DNA of 64,000 bases, taken from assembly GCA_024180945.1 (NCBI GenBank), contig JAKSGN010000006.1, forward strand, positions 4,402,001 through 4,466,000, written 5' to 3'. This document shows positions 1 to 64,000 of this stretch, piece by piece. The position numbers were made by a program, and so were the translations under genes. A model generated the notes under the pieces. That model had not been told where the DNA came from and searched no databases. It saw only the letters and a list, made by a program, of their open reading frames with translations. The first letter of the stretch is position 1, and each line of letters opens with the position of its first letter. This DNA is from Macrophomina tecta (taxonomy: Eukaryota > Ascomycota > Dothideomycetes > Botryosphaeriales > Botryosphaeriaceae).

Positions 1-1578
1 GGAGTTGTGCACTCAATCAGGGCCGGCCCGAGTACTTAGCTTTTGTGATTGCCGTCAATTGTGGGACAGTGCCTGAACTGATGCTTTTCATAGCAGGCAG
101 GCATGGAGCCATTGTATTTTGTTGGACGACTGAAGCGGAAGATGAACCTGATTTGTGGCCGTGATTGACGATCCGTCAGGTGTTGGCACAAAGGATTTAG
201 TGGGGCTCCGCCTAGAGTGGAAATGGAGGCATAATCGACATTGGGGGCCAAAACGCTGCTGGCCTTCCCTCCGGTCAAACACTTCTTAGTCATACCCCCG
301 CTACAGGAGGCTCCATTGGAAGACGGTGAAGTGAGGAACGAACTGCTGCCTCAGTGTAGAGAGCAACGAGAAGCTCTCAGCCCCGACGCTTAGCTTCGCA
401 CTTCGACACCGTCGCAGTTGCGAAGCTCGAAGATCGACAGGAAGCTGACATACAGCCGATCCTTGACTGTCGTGCGAGTAAGTCTGCCTCGCCACCAAAC
501 GATCCCTTCGGGTTGCGCCGCTGCTTCAGTCAAACGAGGGAGCAAGACCCGCCTCTGCGTCATCGCAGAAGCTATTCATATGGGTGACGACCGTTTTTTT
601 TTTGGCGGGTTGCCATTCAGCCACCAACCAGCGCGTATCCGCAGCGCCCGAACGGTGAGGAGATGGCTCCCGTCTCACCGCATCTCGGGTCAAGGCCTCC
701 TTCGCCATTTGACACTCGGAAATAGACAATGTCCGTAAACGAGCATGGCCCTCGAAGTGACTTCAATACGGCGAAAGTCTGTTCAGCGCGAACCACGGGT
801 CCTCAGCTTCGCGACAGAAGCCCTGCCTAGGGCGAAGGCAGACGCGAGTCAGCGCAATCGCGCGAAACGGGCCAGTATGACAAGCGGCAGGCTGCGGATC
901 TGGAGAGAACTCGCGAAACTCTACCAGCGACCTCAGACCCGTTGGGGAGCAGAATCATCGCCCGAAGCTGTCCAGGATCTATCCAAAGCTCGGGCGGAAG
1001 AGAATGCGCCGGTCGATTGCCAAGTAAAGCCAGATGAGTCGCCCTAGAACTTGTGGCCGATGCGAGTCGTGTGCGCCGCCGTGTGGTGCCCCCTGGCTAT
1101 TGATCTGATGTTCTTTGGACGGCATGTCGCGCATGGAGGCGGATTTCGCAGTCACGGGATATGGCTCAGCGCCCTGCGGGGAGGGTCACCTCGTCGGTGG
1201 TCCGCTAGAAAGCGTGCGTCGCCCAAGACTTGGGAGCGAGGGCACGTTTGGCGGCCATAGCTTCTTTTCGCGCGTGTGTTGCCTTTCGTAGGGTAGGTGC
1301 AGCGAGGTTCGTCGCACCGCTTGGCGGGATCGAAGAATGCGACAGTGCTCTTGGCGCTTGGCCCTCAGAACTAGTTTCGCGCTGCTCACGAATCGCGGCC
1401 ATCCGCTCATTGTAGTCTTATTCTGGCGGTATTCCTTCATGTGGCGCACAATGCGTTTCAGGGGCGAATTCAGGGTCGCGCGGGAGCAATCGTGCTGACG
1501 AGGACGCCAGCGCCGTGAAGCTGGGAATACACTAGGTCAAGTGCAGGTCGAGGGCGAAAAAAGGAAAGGGAAAGGAGA

Positions 1579-1627
<49 letters not shown>

Positions 1628-2765
1628 GAAGCAAAAGGGCTTGGAACGATGGAAGCAATCATATTGCATCAGCGCAGGGTTGTTGCAGTGAGCTGGATAG
1701 GCAAGTAGGTGGCTTGAGAAGCGGGGTTTGAGCGCCCTCGGCCCACATGAGTCGGTGCGCCCAATAATGTTTCGCACCAATCGACTTGCAGATATTTTGG
1801 TGCGTGTAAGCGTGCAATGGATAAGGAGGATCTGTACTAATGAGCCGTCAGGCCGTCGTGGTTAGTCGCCTGAGATGGCGGTTTATGGGTGCTTGAGGGC
1901 GTTAGTGGCTGCGATTGGGCAGGGTGCCGTATTTCCAGGGCGCCTGCTCCGTGGAGACAAGCGCAGGGCCGTGGCGCCGAGGAGAAGCTTCTCCTGCTTA
2001 GCGGTCTAGGGCCATCTGCGAGGCATTTACGTATTAGTTTGGCCGGCATCCTCGTATTTTCCGTGGCTGAGTGAGGGCGCATCTGTGCGCACTACATTAG
2101 CAGACCCGGGGCGGTAAGGCCGTGTCGCATTTATCCGGAAAAACCACGCCGCAGGGACAGTGATGGGAGCAGAGGTAAGGACAGGCTGCAAAAGAAAGCC
2201 GGGAGCACAGCCTGCAGCGCCCAACAGCAGCCTAGGCAGGGGTGTCTGCTAGCTGCGCAATTTTTGGCTCGTGTCCAAGCTTTGCTAAGCTTTCAAAGCT
2301 CGCGGATCAGAGCCATTTGCGGGCAGCGCTCTGCCCTCCTGCGACTCCGATTCGCAGACAGCAGCGCGAAGCTTTCAGACACGCCTTAGCGTCGCCTTGG
2401 CCTGCGCTGCTGGGTCCGAAAGCCCTTAGCTCTGACAAGCCCCCGCTCGTATTGCTTTGTTTCAACCTTCCGTGCTCGCGCCGTCCTTCCCTCGCGTACG
2501 ACTGATCCTCGTTCTGGCCCCCTGTCGCGTGAACCCCTACCGAGCTGGCTAGGCTGAGCCTGCGTGCATCGCCTTTCGGAACAGACGATTGATCGTTCAG
2601 CTTATGTGCACCAACCCGCGAGTCCTGACACATGCCGTTCGCTGCTCATCGCCATGAAGCCACTTGAGCGAGCCTCCTCCCATTCCCATTCCACCATGAA
2701 CCCTTTATCCTCAGCCGCCCGATTCACACTCTCATCCACACGTCCGCCTTTTGCCTCCTCTCACC
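1..2765. other. no supportable gene
   Basis: Open frames here are short, overlap on both strands and show no family motif, membrane pattern or believable splice structure. The only clear structure is a GA microsatellite. A short T run occurs near 594-602. The stretch may be intergenic DNA or the flank of a gene outside the window. Confidence 0.5.
1583..1624. repeat. (GA)n microsatellite, about 21 units
   Basis: An uninterrupted GA dinucleotide tract is preceded by an imperfect purine-rich run (about 1560-1582). The low-complexity Ser/Leu frames read through it on the minus strand are artefacts of the repeat. Confidence 0.95.
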
Positions 2766-3263
2766 ATGCATCAATTCTCCGCCATCGTGCTCTTCCTCTT
2801 CTTCTTCTTGACGCACCCAAGCGAACAGCGGCCTTCTCCCCAGCTTGTGCGAAGCACCGGCTGCAAATGCGGGACCAGCGCTCCACGCAACAGCCACACA
2901 TTCTGGCTGGAACCACCTCCAATGGAAGCCCCCGGCGACACCTGCAGACGGCTTGCAGTCCAGCTCGAACACTGGCTGGACTCCATCGATGACCATAACG
3001 ACCTGCAGATGGCGTGGCGGCTGTACACCGAAGTCCTGCAGAGCCGACGGGCTCGTGCGGTAGAACAGCATAGACTGCTCGATGCACAATACAGCGTTGA
3101 AGGAGAGGCGCCGAATCAGCCCACACAAGTGATGTGTACCGTCGAGGGCATGGACGAGACGAGCCAAGGCGTCATGCTCTCGGATCTCCTCCTCGTGCGG
3201 CTTTTCCTGGGCGCAATCGCTCTGGTTGTCCTCTTCGAATCACTGACAACGATATTGGGGTGA
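2766..3263 (+). CDS. hypothetical small membrane protein
   Basis: A 165-residue uninterrupted frame starts at an ATG with a favourable context (CACC before it). The N-terminus is a hydrophobic Phe/Leu-rich segment (about residues 4-16) that could be a signal peptide or anchor. A CKC motif follows near residue 33. The middle is soluble and charged, and a second hydrophobic segment ends the protein (about residues 143-160). I recognise no family. It lies about 470 bp upstream of the sulfatase-like gene on the same strand, with no sign of co-regulation. It could be an unspliced fragment of a larger gene or a chance frame; the two hydrophobic ends and the start context are the only positive evidence. 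Confidence 0.4.
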   Translation: MHQFSAIVLFLFFFLTHPSEQRPSPQLVRSTGCKCGTSAPRNSHTFWLEPPPMEAPGDTCRRLAVQLEHWLDSIDDHNDLQMAWRLYTEVLQSRRARAVEQHRLLDAQYSVEGEAPNQPTQVMCTVEGMDETSQGVMLSDLLLVRLFLGAIALVVLFESLTTILG

Positions 3264-3733
3264 GTAAGCCCAAACGGGGTTGCAATCGAGCGGCGCTAAC
3301 CAGCAGGGCAGGAATCTGAGCAAGGGAATGCGCACGGCTTTCCCCGTGCGGACGGGCGGTGCGATCCGGCTGTGATGAATCAGAGCGCGGGTGTATCTGT
3401 ATGTAATGTCAAATAAGCCTTGTGCGAGTCAGACCTTCCAGACTTGGCTGTGAAATAAGCATGCGCGCGTCTCAGCTCGTGGACAGTCGCACTGCCGCAA
3501 CGGGGCGAGCGCTGCTTGTGATTCAGCTCTCTCGGTGCAATCCTGCCAGCTGCCTAAATGGCGCAATCCCCTGTCGCACTCGATGCCCCGTGCACAGTCT
3601 TCCGGTGCCCGCTCTTCTAGCCGTAAGGCGAATGCCGTGGGGCTTGCGCGCTTTTCTGTTACTGGCCACATATAACAGCTGCAGCTACCACCTGCGCACG
3701 CGATCAGCCCCCGACCCCTCGTACGCCCTTTGC

Positions 3734-6563
3734 ATGACCATGGAGCCTCCCTTCTGGCAATTGCGAGCCAAGAGCCAGTTCACCCTTCTCTTCGTTTCGT
3801 CTTTTGCCGCAAAGCTCATTCACCTCTACAGTCATCGCTCATCCCTTCCCATCCTCCTCATCGTCCTTTACACCCCAACCTTTCTACTACCTGACGTCCT
3901 CCTGGTTCTTTTTGGAAAGTTTGTGTACAGTCACAACAGGTCGAGGATATGGAAGCTATTCGGCGCTCTTCTCGCGTGAGTAGCCTCGGTGAAGTCTGCC
4001 CTCAGTGTGAGACTGCCGCTGACCTCACCTTAGCATCCTCACCGTTGCCGCTTCGGCTTCTCAGATCTCCTTCTACATGACCACTGGTGGTGAAGTGCAG
4101 TGGATGGCAGCTGGGAACCTGGCCAAGGACCCTGGCGGCCTCCGCATGCTTCTATCCGAGCTTCCCAAGTTCTTCATTCTCGTCCTCGTCTTTCTGCTCA
4201 TCGCATGGCTCATCGCGCCCCGCTTCAATGCCACCCTCGACCATATTTTCCAGAAAACCAATCTCGCTTTCAGGCAGGCATATCTTTATTTCAGAGGAAG
4301 GGCCCAGTTGAATGGGTACCATCAGCTAGATGGTGCTTCCGACAAGAAGTGAGCCAACCCGAGCTGTATTTCTTATTTTTATTTTTATTCGGAAAATTGC
4401 TAACCGTGTATTAGCAAGCCTGTAGAAGCGGATATTCCGTCATTGAAGAGGTCCGCTGCGATCTGCCTCACAGTATTGATGGCCTTCAATACCGTGTTGG
4501 TCCTCCAGATTGTTCGTCCGAGGAACCCACCGTACGCTCATATGAGCGGATCCCTCCCCATCACACTATTCGAATCCCTTTTCTTCAGCCCCATCAATGC
4601 CGACTTCTGTCTACCGCATGCGCCGCACCATGTGGAATTCCCCTTTGAGGAATACGTAAAAGCCTCTGGTTATGCTCCGCCACCAGGCTGGAAGCCATTT
4701 ACTGAAGAGTGTCTTGAGGCCGGTCTATTCTCGACACCACATCACGACGATTTTGATACAAACGCGCGGTCGCATGCTTCAGCAAGTGGCAATGACCCTC
4801 GATACAACAGTTCGAAAGGTGAACGCCCTGCAGGCTATAACCCGGCATGTGATCCCCTGAAGCTGTCGAATTTGAACTCGAGCCTGCTGGAACCCCTTAT
4901 GGACGTCATAAAGACCGAAAAGCCACGAATCAATCACGTCCTCTTCGTCACCCTTGAAAGTACCCGCAAGGACATGTTTCCATTCAAGAAGGACAGCAGT
5001 GCCTACAACAGCATTCTCTCCACCTACGGCTCTTCCGCTACTGACGTCATGGATGAGCTCAATGAGAAACTCCGCAACCTCACAAGAACAGCTGCCTTTC
5101 TAACTGGTGAGCCCTCTGGCTTTGAAAATAGCCAAGCCTCGAACACGACTCAATACCTCGGACCGTGGGCCTCACAGTTCCACACCGGCCATGGCGGGAT
5201 CAACGTTCAACATGCAATGACCGGCAGTGCCTTTACATTGAAAAGCCTCATAACAAGCCACTGCGGGATCGATCCTTTACCTGTCGACTTCACTGAAGAA
5301 GTCAGAGGCCGGATGTATCAGCCATGCTTCCCCCACGTTCTGGGTCTCTTCAACAAGGCCAATCAGGACGCCTCGACAGGCAAGAATACACAAGCTCGCA
5401 CGTGGGATGCCGCCCTAGTTCAAAGCATAACAGACCAATGGGACTCTCAGTACACCCTTGATGAGCAGATGGGCTTTTCCGCCGAGAACATCATTCTCGA
5501 CACAACACTTGAGGACGAAAAGGCTGCTCACTACCCGCCGAAGGAACCGCGCTGTAACTACTTCGGGTACCCGGAAACAGAGTCACTCCCATACCTTCGC
5601 GACATGTTCGTCGATGCAAAGAAGAACAACCGCCGCCTCTGGGCGAGCCATATCACAAGCACGACTCACCACCCCTACAGCGTGCCTGAATCCTGGAACG
5701 GCCAGCAGGATTACGTCGCCAAGCGGCGTTTCGCCGGCCTAGAGGGCGAGGAGTTCGACCGCTACCTCAACACGATCAAATACCAAGACCAGTACCTGGA
5801 CACGCTCATGACCATGCTCCACGACATCCGCGTGCTGAACGAGACCCTCGTCGTCCTCGTCGGCGACCACGGCCTCGCATTCACCACGCCGGACGGCTCG
5901 AAGTCAACGTTCGAAAATGGGCACGTCTCCAACTTCGCCATCCCCCTCGTCTTCGTGCACCCGGCCCTCCCGCGCATCCAGGTGGACGCCCAGACCACGC
6001 CGACCTCCATCCTCCCCACCGTGCTGGACATCCTGCTCCAAACGAACTCGCTCGGCGCGCCGGAGGAGAGGATCGCGCAGGGCCTCCTCCCCCGCTACCA
6101 GGGCCAATCCATGATCCGCGCGCAGAGCTGGAGCGTCCCCGTCGCCGCCGCGCCCGCCCGCGACCTCGCCTACCGCAACGTCTCCGGGCCCCAGCCCTTC
6201 CACTTCTCCGTCATCAATCCGGGCGGCTCCCTTCTCGCCATCGCCCAGCACGCCTCCCCCTATCGCCTCATGCTCCCCTTGTGCTCCGCCCTGCCGCTCC
6301 GCTTCACCGACCTGTCGACTTCGCCGCACGAGACGGAGGAGCTGGTCGCGTGGAGCGCGAAGGGCGTCGTCGATGCCGTGCGCAAGCGGCATGGGGACGC
6401 CGCGGCCGAGTGGGTTGATTTGGCACAGAAGCTCGGCGAGTGGTGGGTCTGGGAGACGCGGAGGCGGTGGGGGTATGAATTGCCTGCCAGGAGCACGGAT
6501 CGGGGCGCTTCGGGGACGGGGGCTGCGGGGAGGATTAAGAAGGCGCATTGGTGGGAAACATGA
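3734..6563 (+). CDS. membrane-anchored sulfatase/alkaline phosphatase-fold protein
   Basis: Three exons (3734-3975, 4034-4348, 4415-6563) join in frame to give about 901 residues. Introns are 58 and 66 bp, with GTGAG donors and TTAG acceptors. The first third holds several hydrophobic segments, including one near 4165-4215 and one just after the third exon begins. The extracytoplasmic part has alkaline-phosphatase-superfamily signatures: a VTLEST metal-site motif near residue 360, an HGG...GSAFTLKSL block that probably carries the nucleophilic Thr, a THHPY motif, and a VGDHG metal-binding motif near residue 668. This arrangement of membrane stem plus sulfatase domain resembles LTA-synthase-like and fungal sulfatase-domain proteins acting on phospho- or sulfo-esters at the cell surface. 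The substrate is unknown. The start is the first of two close ATGs; an upstream in-frame ATG (3632) would lengthen the N-terminus. The 3' end converges on UVE1, 245 bp away. Confidence 0.85.
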
Positions 6564-6808
6564 GTGTGGGCACATGGACGGCTGGGATTGTGTCATTTTG
6601 GCATGCATTTCAAACGGAGTTGGGATAGTCTCTGCTGGGTCAATCGGCTGTGAGTTTATGTATGCATATGTGTATTATGAGCAGGGCAATAGAATTTATG
6701 CCCGGCGGTTTACATTTTTCTTAAATTTGACTTCGTGTAATTGATCGAAGCGAGTTCAAGCCTCACAATCCAACTTCCTCCAACTTCCTGATTTGAGCGT
6801 ACAAGTTT

Positions 6809-9198
6809 TCAGTCAGACATCTCCTCCTTATAGCTAACTCTGGCCCGCCCAACCCTCCCGCTCTTCCTGGCCGCCGGCTCTGTCCCCTTGGCATTTCCCA
6901 CATCCACTTCTCCTTCCTCTTCGTCACCATCCAACTTCGGCATATCCACATCCTCATCCTCCCCATCCGACGTCGACGGTGTCGGCACACTCTTCGCAGC
7001 CTTCTTCGGCCTGCCACTCTGCGCCCTCTTCGGCGCCGGTTTCTTCTTCCGCGTGCCCACCACCTCCTCCTCTTCCCCATCCCCCTCCTTTTCGGGCGCA
7101 GCAGCCGCATCCGCGGCCGCCACCTCCGCCGCAATCTTCTTCTTCCGCGCGGGCGTCAACTTCCCCTCATCATTCTTCTTGACGCCCCTCTTCGCCGGCC
7201 TCAACCACTCCTCCATCCCCGGCGGCCAATACACGCGGCGCTCCGGTCCGCCCATACCGACTTCGTCTTCAGGTACAACAAGAGGTAGAGCCGCATCCTC
7301 TAAATCCTCAGCCGCCGCCTCAAGGATATCGTCCCCATTGACGTTCTTCTTCAACCCTTTCTTCTTCTTTGGCATCGCTTTCTTACTAGCGGCAGCGCGG
7401 ACGGGCTTGTTCTCGTCCTGGCGGACGTGTGGGATGATGTCATTGAACAAGTCCCAGCCGGGCAACTTAAAGTTGCGCATGAGCTCGAAGACGGCCTGCT
7501 CCTTATCCTTGGCCTCAATCATGAGGTCCATATCGTTTGCGCAAGGGGGCAGGGTGAAGGGGCGCGGGTTGTGTTTGCGGCGCTGCATCGGCGTGATGGC
7601 GGCGGGGGTTGGTTCGGAGTAGTGCATCTTCTGGCGGATACCCTTGCGGGTCCATGTGGCCGTTATTTGGGGGTAGAGGTCCATGATATCGCGGGTGCCC
7701 TCGCGCAGCTTGTCGGCGTCGAAGAGGATGTTGTGATGGTGGAAGTCGAGGACGAGGGGGATGTTGAGCTCTTGGCATACGGGAAGCAGGTCATGCACCG
7801 TCCAGCTGACGTCGTCATTCTCGAGGACAAGGCGGTTCTTGACTGAGGGCGAGAGTTTAGCGTAGTTTTCCCGGAAGCGGTCGAGCGTGGCGGGTTTGTC
7901 ACCAAATGTCCCGCCCATGTGCAAGATCATGACGGCGTCGCGGTCTTGTTGCGGAGGAAGCTTCAGGAGGCTGAGCATCTCGTCGTGGTACTCGAGGTCT
8001 CTGAAAGCATTGTCGATGACGGACTTGCGAGGGGAACCCAATTGAGTAAACTGGCGCTGAAGTCAGAAGGGTGGATCAGATGCCTAAAAGGGAAAGGCTG
8101 CTTACCTGGCCGGGATGTGTTGTGACCGTATGGCCAAGCTCTGCGATGACTTTTCCTGCTTCCGCCAATGTTTCTGCCGCAAAGGGAGCTAATTTGTATC
8201 CATACTCCTCATGGCTGGCGAAAGGGAACATTTCACTGCTCAGGCGCAAGAATTTGATACCGTACTTCTCGTTCCACCGCACCATCTTGATAATGTCCCG
8301 AGCATTAGCCAACCCAAGACTCTCAACAAACTCTTGACCACGCCGAACCTCAGCCGGCTGTTCCTTGTCAGGGCGGTTCTTCGTAGCGTGTTCAGGCTGG
8401 GAGGGATCTTTGAGCGGATGTCGGTGGTCAATGATGGAGGCAATACGGCAAGTCCGTGAACTAAAGACTGGAGGAGTCGCATTCCGTAGGTATGTGTTAA
8501 GACAGGCCTAATATCAAATTAGAAGATGATTTACCAGTTCAAATGACATGATCACATACATATCCTAGTCTCCCCTTCCATGGCAGAGGAAGATAATCGC
8601 TGTGGACGGGAGGAGGCCTGGACACAGCTTTTTGAACTTCCTCTTCATCTGCCACTTCCTCGTCTTCTGCTTCAGGATCCGAAACAGGTAATTCTTCGCC
8701 CACACCTTTCGCTTTCGAAGCATTCTTCTTCGGGATCTCTAATGCTTGTTCGGTAGTGGCGGCGTTCTTATTCGCCTTTCCGCGCTTCTTAGGCCTCGGT
8801 GATGTATCAGGGGCATCAGATAGCAGCGAATCCAGTGCCTCTTCACCACCCATGGCCGGGGCAATCTTGCCATTGACGGCGCTGTCCGGCGATGCTCGCA
8901 ACGCGGTTGGTGCATCAATGACTTCGCCGTTTATATCGGGATCGGTGCTCGCATTATTGGCGTTTCTCGCTGAGGATCTCCGTTTGAGACCATTTGTAGG
9001 TGGCAAGGGGATTGGGGTCCTCTTCGAAGGAGGCGTAATATCCTCTGCTGCAGGGACAGCAGCTGAAGCGCGGCTTCGTTTCGGCATGGTGAAGAGGCGT
9101 ACGAGAGGCGTTACCTGCGGTTGGAGGAGGCGCGAAAGCAGGGCCCTGCGGCTGAACAAACGTGACGCTGAAGCGGAAGAAGAGAGAAGGTATGGCAT
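6809..9198 (-). CDS. uve1: UV damage endonuclease (UVDE/UVE1 family)
   Basis: Three minus-strand exons (9198-8560, 8507-8106, 8050-6809) join in frame to 760 residues. The catalytic TIM-barrel part is unmistakable: a GRLGYACLNT block spanning the first intron, FLRLSSEMFPFASHE, a THPGQFTQLGSPR metal-site motif spanning the second intron, YHDEM, ILHMGG, LENDD and LDFHHH. Family members nick DNA 5' of UV photoproducts and start an alternative excision repair pathway in nucleus and mitochondria. The N-terminal 37 residues are rich in Ser, Arg and Leu without acidic residues and look like a mitochondrial presequence. A second in-frame ATG at 9087 begins a Lys/Arg-rich nuclear-type start. The C-terminus after the barrel (roughly 200 residues) is Lys/Ala/Glu-rich, low-complexity and probably disordered. 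Splice junctions are canonical and no lesion was seen. Confidence 0.93.
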
Positions 9199-11428
9199 TC
9201 GATGTCGAGATGGCGCTGAGAGGGATCAAGGTGCTGGAGGGACAATGAAAGGAGAGCGAAGCAGGGCAGACCTCAAGCAGCAACAGCCGCTGCAGACGCC
9301 ACAGCGGATTTGTTTTGCCAAGGCCATGATGAAAGTGCACGCTAGAGGGGTGCAAGTGCGGTAAGACAGTGCCTGAGTCTATGATGCGGATGGCGGCGAC
9401 AGATCTCCAAGATCGGGGATCCCTCGCCAATCTCGGAATGACGTCAGCGATCAGACGCGAGCGCGTTGCGACGCGTCTCCCCGAGTGCGGCGGCCCGGAA
9501 ACAACACACAATTCCAGTACCGCGTTGCACATGAGACGCAACTTCTCTGCGCCTGCCGGTTATGAATCCCGGATATGAACTTTCTTTTACCGATACTTGG
9601 TTGAGGTTTCCTCTGTGGGTTGACAGTAGCGGCTCCTACACGAAACCCCCACGCACAGCAGTACGGGGCGTCCTCATTTCATCCTGCTTTCGCTCTACAA
9701 AATATCTGCAGCCAGTTTTAATTTAGGGGACCTAAAGGGGAACTTAGGAGCCTCAGCGGCTTTGATCACACCTGCGCGCCGTGGAATGCCTCAACACCAA
9801 CATCAAGGCCATTAAGAACTCCGCTGGGCGGGGGTTACGCCTGGGTTACTACCAAGCTCTATAATCTCGATCCTCAATCTTCATCTACGGCCATGGAAGT
9901 CGGCTCTCCAGCGGCAAGGTTGCCAGATGAGGCCAGGCTGAGGTGCTCTTCATGGGCCGAAGCAACTACGCGGATCTAAGGGCACAGAGGATGTCACCTC
10001 CCTACAGTCACGACTGTTAACATATTGCCTTTTGGTCCTTGGAATACCTTAACGGCGACTTTCGCTCCCTCTTCCGGGGTGGTACGACGAGTTTGACGGC
10101 GGCAGCCTGCTGCCTGCAACACTTCCGCCGCGCCCTTCGTTCTGTCGGCCTGCCGTCTGTCCCTCGACCGGCGGTGGGTCTGATGGTTCGATCCTGCGAT
10201 ATCGCTGCTATATCGGTGGCTTACGGTCAAGCGGTCAGGGGCCTCAGCTGCCCGAATCGAGGTCACGGCACATCTCGCAACCACATCCGCGAGAAGATTT
10301 TCTGACTCACTCTGGGCATTCCCAGCACTTCTTTGGCCCTGGCGAGCTCCCTGTTCAAAGCGGCGATGCCTGCATGTGATTGAATTGCCACGGTGGACGG
10401 TGTGCGGTCCGCGATCATGGCCCGCGCAGAAACATGCCATTTGTGGGCCGTCGGAGGGCACCGCGTCTATGCGTCAACACCTCAACTAGGAGAGCAGCTG
10501 GAGACAGCTACGCTGAGCGCAAGACTTTTGTTCCATCGAGGCGTCCTTCTTACGAGCGTAAGCCTCAGCAGAGCAGTCCGAAACCGCAGCAGGTGAGCCA
10601 CCATGGCGTGACGACTACCGAAACACCAGGCAAACACTTGTGGATAACAAAACATGGATTCGGCGGGCCTCAACACTGAGAACGGAACTATCGTCCCTCA
10701 ACGCAGTAGTATGGATCTGAGCTGAGCCCTTTGCGTGTGTGAGTTGAGGGGGCCCCTTCGACGAAAGACATCGGCTGACTTCCCGTGGCATGAGCGGTTC
10801 TGCCCACTTCATCCTATCTCTCCACCTGGGCACACCTGGTCTTGCTCACCGCCAAGATCGCATACATGGCGTGCCTGGGGCCCTGGCCATGTATTGACGC
10901 TGTATTAAGGGAAGCGCGCCAAAAAAAAAAAAAAAAAAAATAGAAAAACAGGGCCAATCAGTGTGATTTGCAGCAACTGTGATCTGACGCTAATGAGCAT
11001 CGTCCCCAAATGCAAGGGGTCACCAGCCATGAAAGGCGCTCGGATACCCAGGCTATGCATCTGTCACGCCACTCTGGAAGTCACTTTGCTAAAAATGGAG
11101 ACTCAAAACAGCGGAGACAAGGTTCGTGGTTTGAGAGGGTGGAGTTCTGTACATTTCGTTATCTCGAGCGAGTACACTCTGATCCTATCCCAGCCGGGCT
11201 TTCAAAACGCCGGTGATATTATCGTAATAATGAAAAGGAAAAAATTCTACTGCTAGTCTTTCCGGGTATCCAGCTTTTCCGGTAAAATGTTGTGTGTAGG
11301 GTGCACACGAAAACGCCCGCCAAACGCCAGATGTCTGTTAGAAATGCTGTTACCGCCGTTTCCTTACATCTCTACAGTCATAACTTGTTTTTGTTTTCTG
11401 TTTGTGTCTCCTTAGTCACTGCCTTGTT
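9199..11428. other. intergenic, no supported gene
   Basis: No frame carries a recognised domain. One minus-strand stretch at about 10270-10380 reads like protein (it includes ALNRELARAKEVLG) but runs into stops within about 45 codons, so it may be a worn gene or transposon remnant. A run of 20 A lies at about 10921-10940. Confidence 0.5.
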
Positions 11429-12531
11429 TCAGTTCACAAAACCCATGGGACCTCGCCTGGTCCAGGCCCAGCCCTCTTCCCGCCGCCTGCGCAAGCCCTC
11501 GAGCTCCCTCAGCTGCTCGTTCTCGTTGGCGAGCCTCTCGTGCTCGGCCTCGAGGTATTTGATGTACTCGACGGCGCCGGCGAGCACGGCGGCCTTGCTG
11601 GGCTTGGGCACGGCGGCGCTGTAGCCACCGTATGAGTCGTCGTCCTCCTCGGAGGTGGAGCACGAGCGCGTGCGCGGCTGCGGCAGCGTGCGCACGGCGC
11701 GGCGGAGGCGCTCGAGCTCGTTGTTGAGGCCCTCGCGGTACTTCTTCTCGACCTGGTTGTGGGGCTGGCGCGTCTTGGTTGCGGTGGGGCGCGAGGAGGT
11801 GGGTGGTGCGGCAGAGTTGTCGATCTGCTGCTGGTGTGGCTGCTGCGGGAGTGGCGCGCCGCCTTGCGGCCGGTTCCGGAGCATGCGCTTGGGCGCAGGG
11901 GGGATCTCTTCCATCATGGGTGAGGAGGGAGCGGAGCGCTTGAGCGAGGATCGGCGCGGGGATGAAGCGGCTGTGGCGGTGCCGGAGGTGCAGTTGGTGG
12001 CGGCGTCCATGTCGTGCTCGTGGTGAGAGAAGGGTGATTCGGGACCTGAGAGAGATGGTGTGGGCGAGACGGCCATATCAAACTCGAAGGCCGAGCTGGA
12101 GTAGGGGTTCTCGCTGCTGGTCAGCGAAGTGGTGGCGGGATCCTGGCAGGAGAAGTCGTCGGCGATGGCGGGCAAGGTGGGTGCAGCAGCGAGGTTGGTC
12201 TGCCACGGCTGGATTTGGGAGGAGTTACGGGCTTCTTTTGACAGCGGACGGCGTTGGGTGCTGTCGTGGAAGTCTGGCGTGATCATGGAATGATTGCGGG
12301 CCAGAAGGGGTGGCGTGGTGACGGACGAGGTCGCCAACGGACCGCCTGGCAATTCAACAGTGCTGGTGGGGTAGTCCAGGCAATCGGAGTTGATCCAGTC
12401 GTCGAAGCTGTAGCTGGTTGCAGCAGGTTGATCAAAGGATGCTGAAGCTATGGTCAGCCCTGCGGCTAGACTAGAAGCGGGTGGCGGCGGAGCGCACTCA
12501 GAGACATGGCTTCCAGCCAATCAACGGTCAT
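11429..12531 (-). CDS. bHLH transcription factor (SREBP-like basic region)
   Basis: A large minus-strand exon encodes a Ser/Pro-rich N-terminal half and a C-terminal bHLH. The basic region HNQVEKKYREGLN has the Glu that contacts E-boxes and a Tyr at the position typical of SREBP-type proteins. A long Ser/Glu/Asp-rich loop separates it from helix 2 (KPSKAAVLAGAVEYIKYLE), which runs into a short leucine-zipper-like helix. No membrane segment follows, so it is not a classical membrane-tethered SREBP. The 5' end is uncertain. The exon frame has a TGA just upstream of 12520 and no ATG until 12286. A small first exon 12531-12498, a 56-bp intron and exon 2 from 12441 restore a start (348 residues), but the GTGCGC donor is weak. 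It is probably a nuclear regulator; its targets are unknown. Confidence 0.75.
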
Positions 12532-14664
12532 CCTCAGCGGGAGGCAGATAGGGGCGGGTGCAGGGGCAGGTGGTTTGAGATGCGGTGATGTCGCGCGGCC
12601 GGGTGCTGTGCTGTGCTGTTGGTGTGATAAGATGAGGTCACGACAATGGCGCGTCTACAGTGTTATTTATCCCGCCGCATTCAGGTTGAGTTTGTGGGAG
12701 GCAGTTGGCGAGGATGCATGCTGGGCTGGCGTGCTGATCAGGCCACTCGCTGGAGTGGCAGGCCCGCTGGCGGACGCTTTTCTAGCGCGCTGGGATCAGC
12801 CTAGGCTCTCGCGATCGCCCTCGGCGCCCGCCCGCCCGCGCGCCCCCGGCGGTGCTGCTGCAGGCGGCGGCGGGCGGTGCCGCGAGCGCGCACGTGCTGG
12901 TGGTGTGAGAATTGTTCGATTCTCATCAAGCCCGCCGGTCACCCTCAAAATTGCTGCCTCTGACACATCCGCAAGCCGCGAGAATCCCATGGCGCCATTT
13001 CGGCCTCCCGAGCCTGCTGCGATGCTCGGCCGCCCCTCGCTTTGCGTCCGTTTCGCGGCTGCGACCGGCCGCTTAGTCAGGGCCTGCTTCGGCACGCACC
13101 ACGTGTTGCCGCACACGCCGAACGACATCGGCAACCCGCAGTCTGCGTCCTGCTCGTCGCCCAAACAAGCTCCACTGTGCCCTGTGTGCGTCCTGCTCGC
13201 CGTCTGCCGCCTGTCCACGGCTGCCGGAACTTCGTATCCGTGAAGAGCTCGCCGTCCACCGGTTCGCCCACTGCTGACGGTGGAAATGAGGATCCTGCGA
13301 GCCTGTCTTGGATGCAGCGAATTCCGGCGGCTGCCACGGGCGGCAGTTCTCTGCCACGCCTACCCCAGACGCGCCCTCTCCGCATCCGCGGCGTAGCGAC
13401 GGCGCCAGACGGCTCAGTACCGATGCGGCGCGGCTTGCAGGTTCATATTGATGCCACGCGACACTTACAGGAGGCTGCCACATGGAACAGTGTCTTGCCT
13501 GCTTCGTCCGGCCGCCGGGCCTGCGGCTGGACAACGCCCTGCGCGCCGCCGCCCCTCAGCAACCGTGGATGGTCCAGAGACACTTCCCCCTCAATAATGC
13601 GCCGACCTGCACCCCTCGGAAGATCGGCGTGCAGGAGCATACGGCCCGGGAAAAGCAAAAAGGGAAGAGAGTGGAGATCATTGCTGATTGCGCTGACTGC
13701 CGCACACGCGATCTGTACAGCACACCCTTCCAGACCCCCGCAGAGTCTTCTGAGACGCTCTTTGCTGTGCCACAGTAATCTTTGGACTCTATTTTCGCTC
13801 AATAGCTATACAGCCCCGGTTTTCCGATCGATAATGGCCTGTTTTCCTCGTGTTTCCGTGTTTGACGAGAAACCCACAGGTCCAGAGCCGTCAGGAAAAC
13901 AATCGGATATTTTCACCTCTTTCGCCCTCTCCATCTCCAGGCCAATGTGCTGCTTGAGACAGGCTCGCGAGGCCCCCCAGCGGTGATGTACGACAAGCGC
14001 TCAGAGGTCCGCGATGACGACTGTTTGCCCTGCGAATCCCAGCCTCCCACTTTGCCGCGACTCAGCCTCTCAATCGGCGATTTCCCTCGGCCTCATCTCC
14101 TGGAAGCAAAACAACACGAAACGTCATCATTTACGGGCCGCTGTCGGACGCGAAGGATCCAAGGAGGTAGGTGATGATGGTTCGATCATTCGCTCATCGT
14201 GCGCCTGTCCGAAGGAATTTTCCGCAACTCCATCCTCGCGCCTGGATTGTATACTCGTAGCCACATGTTGGAGCGGTATACGGCCATCCAACTTGTTACG
14301 GCCGCTCGCACGCGCTCGCCAGCCTCCAATCCCCCGAGTTCGACCATCGGAGGGGAGCTCATCCTTCCGCTCAGGCTTCGACAGCGTCCGCGAACACGTC
14401 GAGTCTTGCACGAATTCTCTGAACGAAGTGCGCTAGCCTTCCGCAATATCCGAGCCATCCAATCGCCCTCCGTACACTGCGTGACTGCCCAAATTCACCT
14501 GGGGCTTCCCCGGGATCTACGCTTTCCGAGAACACTGCAGCGTCCTACCCCATGCACATGCGCAGGACAGCTTACCATGACACAATTGGCCGTCCCCCCT
14601 GGGCGCATGCCGCTATAGTCAATGCAACACAAGCACTTTCTCGAAAATCAAGCTTAACGACGAG
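12532..14664. other. GC-rich intergenic region
   Basis: This is the upstream region of the bHLH gene. It is strongly GC-rich at about 12790-12900. Long frames exist on both strands because stop codons are rare at this composition, but none shows a domain, a hydrophobic pattern or convincing splice sites. I see no supportable gene. Confidence 0.5.
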
Positions 14665-14669
14665 ACTAG

Positions 14670-16154
14670 CATGTGAAAAGCGACACTTCCGAATTTATAT
14701 ACAAACTCCGATCATTTTTACAGTAATACCCGGTCACTATTTCATCACATCTATTAGTACAGCATCCCATCCGTACCCTTCCCACCCTTGGAGATCTTGC
14801 ACCCGCTGCTGCCACCGAGATCCTCCCTACCTGCTCATCTGGTTGCACATCCCGCAATGTTATTCTCATTTGCTTCAACAATCTTCCCCTCTCACCATCC
14901 CCCAGCGTCGTCCCACTCCCAGGCCCCTCGCTCGCATGTGGGCTCAGCCGTACAACAGTCGACACATTTATTTACAACTCTGGCGCCGTTAGTCATGGCG
15001 CTAAGCACAATCACCGCTGCCGCGAACAATACTGCCAGCCACTCCAGGTCGGACCGCCATATCTCATACCTTGCCTGCACTGCCCCATCACTCTTCGTCA
15101 CCTCCGCCGTCCTCTTCCAAATCTGGTCCGCATAATCTCCCAGATCCGCAACAGGGCCCACGGGGAGCAAATAATCCATGACCAGCGACGCCCACAGACT
15201 GTTCATCAACTACGCCAGCCTCAGCGCGAACCCATTGAGCGCAAAGTCCGTCCTGATTGGCGCGGTCCCATTATCCGCGCTCCATAGATGCTCGGGATCC
15301 TGCAGGTAGTACTGCAGGCTACTCAGCGGATTGGGCGAGTCGGCCACCGTGGCGGTCTTAAGGGGCATTGTCTCGAGGGAGGGGATCTTGACCTTTCCTC
15401 GGAAGCCGACGGTCGAGTTCTTGGCCGATGCAGGACTCATGATGGCGGCTGCGAAGAAAGTCGTGTTCGACGACAGCGCGTAGCTGTCGGCTGCGTAGCC
15501 CCGGCCGAAGGTGGACGGGTAGTTCATCGTGGGGTAGTTGATAGTGACGGTCGCGTTGTCGACGAAGTGCTGCGTGTTGAGTATGCGAAGCGTCGCTTGC
15601 CTGCCGAATGTTGAGATGACCTAGAGGAGTATTGGACTGATTCCATCTGGTCCGTAGGCGCGCAGTTGGATTTACGTTATGATCGGGCTAAGGACGGACG
15701 TGCTGCCCCGGAGGTGGTCCAGGACGCCGACTTTTTACCCTTTTTCAAGGCGCCAGAGGGAGATGGTGCGGAGGTTTTTGGCGAAGATGACGGCGAATGC
15801 GATGGGGAAGATCGAGGGTCCCTGTGAATTGGCGCCAGTGCGTGGTCTGAAAGAGAGGCGGCATATCCGTATGAGGTTTGCGACTTCTCGGAGGAAACCG
15901 GAAGGTATGGCGTCGAGCCCCGCTAAATCATAGTGTCGCAATAGGCCTGCGAGTACAACGAAGATGGAGAAGATGGTCAGGAAGTTTCTAAAGTTTTCCC
16001 AGAAGAAGTTGCTGTACAATGGTTTCGATAGCCTGCGCTCATCTGGCCAACCTCGCACAGGCGTGGTTTTCTTCTGAGGGGTTTCGAGACTTACCATTGA
16101 TAGTGGGGGTATATGCACCGGCATTTTGTCTCGCTCTAGGGGCAGGTCTTGCAC
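14670..16154 (-). pseudogene. multi-pass membrane protein pseudogene with four in-frame stops
   Basis: A single minus-strand frame reads continuously like a large fungal membrane protein of a type I have seen in Pezizomycotina but cannot name. It contains hydrophobic helices (FLTIFSIFVVLAGLL and LAVLFAAAVIVLSAM), a KNLRTISLWRLEKG block and extracellular-type blocks such as ATVTINYPT and YALSSNTTFFAAAI. Stops interrupt this frame at 15735-15737 (TAA), 15672-15674 (TAA), 15621-15623 (TAG) and 15210-15212 (TAG). Similarity-like sequence resumes after each. The last three can be read as single C-to-T or G-to-A changes (from CAA, TGG or CAG, and CAG). Beyond about 14985 the protein continues in another frame (STVVRLSPHASEGPG), implying an indel. 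The upstream end is not defined. Family assignment is from memory, but the decay pattern is visible directly. Confidence 0.75.
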
Positions 16155-16849
16155 AGGCGTTGTTAGACTATTTCAGCCGGGGCGATCACTCGATAAAATA
16201 AATAAGAGGTTCTCGTTTGGGATGAGGAAGCCTTACATAAATATATGTATGATCACTCAGTAGCAGTGTTTATATAAGCTACACTACTTAGCTAAATATC
16301 CTAACCTTGGTGACCAACTCAAAACTATTAAATTCGACCCAATGGATGGTACTAGCGCCTTGCACACCAGTGCGGCCGATCTCCACGTGGCAGACCTGTG
16401 AGGACTAGAAGGCAACAGGGAGCTCAGTAATGGCATAAGAGTCAGTTTCTATTGATTGACACACGAATTCTTAGGGGATTCGAGGGATGACCTAAGGCCG
16501 GCTATCTGAAGAGTGGCTCCAGGCGAGGCCATGTGGTAATCACCTGGCCCGCATTAGGGACGACTGACCCTTCTTACCTGACCTTCTTACTCATGCATTT
16601 ACCTCTTCTCCTCTGGTAAACCTTTCAAACTTTTTTTTCCTTTTTGACCCTACTACGTGACTCCGAATTTCAGTAGAATAGGCCCATCGTTACAGTTATA
16701 ATATGAATACGGACCGCTCGAATCTCGGATGTTCTACCCGGTAAACGATATTCCGATGCGTCGTTAAATCGCCTCAGTCCGTCTGGGGTAAATACTCACA
16801 AGCCATAGTAGAACTTAGAAAAATCGATAAGTTATAGATGTGGTAACAG
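16155..16849. other. intergenic, moderately AT-rich
   Basis: No gene is seen. The composition is richer in A and T than the neighbouring genes, with many TA-containing words around 16200-16330, consistent with old repeat debris between the pseudogene and the HET gene. Confidence 0.45.
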
Positions 16850-18899
16850 CTATACAATCACGACAACAACTGGCTTAGTTGGTCCAGATGTCATTGGATC
16901 CTTAGTCTGATAGATCCCAATTCGTCTAAACTCAGTACAAGTTCCATCAGTCGCTTCCACTAAAAGACCAATACAACCAGGGTTGTTGTGAAGCTGGACG
17001 CAAAATATACTGCTGGCGACGTTACCAACCTCCGAGGTCAAGCGGAGCTTTGTCAAGTAAGAGCTCCCTCCATCAAAATCCGCATAAACGGTGTTTTCCA
17101 AATCGTCCACTATCGCTATATTCGTAAATTCTCTGGGATCGCCGGTAATAGGCTTTGCCTTGCTTACGAACCCACTCAGCTTAATTCTGCCTTCTATTTT
17201 GAATGTAGGGCCAATAGAATGGCTTTTTGCAGTGGCATCCACGATGGACGCGCACTCGAAATGGCAGACGTGCTCTGTCCGCCAACAGCCAGCGAAGGAC
17301 CATGAAACAGGAGAGCAGGTAGATGTCCACGACCAGGAAGGCGCCATGCTGATCGAATCGTTACTGCATCCGAACCTTAAGTCCCAAAGTAGGTCCCAGG
17401 AAAGATTGCTTCTCCAGAGCCCGGCAAGGTCCGTGTCTTGGACTCCACGCAAACGTAGAAAGTGAGCGCGCAGACCAGCAAGCGCCACCAGCCTGTCCTC
17501 TGACTTGGTGAGCTGCTTGTTGGAATATTCGCCAAGAAGAAAGTGCCACTCATCGAATGTAGGTGACTCAGGCAGCTTCTGGGAGAGCTCCTCATAAGAA
17601 TGCCACAAACAGGCATTGTCATATTGCCTCACTTGCGTGCATTCCCAGAACATTCCCTCTGAACCGAATGTGAAGTAACGGGTCGACAATAGCCGCTCCT
17701 GGAATGTCCATCCGCGCGTATGCAGTGTTGGGAAGGGAACTCCAGCTTGGACACCATCTGGGCCGATGAACATCGGGTTGTTTGTTTTTAAAGAAGACCA
17801 TGTTGATGGGAGGAGAGCTAAAGACTCGTTAATAGAGCCGTCGGCGTACTCAAACCCTTGATAAGCGTCCTCCGCAGTGTCCGAACCAATAGTGAGAGTA
17901 GCGTTCTTATACACGTTGGCCATTTGCTGAGATTGTTCCGTCCAGTCTCTACGAGCCTGGGCGCTAGTTCCTTGGAAAATGCATAACGAATCGACCCAGA
18001 GATAACGGATTCCGAGGAGACGAGTAATGCGAATAGCATCACGGATGGTTTGCGGAATTTTTGCCACGTCGATCCCGCGAACCATGCTGGCCTGACTTTC
18101 AGGTGTAAGTGTGGTAAAAGCTCGAGTCCCCCAGCAGTAAGTCAAGGCAACATATCGCCCGTACGGGCCTTTGTAGCTTTCCTCCTCGTTCGTTAAAGAA
18201 GGATTCAACCAGAGGCGTACTAAATCATCCGCGTCACCCAGACATCCAACGTCGACAAATCTTTTAGGAAGCGGAGATGGGATTGTTTTAGAACACTTTG
18301 GGTGGGTGGCGAAACATTCTGATAGCCAGTAGATGGTGACCCTTTACTACGTCAGAAATTTATGCCTTTCCCTAGTATGTGCATGTCTCACCGGATGGAT
18401 TGTATAAAGTCAAAACAGGTGGAAAGCACCCGTCAGATTCTAGGAATGGTGGTTTGGGTATAAGGGCTATATCTGAATCTGCGAATGCGAAAAGTGAGAC
18501 AAATTGACCATTCGCATTTAGGATCTTTGAAAAAGCCCTCTCCGCCTGCTGATCATTCATTTTGATGTTAAGATTAACATCTTGAACCATTCGGATGTAC
18601 GCATGTTTAAGAGTGTTCGAAATAAGAGTGCAAAGACGACAGGCATTTGGAAGGCTAGCTGATCGTTCCAGAGTCTTGCCGGCATAAGTGTATCCATCTG
18701 GGCTTTCTAAGGCGCTCAACGTGATGCCTTTGCAGACTTCACATAAGGACGCTGCACCTCTAGACGAAAGCTGTTGAGTTTGTGAAAACTGGAGAAGCCC
18801 GCTGCATGGCCAAGGTAGGCCCGATTTCGTTGACTTTTCCAGATTTTTGAACACGAATTTCCGTTTTTCTGGTGCTACAGGTTGAACCGGTGCGAGCAT
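16850..18899 (-). CDS. HET-domain (heterokaryon incompatibility) protein
   Basis: Two exons (18899-18392 and 18318-16850) join in frame with a 73-bp intron (GTGAGA donor, CTGAC branch site, ATCAG acceptor) to give about 658 residues. The HET domain spans the second exon start: YVALTYCWG, RYLWVDSLCIFQ, a DWTEQSQQMANVYKNA block and RGWTFQERLLSTRYFTF, in the order seen throughout this family. An N-terminal region with CxxC-type cysteine pairs (residues about 58-90) precedes it, as in many HET proteins. Known members trigger cell death after fusion of genetically different hyphae. Whether this one does so is inference. No C-terminal effector or repeat domain was recognised. The frame is intact although the flanks are repeat-scarred. 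Confidence 0.9.
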
Positions 18900-20787
18900 G
18901 TCTGGAAGTAAGATTGCGTGGGAGCTGGGCCATAGAGTATCTAATAATAGCGAAACGAAATAGTCTCAAAGTCAGTCTGGTCGATAGCTGTGTGATGGAG
19001 ATCTCCGATGAATTTACCTAATGCATCTTAAACGATATATCATGCCAAAGGAGCCAGGGAAGTTGTAATGAACCGCAGGGCACAAGGGCTTTATAGCCCC
19101 ACGGCTCGAAGCACAGGGGAGTCCGGCACGTATGGGTCCAGCCAAGACAACAAACAGAGCCCACACGAGAATCGCGCGCACAGAGAAAACCGAGAGTCGC
19201 GGGCAGGAGCACGCGTCAGAATCGCCTGGGGGCAAAGAAGCCCGCAACAACGATAGGCGAAAAAAAAAAAAAAAAAAAACCAGATTCTGGAAATGGGCGC
19301 AGTTGTCGGACAGTGAGTAAGTGCGGATGATCGTCTGCTCGCTGAGGACAAAGTCGGGACCGGTGAGACCGGCTTGCGACGCCAAGCGACGGGGTCACGC
19401 GCGATCCACAGTGAGGCCTTCTGAGCTGGGCTCGGAAGGACACAGTCAGACTGTAATTAACTTCCCGATTGTATGTGAATCACGCCCGTTAGATAGCATC
19501 TTGACCTTTGTGGTCAGCTCAAAGTATCAATTGCAACCAATTGATGATAACTGGTCCATTGAGCACCGCAAAGTCACGTGATGCTTTCTTGTCCAGTCAT
19601 TGCCATCACTCCCTTGTCTCTTCAAGGTAAACCTGACCTGCTGAATGACCCCGAAGCTCAATGCAGGGAGCCTACCGCTACGTCTGGTAACACTAAGGCG
19701 AAACTCTGTATCTAGCGGCTGTGATATTATCACACGTCCTACATTTTGCTGAACTGTTGAACGATGAGGGTCCACACAGCGGAATGGGTAGAGATAGTTT
19801 ACGGTGAGTCGCTCGGTTTGTTCTATCTACTAGCTACCCGCTAAGATGTACTGTGTATGTGTGGCTCACGTGCTACGCTAATCCCGATTGGCTAACCGAT
19901 GCCCTTCGAATCCCCCGAGACTCATGCCTGCGCAGGCATGAGTTCCTCGTGCCGGTGATCCCGGCCATCGGCTGGAGCTCTGTTCCCAACGTAAAGCACA
20001 ATAAGTTTATTGAGTGAGCTTGCTAACACGAAAATAATGTCTGCTATTGGTGGACTAAGGTCTTTGTTTTCGGATTAGTACTCAAGTGGGTGAGCATTGG
20101 GGAAGCCCAGTTGCTGTATGTTTTAATTTTGTTTTGCCCTGCTGGGCTGGGGCATCACCCGGGCTGCTTTAGTGCAGGTACAGAGGCAGGGTTAGTCGTA
20201 CTTGCGCCGAAGCAGCGGTGCCAGACGGGGCGTGTCGGTTTTTGCCCGAGCCGAATGCTAACGCACTGACACAGTTCTACAGAGTCGTTGGGGTGCAAGA
20301 GGAAAGCATGCGTTAAGCACCGGTTCACTTGCCCGTAGTAATCTTTTTCATTCCCTTTACTATTTGCTGCTCCTTGGCAGCGACTCGTGTGTTGCGGAGG
20401 CCTTCCAGTAGACGAACAGATGCAGCGAGTCTCTTTTCCCGATCAGGCTACATTGGAGGAAGATGCCTTGAGACAGCGAGACGACGTACTGGATCGTTGC
20501 TGTCGCGCCCTAGCCTCAGCCTTGACCTGCTTACTCATTTAAGCTTAGCGGGGCGAACTCAATACGAAAACGAGAACGTGAACGAGAACGAGAACGACGG
20601 CGACAACGAGAACGATCGCACCAGCAGCTCCTCCCATTGCTTTCCAGCTTACCATTCCCCCCGTGGGGCCGGCCATCAATTTGACAATCATCTCCGTTTC
20701 CCTCCCTGCCATTGCATGCTCGATTAGGCTCGAAGCAGTCGCCACACTCTCGCTTGCCACTAACCTTCCTTGCAGTAGTATCCCACC
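18900..20787. other. intergenic, no supported gene
   Basis: It contains a run of 20 A at about 19260-19279, which explains the Phe- and Lys-rich frames there, and a 24-bp perfect palindrome at 19920. Nothing else was recognised. The last few hundred bases are the promoter side of the Zn2Cys6 gene. Confidence 0.5.
19920..19943. repeat. 24-bp perfect palindrome
   Basis: Two 12-bp arms, ACTCATGCCTGC and its exact reverse complement, abut with no spacer. The flanks do not continue the symmetry as a tRNA or terminator would. It could be a dimeric protein-binding site or a transposon footprint. Confidence 0.8.
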
Positions 20788-22033
20788 ATGACACATTTCA
20801 GGAGATCCCACAGAAAATCGCGAAATGGATGCCTCCAATGCAAGAAGCGCCGCGTTAAAGTTAGTCTCTCTACCCCAACCCTTTGCCGCCGGAGCACATC
20901 ACTTTCACATATCCACCATTGCGACGGTACCTGCTGAAAAATCCCAGTGCGATGAATCAGGCCCTCCGTGCTACAGCTGTACCTTGCGTGGACTGGACTG
21001 CAGCTATCCCAACGGAAGTCGAGCTCGGCCATGTTCGTCTCCTGCAGCACGAGCGCCGAGCGAGGATCAGGATGTGGAGGGCTGTTTTAACCACCAACTT
21101 TCCTAGCCAGCTCAGCAGGGCGCCCGAGACCTTTCTCCCACACCTCGAGATGCCCATTTCCCTTCCCGGCTCGAAGAGCTACATTTGATGCACCACTTCT
21201 TCACATCGACGTACAAGACACTGTGCCGGGATCACGCAGACCTCGAAATTTGGAGGTACGCCATGCCCACCGTTGCCAGCAGATTCGACTTTCTCATGGA
21301 CGGCATACTGGCCCTTGCATCTCTTCACATCGCGCTTGAGGACCCGGAGAAGAGGAAACCATTTACCGCACATGCGCTCTCCTACCATAACAGAGGGCTC
21401 AAAGCCTTCTCGGATGCACTCCCCAGCATCGACCCAGACAATTGCGACGCTCTCTTTGCCTTCGGAATCATCACCACCTTGCTGACTCTTGCCCTGTGCG
21501 ATTCGCGCATATCGGCCGTTTCCCGGACTCCCTTCGACAACATAGTCTTCATTTCCAAGCTCTTGAAGGGAATCGGCACGATAGTGAGCGAGCACAGGCA
21601 ATGGCTGCATAGCGGCAAATTCCAGGGCCTGCTCGCCAAGGTTGATACGCCATCTTCAGTTGCGCCGGATGAGACGTGCGGAGAAGCTATTGCTTCGGCT
21701 CGACAGCATATATTCCATTATATCGCCGGCATGGACGAGAGTGAGCGGAGTGTGTACACGGCCGCGGTAGGAATGCTTGATGCATACTCGGGAACGGAAT
21801 CGGCCGGTTTGGACATCGGCGCCTTGGTCGCTTTCCCTCTGCTCATGGACGAGAGAATTGTCGCGCATCTGTGCGAAAATCGTTACCCCGCCTTGCATGT
21901 TTTGCTTTACTACGGTCTGCTGATGAGCCAGCTGGAGGATCGATGGTGGGCGCGCATGTTTGGGAGACAGCTTATCAGCGATTTAAAAGTTTTCATCGAT
22001 ACGTTCCATAGCGGTTACGATCCCGCGCTGTAA
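20788..22033 (+). CDS. Zn2Cys6 fungal-type transcription factor
   Basis: Exons 20788-20859, 20948-21032 and 21111-22033 join in frame to about 359 residues. The first intron splits the zinc cluster just before its third Cys, a common position in this family. The cluster reads CLQC-KKRRVK-C, then C-YSC-TLRGLD-C after the junction, supplying all six cysteines. The rest resembles the C-terminal fungal-specific regulatory region: LEELHLMHHFFTSTYKTL, a LASLHIAL helix, and a C-terminal block ending near YDPAL. The second intron (GTTCGT donor, CCAG acceptor) is inferred from frame and an in-frame TAG at 21104; other acceptors are possible. The domain layout resembles short sterol-uptake-regulator-like proteins, but its targets are unknown. 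Confidence 0.83.
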
Positions 22034-22732
22034 GGGAGAGATGCGCAAGGCTGAGTGTAGGTCTCGTTGCTCGCGCCATTGACTCAGTTGCCTTCTGTTG
22101 CTAATTATAGAATTATTGAAAGACAAGTTCATCCCTTGGCGGCTTCTGTGCCTGCCTCTAACCTCTTTTAGCCTTTATCAGATGCATCCGAACTCGGGCT
22201 CACCCGCGTCTGTCATTCTGTTGGAATCTGCGGTGACAGCGCATGAATTTGGAGAGGTAGGCACGGGAATCGCCTGTTATCCTCATGCTACATAGCTAGC
22301 TACATTTGGTAATCCTTGCAAGTACATGAAATCCAAACATTCCAATGCATGCGGTCTCATGATGTCGCTCTGACAGGACGCATTCTTGTCGGAGACGAGG
22401 GCGCCCTATAATATAATAATATTTCCTCAAAATATAATAATCCAAGCTCATCTGTTATCTTGCGTCTACGCTCACCTACCGAATAAGGTATTACATGTTC
22501 GTTTCTTGGCAGTATATACGGGATGATCGCTGGAGAAAGATTTGATGTATGAAAGTAAGCATTCATCCCCCGCTTGAAGACATCTCCGCACAGGTTTCAC
22601 GATGAAAATTTGTCTCCATCTACCTCAGACTCTCCCCTTGCAAATGACGTGAGCCTTGATGCTCGTCGCTTGCTCTCATAGCTCTCCGACGAGAGATCCT
22701 GAATAACAGACTGGTCCACTCATACCATGGAC
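22034..22732. other. intergenic
   Basis: This is the shared 3' flank of two convergent genes, the Zn2Cys6 factor and the RTA1-like gene. No frame or repeat is worth naming, apart from a short AT-rich patch at about 22405-22445. Confidence 0.5.
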
Positions 22733-23837
22733 TCACGCGCCCTCACATGCGTCTCTCGCATCTCCGGAAAAGTAAACCGGGTACACGACGAGGAAATTCT
22801 TAACCGCTTTGCTACCTCGTCCCTTCAGCAGGGCATTGATCTCGCTTGGGTGCTTCCAGGCAAAAGCCACCATGGTAGCCAACATCAGAAGCGAGTCAAA
22901 GATGTAAAGAAAAACCTCATGCGACACCAGGTAACCGTCATTACCCTGTGCATATTCGACCAGGCGGAAAACGGACCGAACGAGGATCAGGATGCTGCCG
23001 GCGTAGAGTGTGTTCACGTGAGCCTCCCACGGTATGCTGTCCCCAGTGACTTTCGAGGTGGGCAGCAGTCGCATTCGGTAGTGGAAGGTCGTGCTGACCG
23101 CGACAAAGACGGAGAAGAAGACGATTTGGACCACCAATCCGCCGATGACGATGTTCTCGCCCGTTTTGAGCGAGTCCGCCGAGCCGCTGGACATGACGCC
23201 GCCACCTGTACGAATAACATTAGAGCCCCTCGGAGACGTTGGAAAACTGCCAAGCAGTCACTTACCTCCGCCTTGCATGAGGAAGGAGATGACATCTCCG
23301 CAGACAAAGATTTTCGTAAGCCATCTCCGCCGGATCAAGGAATATGTTTCGCCATCCGTCAGCAGGATTATTCGGCCGAGCACCATGTATATGCTGGCCG
23401 CGAAGAGAGCAGGTGCTATAAGAAGTAAAAGTGTTTGCAGAATGTAGGGGCCGAGGGCCCAATTGGGCGTTTCGTTGCCTCCTATAATTCTCTGTGAAAA
23501 AGGGTCAGATCCTGGGAAAAACTCTCCGTGGTTCAGCGAGGTTTAGTCTGACGCCAATATAGCCTATCCATTCAACTTTAAGAAGCACGTGTATTAGCCC
23601 CAAACACCGAGTAAGTCCAGAGGAAGCCGTTGAGGGTCTCTGCGAAGGGGCTATGTGGTAGTACTAACAGAATCCTCCAATAACGAAAGGAATGACGTAC
23701 CACGTCTTGGTTCGGAACATTTGATAGGTATGTAACGCTGTCACTACCAGGAATAAAAGGAGGAAAATGACTGCCGCCGCGATGGAAGGGTCGTAGCGGT
23801 AAAACTCGAAGTCATCTTGCCCGGATGAATCAGCCAT
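22733..23837 (-). CDS. RTA1-like seven-helix membrane protein
   Basis: Four exons (23837-23669, 23575-23553, 23491-23266, 23205-22733) join in frame to 296 residues. The second exon is only 23 bp and encodes the tail of the conserved EWIGYIG motif; the frame closes only if it is included. RTA1-family landmarks follow: a YILQTLLLLIAPALFAASIYMVLGR helix pair, KIFVCGDVISFLMQGGG, RSVFRLVEY, and YIFDSLLMLATMVAF near the C-terminus. About seven hydrophobic helices are visible. Family members sit in the plasma or internal membranes and are linked to lipid movement and resistance to toxic compounds. The substrate here is unknown. All donors and acceptors are canonical and no lesion was seen. Confidence 0.92.
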
Positions 23838-24584
23838 GATGGAAGGAAATCAGAGTTGAAAATCAAGGAGATCAGAAAAGAGTTTGCAGCCACACAGAGT
23901 ACCGCACCGGCGGTTATACTTTTAAAAGATATAGATGTGGCTATGTTATCCACTGTTGTGCCCGTTTTCGCTATCGTATACGTTCACGTATACGTTGTCG
24001 TAACTTCAAAATCGGGCGCCACGACGGGTTCTCGTATTCTTGGCCCCTCCCCGTCTCTTTTGGCCGGAAGTTCCTGAAATCTTCAAGGTCTAGTGGGAAA
24101 AGCACATCATTATACCGAGTCCTTTTCTTCACCTATCTATCCTGACAAGAGGCTCCCATGCAGTACATAGCTAGCTTTAGCTCCAGATTTGGACTCTTCG
24201 TAAGCAGGTATTACAATCTACTTTTATAGAAATAATAATGAAAATAAAAATATTTTAATTCCAGCACATGGCATGAGGGTTCTAAGAGAGAGGAGTGGGG
24301 GGCAGCCCTCTTCAGCGACCTTCAACGCCAAACTACTTGTTGACTAGTCTTTACACGTGATTCACCGTGGTCGTAGCAGCAGCTCAGCCGTAGCAGCTAG
24401 TCTGTAGCCTCTATTGTGATTATGCGCATTAGGGCATTGCATGCACGTCAGCGTGCAGAAAACGGCTCCGCCACTCGTCCACGAATTGGTTCAGCACCGC
24501 GATTTAGGCAGCGGTCCGCCTGTTCAGCCAGGCATGCAGTTAGGGCGGGCACGCACAGGAAGAAACATAGGCTAAGGGGAAGAA
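23838..24584. other. intergenic, promoter side of the RTA1-like gene
   Basis: No gene is seen. A short symmetric CGTATACGTTCACGTATACG motif occurs at about 23974-23993. The sequence becomes AT-rich toward the TIR element that follows. Confidence 0.45.
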
Positions 24585-24995
24585 ACAACATGCACACTCT
24601 TTGGAGGTAGGAAGAAAGGTGTGTATTTCGCCGTCTTATCTAATAACCACCTCGACTATTCCTTATAATATCCTAACATTCTATTTAAATATATATATAA
24701 AATAAATATTGTAGACCTAAATAAGACTCCAGAGAGTTTTGGAGAAGTAATTAACTAGAAATAAATCCCCTATAGTTCTATCTAAAATACTAATTCTAAT
24801 CTATTTAACTTCTAACTACTAATTCTTTTAATCGTAGAGACAGGTCTAAACTTACTATTTCAAACAATAGTTTATTATTATTTATAATTATAATCCATTT
24901 TTTAAGGAAAACGAAATATCTTAGTAAAATTGGTACATGTTTTGTTACGTAAGTGTGTAAGGTGTTATATTACACGCTAAGAGTGTGCACGTTGT
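24585..24995. mobile_element. AT-rich element with 17-bp terminal inverted repeats
   Basis: The left end ACAACATGCACACTCTT (24585-24601) is matched by the reverse complement of the right end (24979-24995) with one mismatch. The 411-bp interior has no coding capacity and is very AT-rich, as RIP leaves repeats. The right half is recognisably similar to an inverted second copy at 41256-41625, so this is a dispersed family. In size and structure it resembles a MITE or a deletion derivative of a DNA transposon. I could not define a target duplication, and similarity with the second copy continues a few bases beyond the right inverted repeat, so the outer limits may be slightly wider. Confidence 0.65.
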
Positions 24996-25002
24996 ATTAT
25001 CT

Positions 25003-25970
25003 GTTCGGCTTATTGGCCAAGCCGGGTATGATCCGAGCCGAGCTTCTAAGTATGCCACTATATACTACGTATTGCCGATCAATATCCAGGCTGCTTCGGG
25101 GCTAAGTAGCATCCGAGTTCCGGAATATGCATGCTGGTCGACCCGCTATAATCGTCTTCGTATAGACATTCCGGATACGAAAGGAAACCGAGTTATTTTT
25201 CAGAGCTAAGGCTGACATTAGGCCGCTATAAACGTGATAAGGGAACCTAGCGTCCGTGTTGCGGACATAAAGCTAGCCATGCCAGCGCCGCGCTAATGGG
25301 TCGCCTCCTTAGGTAGCTTCTAGCAGAGTAGCTCTCTTCGAAAATATGGCAATACAAGCACTCTACATCTACTCTTTAGAGGTCTTCCAGCCGATTATAA
25401 CAGTCCGTAATTCAGATAGCTCTAAGGTTTCTTGCATTGCAACTTGCACTCAATTTCATTGCTCGCCCCGCCTCCGTCATAGTCTATCACAGCTGCATCT
25501 AGCTGACGTGGTCGAGTACGGTACAACAGATGCCGTAGCCAAATTGACTGGGTGAGATTGTGTGTGAAAACGGTGATATATACTGATACGAGAGCAGGTC
25601 CTGACCTCCCCACAGTATTCCTCTCAGTCTTCGCTATGATAGATCGACTGACGAATCATTCAATATATCTCCAAACTACACCCCGTTGCCGTAATGAACC
25701 CCATGCCTTGTCCTTTAAGGTAGAACCATACGACCTACCACCTGATAGGTGGCTCCAAAGCCTAGTCGTCGTCACACCTCTTGTAACCGGCAGGGAGCGT
25801 TCCAAGCAGTAGATGCAGAATGTTTGTATTGCCGTGTTCTGGTAAGAATGCTACTGTGCTGGAAGCTACCTGAGAAGGCGACACTACGTGGCGTGGTTGG
25901 CGTGACGGCCGCGAAAAACACCCCAGGGCGATGTGTCAAGATTAATGGGCCCCGGTCAACTCAACTTGCT
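25003..25970. other. intergenic relic DNA
   Basis: No supported gene. The stretch lies between the TIR element and the 3' end of the FAD oxidoreductase. Short frames show no motif. Confidence 0.45.
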
Positions 25971-27622
25971 TTACAGCTTGAAGCCGCCAGGCACAGCCAT
26001 CTGAAACAGCTGCGAGGGGTCGTACTTGCCAGCGATCGCCCGGAGCTCAGCCACGTTTGCCTCGCCATAACCTGCAATCGGATCCTGCCAAACGGCCGCG
26101 TAATTCGGGAAGATGTACTCGTTGAAAACCCCAATCTCCTTCGCAACCGCCTCCGCCTTATCCATCAAATCCTCAACAGTACCAGAGACTTTAGCATTGT
26201 CAGCCTCATTGTCCCACTGAATAGTAAGGCAATAGATCATCAGATCCCCGTCTTCCTCATCTAGGCCCTGGAACGTCCCTCCAGTCTCGTTGGCCTTGGA
26301 TATGGTGACCTGATTGAAAGGCTGCGCGCTTACGATGAACAACAGTCCATCAGTGCCATCCAAATCCCGTGCAGTGGTGGTTGCCAGCTCGTAAAACCTT
26401 TGGTTCATGACCGCGCTATTCTTGAACGTTGCGGTAGTGAAAAGGCGTTGAGATTTTCCATCCCCGGTGGATTCGAGCTCCACAGTGAAGTTGGTGAGAT
26501 GTTCGATGCGAAAGGTTTCCGATGCAGGCTTGACGACCTCGGTGAAGTTCTCGAACGTCGCTGGGAAGGGCTCTGGCTTGGTGTAGTGTATATGGCCCAT
26601 GACAACTTCGCTACCATAGACCCAGCCGTATAGAAGAGTAAGCTGCGCGAACTCGTCATAGCCATCGCTGGAGGCAAACGCTTCAAAGTGATCGAAGAGA
26701 GCAGGGAGGTCTTCCGGCGCCCAATTCGCGACACCACCCCAGAAGGCGCCCTGTTCAAGGGCCTTGAGGTCCAGGCGAGTCACAACACCGAAGTTGTTGA
26801 TGCCACCCTTCAGAGCCTTGTATAGGTCGGGTTTTTCTTGGATGTTGGCGTTGACAATTTCTCCCGATGCGAGAACGACCTCGAAGTTGAGGACGTTGGC
26901 GCAAGGTAGACCCACACGCGGAGAAAAGAATGACATACCACCTTGGATACTGGTCAGTAATCTCCTAACATTTGAGTTTGCCGAGGATTCCTACCCATCA
27001 AGACCAGACCTCCAACCCCGACGGTGCGCGAACGGCCACCAACAACAGTCAAATTCTGTGGATCCAGAACTCGATACACATCCTCCCACCGATTCCCGGG
27101 GCCAACAGAAACATATGACCGGTCCTCTGCTGGCGTGACCGTATTGAGGCCGGCAAGATTGATTGTGACGCCACCCTGGATGTTTGCCGCATCCGCGTTG
27201 GGGGTATGGCCACCGCTGCGAATGGCAAACTTACAGGCCTCGCTGCCAAGCCGTGCCGCCGCGCTGAGAATTTTTATCGCCTTCGAGACGTCCTCTGCAG
27301 ATTCGGGCAAGACTACGCAAGCTGGCTTTACTGCTTCGGCTTGCGCACTCCAATAAGGGTCGACCGAAGCATTGAAGTCTTTAGCACCGGAGACGATAAT
27401 TTTACCGGGAAGTTCGTCGCCGAGAATGGAGCACTATAAATTCCGTCAGCTTGATCTAATGCGGCATGTGAAGTGCATGCAGAGAAAAACACTGCACTGT
27501 TGGCAACGTACGCAATTGGCGTTTCGAGAGGTGCTTCTCGTCCAGTCGCTCAATGCTTCTCCCCATGCGCCCTGTACGGAGCAGGTGCCAGCCAGAAGAG
27601 TAGTGGCGAGATGAGTTCGCAT
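25971..27622 (-). CDS. secreted FAD-binding oxidoreductase (BBE/VAO type)
   Basis: Three exons (27622-27512, 27433-26995, 26941-25971) join in frame to 506 residues. A short hydrophobic signal peptide starts the protein. The FAD_binding_4 domain follows: VVLPESAEDVSKAI, then IRSGGHTPN with the His (about residue 113) that normally bonds FAD, YVSVGPGNRWEDVY, VVGGRSRTVGVGG and GLVLMGGMSFFSPRVG. A NFGVVTRLDL block and a C-terminal BBE-type segment (NYAAVWQD, then YDPSQLFQ) complete the fold. Members oxidise alcohols, sugars or alkaloid-like secondary metabolites with O2; the substrate here cannot be read. No biosynthetic cluster partner is visible next to it. The 5' end lies only 260 bp from the chromovirus insertion, so its promoter region may have been altered by that event. 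The frame is intact. Confidence 0.9.
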
Positions 27623-27736
27623 GTTGTAGAGATTAAAGGGCAAGTAGAAGCACCTCAGTGAGATGGTAGATGTTTAGAAGGTTATGCGCTCTGAGAAATA
27701 TCATTTCGCACTATTTGTACTGTGATTTAGGAGATT

Positions 27737-27765
27737 TCGGATTCTGCGGCGGCTGCAGAATCCGA
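27737..27765. repeat. hairpin, 11-bp stem and 7-base loop
   Basis: TCGGATTCTGC and its exact reverse complement flank GGCGGCT. It lies between the FAD oxidoreductase start and the chromovirus. It may be a terminator-like or regulatory structure, or a transposon footprint; no function is assigned. Confidence 0.7.
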
Positions 27766-27877
27766 GACATAGTCGTACTCGTACCACACTGTATGTAGTT
27801 CATTGGCTCCACGTTCAGCAGTCAGTGCAACTTGGTGGGCTGCGAATACTTGGCAACGTGACTCAAGCCTTCCTTGA

Positions 27878-27882
27878 CCCAA
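27878..27882. repeat. target site duplication CCCAA, left copy
   Basis: The five bases next to the left LTR are repeated directly after the right LTR at 35676-35680, the expected result of integrase-mediated insertion. Confidence 0.95.
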
Positions 27883-28371
27883 TGTAACGAGCGGGCCTCT
27901 GCCTCTAAGGATCCAAACACCGAAGAGGGAGAAAACCTGTCGAGGGGGTTTTCCTTGAGTGGGTACAAGAAGAGGGTGAGAGCAAGTCGAACACGTGACA
28001 AGACTGAGCACTGCGTGCGAAGGCCGTGTTACTAACAATGTGCTGAATTGTTATTGAAGTTGACCACGAAGGTCAAAGCTATCTAAGGAGTGTGGTTTAT
28101 ATACAAGTAGGAAAGTGTATACAATCTAGTTTCTGATCCGTCTGCTCTGTCCCTCGGGAGGGCGGTGACCTTGGGAGCAGACAGAGTAGCTTGTCCTGCT
28201 CTGGGTGCTCTGTGGTGTTCCGGTCCGAGCGCCTTCGGAGCAGTGAGAGCACTATCTTGGCGTCACGTGCTTCACGTGAGCGCGCGTGGGTCCTTTCCAC
28301 GCCGCACCCGAGCTCCCCACTTACTACCTCATCCTGCTGTTCCCTAACCCTGTGGAGGCTGCGCCGTAACA
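27883..28371 (-). repeat. left LTR (3' LTR of the element)
   Basis: The 489 bp begin TGTAACGAGC and end GCGCCGTAACA on the plus strand. It matches the right LTR along its full length on visual alignment. Short plus-strand frames inside it appear in both LTRs and are not genes. Confidence 0.97.
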
Positions 28372-30696
28372 CTATCCCCCCTTTTAGGTCCTTCGGCCCG
28401 AAGGATTCCGTGACGTGTATAAGTTCTTGGTAGGTGACCTTCGCTTCCTTCCGTGACTTTCGCTCATCATGCCCAAGGTTTCTTCGACGCAACGTCGCCA
28501 CGCGCTCGTCAGTCGCTGCCGATACGAGATGCCTTCCCCCTGCAGCGCTTGTCGTGCCGCTGGTGCGAAGTGTTTCATTAGCTTGGATTCGGGGCACTGC
28601 AAGCGCTGTTTGTCGAAGAACCGTAAATGCGACTTGGTGGTTTCTCAGCGCGACTGTGTGTCTTCCCCGCTTGTTCTCTGTCCTGGCTGACTTTTGTAGG
28701 GGCGAAAATTGACGCGGAAGTGGAGAAGGTGGAGGATCAGCTGGAGCGCCTTCATGAGGATGAGCGTCAAATTCTGGTGGAGGAGTTAAAACTCCAGGAG
28801 CGTCGTTCCGAGGTGTACGCTCGTCGTCATCGCTTAAAGAAGCAACTCGCTCTTCTTGAGCGTAAGCGGAAGGGGATGTTTGAACGCGAGCTAGCGTCCA
28901 TCGAGGAGTTGGAAAAACTCGAAAAGGAGGATCGCGACAGGCGACGTGCAGCTGGCGAGGACGTGCCAACTCCGGAACGTTCTCCGAGTCCTCCTGTTGT
29001 TGCGGGCTCCTCGAATTCTGGAGGTCCTCAGCCTGACTCGGTGGCTGGGATTGCGTTTCCGTCTGGGGCTGAGTTGTGGATGGATCCGTCCTTCTGGGGC
29101 GACCCCGTTTCCGCGGGAGGTCAGGGTTCTGGCGATGGAATTCTGTGACGAGATCTGGGTGTATGTCGTCCTTTGGCACCCACTGGTTGTCTTCATTTCC
29201 GTAACCCTCCCATTTGACGAGATATTTGAGCTGACGTCCGAACCGCTTGCAGTCTAGGATCTTCTCGACTGGGTACTGGGTTTCTTCGGCGTCAGGGTTT
29301 TCTGGTACAATCTCTTCTTGAGTTTCTGGGATGGTGGCGTTTTCTGGTGCTGGCTCGAGCAATGCCACGTGAAAGGTAGAGTTCATTCGTGTGTTAGGCA
29401 ATTTGAGTCGATAAGTGACTTCTCCCAGTTTTTTTGCAATTTCGAATGGACCGATTTTCTTGAAATCCAATTTGTCGCTCGGTCGTTTTGATTTGATGTT
29501 TTTCGTGAGGAGGTACACTTTATCCCCCCTTTTAAGGTTCGGTGCCGCCTGGTGCCGTCTGTTGTAGTATTTGGACATCATGATTCGTACATATTCGAGG
29601 TCGAGACTGATGGCTTTGTGCAATCCTCTTAGCTGCTCGGCCTTGAGAACACCTTTCTGGGCCAATTTCCTGCTTGGGATGGCTTCTCTATACGCGTCTG
29701 GTTCAAACCCATAGTTGGCAAAGAACGGGGATACGTTGGTTGACTCTTGTTTGGCGCTGTTATAGGCGAATTGTGCCGTGGGCAGCCATGTGGCCCAGTC
29801 ATCCTGTGGGTAGTTGATGTAACAGCGGAGATATTGTTCGAGAGTCCGGTTCATCCGTTCTGTCTGGCCGTCGGTTTGCGCGTGTGCCGTTGTAGAGAGT
29901 TTGTTCTTTGCTCCAAGCTGGCGCGTAAGTGTTTGCCAAAATTCCGATCTCATCAGCTTGTCCCTGTCCGAGACCAATACTTCCGGCATTCCGTGATCCG
30001 CGAAGATGTATCGGAGAAACGTGTAGGCTAGCTGTTCTGCATTCGATGCTTCTAGGTAGGGCAAAAAGCATGCGTACTTCGTGAGTCTGTCGACAAAGAC
30101 TAGGATCGAGTCGAATTTGACTCCTGTGAGCGGATCTCTGGACTCTGGTAGCTTCGTGATGAAGTCTAGTGTGATCCATTGCCATGGTCGTTCTGGTACT
30201 TCCAGGGGTTGTAGTTGTCCGTACGGAGCGTGTGTCGCGGCTTTGCTTCGGATGCAAAGGTCGCATTGTGAAACTATACGCTGGACCATTTTTCGTAATC
30301 CTGGAAAGTAGAAGTTTTGCGTGATCCTCTCGGTCGTTCTGTCGATGCCCTGATGTCCATGCGCGGGTGCTACGTGCATGTCCTTGACGAGTGCTTCTCG
30401 CAGTCTTGTCGGGACATAAATTAATCCTTTGAAGAGAAGCATTCCTTCCCTATCTCGAGCAACACGCGGGTCGTCCTCCAGCGCTAAAAGTTCCTGCGCG
30501 AAGGAGTCCTGAGCGTATGCTTCTCGGATTTTCTGATGCCACGGGTTTGACTCGATGCGAAGCATTGGGAAAGATTGTCTGGCAAGGGTGAGCGATCCAT
30601 CGCTTGTCCACTGCAATACTGCAGGTTGCGGCTCGATTCTTCCTTCCATGTAGTCTACCCTTCTGCTGAGCGCGTCAGCGGCGGCGTTGTCTACAC
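28097..30696 (-). CDS. Pol, second part: integrase and chromodomain
   Basis: This frame starts with the linker normally joining RNase H to integrase (GVDNAAADALSRR) and is offset by one base from the preceding RT frame. The integrase zinc-binding HHCC region is present (HVAPAHGHQGI, then CDLC), followed by the DDE core: WITLDFITKLP, VLVSDRDKLM, and TDGQTERMNRTLEQY, which carries the Glu. A chromodomain (PVEKILDCKR, YLVKWEGYG, NQWVP; about 29275-29160) follows, of the kind that directs integration to modified histones. The frame then runs on without a stop into the LTR at 28097. The stretch after about 29150 lies opposite the antisense ORF and is unlike any Pol tail I know, so the true C-terminus is uncertain. 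Confidence 0.85.
28372..28385 (-). promoter_or_regulatory. polypurine tract for plus-strand DNA priming
   Basis: On the element strand, AAAAGGGGGGATAG ends exactly at the 3' LTR boundary, the expected position and composition of a polypurine tract. Confidence 0.85.
28469..29148 (+). CDS. antisense Zn2Cys6-coiled-coil protein carried by the chromovirus
   Basis: On the strand opposite gag-pol, exons 28469-28655 and 28700-29148 join in frame to 211 residues. The 44-bp intron has a GTGTGT donor, a GGCTGAC branch-like site and a TTTTGTAG acceptor; without splicing the first exon meets a stop. Residues 25-54 have cysteines spaced C-x2-C-x6-C-x8-C-x2-C-x6-C, the canonical binuclear zinc cluster spacing. 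Residues about 65-135 are a highly charged, heptad-like coiled coil, and the rest is Ser/Pro/Gly-rich. This is the build of a dimeric DNA-binding regulator. The usual basic run between the second and third cysteines is weak (RAAGAK), so DNA binding is inference. The ATG lies 98 bp from the left LTR. The gene overlaps the reading-frame tail of Pol. It could be a captured host gene or a chance frame; the intron plus cysteine spacing argue against chance. Confidence 0.65.
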
Positions 30697-33287
30697 CTTT
30701 TTCTGTGCGTGATCTTGAAATTGTAGGATGCCAATTCTTGTGACCAGCGAACCTGTCGTCGGTTCAGCTCCTTGGTCGTGGTGAAGCGTGTGAGATTCTG
30801 ATGGTCGCAATGCACTATCACCTGTTGGTCGGCTCCTTCCAGGTAGTGTCTCCAGTGCTTGAATGCTGAGACGATAGCCAAGAGCTCCTTATCATGAGTG
30901 TCGTAGTTGAGCTCTGCTGGGGTGAACTTTCTTGAGTAGAACGCGATCGGGTGCCATCTGCCTTCCTCGTCAGGCTGGCTGAGACATGCTCCTAGGGCGA
31001 ATCCTGACGCATCAGTCTCTACTTCGATCGGTTTGTCGGGATCGTATATCCCCAAGACGGGTGCTTCGCAAAACATCCGTTTCAGCGAATCGAAGGCTTG
31101 TTGCTGATCGTCTCCCCATTGGAAGCCATGCTCCTTCTGAGTGAGTCGCGTTAAAGGTTCCGTGACCTTTGAATAGTTCCAGATGAATTTCCTGTAGAAG
31201 TTCGCGAACCCAAGGAAGGACTGTACTTCCTTGATCGTCTTTGGTACTGGCCATTCTCTGATGGAATCCAGTTTCGAGTCGTCCATACCGACATGTCCGG
31301 GGGTGATGACAAAGCCTAAGAATTCTGTTCTTTGTACGTGCCACTCGCACTTATCGGGTGCGATGGTCAGGTTCTTGGCTTGGAGGGTTTCTAGGACTTT
31401 TCTGACATGCTTCTTGTGTTCCTCGAGTGTTTCTGAGAAGATGAGGATATCGTCGAGGTATGCCAGGCAGAAGATGTCTAAGTATTCGCGCAGCGTGTCG
31501 TTGACGAGCGACTGAAAGGTTGCTGGCGCGTTTGTAAGCCCGAATGGCATTACCGTGTACTCGTAGAGTCCTAGCCTCGTTCTGAAGGCTGTCTTCCATT
31601 CTTCCCCTTCTTTGATCCTAACCAGGTGATATCCGTCCCTGAGGTCCAGTTTCGTGAAGTACTTTGCATTCCCTAACTTGTCCTGGAGCTCATCGATGCG
31701 TGGGAGCGGGTATCGGTTCTTGATCGTGATGTCGTTGAGTTGTCGATAGTCGACGCAGAGGCGTAGCTTGCCATTCTTCTTGGGGACGAAGAGGATCGGA
31801 TATCCGGCTGATGACGTTGATGGTCGAACGTATCCTCGTTCGAGGTTCTTCTCGATGTATTCCTTCAAAGCCTCCATTTCCTTCTTCGATAAGGAGTAGA
31901 TAGGCTTGTAAGCCGGTTTCGTTCCTGGCTTGAGCGGAATCTCGTGGTCCCATGGTTGATGTTTGGGCAAGTCTCCTTTTCCTCTTTCTTGGCAAACGGC
32001 AACTAAGTCCCAATACTCTTCGGGTACCGTTTCCATTTCTGGTATTGGAGGTGTTCCTTGTGGTTGCTGCCACATCTCCAAACTGCCGTGTTGTCCTCCT
32101 TTGATCCTCGCAGGATCATCTCCTCCGATGGGAGTTGGACAGTCCTCATCCCTTGGCCTTTCCCGTTGGGCCCTGGCCAATGCTCTTTGTTGCACCGCCG
32201 GTGAGGGTTTGATGTACATGAGGCAGACCTGTTGTCCTTGGCGTCGCATACGCCTGAATGCCTCTCCTGAGATTGTCTGGACGTCTACGGGAGGTTCCAG
32301 GGCTGCCAATTGCTTCCGCGAAGCCTTACTCTTGGCCTTACGCTTTTTCCGCGTAGTCCTTCGTGATAAGTGTTGTACCTGAATTTCGGGAATACTTGAC
32401 TCGGTAGGGCTTACTCCGCTTGAGGCGCTGCATTTTACCGAGGAGGCGGCGTCTCGTACGCTGCAGTCCTGGTCCTGTCTTAGGCCTTCCTCAAGGTTGC
32501 CGTTGATGCTGCCGTCACTGGGCCTTACGCCATCGTTTGAGTCTTGCGTTTCTTCTGATGATTCGAGGGTATCGTTTCGCTCAGTAGGGCTTATTCCTGC
32601 GATAGGGTTGCATTTTACCAAGGAGGCTTCGCCTTCTGCGTCGCAGTCCTGGTTCTGACTTACACCACTATCGGAGTCGCCTACACAGTTGCCACATTCA
32701 GGCCTTACACTGGCTACTTCCCGTTTCATGCTGAAGATGTATCCTTGGAAGATGTCTAGCAGTTCCTGTTTGATGTTCTTATAACTGCTTTCTGGGTTCT
32801 CGATGATGTCCCAAATATCCTGTCGTAGGAAGAGTGTATCGCTCGCCCAGTCGATAAGGGGGTTGCGAGTCCTGAGCCAAGGCATTCCGAGGATAACGTC
32901 GTGTCCCGGGATCCTTTGGACATCAAGGGTGACCCAATCGGGGTGTCCGTTGATTTCTAGTGAGACTTCTTCTGTTTCGATGCGTACCCATCCTTCTCCG
33001 TAGTCGGCGTTTCTTCCGTCGAATCCGCTGAGAGAGTAGGGTTCTTTCTTCTTTCGATAAGGGATGTTCAATTCTTGTACTAGTTCGTTATGGATGAAGT
33101 CTCCGCTTGATCCGCTATCGACTAGTATCGAGATCGTGCGTCCTCGCAGGACTCCGGTGATCTTGAATTGTCCCCAAAGTTTCTTTCCGGTGAGAATTTC
33201 CGTATTCGGTGTGCGTGATACCATGTGAAGGGACCTAGACTGTGGCCCCTGGGTCGATCCCAATGCCGTAGGGCCGTCTAGTTTTTT
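30675..33287 (-). CDS. Pol, first part: protease, reverse transcriptase, RNase H
   Basis: The frame is entered by a -1 shift at the end of gag and has no ATG of its own at its start. An aspartic protease motif (ILVDSGSSGDFI) opens it, followed by a long Ser/Glu-rich linker. Reverse transcriptase follows with LRLCVDYRQLN, YFTKLDLRDGYH, VMPFGLTNAPATFQ and the catalytic CLAYLDDILIFS. RNase H follows with ETDASGFALGACLSQ, FYSRKFTPAELNYDTHDKELLAI and a Ty3-type HCDHQNL. The frame terminates at 30675, immediately after the RNase H domain, because a run of five A (30698-30702 on the complementary strand) has one base too many to continue into the integrase linker. All catalytic Asp residues are present. 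Confidence 0.93.
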   Translation of the reverse strand, partial: KKLDGPTALGSTQGPQSRSLHMVSRTPNTEILTGKKLWGQFKITGVLRGRTISILVDSGSSGDFIHNELVQELNIPYRKKKEPYSLSGFDGRNADYGEGWVRIETEEVSLEINGHPDWVTLDVQRIPGHDVILGMPWLRTRNPLIDWASDTLFLRQDIWDIIENPESSYKNIKQELLDIFQGYIFSMKREVASVRPECGNCVGDSDSGVSQNQDCDAEGEASLVKCNPIAGISPTERNDTLESSEETQDSNDGVRPSDGSINGNLEEGLRQDQDCSVRDAASSVKCSASSGVSPTESSIPEIQVQHLSRRTTRKKRKAKSKASRKQLAALEPPVDVQTISGEAFRRMRRQGQQVCLMYIKPSPAVQQRALARAQRERPRDEDCPTPIGGDDPARIKGGQHGSLEMWQQPQGTPPIPEMETVPEEYWDLVAVCQERGKGDLPKHQPWDHEIPLKPGTKPAYKPIYSLSKKEMEALKEYIEKNLERGYVRPSTSSAGYPILFVPKKNGKLRLCVDYRQLNDITIKNRYPLPRIDELQDKLGNAKYFTKLDLRDGYHLVRIKEGEEWKTAFRTRLGLYEYTVMPFGLTNAPATFQSLVNDTLREYLDIFCLAYLDDILIFSETLEEHKKHVRKVLETLQAKNLTIAPDKCEWHVQRTEFLGFVITPGHVGMDDSKLDSIREWPVPKTIKEVQSFLGFANFYRKFIWNYSKVTEPLTRLTQKEHGFQWGDDQQQAFDSLKRMFCEAPVLGIYDPDKPIEVETDASGFALGACLSQPDEEGRWHPIAFYSRKFTPAELNYDTHDKELLAIVSAFKHWRHYLEGADQQVIVHCDHQNLTRFTTTKELNRRQVRWSQELASYNFKITHRKRCRQRRR

Positions 33288-35095
33288 GGCTTCGGATAGC
33301 CATAGACTTCACTGTGCATGTAGTCTTCCCATTCGTTGACTTGAAGGTATGCTTGTTTCCAGTTGGTCCATTTATTGGTGCGCAACTGTTTCCGCTGGTA
33401 GACTATGTCCTTTCGCACCTGGTATCGGAAGGTTGGCATGTTGAGTTTCTCGTCCGGTATCCACTGAAGTGTGTGGTTCTGGATGGTTGCCGTGCCGTGT
33501 TGGCAAAGAATCCTTGCTAACTCTCGGAGGGAGTCGTAGTCTGCTTGCTGTCGAGCAGTCATTCCTTGATGATGGAGCGTCACGAGTGCGGTTTCCTTTG
33601 TGACGATGAGTTCGTACTTCTTTCCATCTTGCTCGATTCGGGTTTCCCAGAGGGTCCCTTGGCGCCATGTCCACAGCACCGTGAGGGCCAATCCTCTCTC
33701 GTGGGGAATCCAGATTACCTGGGCGAGTTGATCGTTCTCGTCCGTCATTTCTGCGCTAATCCCGTACTTGGCTGCAAGGCGCTCGAGTTCCGGAAGGGTT
33801 GTGGGGTCCGGCACAGCTTCTGCTTCGCTGTCCGTTGAGTCGTATAGTTCTCCGGTTTCGCTGTTCGCGAGCTCCTCGTCCAAGGGGAAGCTGTTAATAA
33901 TATCGTCGGTCTCGATGACTTCTTCGTTCCTAGTCATCATACCGAATTGTCGCGGTTCGTGGGGGTACCATCCCGATATGTCTTTGCTGCTTTGGTGCAT
34001 CTGGCAGTCATCGTCGTAGCAGGCTGTCCAGTGCAGCGTATCATGGTTGTCTTGGCGGGATGCGACCGATGCTTCGCGCTGAGCGCTCGAGGTCTGCTTT
34101 CCATCCTTCTTGTTTCGAGGGTTCTGCGGACACTTGGGAGAAAAGTGTTTGTCACTGCCGCAGGTGATGCAGAGTCGATCCTTGTAGCGCTGTTTCTGTT
34201 CGTCCGTCCAGTTCGGATTAGGTCCTTTGGGCTTCTTGTTGCTGTTTCGACCCTTATTTCCTTTCTTATCATCTTGACGGTTGGCGGCGTCGAGGGCCAT
34301 AGCGTCTCCGCCTTCGAGGGTTGTTCTTTCACGGCGAGGCTTCGAGGTGTTGGCTTGTCGAGAACCCATTTTCCATTCGTACATGCGACCGTCGATCTGA
34401 GACGCAAGGTCTACCATCTTCTGGAAGGTGGATGGGTATTCGTGGGTAATCATGTTCTTCTTGACTTCTTCCTTCAGGCCTTTGTAGAAGAGGTCGCGGA
34501 AAGTCTCGTCTGACCATTCGAGGTAGGCTGCAAGCTGTTGAAACTTGGTTGCGTAGACAGCTACAGACCCTAGTTGTTTAACGGTCATGATATCGTTAGA
34601 GGCTTTGCGGACTTCATCCCGATCGTTGAAAGTGGCCCTAAGGTTGTCTGCGAATCCCGTGTAGGTGCCGAAGATTTCCTTGGTCTTTTCTCGTCTCTTC
34701 TCGAGAGAGTGTTCGTTGGCTAGGTGGTCGCGAAGGTATGGTTCCATCCATGCCTCTGCCGTTCCTCTGAGGTAGGTTGATGCGAAGAGTACTTCCTCGG
34801 CGTCGCTGTCGAATTGCGCTTGATTGAACTGGAGGTAGCGTTGCATCTGGAGTAGGAATGATTGAAGCTTCTTCCTGTCCCCATCGAACTTCTCGGGTGC
34901 CGCTACTTTAACCTTAGTAGCGCTCCGCTTTGTCGTGTGCTCGATCAGTCGAGCGTTCTGAGTCTTCAGCTCCTCGATGAGCTGCAAGAGCTCAGCTCTG
35001 GTGGGCTCCGTTTGCTGTGCGGGCTGAGCTGGCCCCTGGACACCCTGAACCTGACCCTCGGCCGGGTCGACCTCCATCTGAGATCCTGGTGCCAT
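33278..35095 (-). CDS. Gag capsid/nucleocapsid protein
   Basis: This is a 605-residue frame. An N-terminal Gln/Pro-rich segment precedes a retrotransposon Gag core (FDGDRKKLQSFLLQMQRYL, AEAWMEPYL, FRDLFYKGL). A basic linker leads to one zinc knuckle, CITCGSDKHFSPKC, of the CX2CX4HX4C type. An acidic region (ETDDIINSFPLDEE) and a C-terminal extension of about 180 residues follow, the latter unusual for a minimal Gag. It ends in AAA AAC TAG at the frameshift site. The protein would form virus-like particles in the cytoplasm and package element RNA. Confidence 0.93.
   Translation of the reverse strand: MAPGSQMEVDPAEGQVQGVQGPAQPAQQTEPTRAELLQLIEELKTQNARLIEHTTKRSATKVKVAAPEKFDGDRKKLQSFLLQMQRYLQFNQAQFDSDAEEVLFASTYLRGTAEAWMEPYLRDHLANEHSLEKRREKTKEIFGTYTGFADNLRATFNDRDEVRKASNDIMTVKQLGSVAVYATKFQQLAAYLEWSDETFRDLFYKGLKEEVKKNMITHEYPSTFQKMVDLASQIDGRMYEWKMGSRQANTSKPRRERTTLEGGDAMALDAANRQDDKKGNKGRNSNKKPKGPNPNWTDEQKQRYKDRLCITCGSDKHFSPKCPQNPRNKKDGKQTSSAQREASVASRQDNHDTLHWTACYDDDCQMHQSSKDISGWYPHEPRQFGMMTRNEEVIETDDIINSFPLDEELANSETGELYDSTDSEAEAVPDPTTLPELERLAAKYGISAEMTDENDQLAQVIWIPHERGLALTVLWTWRQGTLWETRIEQDGKKYELIVTKETALVTLHHQGMTARQQADYDSLRELARILCQHGTATIQNHTLQWIPDEKLNMPTFRYQVRKDIVYQRKQLRTNKWTNWKQAYLQVNEWEDYMHSEVYGYPKPKN
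33281..33287 (-). promoter_or_regulatory. A-AAA-AAC slippery heptamer (-1 ribosomal frameshift site)
   Basis: Read on the element strand, gag ends CCA AAA AAC TAG, a classic X-XXY-YYZ heptamer in the zero frame directly before the stop. The pol frame is exactly -1 from gag. Five bases downstream, GGCCC can pair with GGGCC about 22 bases further on, giving a possible stimulatory stem. Confidence 0.8.
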
Positions 35096-35186
35096 TGCTG
35101 TTTCCTAAACTCGTTAGGGGGTGATACCTTACCCGATGAGACTTGATCTCGGAACCTTCCTCTCCTTGCAAGGATGGTGGTCAAAG

Positions 35187-35675
35187 TGTAACGAGCGGGC
35201 CTCTGCCTCTAAGGATCCAAACACCGAAGAGGGAGAAAACCTGTCGAGGGGGTTTTCCTTGAGTGGGTACAAGAAGAGGGTGAGAGCAAGTCGAACACGT
35301 GACAAGACTGAGCACTGCGTGCGAAGGCCGTGTTACTAACAATGTGCTGAATTGTTATTGAAGTTGACCACGAAGGTCAAAGCTATCTAAGGAGTGTGGT
35401 TTATATACAAGTAGGAAAGTGTATACAATCTAGTTTCTGATCCGTCTGCTCTGTCCCTCGGGAGGGCGGTGACCTTGGGAGCAGACAGAGTAGCTTGTCC
35501 TGCTCTGGGTGCTCTGTGGTGTTCCGGTCCGAGCGCCTTCGGAGCAGTGAGAGCACTATCTTGGCGTCACGTGCTTCACGTGAGCGCGCGTGGGTCCTTT
35601 CCACGCCGCACCCGAGCTCCCCACTTACTACCTCATCCTGCTGTTCCCTAACCCTGTGGAGGCTGCGCCGTAACA
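35187..35675 (-). repeat. right LTR (5' LTR of the element)
   Basis: It has the same 489 bp as the left LTR, with no difference found on visual comparison. The internal side begins CTTTGACCACC on the element strand and lacks the TGG expected of a conventional tRNA primer site, so the priming mode is unresolved. Confidence 0.97.
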
Positions 35676-35680
35676 CCCAA
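35676..35680. repeat. target site duplication CCCAA, right copy
   Basis: It is the direct repeat of 27878-27882. Confidence 0.95.
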
Positions 35681-37046
35681 GCGCAGTGTAAATACGTGTC
35701 AAATGTTTCGCTTTTGAAGCGGCTCAAGCTCAGCCCCTTATGGGGGCCTAACATACGGTTACTCGCTTCCGTGCTCTTTCACACGAGGCTACCACCCCGG
35801 CTATTTTTGCCGCTTCATCGTTGCTACATACTACTTAGGAGAATTATGTTTAACCAGCAGACATTTTCCGCCCTTCTCTTACCCGGACGATTTGCCCTTG
35901 GCAGGCTTCGTTCGTGACACACCGCAAGCAATATTCTAACTCGACCAAATATAATACTGGCAAGGTAAGTCACACAGGAGGGCATTGGATTGCAGATCAA
36001 CATAAGAGACTATCAAGGGAAGACGTACGGAGCACTTGGTAAAAGACATTCACTACACACGTTAGCTTAAGAGTTCTCGTCCATTACCCTCTTTGGCGGC
36101 GGAAGCGGAGCAAAGGCGGCTAGAAAGCGGGTAGAATGGATATTAGCATTATGAAATATCAAATCATTGATCAACGCTTCGGTAAAGTTGTTGACAGGCA
36201 ATCCGCCTCAGGATTGGGCTGCCCTCCTGTTCGGATGAAGTGGCTCGCATACATCACCCTGCGCTTATATAGACCTCCCGCCTCGCTGTCCGTCCCCATT
36301 CCAATCCATCTCTTATCTAATTCCTTGCCGCTTCGCCCCATGTCTCTTAAGGTAGCCTCTTTTTTGGGATCAAAATCGGCCTCCAAGCCCCGGAAGCTGC
36401 GTTAAAGCCGAGCATTGACCAATAACTCTGGGTGGTTAAGCATAGGAGCATTCCTAGTATAAGAGCTGGAGCCTTTCTCCCTTTCCCTAGCCACCCCACT
36501 CAGTGGGAGTTTCCTCACACACATCATTTGGTTAGGCGCTACCTTTTGCATTACTCAATACAATCATGAACTACATCGTCTATTGCTGACCCCCAAGCCC
36601 CAACTGGCCATACCGCAGTGGATTGGAGAGATATGCGCCTAAGCGGACGGAAGGTAATGGTGGTGATGGCGGGGAGCTACCATATCTTTCTGAGATTCTG
36701 GTTGAGGCCAAGCAATGGGAGGCTAGCGTACTCGGTCATGAAAATTGCCCTCACCCGGTCCAGGAGACGATAGATGACGGTAGCCGTCCAGTCATCTCGC
36801 AAACGCGCGCGAGAGCAGCGATCAAGGGTGGTATCGCGCACATGTGGGCAACTCAAGCAACAACGAAGTGACCTACGCTTGCATGTGGTTTCGTAGACGA
36901 CTAGACCACCCACGAAGAAATTTGCCACCAGTGCGCAGAAACGACCAGGCGGTACTTGTTACACTAGCAAAAGTACGACGCCGCACTATTACTAGTACGG
37001 GCTAAGATGCCATATATTCTAACAGTAATACTTCGGAGACCAGCGC
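35681..37046. other. intergenic, no supported gene
   Basis: The sequence between the complete element and the solo LTR has mixed composition. Frames are short and without motifs. Taken together with the left flank of the chromovirus, it is the original host sequence split by the insertion. Confidence 0.5.
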
Positions 37047-37051
37047 TCCGT

Positions 37052-37488
37052 TATAACGAGCGGGCCTCTGCCTCTAAGGATCCAAACACCAAAGAGGGAG
37101 AAAACCTATCGAAGGGTTTCCTTAAGTAGGTACAAGAAGAGGGTAAGAGCAAGTCGAACACGTAATGAGACTAAGCACTACGTGCGAAGGCCGTGTTACC
37201 AATAGAGTCCAAATTCTATTATTAAAGTTAACCACGAAGGTCAAAGCTATCTAAGAAGTATGGTTTATATACAAGTAGAAAAGTATATACAATCTAGTGT
37301 AGCCGTCTGCCGCCGTAGCTATCATGGGCGACAGTAGCCCTATATCGCCCGGGCTTTCGTGGGCGACAGGTAGGTCGGATGGGCTAGTCACGTGATTGGG
37401 ATCACGTGATGACTCTCTCTGCCTAATCCTTCCCGATTCCCTTCCCTTCCGACCTCCTCATCTCTACTGTGGAGGCTGCGCCGTAACA
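37052..37488 (-). repeat. solo LTR of the same chromovirus family, RIP-mutated
   Basis: It aligns with the 489-bp LTR at both ends, with an altered middle-to-end section after about 37300 that accounts for the shorter length (437 bp). It is flanked by the five-base duplication TCCGT (37047-37051 and 37489-37493), so it is a genuine insertion reduced by LTR-LTR recombination. Relative to the intact LTR, changes are mainly G-to-A in TpG context on the plus strand (CpA-to-TpA on the other), the RIP signature. The terminal TG has itself become TA. Confidence 0.93.
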
Positions 37489-39784
37489 TCCGTCAGCAGA
37501 GGATATTAGGGCAGAGGGCCAGGGGGCCAGGGGCGGTGCAGCTATATACTAAGTAGGTTTAGCTTTTTGAAGGCCATAGCTAGCTACTTTCTTCCAGCGA
37601 GTACGACTTACTCAACACCAGACAATACGATCAGACTTGCTTCTCACTTTTTTTCGTTTTGGGACGGCGCCACAACGGAGGGGAAACGTTAACAGCGCTT
37701 GACGTAACCGCGGCCCTAATAATGGACGCGACCATATGCACAGGATGTAGGTGCCGTCGCGGGCAACATCTAAGAGTATAGAAATACCAAACGAGAAGAG
37801 CAAGGGCTAGTGAAGCGCCAAGCAACTGATGGGATGCCCAAAGCGCTTTCCAGGCCCAAGAGCGGTTCCCCCGGTTTCCGGAAGCGCGGGTAGTAACTTC
37901 TCTACTGTTATAGAGGACGACTCAGGATAGAACTCTGGTGCGTTGATTCTAGGATACGATGATTTTTGGTTATCTAGTATAGGGTAGGAGCAACACCTGC
38001 AAGCATTGACCTGCAAAGTTCTGTAATTGGTAGGCATGATTTACTTGTAGCCAGGGGCGTAGCTCCATCATCTGCGCCCTCTGCCAACTCGTGAAGCGAC
38101 CCCTTGAATTGCGCCCGACAACCCTAGGCAGCGGGCGTAAACGCACCCGCACCCCACTTCCGGCAGCGTCATTAATTATCAATGTCGACGGAGAGCCTCG
38201 AATTCGAACCCTGGTGTCCATCTCCTTGAGCGATGGTGATAACAATACCGATAGTAACGACGAGACACCCGACTCAGTAGCTTCTTCATAGCAACGGTGC
38301 CCGCCCCGGGTAGTCCTAGCGGAGAACCGGTATCTTGTTAACCTCTGCTGAAGTGTCCAGTCCGCCAGTTGCGTGACGGAAGAAGAGTGAGGTGCTTGGA
38401 TCAGTGGGAAGGATATGGGCCAGAGCGCAAAGACTGGGTTTGTCGGAGGGATGTGCATCTCCGAGCTTGTTAAGGCATTTCACGCGTCTACGTCTCGACA
38501 AGTTGCTACAAGCTTGTTGGAGTTTGGCAGGGACTGATCAAGGAAGAAAAAGTGGAAAATACAAAGCGAGCTCTGCACGTTCTCCTAAATGGCCCGTGCC
38601 GTGCAGATTCAACCGGAGATGTGGAGCCGCCCGAGCTAGTTCGCGGAACGATATTGCCCATTCCTTGGTGCCTGCCTTTGGCCAATTCCAGTTTGAAGGG
38701 TCTGCGGGACACAGGAGGGCCTCCTGTTGCTGCTCTGGCTTCTTGGGGATGAGTTCTATGGTGTCTCGGGGCCCGCCGTATGTTCTGAGTTTACTCCGAA
38801 ATGTCCCCCACCATATACGAGGGCCAAGGGTTCTGCTGGCTAAAGGCCGCGCTAAGGTTCTGCAGCGGGAGGCGGACGAAGATCCAGTCCTCCTGCTTGG
38901 GTTTCTCATCCATTTTAGGCTGCGTCTTTTTGGGGGCGGCTCTGACTTTCCGTCGTCGGTCGTCCATTCGCCAGGGGCGTTTGCCGCCACTGCAGCGTTG
39001 GTGCCGTTATTCCGCGGTGGTTCGTTCTCTCGAGCTTGCGATGGCTACCGTTGTTTCTTTTGTTGTTGTTAGCGTCGTCCTTAGGCCATCATCTGTTTTC
39101 TTCGCCCGGCGCTGGTCCTAAGGCGGGGTAGCTAAGATTTCTCTACGTGCTATTGACGCCTTAGTGTGCTGTTGCGGCACGGGTGTCTGTCCTCCTTCCT
39201 GCATGCTAAGTCTTTGATCGGCTGCGGGCTGTCATCCCCCCGCTTGTAAGCCGCAGAAAGATGTAGGTCCAGTGTTGCCTGATCAGTGCGACCCACTTTT
39301 TATACGATCTGGTGGAGAAGACACATGGTTCTCCTTCCATTCTGGCTGCGGCGACCGCGGACACATCCTCCCGGGCTCGCCCGTGCTTACTCTCTAGCCT
39401 CAGGATGACTTCAATTTTCTGCTGCGCCTCTGAGATGGGTCGATTTGTTGCCGCCGGGGTTCCTCCGAATGCGTGCAGTGGTTACAACAAAATCCTTGCG
39501 AGCCAGAAACGTCCAGGGCTTAATTCCTCCGCCTCGACTCGCAGGTGGGAAATACTGGGGTATCTGCACTCAGTGGATAGGATTTTATGCGTGGGGAAAT
39601 CTCCTGTCGTTAGCGTACGTGAGAACAGCAAAGTGCTACTGTGTTTACGTAAATGGTAGGACTTACTCCTTAAGGCAACTGGCACGGCAACTTGAAGCCC
39701 CTTAGACATCCCTGGCCAATCACGTCCTATTGGTATTCGGAAAACGTCAGGCGCAGCTGGATTTACTTTATGGCAGCTTGCACT

Positions 39785-39902
39785 GTTTGAGCTCAATGGT
39801 TATCCCTTAGAGGGCCTTGGTGAAACTGCAAGCTATCTAGCAATAGCCAAGAGACACTGTACTACATTCAGACATTTTCATCTGGGCTAAATACTGCTGC
39901 AC
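39785..39902 (+). repeat. dispersed repeat copy A (coding-like)
   Basis: It aligns without gaps to 47825-47942 in the same orientation, at roughly 70-75% identity by eye. Both copies read in one frame as a related peptide (ELNGYPLEGLGETA here, ELNGCPSVALRETA there), so an unknown repeated coding sequence is decaying in both places. Confidence 0.7.
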
Positions 39903-40122
39903 GTAAGTTCGCGTCAGACATGTACAAGGGTCACAGTGTGGGGATCTGAGTGAGCGGGAAGATGATGACCCGGTATGGAGGATTTCGCTCGGCCGAAACT
40001 GTGCCACTGTCTAACTGTGCCTTCCGAATATGGCAATGCACGCCCGTGTACCACGATCCTGCCTCTGCATACCAAGACTTTGCCAGGAACGGCTGCTGAG
40101 GGTTGGAACTGACCTGGACGAG

Positions 40123-40130
40123 TATTTAAA
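40123..40130 (+). promoter_or_regulatory. TATA-like box
   Basis: TATTTAAA lies 74 bp upstream of the first ATG of the small secreted protein, a plausible core-promoter position. Confidence 0.4.
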
Positions 40131-40203
40131 TGGCTTCATCACCGCTCTAACTCCATACCACATAGAACTCTTTTCCCCCACAACCGCTCAAGTCATTCTC
40201 AAG

Positions 40204-40578
40204 ATGCAGTTCTCCACCGCCATCATCTCTACGGCCCTCCTCCTTGCGAGTGGTTGCCACGCTTGGACCAATGGCGTCGCGAACAACCGCTTCTACACCA
40301 TCAGGGGCAGTAAGTAGAAGCCCTTACACCGAAAATGAGATGATATTAAGCAGGCCCCAAACTAATCTTCTTATCTAGTCTATGTTCATGAAGCATGCAC
40401 TTATGCGAACACGGAGACTATCCACTACAATGCTTGTGCTTACTGGATTGACGGTGCCGGTAACAAGTTTAATGGACGTATGTATCCCTTAACTATTGTG
40501 AAGAGACATAGCAGCTTCGCATACTCACAAAGCCTCCTAGACTGCAAGTCTTATCCTGGCCAAGTTCTGTGCATTTGA
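40204..40578 (+). CDS. small secreted cysteine-containing protein (effector-like)
   Basis: Three small exons (40204-40309, 40379-40477, 40541-40578) join in frame to 80 residues. Introns have GTAAGT and GTATGT donors and CTAG acceptors. The first 20 residues are a textbook signal peptide ending in CHA before WTNG. The mature chain of about 60 residues has four cysteines (EAC, NAC, HCK, LCI), enough for two disulfides, and is rich in Tyr, Asn and Gly. No family was recognised. Size, secretion signal, paired cysteines and a location among RIP-scarred repeats match the general profile of fungal effectors or antimicrobial small proteins, but that role is inference. A TATA-like box precedes it. 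No lesion was seen. Confidence 0.75.
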
Positions 40579-40731
40579 GATAATGCAGCAGGAGTATGGG
40601 GGCTGTCATGGACGATGGTTGGGTGAAAGGGTTGGGCTACCCAGATCACGCACAGCGCAAACTCGAGTCGCTCTCTCACACACTACCTTTTTCCCAATCA
40701 CCTTTAACGCTGAACAGTTCTAGCATAGTAC

Positions 40732-41250
40732 TTACTTAACTTCAATGAGTCCAACTGCCCTCTTTACCCATATGGCACTTTTTTGCGCCAAACGAGACGG
40801 TGATTCTATGACGAGCTCCCTAACATCTGCTGGCAAATAGGATGGTTGCCTCTCAAACTTATATCGAGTGATGATGGCATCTCTATGAACGTCAGAGCTC
40901 ATATCGATCTTGATTATTTTATCCAAATGCTCCAGGATTCCTTCTTTAGGGGGGGAAGAGGGTGCAATTACAGGCCGCGGAGTCTTCTGCAGTGAAGTCC
41001 TTAGTAATTCGGGAAGAGTGTTCCGTGATCCTGTCTCGTATTCATCTGGACCACCAATAGCGATTAATATTGGGCGGCCAAGTGTCTCTAGGACGGTATC
41101 CAGGAAGCCTTCTAGTTTTCTTGTACTTGTTGCTGGCATAAGCATCCCGGAAATTTGATTTCCCTGGTACCATTCATAGAACATTTTCTCCAGGGTCCTC
41201 TTGGTCGATTTGGCTTGGAGGCCGCAAGTCCTGCAGTCCACAATTAGCAT
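40732..41250 (-). pseudogene. NACHT (STAND/NLR-type) NTPase fragment
   Basis: About 170 residues correspond to the middle of a fungal NACHT domain: TLEKMFYEWYQGNQ, GRPILIAIGGPDEYE at the Walker B position (usually IDALDE), a degenerate SSP motif at the usual SSR sensor site, and the following HLDKIIKIDM, ERQPSYLPADV and SAIWVK blocks. There is no P-loop and no N-terminal or repeat domain. The upstream end stops where the repeat at 41256 begins, and the downstream end meets a TAA right after LIEVK. It is a truncated remnant of an intracellular sensor of the type that controls incompatibility or defence cell death. Confidence 0.75.
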
Positions 41251-41255
41251 ATTAG

Positions 41256-41625
41256 GATAATACAACATGCACACTCTTGGCGTGTAATATAGTACCTTAC
41301 ACGCTTATATAGCAAAATATTTACCTATTTTACTAATACATTTTTTTTTTTCCTTAATGAACTTAACTATGATAATAAATAATAAATAAACTATCTTTTA
41401 GAGTATTAAGTTTAGACCTTTCTCTACTGTTAGAAGGATTAGTAGTTAGTGATTAGATAGTGTTAGATATATGCGTTAGTTCCACCGACCCTAACATCAG
41501 GGGGTGGGGGTAAAAGAGGCTCCCTAGCAATATGGAGTAACTGGACGAGTTACGTCCTTTCGCTCTATTCCAACAGATAGACTAGGGTTAGTATTTTAGA
41601 TTTTCTGCTTACCCCGGTTATAGCG
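41256..41625 (-). mobile_element. second, inverted copy of the AT-rich TIR element
   Basis: The reverse complement of 41256-41470 aligns with 24800-25001, including the terminal GTGTGCACGTTGT-like motif. A further short match (TCTAAAATACTA near 41597-41612) shows that the copy continues beyond about 120 bp of unrelated sequence. The second inverted terminus was not found, so this copy is truncated or interrupted. It abuts the NACHT fragment. Confidence 0.65.
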
Positions 41626-42289
41626 TTAGATTTCTATAGCTTCGCGGATTGGCTCCCATTTTGAGGCCCGCATGACCATGTACCACCAATCAACACTTGG
41701 TGAAGCTATTGTGCCCTTCCCATGGCTCTTTTCATCGGCCCTATCCTCCTCCGCCCGCACTCCACATGACTGACCAACCTGCTGTGGCAGTGTAAGAGCT
41801 AGCATTCCTTTACTACATGAGGCCTTGCTTCCACTATAGAGAGAATGGTGCCGCAGAATACCAAAACACAGATATATTGCAAGACTCCGTTGAGTAGAGG
41901 GTTAATTGATGATGCTATTCAATTGGGCTGGTAAGCGACTGATGGTCCTGCGACGCTTCAAGCTTAGTACACATTTTATCTCCCGAGAGATATCATGCTT
42001 CACAAGACCTCCCCGTGAGCTTTTGCGCGCTCCTCAATCCCAATCTGAGCTCTTAATTTCCACGGAAAAAGCCATCCACCCCGTGCTTTCCACGTTTGTT
42101 CTTCTTCAGCCGGGGCCGATAAAAAATTGATTTCGACTTTCTCCGAGATTCTGGTCTTCGATGCAATCCAGCATCACGTGAACCAAGGGATGTAGCCGTC
42201 CGAAGCTGTCTGCCGGCGAGCTGCTCGATTCAGAACCACAAGGCCCGTCCAAGTTCAGCAGATCCCCCGGTCACGCTGAAGTCAACCTG
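41626..42289. other. intergenic, no supported gene
   Basis: Nothing is recognised between the TIR-element copy and the broken zinc-cluster gene. Confidence 0.5.
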
Positions 42290-43175
42290 CTATGACTGAT
42301 TCCAGGTGCATCGACGAAGGCCCAGCAACCAGTATCCCCCCAACGCCAGCACCCACCCAATCTCCTCGATCGACCACCGCAACAACGTGCGGTAATCCGG
42401 ATCAAGCTGGCGGTAAATAAACGAAATCAGATGAGCGCCCCACCCTCTAACCCACCAAAGCGACTACATACGGTGCAGCAACGCGCTGTAATGCCCCAAG
42501 ATTAGTAGCGCATGTGGCCGGTACTGCGTCAATAGCGGCAGATACCCGTCCGAGATCTTGTAGACCCACAAGGAAGTGCTCTGCACCTCGTAGCCAACGG
42601 GGATGCCGGAGCGCGAGAAGAACGCGAACGCCATTGAGAGCTTGTTCGTTACCTCTAGATAGATGTAGAGTTCCTCTGGGTCGGCGACGTCGCGCTGGAG
42701 GAAGTAGCGCAGGATCACTAGCTGCTCGTGCTCGACGGGCGGCGGGCCCTTTTGGCCCTCGAGCTCGTCGTCCAGCAGCGGCACGTTGGCCTGGCAGATC
42801 ATGCCCGCGATGTTGTCGCTCACGATCCACTCGCGCGACTCGATGGCCACCGACGCCACGCCGCGCAGCAAAAGCAACCAGTTCGTAATCCCGCCTGCCA
42901 TCCCTTTTCCGCTCCCACCATTGCCGCCTCCCCCAGGGCCGGGCAAGGCCGACTGGGGCGTTGCAGTCCGGGGCGCGGCGTCTAGGTAGTCGCATCTTAT
43001 GCTGTGCTTAACGCAGTTCCCGCACCCTGACCTGCTTTCATTGCGCTGTTTGTGTGTGACTGGATTGGCTCAGACGACTCAAAGCTTGCCCCTTACTCAC
43101 CTTGATCTTGTGCCGCTTGCAGTTTGCACAGCCGGTCTTGGATTTGCGGTATCCCTTGCGCGGCCAAGGAGGCAT
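42290..43175 (-). pseudogene. broken Zn2Cys6 transcription factor
   Basis: Exon 1 (43175-43101) encodes a normal start and the first half of a zinc cluster (TGCANCKRHKIK) followed by a GTGAGT donor. After the acceptor the second half reads SGCGNC then IRCDYLD, but the codon expected to give the third Cys is CGC (Arg). The usual segment of over 100 residues between the cluster and the WLLLLRG helix is replaced by a short Gly-rich stretch, suggesting an internal deletion. The frame hits TAG at 42464-42466, where Gln (CAG) is expected in the RMQSxWW block. Conserved-looking protein then continues in the same frame (SLWWVRGW, LDPDYRTLLRWSIEEIGW) to a stop at 42290. Three independent defects make a functional product unlikely. 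Confidence 0.8.
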
Positions 43176-44970
43176 TGTCAAGAGTGCGAGCTTGCTGGGA
43201 CTTGTTGCGTCGGGCAGAGAGCTGTTTTGAGCTATGGCGTGTGCAACGAAAGGCCGCGGCGTGACGTTCTAGTCGGAAGATCAACAAGTCTGAGGTTAGG
43301 CGTGATTCGATGCAGCTAAAAGTACGGTCTTACTTCAAGCCTCAGCGACACGTCAACACCACAAAGAGCCAAGGAATGCTTGCGCCTCTCCCTAGTCAGG
43401 GCGCGGTGGAGCCCGGCCGATCCGGACGCAACCCTATCTCGCACAGCCCCCGCCTGCTACTAGAACACTTGGCTCTGTCGCAAACGGCCCATGTTTAGAT
43501 GCTTCAATGTCTAGCCCGTCTCTCTTATGCAAAACGCGTCGTCACTATCTAATGCACCTAGTACAGAACGGAGAAACAAGTCAGAATTCTACTACTTACC
43601 TGCCTCCTAAAATATACGCGTTGAAATACGTCCTGAAGGCTTATTTCAGTTAACCTAATGAGCAAGAGTTATTAAGCTCTAAGGCTTGGGGAGAAATTAC
43701 TAAGCTTTACTAGTAATACCAAAGCTTAGTAAATAATTGGACGTAACGAGCCTATCGCGCACCGCGTACTGCACTTGTCTATCACGTGATCCACTCTCAC
43801 ACCTTTCCTCCAGTCTTTCCGGCCCTCGCACCCCTTGTGATTGAGGTAAACCCTTCGGTTCACCCGTTTCATGCTTGATGGCCCCGCAGCCAGGGTAGAA
43901 GAGGCCCGCCGTTACATATATCCCCACGGCCGAATCCTTGTTGTCATGGATTCGCACCCAAGAGTTCTATTGTATTCAAGACATAATATTATAGGTCAGA
44001 ATCTAATAAGATTACTTATGTGTTCAGCCGTACTAAGAGTAAAGTTAATTAACATGCTCTCTGAAATAGACCCTAATAGCCTACGTATTCACTATTTAGA
44101 AGACAACATTCTAGTTCATTTAAACCGAAGTCTTTACCGACCCGTTCTCAAAGAAAAACAGCGCTATAGCAATAGTTTAAGAATCCACTAGAGCCAGTTG
44201 GTGGAGAGTACAGCAGCTCGATCGAGCTTTGAGGCCGGATAATGCGGCCATGGCGATTTTCGTGACCGAAAGCGCCTCTGCCCAGATGCAGAGTACGTTC
44301 ATTCACCTCACTGGTTCTTAGCTTACTATTCTTATCCAAGCAGGATTCACCCGCTTTAGTTGACGCGCTTCCGAGGCATCTGGACAACTCAAGAAATATT
44401 ATTCGTCCCAATATTAGCCTATCGTTCATCGACTACGATCCGTACCAGTTTCATATGTTAAGAAGGATCAACGTTAGTGCAGAATGGCCAATGTTCAGAG
44501 AGCTTAAACCGGCATCATTCTGCTCAGAACTGATTTATTGCTCGGCACCGTCTCTCTTTTGGCTCAAAATTGCATCCATGAATGCCTTTTAGAACGTTTT
44601 CTCATAGAAACAAGAGAGTCGATGGCCTTGCTATCATGAACAAATGCGGACTTTTTCTTTGACAGAAACGGAATTCCTGGACTTTAGGTGGCGCAGGCCA
44701 AAAGGCGTATTCGGAAGAGCTATCTGACTGGGCTCCTCAACCATGGCTCAGTAAAAATATCAGAGCTCATGAAGTGGTCATGGGGGAGATGGAATGCCTA
44801 CGCATGGGCTTCTCATTCCAGATCTATGAACATATGCTAAAGAGGACGGATGCCATGCCGGCGCTTCAGCTTTACTCTCCGGCCAGCAAAGAGCGGCTGT
44901 AACTTACTTGAACGGACCTCAAACAGCTAAAAGAACTTTCTCGCGTTTGCAAGTCCGTATGTTCGGCAGT
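43176..44970. other. AT-rich relic region
   Basis: Long stretches (about 43600-43750 and 43960-44190) are rich in TA words, consistent with RIP-decayed repeats. A plus-strand frame at about 43870-44190 is unmatched. No gene is supported. Confidence 0.45.
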
Positions 44971-46158
44971 CTACAAGCTCCTCTCTCTGAAAATTCTGGC
45001 AACCTCCCTCGTCTGGCTGAATTCAACATCCGGTCCCCACGACTGCAGCCACGTAATCATCCTCTCAATCATCCCAATCACATGTGCCATCCCGCTTGTA
45101 TCCGGATGCAGGAGTATCGGGAAAAGACACTCTTTCCCATCCTCGACCTCGTTTTCCCACAACCACATGAATCGGTCTTTCCACATCTGCTCGATATGGC
45201 GCGCATCCACATATCCGTGCGAGTTGGGCGTATGCGGCAAGAACTGCATGGGAGTCATGTCCTCCATGTACCAATTGCATGGCACCTCGACAAGAGGTCG
45301 CCGGTCCGCAGGATACGCCTTAACACTACCCGCCTCCTCCGCCGCCAACGGCCGCATCCACGAGGCCGCCGGTTGATCAAAGTCAATCGGCTCGATAGGC
45401 GGGCGCCGCGGTGCAAAGAACGCTTGGCTGTCATGGTCTGTCAAAGACGCGTCTACCAACAACAACTCGCGTCAGCACACGCCTCCAAAAGCAGCAAACA
45501 TGCATAAAAAGCCCCTAAACCGCCTTCACCCACCAGCCACCAAAAAAAAAAAAAAAAAAAACTTGGAGCAAAAGGAAAGGAAAAGGCCGGAAGAAAAAAA
45601 AAATTAAGCACGCACCATACTCAAACCCCAACTCCTCCAACAAATCCAGCGTCCCCTCGCGCACCGAATACAGCGGCGCTCGCCACCCCACTGGCCGCGG
45701 TGCCCCCGCCGCCTGCAGCACCTCCACGCACTTCTCCATGACGTCGCGCTCCTGCGCCGCCGTCAGCCGCGCCGCGTCCTCGTGCGCGTACCCGTGGCAC
45801 GCAACCTCGGCCCCCGACGCGATGATCGAGGCCATCGCTTCCGGGAACGATTCGGCGGAGTGGCCCGGCACGAACCAGGTCACGCGCGAGGCGATGCCGT
45901 GTTTGGCGAGGAGGCGCAGCAGGCGCGGGACGCCGACGCGTGCGGCGAAGAAGCCGGAGGAGTAGTCGGCGAGGTTGTTGGCCGGGTGGGCCCCTTTGGA
46001 AAGAGGGGCGGCGTTAGTGGGATGCGTGACGGTTGGGACGTAGATGGCGATGGATGGGGGATGAGGGAGGTACCGGTGCCCAGCCAGCCGGATACGGCGT
46101 CGAAGTCGATGGAGAGGACGACGCGGATCTTGGGGGTCGTGGCGGCGGTGGCGGCCAT
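44971..46158 (-). CDS. NodB-type polysaccharide deacetylase
   Basis: Exons 46158-46074, 45993-45616 and 45452-44971 join in frame to 314 residues. NodB homology motifs appear in order: LSIDFDAVSGW with the catalytic/metal Asp pair, VACHGYAHED (the HxxxH metal site), and GWRAPLYSV; FEYDASLTDHD spans the second junction, and LLHPDTSGM is the late His motif. There is no signal peptide, so it may act in the cytoplasm like PuuE-type amidohydrolases, or be exported by another route. Targets of the family are chitin, peptidoglycan fragments or related N-acyl compounds. The second intron (163 bp) is unusually long and carries a run of about 20 T and a second pyrimidine-rich run on the coding strand, ending in a GTAG acceptor. 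No lesion was found, although its neighbours are decayed. Confidence 0.87.
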
Positions 46159-48469
46159 GATCAGAGAGCGGGATCGGAAGGGACACAGACAGGTTGCACA
46201 GCAAATTGGTTGATGGAATAGTGCGGAGTAAAGGCGCTTCGTCTCCGCTTTATCGCGAGGTCATTCGAAGGTTGTTCTTGTAACCTTATGCAGCGGGTCG
46301 TGCAGCTGATGACAGCATCGATTTGATAAGCTGCGGGGTAATCTGGAGTGGACCCCACGTCTCTTTGGGGTCTTGCAAAAGTGGATGGAGGCTCACGATG
46401 TCTTGGAATTTTGCTTGTGTTGTTCTCCTGCGCACTGAGTGCGGCTCTGTCGGGACGAAACTGCACCTTGCTTTTTTAGGTAGTTTGTGGCGCATGTGCA
46501 TCGGTTGCGGAGACTTGTTGAAGTCATCTGTATCTCGCGTCATTATTATCGTGCACACTGTTGCCTAACGATTCCAATGCTCCAGACTGTGCATCACGAA
46601 GGAATTCCAGTATTTTCTTTGATTGCTTTCGCTTTCGCAGGGGCAGGGTACCGATTTTGATTTCGGTGATGCCGTTGCGTGGCGCTTTCGATGACGAGCA
46701 AGCCACCGACATCGCATCAGGCATTTTAGGCTTGGCAAATTATGAATCTTAGTGAGTATCAAAGGCTAGCGCATTTTTCGTGCTATGAAAAGCTTTTCGG
46801 CGTTTCCCGCTTTGCTTCGCGATACTCCCTCTTATTGTGCGAAGCAGTTTCATACATACAATAATCAGATCGTCCTGTGCTTCCTTCCGGCAAGAGCAAA
46901 TTAATAATTTGCCGCACACGCCAAGAGTCAGCTGAGAATAAACTTATTTTCCTCAAAAAATACGGGAAACAAACATGAATTTGGAGATTTGCCACCGGCA
47001 GCCCCAAAGGGGAAAAGAAAAAAAAAAAGGAAAAAGAAAACAAAAAAGGTACTTTTACTCACAAGATCTCAGAGACAGACAACCTGCCGAAAAAGCGGAC
47101 GAAGAAAAGGCGGAACTCTGGTGTTCAGCAACAACCCGCATCCAAACGCCATCCACAGCAATAGCCACACGCTCCATTCCATCACCCCCCCTCTTAGACC
47201 CAACCCGGGATTTCCGGAGCACCCGCCCAGCTTTTCCCGCGCACCTCGGAAAGGACTTTCCGGGAAGCACCTCTCCGTACCGCTTCATCCGGCCCATAGT
47301 TACCGGCGGTAGCTTATGCGCAAAAAACCAACCCTCGCCTCGTTTATTCTCAAGCTTCCGCGGCCAAGCAAAGCAAGATTGCGCCAAAGCCAACGGACAT
47401 CCTTAAGAGGCCTCCACGGCAAAGCAAGCGTCGCATGGATTGCCTGGTCCAATCAAAGTCGAAGGTTTAGCTTTCGCTCAGGACCCCATTTCCCGCTGCC
47501 GCGCGTTTCCGAGGGGGCCGAGGGCGGGGGAAAGCGAGAGCCGATGTGAAGGTAGGTTGAAGAGGATCCGAAAAGCTTAACTTCAGAGAAAAACGACAGA
47601 AAGGGGAGAAACAGGACTAGTTACAGGCATGTAACAAGTGCGTACTAGCCGTCTTAATCATTCTATTTCCTTATTTCTGTATCCCAGCGCCGGATTGGCG
47701 GCTCGAGTTCAGATAAGGCGGTGTCGTGTTTCAGGAGACGAAACGCCAGAGCGTCAAAGGCCTGCAAACAGCCAAAATTGAAAGCTAGGTAAATGTAACT
47801 CCAGGTGCCTGCTTGGATGGCGGTGTTTGAACTCAATGGGTGTCCCTCAGTGGCCCTTCGCGAAACTGCAGAATGTCTGACAAGGGCGAAGAGGCACTAT
47901 ACTAAATTCGAACATTCTCGTTCGGGCTACCTGCTGCTACACGGATGTTCATCTTGAAACAGATAGAGCCAAATTATTACTCTTCATATCCCAACTGGCT
48001 CCTCATGTGTAGGAGACGGGAGAGCAAGCTTGGTGCTATCTGGGAGATATGGAATGAGACTGCAGGAAATGAAGCAAATGGCGGAGCACTGAAATACAAA
48101 AGAACCCCATTCATCTCCTGGCACACCTTTTTGTTCTCAATATACCTCCAGCTTCGGCCGATCCATGCATAGGATTCCCAAGACTGACTCCAAAAAGCAT
48201 CCGAAAGAAGCCATCGTTGACTCGTCTAGCTCGTCGCCTAAGCACCCTCCCCTTCTGGCTCAGACCAGAACATCTTGTCATCAAGGTCCGGATGCCAAGG
48301 TATCTTCCCACCCTTGTAACTTCCATTTTGAGCCGTATCCCAGATGTTGTATGGTCTGGACTCCGTAAGATGCTTCGCCACGCGGCGCTCGTGCTCTTGA
48401 ATAGTCGGACTTTCTCTTGTTGTATGGCTTGATTATTGTCGAGAGGTTGGGCGTCCAAGCAGCCAATCG
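46159..48469. other. intergenic, repeat debris
   Basis: No supported gene. It includes a purine-rich patch (about 47007-47047) and the second copy of the coding-like repeat. Codons read on the minus strand after the last Argonaute-like residues (below about 48470) do not resemble that family. Confidence 0.45.
47825..47942 (+). repeat. dispersed repeat copy B (coding-like)
   Basis: It is the partner of 39785-39902 over 118 ungapped positions. This copy stays open longer in the shared frame, continuing past SGYLLLHG. Confidence 0.7.
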
Positions 48470-51400
48470 CGAATAAAGCAGTGGCCCTCTCGCATAGCTT
48501 GTCAGCATGGTAAGCCGGGGCACAGTACGAGGTGCCTTTCGTGGCAGTGCCATAGGCGTAGCAGAGTGAATGCGTAAGATCCTGCAGCTGTTTAGCATGC
48601 AGCTTGATGCCATTACAAAGTGGAAAATAGTGTGCGCTTCGTGCAGTGCCTTGACCGTGGCGTGGGATTGAAGGAAAAAAAATATGGATGCGTGATGACT
48701 GAGTTAGCCACAAGTCCGGGCGTCATGTTGTCCGAACGCTCTTTGTCGCTTGACTTCGTGGTGTAGAATCTGGTGCGGTGCTGCTTTCCAAAAACCAGGC
48801 AAGTTATTCTGACTGTTGGAGATTTAGATGGCTTACCGGAAGCTTTTAGAGCCATCCACGCCTTCTCTATCGCCTTGGCTTCTGTCTCACAAACTTCGTG
48901 GTACTGTCTTTCGCTCAAATCATCTCTGTAGAAAATGATGTTGGACGGGAGCCTTTTGTTCTTCTTACCGTAATCTGTTGAGCAGCTCGGTGGCCATCTC
49001 TTGTATATCCGTAATGCTCTACAATCAATCAGTAAATCACCTAGGTGGAAAAACTATCCAGCCTACCCACCGGTGACTTCTCTGTGACCTCATTGAGCTA
49101 GAGTAGTTCACAACGTATTCGTCGAAGCTTCCGACGACGGAAGCAATGGAAGGACAATGCATCGTAGCACTTCATGAAAGATGCGAAACATCAGCGCCCA
49201 TAACCATCGTATCGGTGTCCACAGTGCGCAGAATTCCTTCGACCTGATGCGGCCTTCCGCCGCTCTTTAACGAGGATTTAAGTGCAATGTTGGACAGTGT
49301 CTGGTAGTCCGGTTTATGTAGTGCGGAGGCCGAGCGAATGGTGTGGAATCCCCGAGCATCACACACCGTCTTGAGAGCGGAGTAAATGTCGAAGTACCGC
49401 CACGGTAGCAGCATGATCGTGATGCCATTGACTCTCATAGGCGTATCCAGTTCGCTGATAGTGCTCTTATTGAGGCCACGTAGCTTCTCTCCTGATCTGG
49501 CCGAGGATGGGCAGTCTTGAGCCACGGCTGCGTCAAGTCTTCCACACTGATACTGTGCTCCATAAGAATATTGCCGAATCTACTACTTAGCTCGCGAGGA
49601 TCTACATGAGTTGGTCCCTAGGCGAGGATACCAATTCGGCGTAGACTGGGGGGCACAGCAAATGCGAACTTGCGCTTTTGGGCAATCGACAAGGTTCCAG
49701 CTCGCAAATTTCGGTTTGACGGGGATCCTTGTCGCACACCGAAGGCTTGGTTGCTGGAGAATACGGGCAGGGATGTAAATAAGCTTGTTATCGATGTCGA
49801 AGCCGATTTTCTCCTGGAATACTATCAGCACTCCCTTGTGAGTTTTTCACATATTCGGACGAAAATGCCTGGCTTATTTCCATTTCCGACGCAGAATTTG
49901 CATTCTTGATCCCAAGATGCACTAAGCCCTCATTCACTATGAGATTGGCGTTGGCGGTCGGACTCCGGCTCGCGATTTTCATCATCCGATCGACGAATGC
50001 TGTGGGAAGAATCGCATTGTAGGGTTGCGAGAAGTCAATTTCAAGGAACACCGCCGGAATCCAGAGCTCATACCCAGGCTTGTCCGCTCCGGCGTTCACA
50101 AATGGCATTTTGCTGTCCTTTCTCAAAGGGCATCATCCCTTTGTAGCTGCATACCATCAGCAGAGGTTCCAGTAGGAGATGGTTCAGGAATATTGGGAGC
50201 ACCAAAGGATCTTGGGTTGCACATACTATTGAAATACTCGAAGACTGCCATATCTACGTCCTGGGTTTGGAAAGTCTGACTGGAAGGTACTTTACCCAAA
50301 CCAGCGATCAACTTCCTCCGCTTCTCCTGGTTGAGCTTAGGACCCGGCCTCTCACAGGTGATTCTGGCGACTTGCTTCCTGAGCATATTCGTGGTAGTTG
50401 ATTCCCTTGCAATGTGCTGAAGCATGATACGGATGAACTCGGATACGAGCATGGGCTTGAAGAAGGCTGCAGTGGTGATGTTGACATTAAGGAATATCCG
50501 ATCATTGCCAGGCCGTATCGAAGAGAAGTATCCTCGGATAATCGCGAAAGGAGAGTCCGGTCTCATATCTTCATACGCGTCTGCGAGAAAGAACCGGTTG
50601 GCGCCGAATTGTTGGGCGGGAGCAGAGGTTGAACGGCACATGAAGTTGGAGACGATGGCGTTCAGCGCCCTTGCCTTTCTCGCGACATCAGTGCCTTGCT
50701 CATCTTTACCGCCCTCGATTAAATCAAGATGGCTGCGACTGAGGTCCAGTAGCCCATCGGACTTAAAGACAATTCGTGGAATAGTCACTGACCGACAACT
50801 CGGCTTGACGTATTCTAGGTTGATAACGACGCATCTATTTCCAGGAAAAAGTTCATCGATGGACGAGACTTGAGAGAAGTCAGTAGCCCTATGCCAAATG
50901 TAAGTTCGGGGTTGTGGAAATGTGTTGGGGTCTTACCAGTCATCACGAGATTGCAGCGGGTGGACCTTCTCCAAGCTATCAAAGATACGTCGGAGTTCAC
51001 GTCGACGCTTCGCTTCTTTCGCCCGACCTGATTGGTTTGATTGTCCACGTCCGCTGGCGAGGTCGATTGCGACGCTATACTCAAGAAGCTTAATGGGAGC
51101 CTTCTTCACCTCCACGTAATTGGTAATTACCCGGGTTTGGGTGCCCGACGTGCCGCACTCGGTCCGCAAGCTGTTGGGATTGACGTATTCATCGCGCGAG
51201 TGATTTGAAAAATTTGTGCGAGCGGATACCGCCTGGGCCGCCAGGGTCTTCTCGGTAAAAAGGGAGCTGGAGGGAGTGGGAGGTGCGAGACACTTCTCTG
51301 GTGGAAGGTGAAGCACCGGCGCGGGAAAACCAAGGTGGTTGGGCCCTGATCTAAGTTCTGATGTTGTATTCTGGTGCGGAATCTGTGACCCAAGGAGTAA

Positions 51401-51485
51401 GTGAAAGTTGGAAGGCGACGAAGGCTATTTCGTAATCACTGGTGAGGGTTCAGATTGAATGGGGCCTGGCTTCGGACTGTTCATA
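48470..51485 (-). pseudogene. Argonaute, multiply disrupted
   Basis: Argonaute segments follow in order on the minus strand: an N-terminal region (TQTRVITNYVEVKK), linker 1 and PAZ-side blocks (GYFSSIRPGNDRIFLNVNI), NLIVNEGLVHLGI, a Mid block (IYIPARILQQPSL, PKFASWNL), and PIWI blocks (DIYSALKTVCDA, LHKPDYQTLSNIALKS, GADVSH with the first catalytic Asp, IIFYRDDLSERQ, THPYFF, GTARSAHYFPL). They do not share one frame. Shifts occur near 50123, near 49830, near 48968 (one extra base before KNKRLPS) and near 48650-48690. Stops appear at 49618-49620 (TAG) and 49172-49174 (TGA, explained by CGA-to-TGA, next to a His-Pro to His-Leu change in GADVSHPS). Introns near 50930-50870 and 49060-49020 still look canonical. 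A start at 51485 with a weak donor is tentative. This was an RNA-silencing slicer gene and is now dead. Confidence 0.85.
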
Positions 51486-54184
<2,699 letters not shown>

Positions 54185-55301
54185 GAAGCCTGGGAGGAGC
54201 GTGGGCAGGGATGCAAAATGATAGACGGCGTAGATGAGCTGAGAAGAGTGTAGAGCAATAGAAAGGGCGACTCGACAGCGTCTCCTGACTCGAAAATGAA
54301 CAGTGACATGTTTAGCGTGCGCAGTGCGCGAGAGGCGCCCCCAAGCGAAATGGGCGGAGCGGTAGGGAGAGGCGCTGGCTGGAATCGCGCATTTTCCCAG
54401 GCGGGAACGGTGCGGCCGGCCGTGCTCTCAGCCCACTGACGAGGAGCAGACGGCGGGCTTTTGGGTCGCATGTGCGCGCAGGCGGCGGAGCGCTTGACTC
54501 AAGAGGGCGATGGGGTCGTTGGCTGCGGACGGCGGTGGCCCCTGGACGGGTGGACTTGGCTTCGCCGCTCAGCGTCGATCGCGGCCGGCGAGATTTCGCA
54601 CGCTCGGTGGAGCAGCGGAAGGCGTTTCACACGCACGCGGATCCGGCGCTGGCAGCAACAGATCTGACCTCGCAGCCCGGTCGGCGGGCATCGCATTCCC
54701 AGGGTCTGCCCGTCCATGCCGTGCCTGCGGCCCCAGGGCGGCGGCCTTGAGCATGCCAGCGCGCCCGCGAGAGCTGGGCTAGCGGGAGGATGGAGATTGT
54801 ATGGTTAAATAATCTTAATTGAGGACGGATCCGCCGCCGCGACGTGCATGGGGCGAGAAGCAGGCCGACGCGTCCAGCAGCAGCTTTCTGGCCTTGGCGT
54901 CTCGGGCGCCGTTGGCTCGCACAGCACAGGACAGTACACCCCAGCTTGCACAGCGCATCGCAGGACCGCTCCAAGCTCCTGAGCACTCCCGACCCAACAC
55001 TGTCGCTCTCTCTCTCCGTCCAATTCCTCGACCGCCCGCCCGCCCGCATACCGCTCTCACCCCCGCCCGCTCCTCTGCCGCGAGCCCGCGCTCTCCTCCG
55101 TTCGCTCCTCCGCGCCTCCGCTGCCACCCAGGCAAACCACTTCACGCTCCCGCCGCGACCTCGAACCTGCCCGCCCACGGCACGCTTGCGTGCGGCCCCA
55201 GACCGCCTCCTTTCGATCCGCGATCCCATCACTAGGCCGCTCGTATCGCGCGTTATGCAATTCTTCCCCCGGTGTCCCATATAGCGCCGCAAGACTGCGC
55301 T
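54185..55301. other. GC-rich promoter/5' leader of the DOCK gene
   Basis: The region is GC-rich with many CCCGCC-type words and few stop codons, giving long meaningless frames on both strands. It has no motif and no believable gene, and is best read as promoter and 5' leader for the large gene that follows. Confidence 0.5.
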
Positions 55302-58300
55302 ATGCCCTGGCGGCCCCTCCCGCGGATTGCTTTTGCAATCTGCACTTTTCCCTTCCAGCCCTCGTCGCCCGCCGACCTGCCGCTCGAGATCGGCGACGAG
55401 CTTTACATCATAGAACAGGGTGGTAAGGATGGCTCCTGGTACCGTGGCTACCTCGTCGCCCCGCCGTCGCTGCTCGCCGGCCTCACCTCGTCCAAGGGCA
55501 AGACGCTCGAGGCCCGCGTCTTCTCCGGAATCTTCCCTCGGTGCTGTGTCGAGGTCCGCGAGGTCCTGGGAGAAGGCAGGCCTGCCGCCGAGGCCGACGA
55601 GCGCCGCAAAGACTACTTCCAGGGACTGCTCAACGCCGACGGCCAAGGAAGCGATGCTGAACAGCCAGCCAACGGCGTGATTACGCCCGACGAGAGCACC
55701 TCGACCAGTCCTGCAACCGGCAAGAGCCAACCGGCCGCCACCAACAATCTTGGTCTTGCCCTTACACCATCAGACAAAAAGCGTGAGAGTGTTTTATTGC
55801 GCCATGGCTCCTCCAAGGCCAACGGCGAGCACTCGCCAGGCTTCTTCCTCCCTCTATCCCCCGTTTCCGTGGCCTCGCGAGACCCGAACGCTCCTCGCCC
55901 GCCCGCCCCTGTCCCCATGCTGAAAATAGGGGACGAAACTCCGACATCGCTTTCCGAACCGCTTGTAGACGAAATCGCATCCTGCCTGCGCGAGTGGCAC
56001 TCGACGAAATTACACGAACTGTTGCTGGGAAGAAGATACGGTACTCTTGACAAAATGACTACACTAGTCCAGAGGCTGGACTCGTCGAGGAGGCAGCTTT
56101 TGCATAAGGTCCTAACGAAGAAGGAGCTGGAGGCTGTGAGGGAAACCACGGTGTGGGATCTTGTGACTGGCAACAAGATGTTGTCAGGAGAAGTCATCGT
56201 GCGCAGCCCGTCGCAAAAAGGCCGAATTTTGACCTCCGAAGACTCGGCGATTGAGATTACCCGTCTGCAGTCCATGATGAGCCTGTTGGATGAGCGACCT
56301 GTGCAGGCCGTGGACGAGCATGTCCTCCATCACCTTGTGGTGACAATACGGCACTTCTCGGGCGAGATCAAGCCGCCAACCACGCTCTGCATGTACCTGT
56401 GCTCCAAGGCGCCCGGTGCTGCGGCCCAGCCTCTGTCCGAAGTCTTCTCCGTGGATCTTATCAGCCAAGAGGGGGTGGTCGCAGCTGTTGCTGAGGAGAA
56501 GATGAAGTCGCTGTTTGTTGACTTGAGTTCGTTCGATCTGGGCGAGGGTGCAGGCGCTGGAACGAGTCTATACGTTGTCATAAAGGTCCTCACCAACGAA
56601 GCTGTCCGAACATCAACGCCCACGCAGAGTGCTACCAACTCCAGGGAAGCCTCCCAGAGCCCAGCACCCAACGGACTTCAACATGCCAATAGCGTCAAGG
56701 GTGGAAGGAGGAGTCTGATGTGGGGGACCAAGCGAAAAGAATCCGACCCGGGCGAGAAGCCTCCTCGATTGAACACCGCCGCTACCAATAACGGCGCCGC
56801 CAGACCATCTAGCGAGGGGCAAGGGCAGAATTGCCGCGCTACCACACCGAAAGAGGGCAAGACTGTCAAGAGAGCGATTGCTGTCGGTGCGCTACGTGTC
56901 GAGAACCTCGCCAAAGACCAAACAGAAACGGAGCAGGAAGTCACCCTGTGGTCACCCAGCCAACCCTTGGATGAAATATCCGAAGAGACAGACTCATGGG
57001 ATGACCTGATAACGGAGCTCAGCCCAAGTGTCACTGGGAGGTACAAGAAGTATCCTTTCATGAATCGGTTACATGTGCATATGAAGAGCTTCGCACATTC
57101 AGACGCAGAAGCTTTGATCAAGAAAACACCGACGTTACTGCACAACGTGACTCAAAGCAAAAAGATTGGCTTTTCAGGTGCACCAACTAAGCCTCGGAGT
57201 GACATCTACCTCACCCTAAGCGAGCCATTCCTGCCCCGGAACTGCTTCCTCTCGCATCCGAAGAACGGATCCGTTGCCATGAGCGCAAACAGCAACATGG
57301 CCAATCTGCAGCTCACTCTGGAAGTTAGGAAGTCGACAGGCGAGAGAATCGAGAACTGCATTTATCCATCAGGTAATAGTGCTGGACACACCGCCTGGAG
57401 GACTACCGCAATTGAAAGAGGAGAGGCTTGGAACACCACCATTCGTTTTGCAATCGCCCCCGAGGATGTTCCTGGATCTCACGTCGTCATGAGCTTAGCA
57501 GATGCGCCCGGATTCCCTTTTGCCCTTTGTTGGATGCCTTTGTGGACGGATGATGCGTTCGTAAGAGATGGAGACCATTCGCTTGCTCTATATAAATACG
57601 ACGAGTATACTTCGAGCATGATCTCTGGCCGCGGAGCTTACCTTGCTCTACCCTGGAACGCACAAAAGAAGGACGAGGCTGGAACGGGCACCATGGCCAC
57701 CTTGAACATTAGAACGTATCTGTGTAGTACTAAGTACTCTCAGGACCCGTATCTTCTTGGCCTATTGAAATGGAAGGACCAAGAGGCTGATGGAATTGCT
57801 GATCTGCTGAAGAGATTCATGTTCGTTCCGGAGATTGAAATCGTCAAGCTTTTGCCGGAGGTATTCGACGCGCTTTTCGAAGTTCTTGTAGAGTACGCCG
57901 GGACGGACGAGATTGAGGATTTGGTCTTCAACACTTTGGTCATCGTACTAGGTATCGTCTATGACCGCCGATTCAATCTCGCCCCCATCGTGGATCAGTA
58001 CGCTCAAAACCGGTTCAACTATCCTTTCGCGACTGCTTCTTTAATCAGAAGCTTCAATCGCCTACTATCGAAACCTACGAATCCGGAAAGCTCCAGAAAG
58101 CTTCGTGCTACGTTCAAGGTTGGAGCGCATATTTTTAAGTTCATTATGAAGGCTCGACAGCAGCAGAAAGAGAAGGAGGCAGGCATCGGTCTCACTAACC
58201 GGCAAACGAACTTCACCAATGACATGCAGAAGATCTTTAAGTCGCTTGAGGACTTGATGGCTAATGCAGCAGCGGCCCTCGTGGGCACGAAGACCTTACT

Positions 58301-61300
58301 TGTCCAACATATCCACACCTGGCTGCCCGAACTGACTTTGTGTCTTCAGCCACAAGAGGTCCTGGAGCTTGCCAGTAGTTTCATCGACTCCTGCTTCGAG
58401 GCGACTGGGAAGCTCGTGCTATATAAGCTCATCCTCATCCTCCAATTCTCCAAAATCCCCGCCTTCAAGGACCCCGAAACCCGACCCACGCTCCTTTCGA
58501 ATACCGTTCGCTGGCTCGCGCCGCATTGGGGCAAAACAGTTGCTGTGACTGCACAGTGGAAAGACCAAGTACGGCTATGCTGCTCGGTCGTAGCCTCCCA
58601 GATCAATGATTTGGGAGCGGAAGCTGCCGAGTACATTCCCAAACTTGTAGACTCATATATGGCGATTTCTTCCACCCCGAAACCTCAGAAGCAAAATCTC
58701 TCACTACTTTTCCCATCTTCCTACCCATTCCCGACGAAGCCGACAACCACAAATGCAGAGTTTGACGAAGCGTTGGTGGAGATTCTTGGAGTCCTCGCAG
58801 CTATCACAAATTTGCCAATCAACATCACCCCCGATCTACCAAAACCCGAGCTTGCGACTTTTCTGTTCGACACATTACAGGTCTACCTTTCCTTTTTGGA
58901 CGGCGAAGCGTTCCCAAGCTCTTGGCTAAGTGTCAACATCTATTACCACCGGGCGACCATGAAGGCTTTGGAGAAGATATGCAGCATTCTTACTGATTCG
59001 TTTCTTCCGGATCCTGATGAGGCGGACGATTTCAACACGGAACTGTGGCGGTCATTCTTCGATGCGCTGCTTAAACTGGTTGGAAGTGATGCTTTGGCTC
59101 TCGAGACTTTTCCGGAGCAGAAGCGTCGCGCTGTGTGGAAGATCGCTGGCGACGTCCGGGAACTTGGTGCGGAGCTTCTTCGCAGGAGCTGGGAGACTAT
59201 TGGATGGGAAACAACTCCAGAGGACCGTAAGCAATATGGCCTGGAGAAGATGGGTGGCTACCAGGTGCAATACGTGCCCGGCCTTGTTGCCCCTATTGTT
59301 GAGCTCTGTCTCAGCGTCCATCAAGGTCTGCGCAGTGTCGCGATTCAAGTGCTGCAGACGATGATCATCAGCGAGTGGACCCTTTCCTCGGATCTTGCAC
59401 TCATACAAGCAGAAATGATCGACTGCCTGGACCGTCTCTTCAAATCCAAGGATATTACCGAGAGTATTCTCCAGAAGCTATTTATCAGTGAGCTTATCGA
59501 TCTCTTCGAGCCGTTGGCACAGGATCCGGACGACCCGCTTTTCAATGCTGTCAAGGACTTGATTGGCACCATCGATGAACTTCTGGACCTGCTGGTCGCG
59601 GTGCATGGTAGAGAAAATTCGGGCGAAATCTTCCATATAATGGACACTCTTCACCTGATGGAATTCCTGAAGGACATGCAGAAGGAGGACATCTACATCA
59701 GATACGTTCACCAGCTCGCAAACCTCCAAGCCGAAGCAGGAAATTGCACCGAGGCCGGTCTTGCATTACGCCTCCACGCTGAGTTGTATGAATGGGATCC
59801 CAGTACGACGGTCCCTGCATTGGATGACCCACCGTTCCCCAGCCAGTCTGCTTTCGAGAGGAAAGAGCAACTCTATTTCGAGATGATCAAGTACTACGAA
59901 GACGGTATGTCTTGGGATAACGCTCTGCAGGCCTATCAGGAACTCGCTGCGCAATATGAGAACAGCGTCTTCGATTTTTCAAAGCTCGCTCGGACGCAGC
60001 GGGCTATGGCTACAGTCTATGAGAGTATCAACAAAGGTGATCGTCAAATTCCTCGTTACTTCCGGGTTGTCTACAGAGGCTTGGGTTTCCCCGCTTCTCT
60101 TAGGGACAAGCAATTCATCTTCGAGGGTTCGCCGACAGACAGTCGTGCCACCTTCACTGATCGCATGCAACAGCAGCACCCGTCTGCCCAATTATCGAAT
60201 GGTCCAAGCGAAGAGGACATGGAGGGCCAATATCTGCAGATCTACTCTGTGAGCGCTCAGAAGGATCTGACCCATCCCATCTACCAACGTCCGAAGGTTG
60301 GCCAGGCTATCAGGGAACACTACGTTCTATCGCGGCCGAACAAGTTTTCCACGACTTCGCGAAGACATGTCAGTGACACCAGCCTCAAGGAGCAAACAAT
60401 CCGCAAGACAATCTACACGACGGCGGAGGCGTTCCCTACAATTCTTCGCAGGAGCGAAATCATCTCTGTGGACCATGTCGATCTTAGCCCTGTCCAGAGT
60501 GCTCTCGAACGCACCCTCAGGAAAACTGCCGAGCTTTCTCAGCTCGAAAAACGGGTCACGAATGGTGAGGACTCCGCTCTTCAACAGCTCACCGAGGCTT
60601 TGATGCTCTCCGTCGACTCCAATTCGCCTGCAACAGTTGCAAAATACCGCGAGCTGATCCCGCAAGCCCCGGCCCGGGCTGAATCGGAGATGGGTGACGA
60701 AGACGATGAGCCCGAACCACCGCAACTGACTCAGATGGAAAACGCTCTGAAAGTTGCTCTCATGGACCATGCTTTGATGGTGAAGCGCTGCCTGGGGGCC
60801 TACACCAGGCCTGCACAGCAGGCTACGGCAGCAGATCTCTCATCACGTAAGTAGTTATATTGCGGCCGTTCGTGAAATACATACTAACCTAGACAGGCTT
60901 CGAGACAACTTATGGTCCTGAGCTGGAAGCATTGTTTGCCAATGGGCATTCTTTCATGAACTCACAGACCTCATCATGGGTCAATTCGCAGTCGCGCGCT
61001 GCATCGACGACACCCACGCCGCAACAACCTCAGCTTCTGAAACAGAGCGCAACAATGCCACTAGCCGATGGGCGAATCACGCGACAGGAAAAGAACCGCC
61101 TCAGCTTGACCTTCTTGAAGCGAAGCTCGGTATCTCAGCCTCTCATTGAGAGCAGGAAGATCAACGGTATACTTGGTGATGACATGGATCACGACACGGA
61201 CTCGGCAACGTCACGAAGCCGCAGCAAGGATCACGGCCAAGGTGGACTCTCACATAGACTCAGCTTCTTGCATGGCACGACAACCAACGACTCGAGTACT

Positions 61301-61480
61301 GCGGCGAGCCAGCGCAGTATGAGTATCGAGAGGCCGAAGACTAGCAAGAGCGAGTCCTCCCAGAGTCAAAGCATTGGTGACCGCATGACGGGTGGCGTTA
61401 AGAAGAGATTCTCGATGCTGAACATTGGGAAGAAGTCGAGCAAGAACTTCAGGCTCGGCGAGAGCGTCGTTGAGGAGTGA
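55302..61480 (+). CDS. DOCK-family guanine nucleotide exchange factor
   Basis: Exons 55302-60846 and 60897-61480 join in frame (50-bp intron, GTAAGT donor, ACAG acceptor) to 2042 residues. The N-terminus is an SH3-like fold (FPFQPSSPADLPLEIGDELYIIEQGG, WYRGYL, GIFPRCCV). A DHR-1/C2 lipid-binding domain lies at about residues 630-785 (SDIYLTLSEPF, AWRTTAIERGEAWN, YLALPW). A long helical middle leads to a DHR-2 catalytic region at about residues 1445-1750 (HQLANLQAEAGNCTEAGLALRLHAELYEWD, ERKEQLYFEMIKYYEDG, FYRVVYRGLGFP-like, TIYTTAEAFPTILRRSEI). DOCK180-type proteins load GTP on Rac/Cdc42 GTPases for polarity and hyphal growth. The second exon encodes a Ser-rich, basic, probably disordered tail. 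The ATG chosen precedes PWRPLPRIAFAI, a common start of fungal members. No lesion was seen. Confidence 0.93.
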
Positions 61481-62181
61481 GCAATGAATGTTTTATCGTT
61501 TTGGAGCGTCCCCAGTCTCTATCTTCTCTCTTTATCATTGAGCATTTTTGCATTTCCCTTCTGTTTCTGCTTACGAATTGTCTAATCACTTTTTTTTTTT
61601 TTTTTTTTTTTTTTTTCGCCCGCGGCGGCAAATTCTCTCATACATAGGTTAGGGTAAGGGATAGGATGGCATGGAAGGTTGGTCGTGGAGTGGGTGGTGC
61701 ATAGTGGTAGGTTGACTGGTGGTGGATCTCTTTGTGTTCGATCGGCCTCGGAGCACTGCTTTTTATCGCGAACGAGGAAATTATATCCAGCACACGGGAT
61801 GGTCTGGCAAGGTCTTCTTTTTGTTTTTGTTTTTTGATCGCTTTTTGGCTCAATCCTTACGTTCTCTGGAGCTTCCGCATTCGTCGAGTCTTTTCAGGAA
61901 AATGTTGCTTCAACATCTGTTTTCCGCGTCCTCGACGACCTTCCCATGCCCAATCGTTACCGATCATCATAGCTCTCACTTCTGGCCCTCATTTTTCTTC
62001 CTTTTTCTTCTCATTTGTACAAACTGAAGAGTGGGTGCAAGCGCGTGTGTCTGTGTAAAGATGAGCTTGGGCTGTTGGGAGATTTGGATGGATGGTTGAT
62101 GATGATGGTGGTAGTGAGGAGGGCGGAATTCAAAGCGGCTCCGAAATAAACCTGGATTTTTGTGTGTAGCTATACCCATGT

Positions 62182-62214
<33 letters not shown>

Positions 62215-64000
62215 AATTCTTTTCTGATCAAAAAGCTGCTAGTCGATTTTTCTCAATTTTGCATGTTGAACACTTTTGAAAGCGTAACAGACACAGTGGG
62301 CTGGATCAGCATTAACAGACGCACAAATGCTAGACTTTCTTGTTCTAGTTTTGACTTGTTACTTTCATCTCTCTCCAATTCTAACTTACCTCGCTCCTCT
62401 CTCTCTCTCTGCTGTGCAAAAGAAAGTTTATGCGTTGGGCAGGTCATGCATTCGTCATGTGCGCTCGTACCTTTGCTCGTTCGTTACCGCGCTCCACCCT
62501 TTTTTTTTTTTTTTTTTTTTTATAAAGGGGGTGTGATTTTGCGTGTTTTGGACTGTTGGCCACTTGTGGGTTTCGTGTCGCTCAGATGAACGTGCACTTG
62601 CAGTGTTTTGACAACTTGCGCTGTTGACCTTGGAGAGCAGGCGACCGCACGCTCGCGCTGACAACCGGGGTGGTATATACATACGAATGCAGGCTTTACG
62701 GCGGCCCGTGCAAGCTTATGAGGCTTGCGCTTGTATGCGTTGGTGGAGCTTATTTTTTTTTTTTTTTTGCCCTCTCCTGACTTGGATGACGGTGTGTCAG
62801 CCGCACGCACCCATCTTTTTTTTTTTTTTTTTTTGAAGGAGGAAGATGTGAGGATGTGAAAGGTATCTTTCTCAAAGGCTGGCCCGGTCGAATATGGAAG
62901 CGGATCGTTGGTGTGACCGGGTGCGAAGGTGGGAGTTGAATGGCGGAGTTGTCGAGTCCGCGGGCCAGGAAAATGAGCTGCTCGGTCTTTTTTTTTTTTG
63001 GCGCAAAGGTGGCGTGGATGCTGATGGGACGGCAAATCCGAGTACGATGGTAGGTACGGATGGCGGGAAATCGTAGAGAGTCCATGGTTTAAAATGCTAC
63101 TCCTCCTGTGCAGACCAAGTCCATGCAGCGAGTGATGAAGCGGAGCGCTTTTGTCGTGAACCAGTTACCAGCCGTTGACAGGCATGCTGTGTGGGACCTC
63201 TGGTTTCAAATCGCGGTTGCAGGCGAGCTCAGCACACAAGGGCTTACGCCAGATGTCCGCCAGTAATCAGGAAGCATGTTGATATGCGCATCTCTTGTTC
63301 GGCATTCCTGACTTGGATTCAAAACTCGAAGGCGGATCGGCTAAGTGAACGTCCTGGTGCTTGAGCAATTCGCCCTGAACGGTGAGCTCGTAAGCGCTTC
63401 AGGGAAATGAGACGCACTCCTCCCGTCAGACAACAGGATTCCAAATTGGGAGTGGTGAAGCATGCTCTGAATGCAAAAAGGCGTCTCTAATGGACAGATC
63501 AGTGGAAAACATGCGTCCGTGTGGGCCGCGCGATACGGCCATGGGCGTATGCAGGCACACATAAGCTCGAATCCAATGGCTAATCCTGCAGATGTATCGT
63601 CTTGTTGCGACTATCTCCGGAGGTGAGTGTGGCCTCATCCAAGCTATGCCGAAAAGCGCAGGACGCCTTGTTCATAATGGCCGTCATGGCATCGGCGGAT
63701 GAGGAGGCGGCGGAGGCCCAGAGCCGAGCTCGAGGGATTGTAGGCCTGGACCTGAGCCGGGCGCACCTGAGCTTCCATTTCTCTGGAAGAATGCCACAGA
63801 CCGCGGCAACGCCCGATGCTAGCCGAGTCGATCATCGAATAAGCATATCTCGCAGCTTGCGTTCGAAAAGAACGTTCGCAGCTGCTGGATTGGGAAATTC
63901 AATAGAAGGAAGCGGCAGAACAAACACGGTGCTGGCAGACTGCCACCGCCGGCTGCGAGTTTCCCAGCCATAGGGTTTTGCGAGATCTGAAGCGCAGTCC
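61481..64000. other. non-coding tail with clustered T tracts
   Basis: I see no supportable gene. The first part is the 3' flank of the DOCK gene. Six long T runs lie between 61590 and 62999. The last kilobase holds short frames without motifs and may belong to a gene beyond the window. Confidence 0.5.
61590..62999 (+). repeat. cluster of six poly(T) tracts
   Basis: T runs occur at 61590-61616 (27), 62183-62207 (25, followed by nine A), 62500-62521 (22), 62753-62768 (16), 62816-62834 (19) and 62988-62999 (12). All have T on the plus strand. Confidence 0.95.

Follow-up and report, generated by a model that had tools for sequence, protein, structure and literature searches.

A Ty3/gypsy retrotransposon of the fungus Macrophomina tecta carries, on the strand opposite gag-pol, a spliced gene for a small protein with the build of a dimeric Zn2Cys6 (Gal4-type) regulator. 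Judged by the substitutions that distinguish its copies, this is a real protein gene and not a by-product of constraint on Pol. The best reading of these data, which we consider moderately likely, is that the element encodes its own transcription factor, which would regulate both its own promoter and the LTR.

A spliced gene antisense to gag-pol

The two-exon gene lies at 28469-29148 (+) of the window, the whole 64,000-nucleotide stretch that was analyzed, and is antisense to the integrase-chromodomain end of the element. A previous reading of the sequence alone had proposed two exons joined by a 44-bp intron with donor, branch site and acceptor; its coordinates and splice signals are confirmed (Table 1), and the spliced product has the proposed 211 residues. 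The antisense ATG lies 96 bp inward of the 3' LTR. Splicing is needed to keep the frame, as that reading held, since the unspliced frame stops after 73 codons. The codon made at the junction is indeed Trp, and 7 of 10 homologues have Trp at this position (the remainder have Phe, Phe and Leu), which supports the splice junction.

All three sequence types of the family (I, II and III) have the intron, and so do the other three intact element families that were read. It is 45 nt long in type II copies and 47-49 nt in those other families. In type II copies, tblastn had appeared continuous through residues 5-209. Loss of the intron from this type was rejected, because alignments show a 45-nt intron that happens to preserve the frame. 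It had been suggested that the intron is kept because it is antisense to the genomic RNA. An intron in this orientation would survive reverse transcription, which fits its occurrence in every type and family read.

Table 1. Features of the retrotransposon and its antisense gene (window positions)
Feature	Position	Strand	Remarks
5' LTR	35187..35676	-	identical to 3' LTR across 490 bp
gag frame (Ty3 capsid)	33278..35104	-	ORF and Pfam
Protease, reverse transcriptase and RNase H frame	30675..33308	-	ORF and Pfam
Integrase zinc-binding, SH3-like and chromodomain frame	28097..30763	-	ORF and Pfam; tail open through the entire antisense gene
3' LTR	27883..28372	-	490 bp
Presumed LTR core promoter	28097..28104	-	TATATAAA; role proposed; open Pol frame stops here too
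Upstream U3 part of 3' LTR	28131..28372	-	
TRCTYTR sites in U3	28143..28149, 28197..28203, 28206..28212	+	
TRCTYTR site in U3	28182..28188	-	
Polypurine tract region	28373..28388	-	minus-strand AAAAGGGGGGATA; adjoins palindrome; named from position and composition
17-bp palindrome	28389..28405		TCCTTCGG-C-CCGAAGGA; CGG-N1-CCG core; candidate operator or hairpin
TATA of presumed antisense promoter	28418..28421	+	27 bp from start of 13-bp palindrome core; 51 bp before ATG
Antisense gene, exon 1	28469..28655	+	N-terminal helix and Zn2Cys6 cluster; 62 codons and 1 base, phase 1
Antisense gene, intron	28656..28699	+	44 nt; GTGTGT...GGCTGAC...TAG
Antisense gene, exon 2 (including stop)	28700..29148	+	coiled coil, RELASIEELEKLE motif, acidic/aromatic tail
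Block differing as a unit among types I, II and III	28105..28947		upstream LTR, leader, zinc cluster, intron, coil

The carrier element

One full LTR retrotransposon is present in the window, on the minus strand, with CCAA flanking it on either side. Capsid, protease, reverse transcriptase-RNase H, integrase and chromodomain lie between its LTRs, although the integrase core model (rve) reaches only 16.1 bits in Pfam against a cut-off of 32.6. The strand opposite the antisense gene is thus that of a chromovirus (Ty3/gypsy) by Pfam, and the location first described for the gene, opposite gag-pol and next to the 3' LTR, is correct. The Pol frame has no stop anywhere in the antisense gene, crosses the polypurine tract and closes at 28097, within the 3' LTR, where it has reached the presumed LTR TATA. 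Therefore, the antisense gene and the Pol frame overlap completely. Further upstream, the RT-RNase H and integrase frames overlap at approximately 30675-30763 (-) in different reading frames, so that in this young copy RNase H and integrase are separated by a change of frame in Pol.

Five copies in the genome (54 Mb in 37 contigs) are identical across the 680 bp of the antisense gene, with at least 42 matches in all, and a tblastn search of the antisense protein against the same genome gave at least 86 matches. Orientation and place of the gene are the same in the copies in which integrase and LTR were both matched, and also in three other families.

Constraint acts on the antisense protein

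From 58 loci, we skipped ten repeats of other places, six without the C-terminus, and two with no match (L050 and L058). Of the 40 that were left, five identical and two interrupted copies were removed, which gave an alignment of 33 copies. The conserved frame expected in other copies if the antisense gene is real was found. The exons of the three sequence types differ in length by 6, 9 and 42 nt, all divisible by 3, and the sole length difference not divisible by 3 (1 nt) is in the intron. The exceptions are L032, L033 and L047, which are decayed or interrupted copies.

RIP causes transitions only. Relative to the window copy, the transitions in older copies run mostly from C to T or from G to A, the RIP direction (263 of 283 in L006; 247 of 307 in L017). 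For this reason, an ordinary dN/dS over all differences was not used, and transversions alone were counted. At antisense codon positions 1/2/3, transversions relative to the window copy are 22/6-7/44 in three type II copies and 26/10/42-43 in three type III copies. The ratio of nonsynonymous to synonymous transversions in the antisense frame is 0.28-0.32 (p 6e-7 to 6e-6) in all six copies tested, which were taken from the 33 aligned. In the same six copies, the Pol-tail frame across the same stretch has a ratio of 1.8-2.1, that is, no protein constraint, and the Pol core, used as a control, has a ratio of 0-0.28. Constraint limited to the Pol frame, the outcome that would have counted against the gene, was therefore not what these copies contain. 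Type I copies have few or no exon transversions among them, so the comparison there is little informative.

The Pol tail is open, yet by this test it is not conserved as protein. Within the antisense gene, the Pol frame is free of stops in all four intact families (the window, L076, L080 and L081), whereas the other two minus frames contain 4-10 stops each. In each of the four, the open Pol frame also continues beyond the polypurine tract. When the codon order of exon 2 was permuted, a stop-free Pol frame arose in 0.45% to 4.4% of trials.

Build of the protein and its relatives in other fungi

Known Zn2Cys6 clusters have the spacing C-x2-C-x6-C-x5-12-C-x2-C-x6-9-C. In the spliced translation, Cys 25, 28, 35, 44, 47 and 54 have exactly the spacing C-x2-C-x6-C-x8-C-x2-C-x6-C, as the sequence-only reading had stated, and the intervals x2, x6, x8, x2 and x6 fall within the known range. 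These six cysteines are common to the relatives: they are invariant in 13 of 13 sequences from a set chosen for having the N-terminus, two of which (L076 and L081) have a longer second loop between cysteines. An acidic and aromatic tail is present in 10 of 13 relatives.

The Pfam model PF00172 scores 12.5 bits against the antisense protein, under its cut-off of 21, and so the protein is Gal4-like by build and not a Pfam member. At E values up to 0.1, the same model matches 3 of 11 homologues (best E 0.0031). The middle regulatory region of Zn2Cys6 regulators is not matched by Pfam in the antisense protein or its homologues. A sequence search of the PDB with a family profile gave four weak matches, two of which are Zn2Cys6 proteins (Leu3, E 0.53; LAC9, E 0.73).

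A coiled coil had been said to follow the cysteines, and the analysis supports this. In the structure predicted for homologue P0012, the cluster contributes two short helices, and a further helix spans 62-142. The predicted model of exon 1 from the window has the same two short helices. None of the Foldseek rows for the cluster models is significant; 7 of 8 and 4 of 5 rows are taken to be Zn2Cys6 DNA-binding domains. Structure searches returned no other fold for the coil or the tail, a result that carries no weight either way.

Three protein searches produced overlapping sets of 9, 23 and 21 homologues, the latter two sets being drawn from the best ~8,000 candidates scored. Named sources of the homologues, known here as proteins, are Botryosphaeria dothidea, Macrophomina phaseolina, Aplosporella prunicola, Thermoascus crustaceus (Eurotiomycetes) and Watsoniomyces obsoletus (Lichinomycetes). 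Eight of the nine nearest start only after the zinc cluster, which is what gene prediction that ignores the intron would give, and P0009 has half of the cluster. The model of the Aplosporella homologue is without the zinc cluster, and fuller homologues include it. Macrophomina homologue P0031 has 87% identity to the family B protein across 97 residues. Scans of viral and genome contig collections found no relative.

A compact leader with a palindrome

The leader of the antisense gene places a palindrome next to the polypurine tract, followed by a TATA and the ATG. The 13-bp palindrome has 194 sites in the genome, versus 6 for the reversed pattern; patterns that include the polypurine tract have 80 and 155 matches (overlapping), versus 0 for the reversed patterns. 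At ten further palindrome places, a non-random sample of those listed, a polypurine-like tract adjoins in 10 of 10 and an ATG follows 78-85 bp on in 7.

The layout was compared in 23 rows, which represent 21 places because L070/L080 and L075/L081 are duplicated; L071, L074 and L077 were left out. In every one of the 23 rows, the palindrome arms continue past the 13-bp core for 2 bp or more, but 13 of these rows were found via the palindrome itself, so its presence there reflects selection of the rows. L016 and L040 have one mismatch each in the core. The TATA is 27, 28 or 32 bp from the core start in 21 of the 23 (L067 and L072 differ), and the ATG is 78-85 bp on in 17, with the other six mostly damaged by RIP. 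The outer arm bases of types I, II and III are TCC/GGA, TTC/GAA and ATC/GAT, respectively. Both sides thus differ together, as a dimer site or a hairpin would require. A TAAGT/TAAGC-like run lies shortly 5' of the antisense start codon in L066, L070, L075 and L067 and is absent from the window family.

Other element families with the gene

A second family in the genome, found with homologue P0016 as the query, gave five matches without stops (27% identity, E 6.5e-5). The antisense gene is also present in three more intact element families, represented by L076, L080 and L081, the first and last of which are close to each other. In all three, the start codon is 80-85 bp after the palindrome, and the intron occupies the same place as in the window, in phase 1, with a length of 47-49 nt (its ends were picked by eye). 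The distance from the sixth cysteine to the intron is 8-9 residues, as in the window. The predicted proteins have 229-250 residues.

LTR type and zinc-cluster type change as a block

Six further copies were aligned across the element, five of types II and III and one of type I (L063). Transversions relative to the window amount to 6-26% per segment inside a block that reaches from a left border at about 28105-28131 to a right border at 28884 in type II and 28947 in type III (five type II/III copies). Outside the block, the same types differ by 0.4-2.0% on the R-U5 side of the LTR, by 0-4% towards the end of exon 2, and in gag-pol mostly by 0-2%. The type I copy differs by 0-1.6% throughout. 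Two features go with the backbone: the C-terminal portion of the antisense protein, and the presumed TATA of the LTR, which sits at the left border. Because gag is strongly divergent in L060 and L061 and not in L062, L059 and L064, which belong to the same two types, gag does not follow type. L060 and L061 have abrupt changes in gag on an otherwise near-identical backbone, and thus are mosaics in gag too.

Of the 40 copies, 36 could be typed, and in all 36 the U3 type equals the exon 1 type. These include the window copy, four copies identical to it and the references L017 and L040, so that 29 are informative, and related copies are not independent. Type I U3 sequences (n = 14) contain 3-6 TRCTYTR and 0-2 TRATYTR sites, and those of types II and III (n = 12) contain 5-6 TRATYTR and 0-2 TRCTYTR sites; about one or fewer is expected in shuffled U3. 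The R and Y allow for RIP, and the deciding letter is a transversion. This motif was first spotted by eye, and the counts come from 26 stretches, related copies being non-independent; they include the window, ten of the other 35 were not extracted, and five identical copies were left out. As a pattern in sequence, the linkage between zinc-cluster type and LTR type favors the element itself as the target of control, with the caveat that physical neighborhood alone would suffice for the agreement between U3 and exon 1.

Possible function

The arrangement suggests the following scheme. The gene would be transcribed in antisense from a compact promoter of its own, consisting of palindrome, TATA and ATG, between the polypurine tract and the start codon. 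Its product would be a dimer with a zinc cluster, a long coiled coil and an acidic/aromatic C-terminal tail. This dimer most likely binds the palindrome and the repeated upstream U3 sites, and binding would set both the level of the protein itself and that of gag-pol RNA. Because its tail looks like an activation domain, positive control seems somewhat likelier than repression.

A more tentative extension, which we put forward as a possibility only, is that fungal chromoviruses carry a heritable, exchangeable control module made up of the regulator and the LTR sites that it reads. Exchange by recombination would give each type a private circuit on a shared gag-pol backbone. Lambdoid phages offer a parallel in their immunity regions, where a regulator that binds DNA is swapped together with its sites as one block on a shared backbone; the block exchange is alike, whereas the kind of element and the mechanism differ. 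If the proposal is true, module types that share one nucleus could ignore, exclude or derepress each other.

The alternative that survives best, though we think it unlikely, is that the protein serves replication as an accessory factor and does not regulate transcription: it would be a nuclear dimer that binds DNA or RNA and helps in import, packaging, integration or tethering, and its linkage to U3 would be only physical. A coiled coil and a basic N-terminus would suit such a factor, similarity to known Zn2Cys6 domains is weak, and concordance of U3 with exon 1 is also expected from neighborhood. In addition, portions of one review suggest nuclear or accessory roles for antisense ORFs (PMC7264820). 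However, cysteine spacing followed by a coil is the build of Gal4-type regulators, the LTR motif varies in concert with type, and most relatives retain the acidic, aromatic tail.

It is less probable still that the antisense RNA matters rather than the protein, by pairing with gag-pol RNA and limiting the element through dsRNA or interference. This alternative, which is raised for antisense ORFs in parts of the same review (PMC7264820), agrees with a gene that is fully antisense to the Pol frame, but what is constrained is the protein; moreover, the gene is spliced and has protein homologues in other genomes. An RNA effect may nevertheless add to that of the protein. We regard as improbable a protein that is mainly a regulator of host genes, whose control the sequence-only reading had raised as a possibility: its build is that of host regulators, but the co-variation seen is with the element's own LTR. 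That the frame arose by chance, or that it reflects selection on Pol, is very improbable, because the openness of the Pol frame across the gene is outweighed by the ratios in the Pol tail and the antisense frame (1.8-2.1 versus 0.28-0.32) and by the homologues in other fungi.

Relation to known systems

The brtn gene of Boty-like retrotransposons was reportedly described by Zhao et al. in 2011 (Virology 417:248). Sections of several papers describe brtn, in Botrytis cinerea and Sclerotinia sclerotiorum, as an extra gene that a gypsy element with a chromodomain carries between pol and the 3' LTR, in the orientation opposite to gag-pol (PMC8365987, PMC7264820, PMC4227169, PMC5987419). By these descriptions, which are the basis of the comparison, the M. 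tecta gene shares the antisense place between pol and the 3' LTR. Like brtn and aORF-3R, it is antisense to gag-pol, 3' to the integrase domains and beside the 3' LTR. No protein named BRTN is among the homologues listed in the three protein searches.

Plant LTR elements with antisense aORFs include Grande (gene23), RIRE2, Retand and PvRetro13. The review states that these aORFs are conserved among copies and that the Grande product is nuclear, and its section 5 gives their function, like that of the gene in Botrytis, as unknown (PMC7264820). They have the same place, orientation and conservation among copies as the M. tecta gene, but no similarity to known proteins is reported for them in the relevant passages (PMC7264820), whereas the M. 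tecta gene has a recognizable regulator build.

HBZ of HTLV-1 is described in excerpts of one paper as an antisense, spliced gene from the 3' LTR end, with 206 residues and a dimerizing coil, that acts on sense transcription from the LTR (PMC3185765). Antisense orientation, splicing, position at the 3' LTR end, a length of approximately 200 residues and a coil, which in HBZ dimerizes, are all shared with the M. tecta gene. However, HBZ is a bZIP rather than a Zn2Cys6 protein, starts inside the LTR, and belongs to a human retrovirus; the resemblance is presumably convergence.

Like the fungal regulators Gal4, Leu3, Hap1 and Put3, the antisense protein has the cysteine pattern, a subsequent coil and an acidic tail. 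It differs from them in being borne in antisense by a retrotransposon, in having only ~210 residues, and in having no Pfam match in the middle region. In literature titles and openings, mostly outside subscription journals, no Zn2Cys6 antisense gene in a retrotransposon is described, and none of six terms looked for in the survey PMC3248453, antisense and zinc among them, occurs there. Antisense genes at this place were thus already known, whereas the nature of the protein, the module and the breadth appear to be new.

Here, one antisense gene has a recognizable regulator build and is measurably constrained at the protein level; its presumed promoter recurs and includes a candidate operator, and the gene varies together with the LTR. 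The function of such genes thereby becomes a concrete question for binding and reporter assays. If the regulatory reading is true, self-encoded regulatory circuits also evolve in retroelements that are not retroviruses, and the small hypothetical proteins listed in fungal databases include regulators of mobile elements.

Neighboring genes

Adjoining frames at 20792-22033 (+) contain a Zn_clus match slightly under cut-off and a Fungal_trans_2 match. To judge from these matches, they are probably an ordinary host Zn2Cys6 regulator that, as far as seen, is unrelated to the gene of the element. An FAD-binding oxidoreductase-like gene is at 25971-27433 (-), with FAD_binding_4 matched within 26954-27433 (E 1e-16). 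Because it lies ~450 bp outside the 3' LTR, the element may have inserted near the promoter of this gene.
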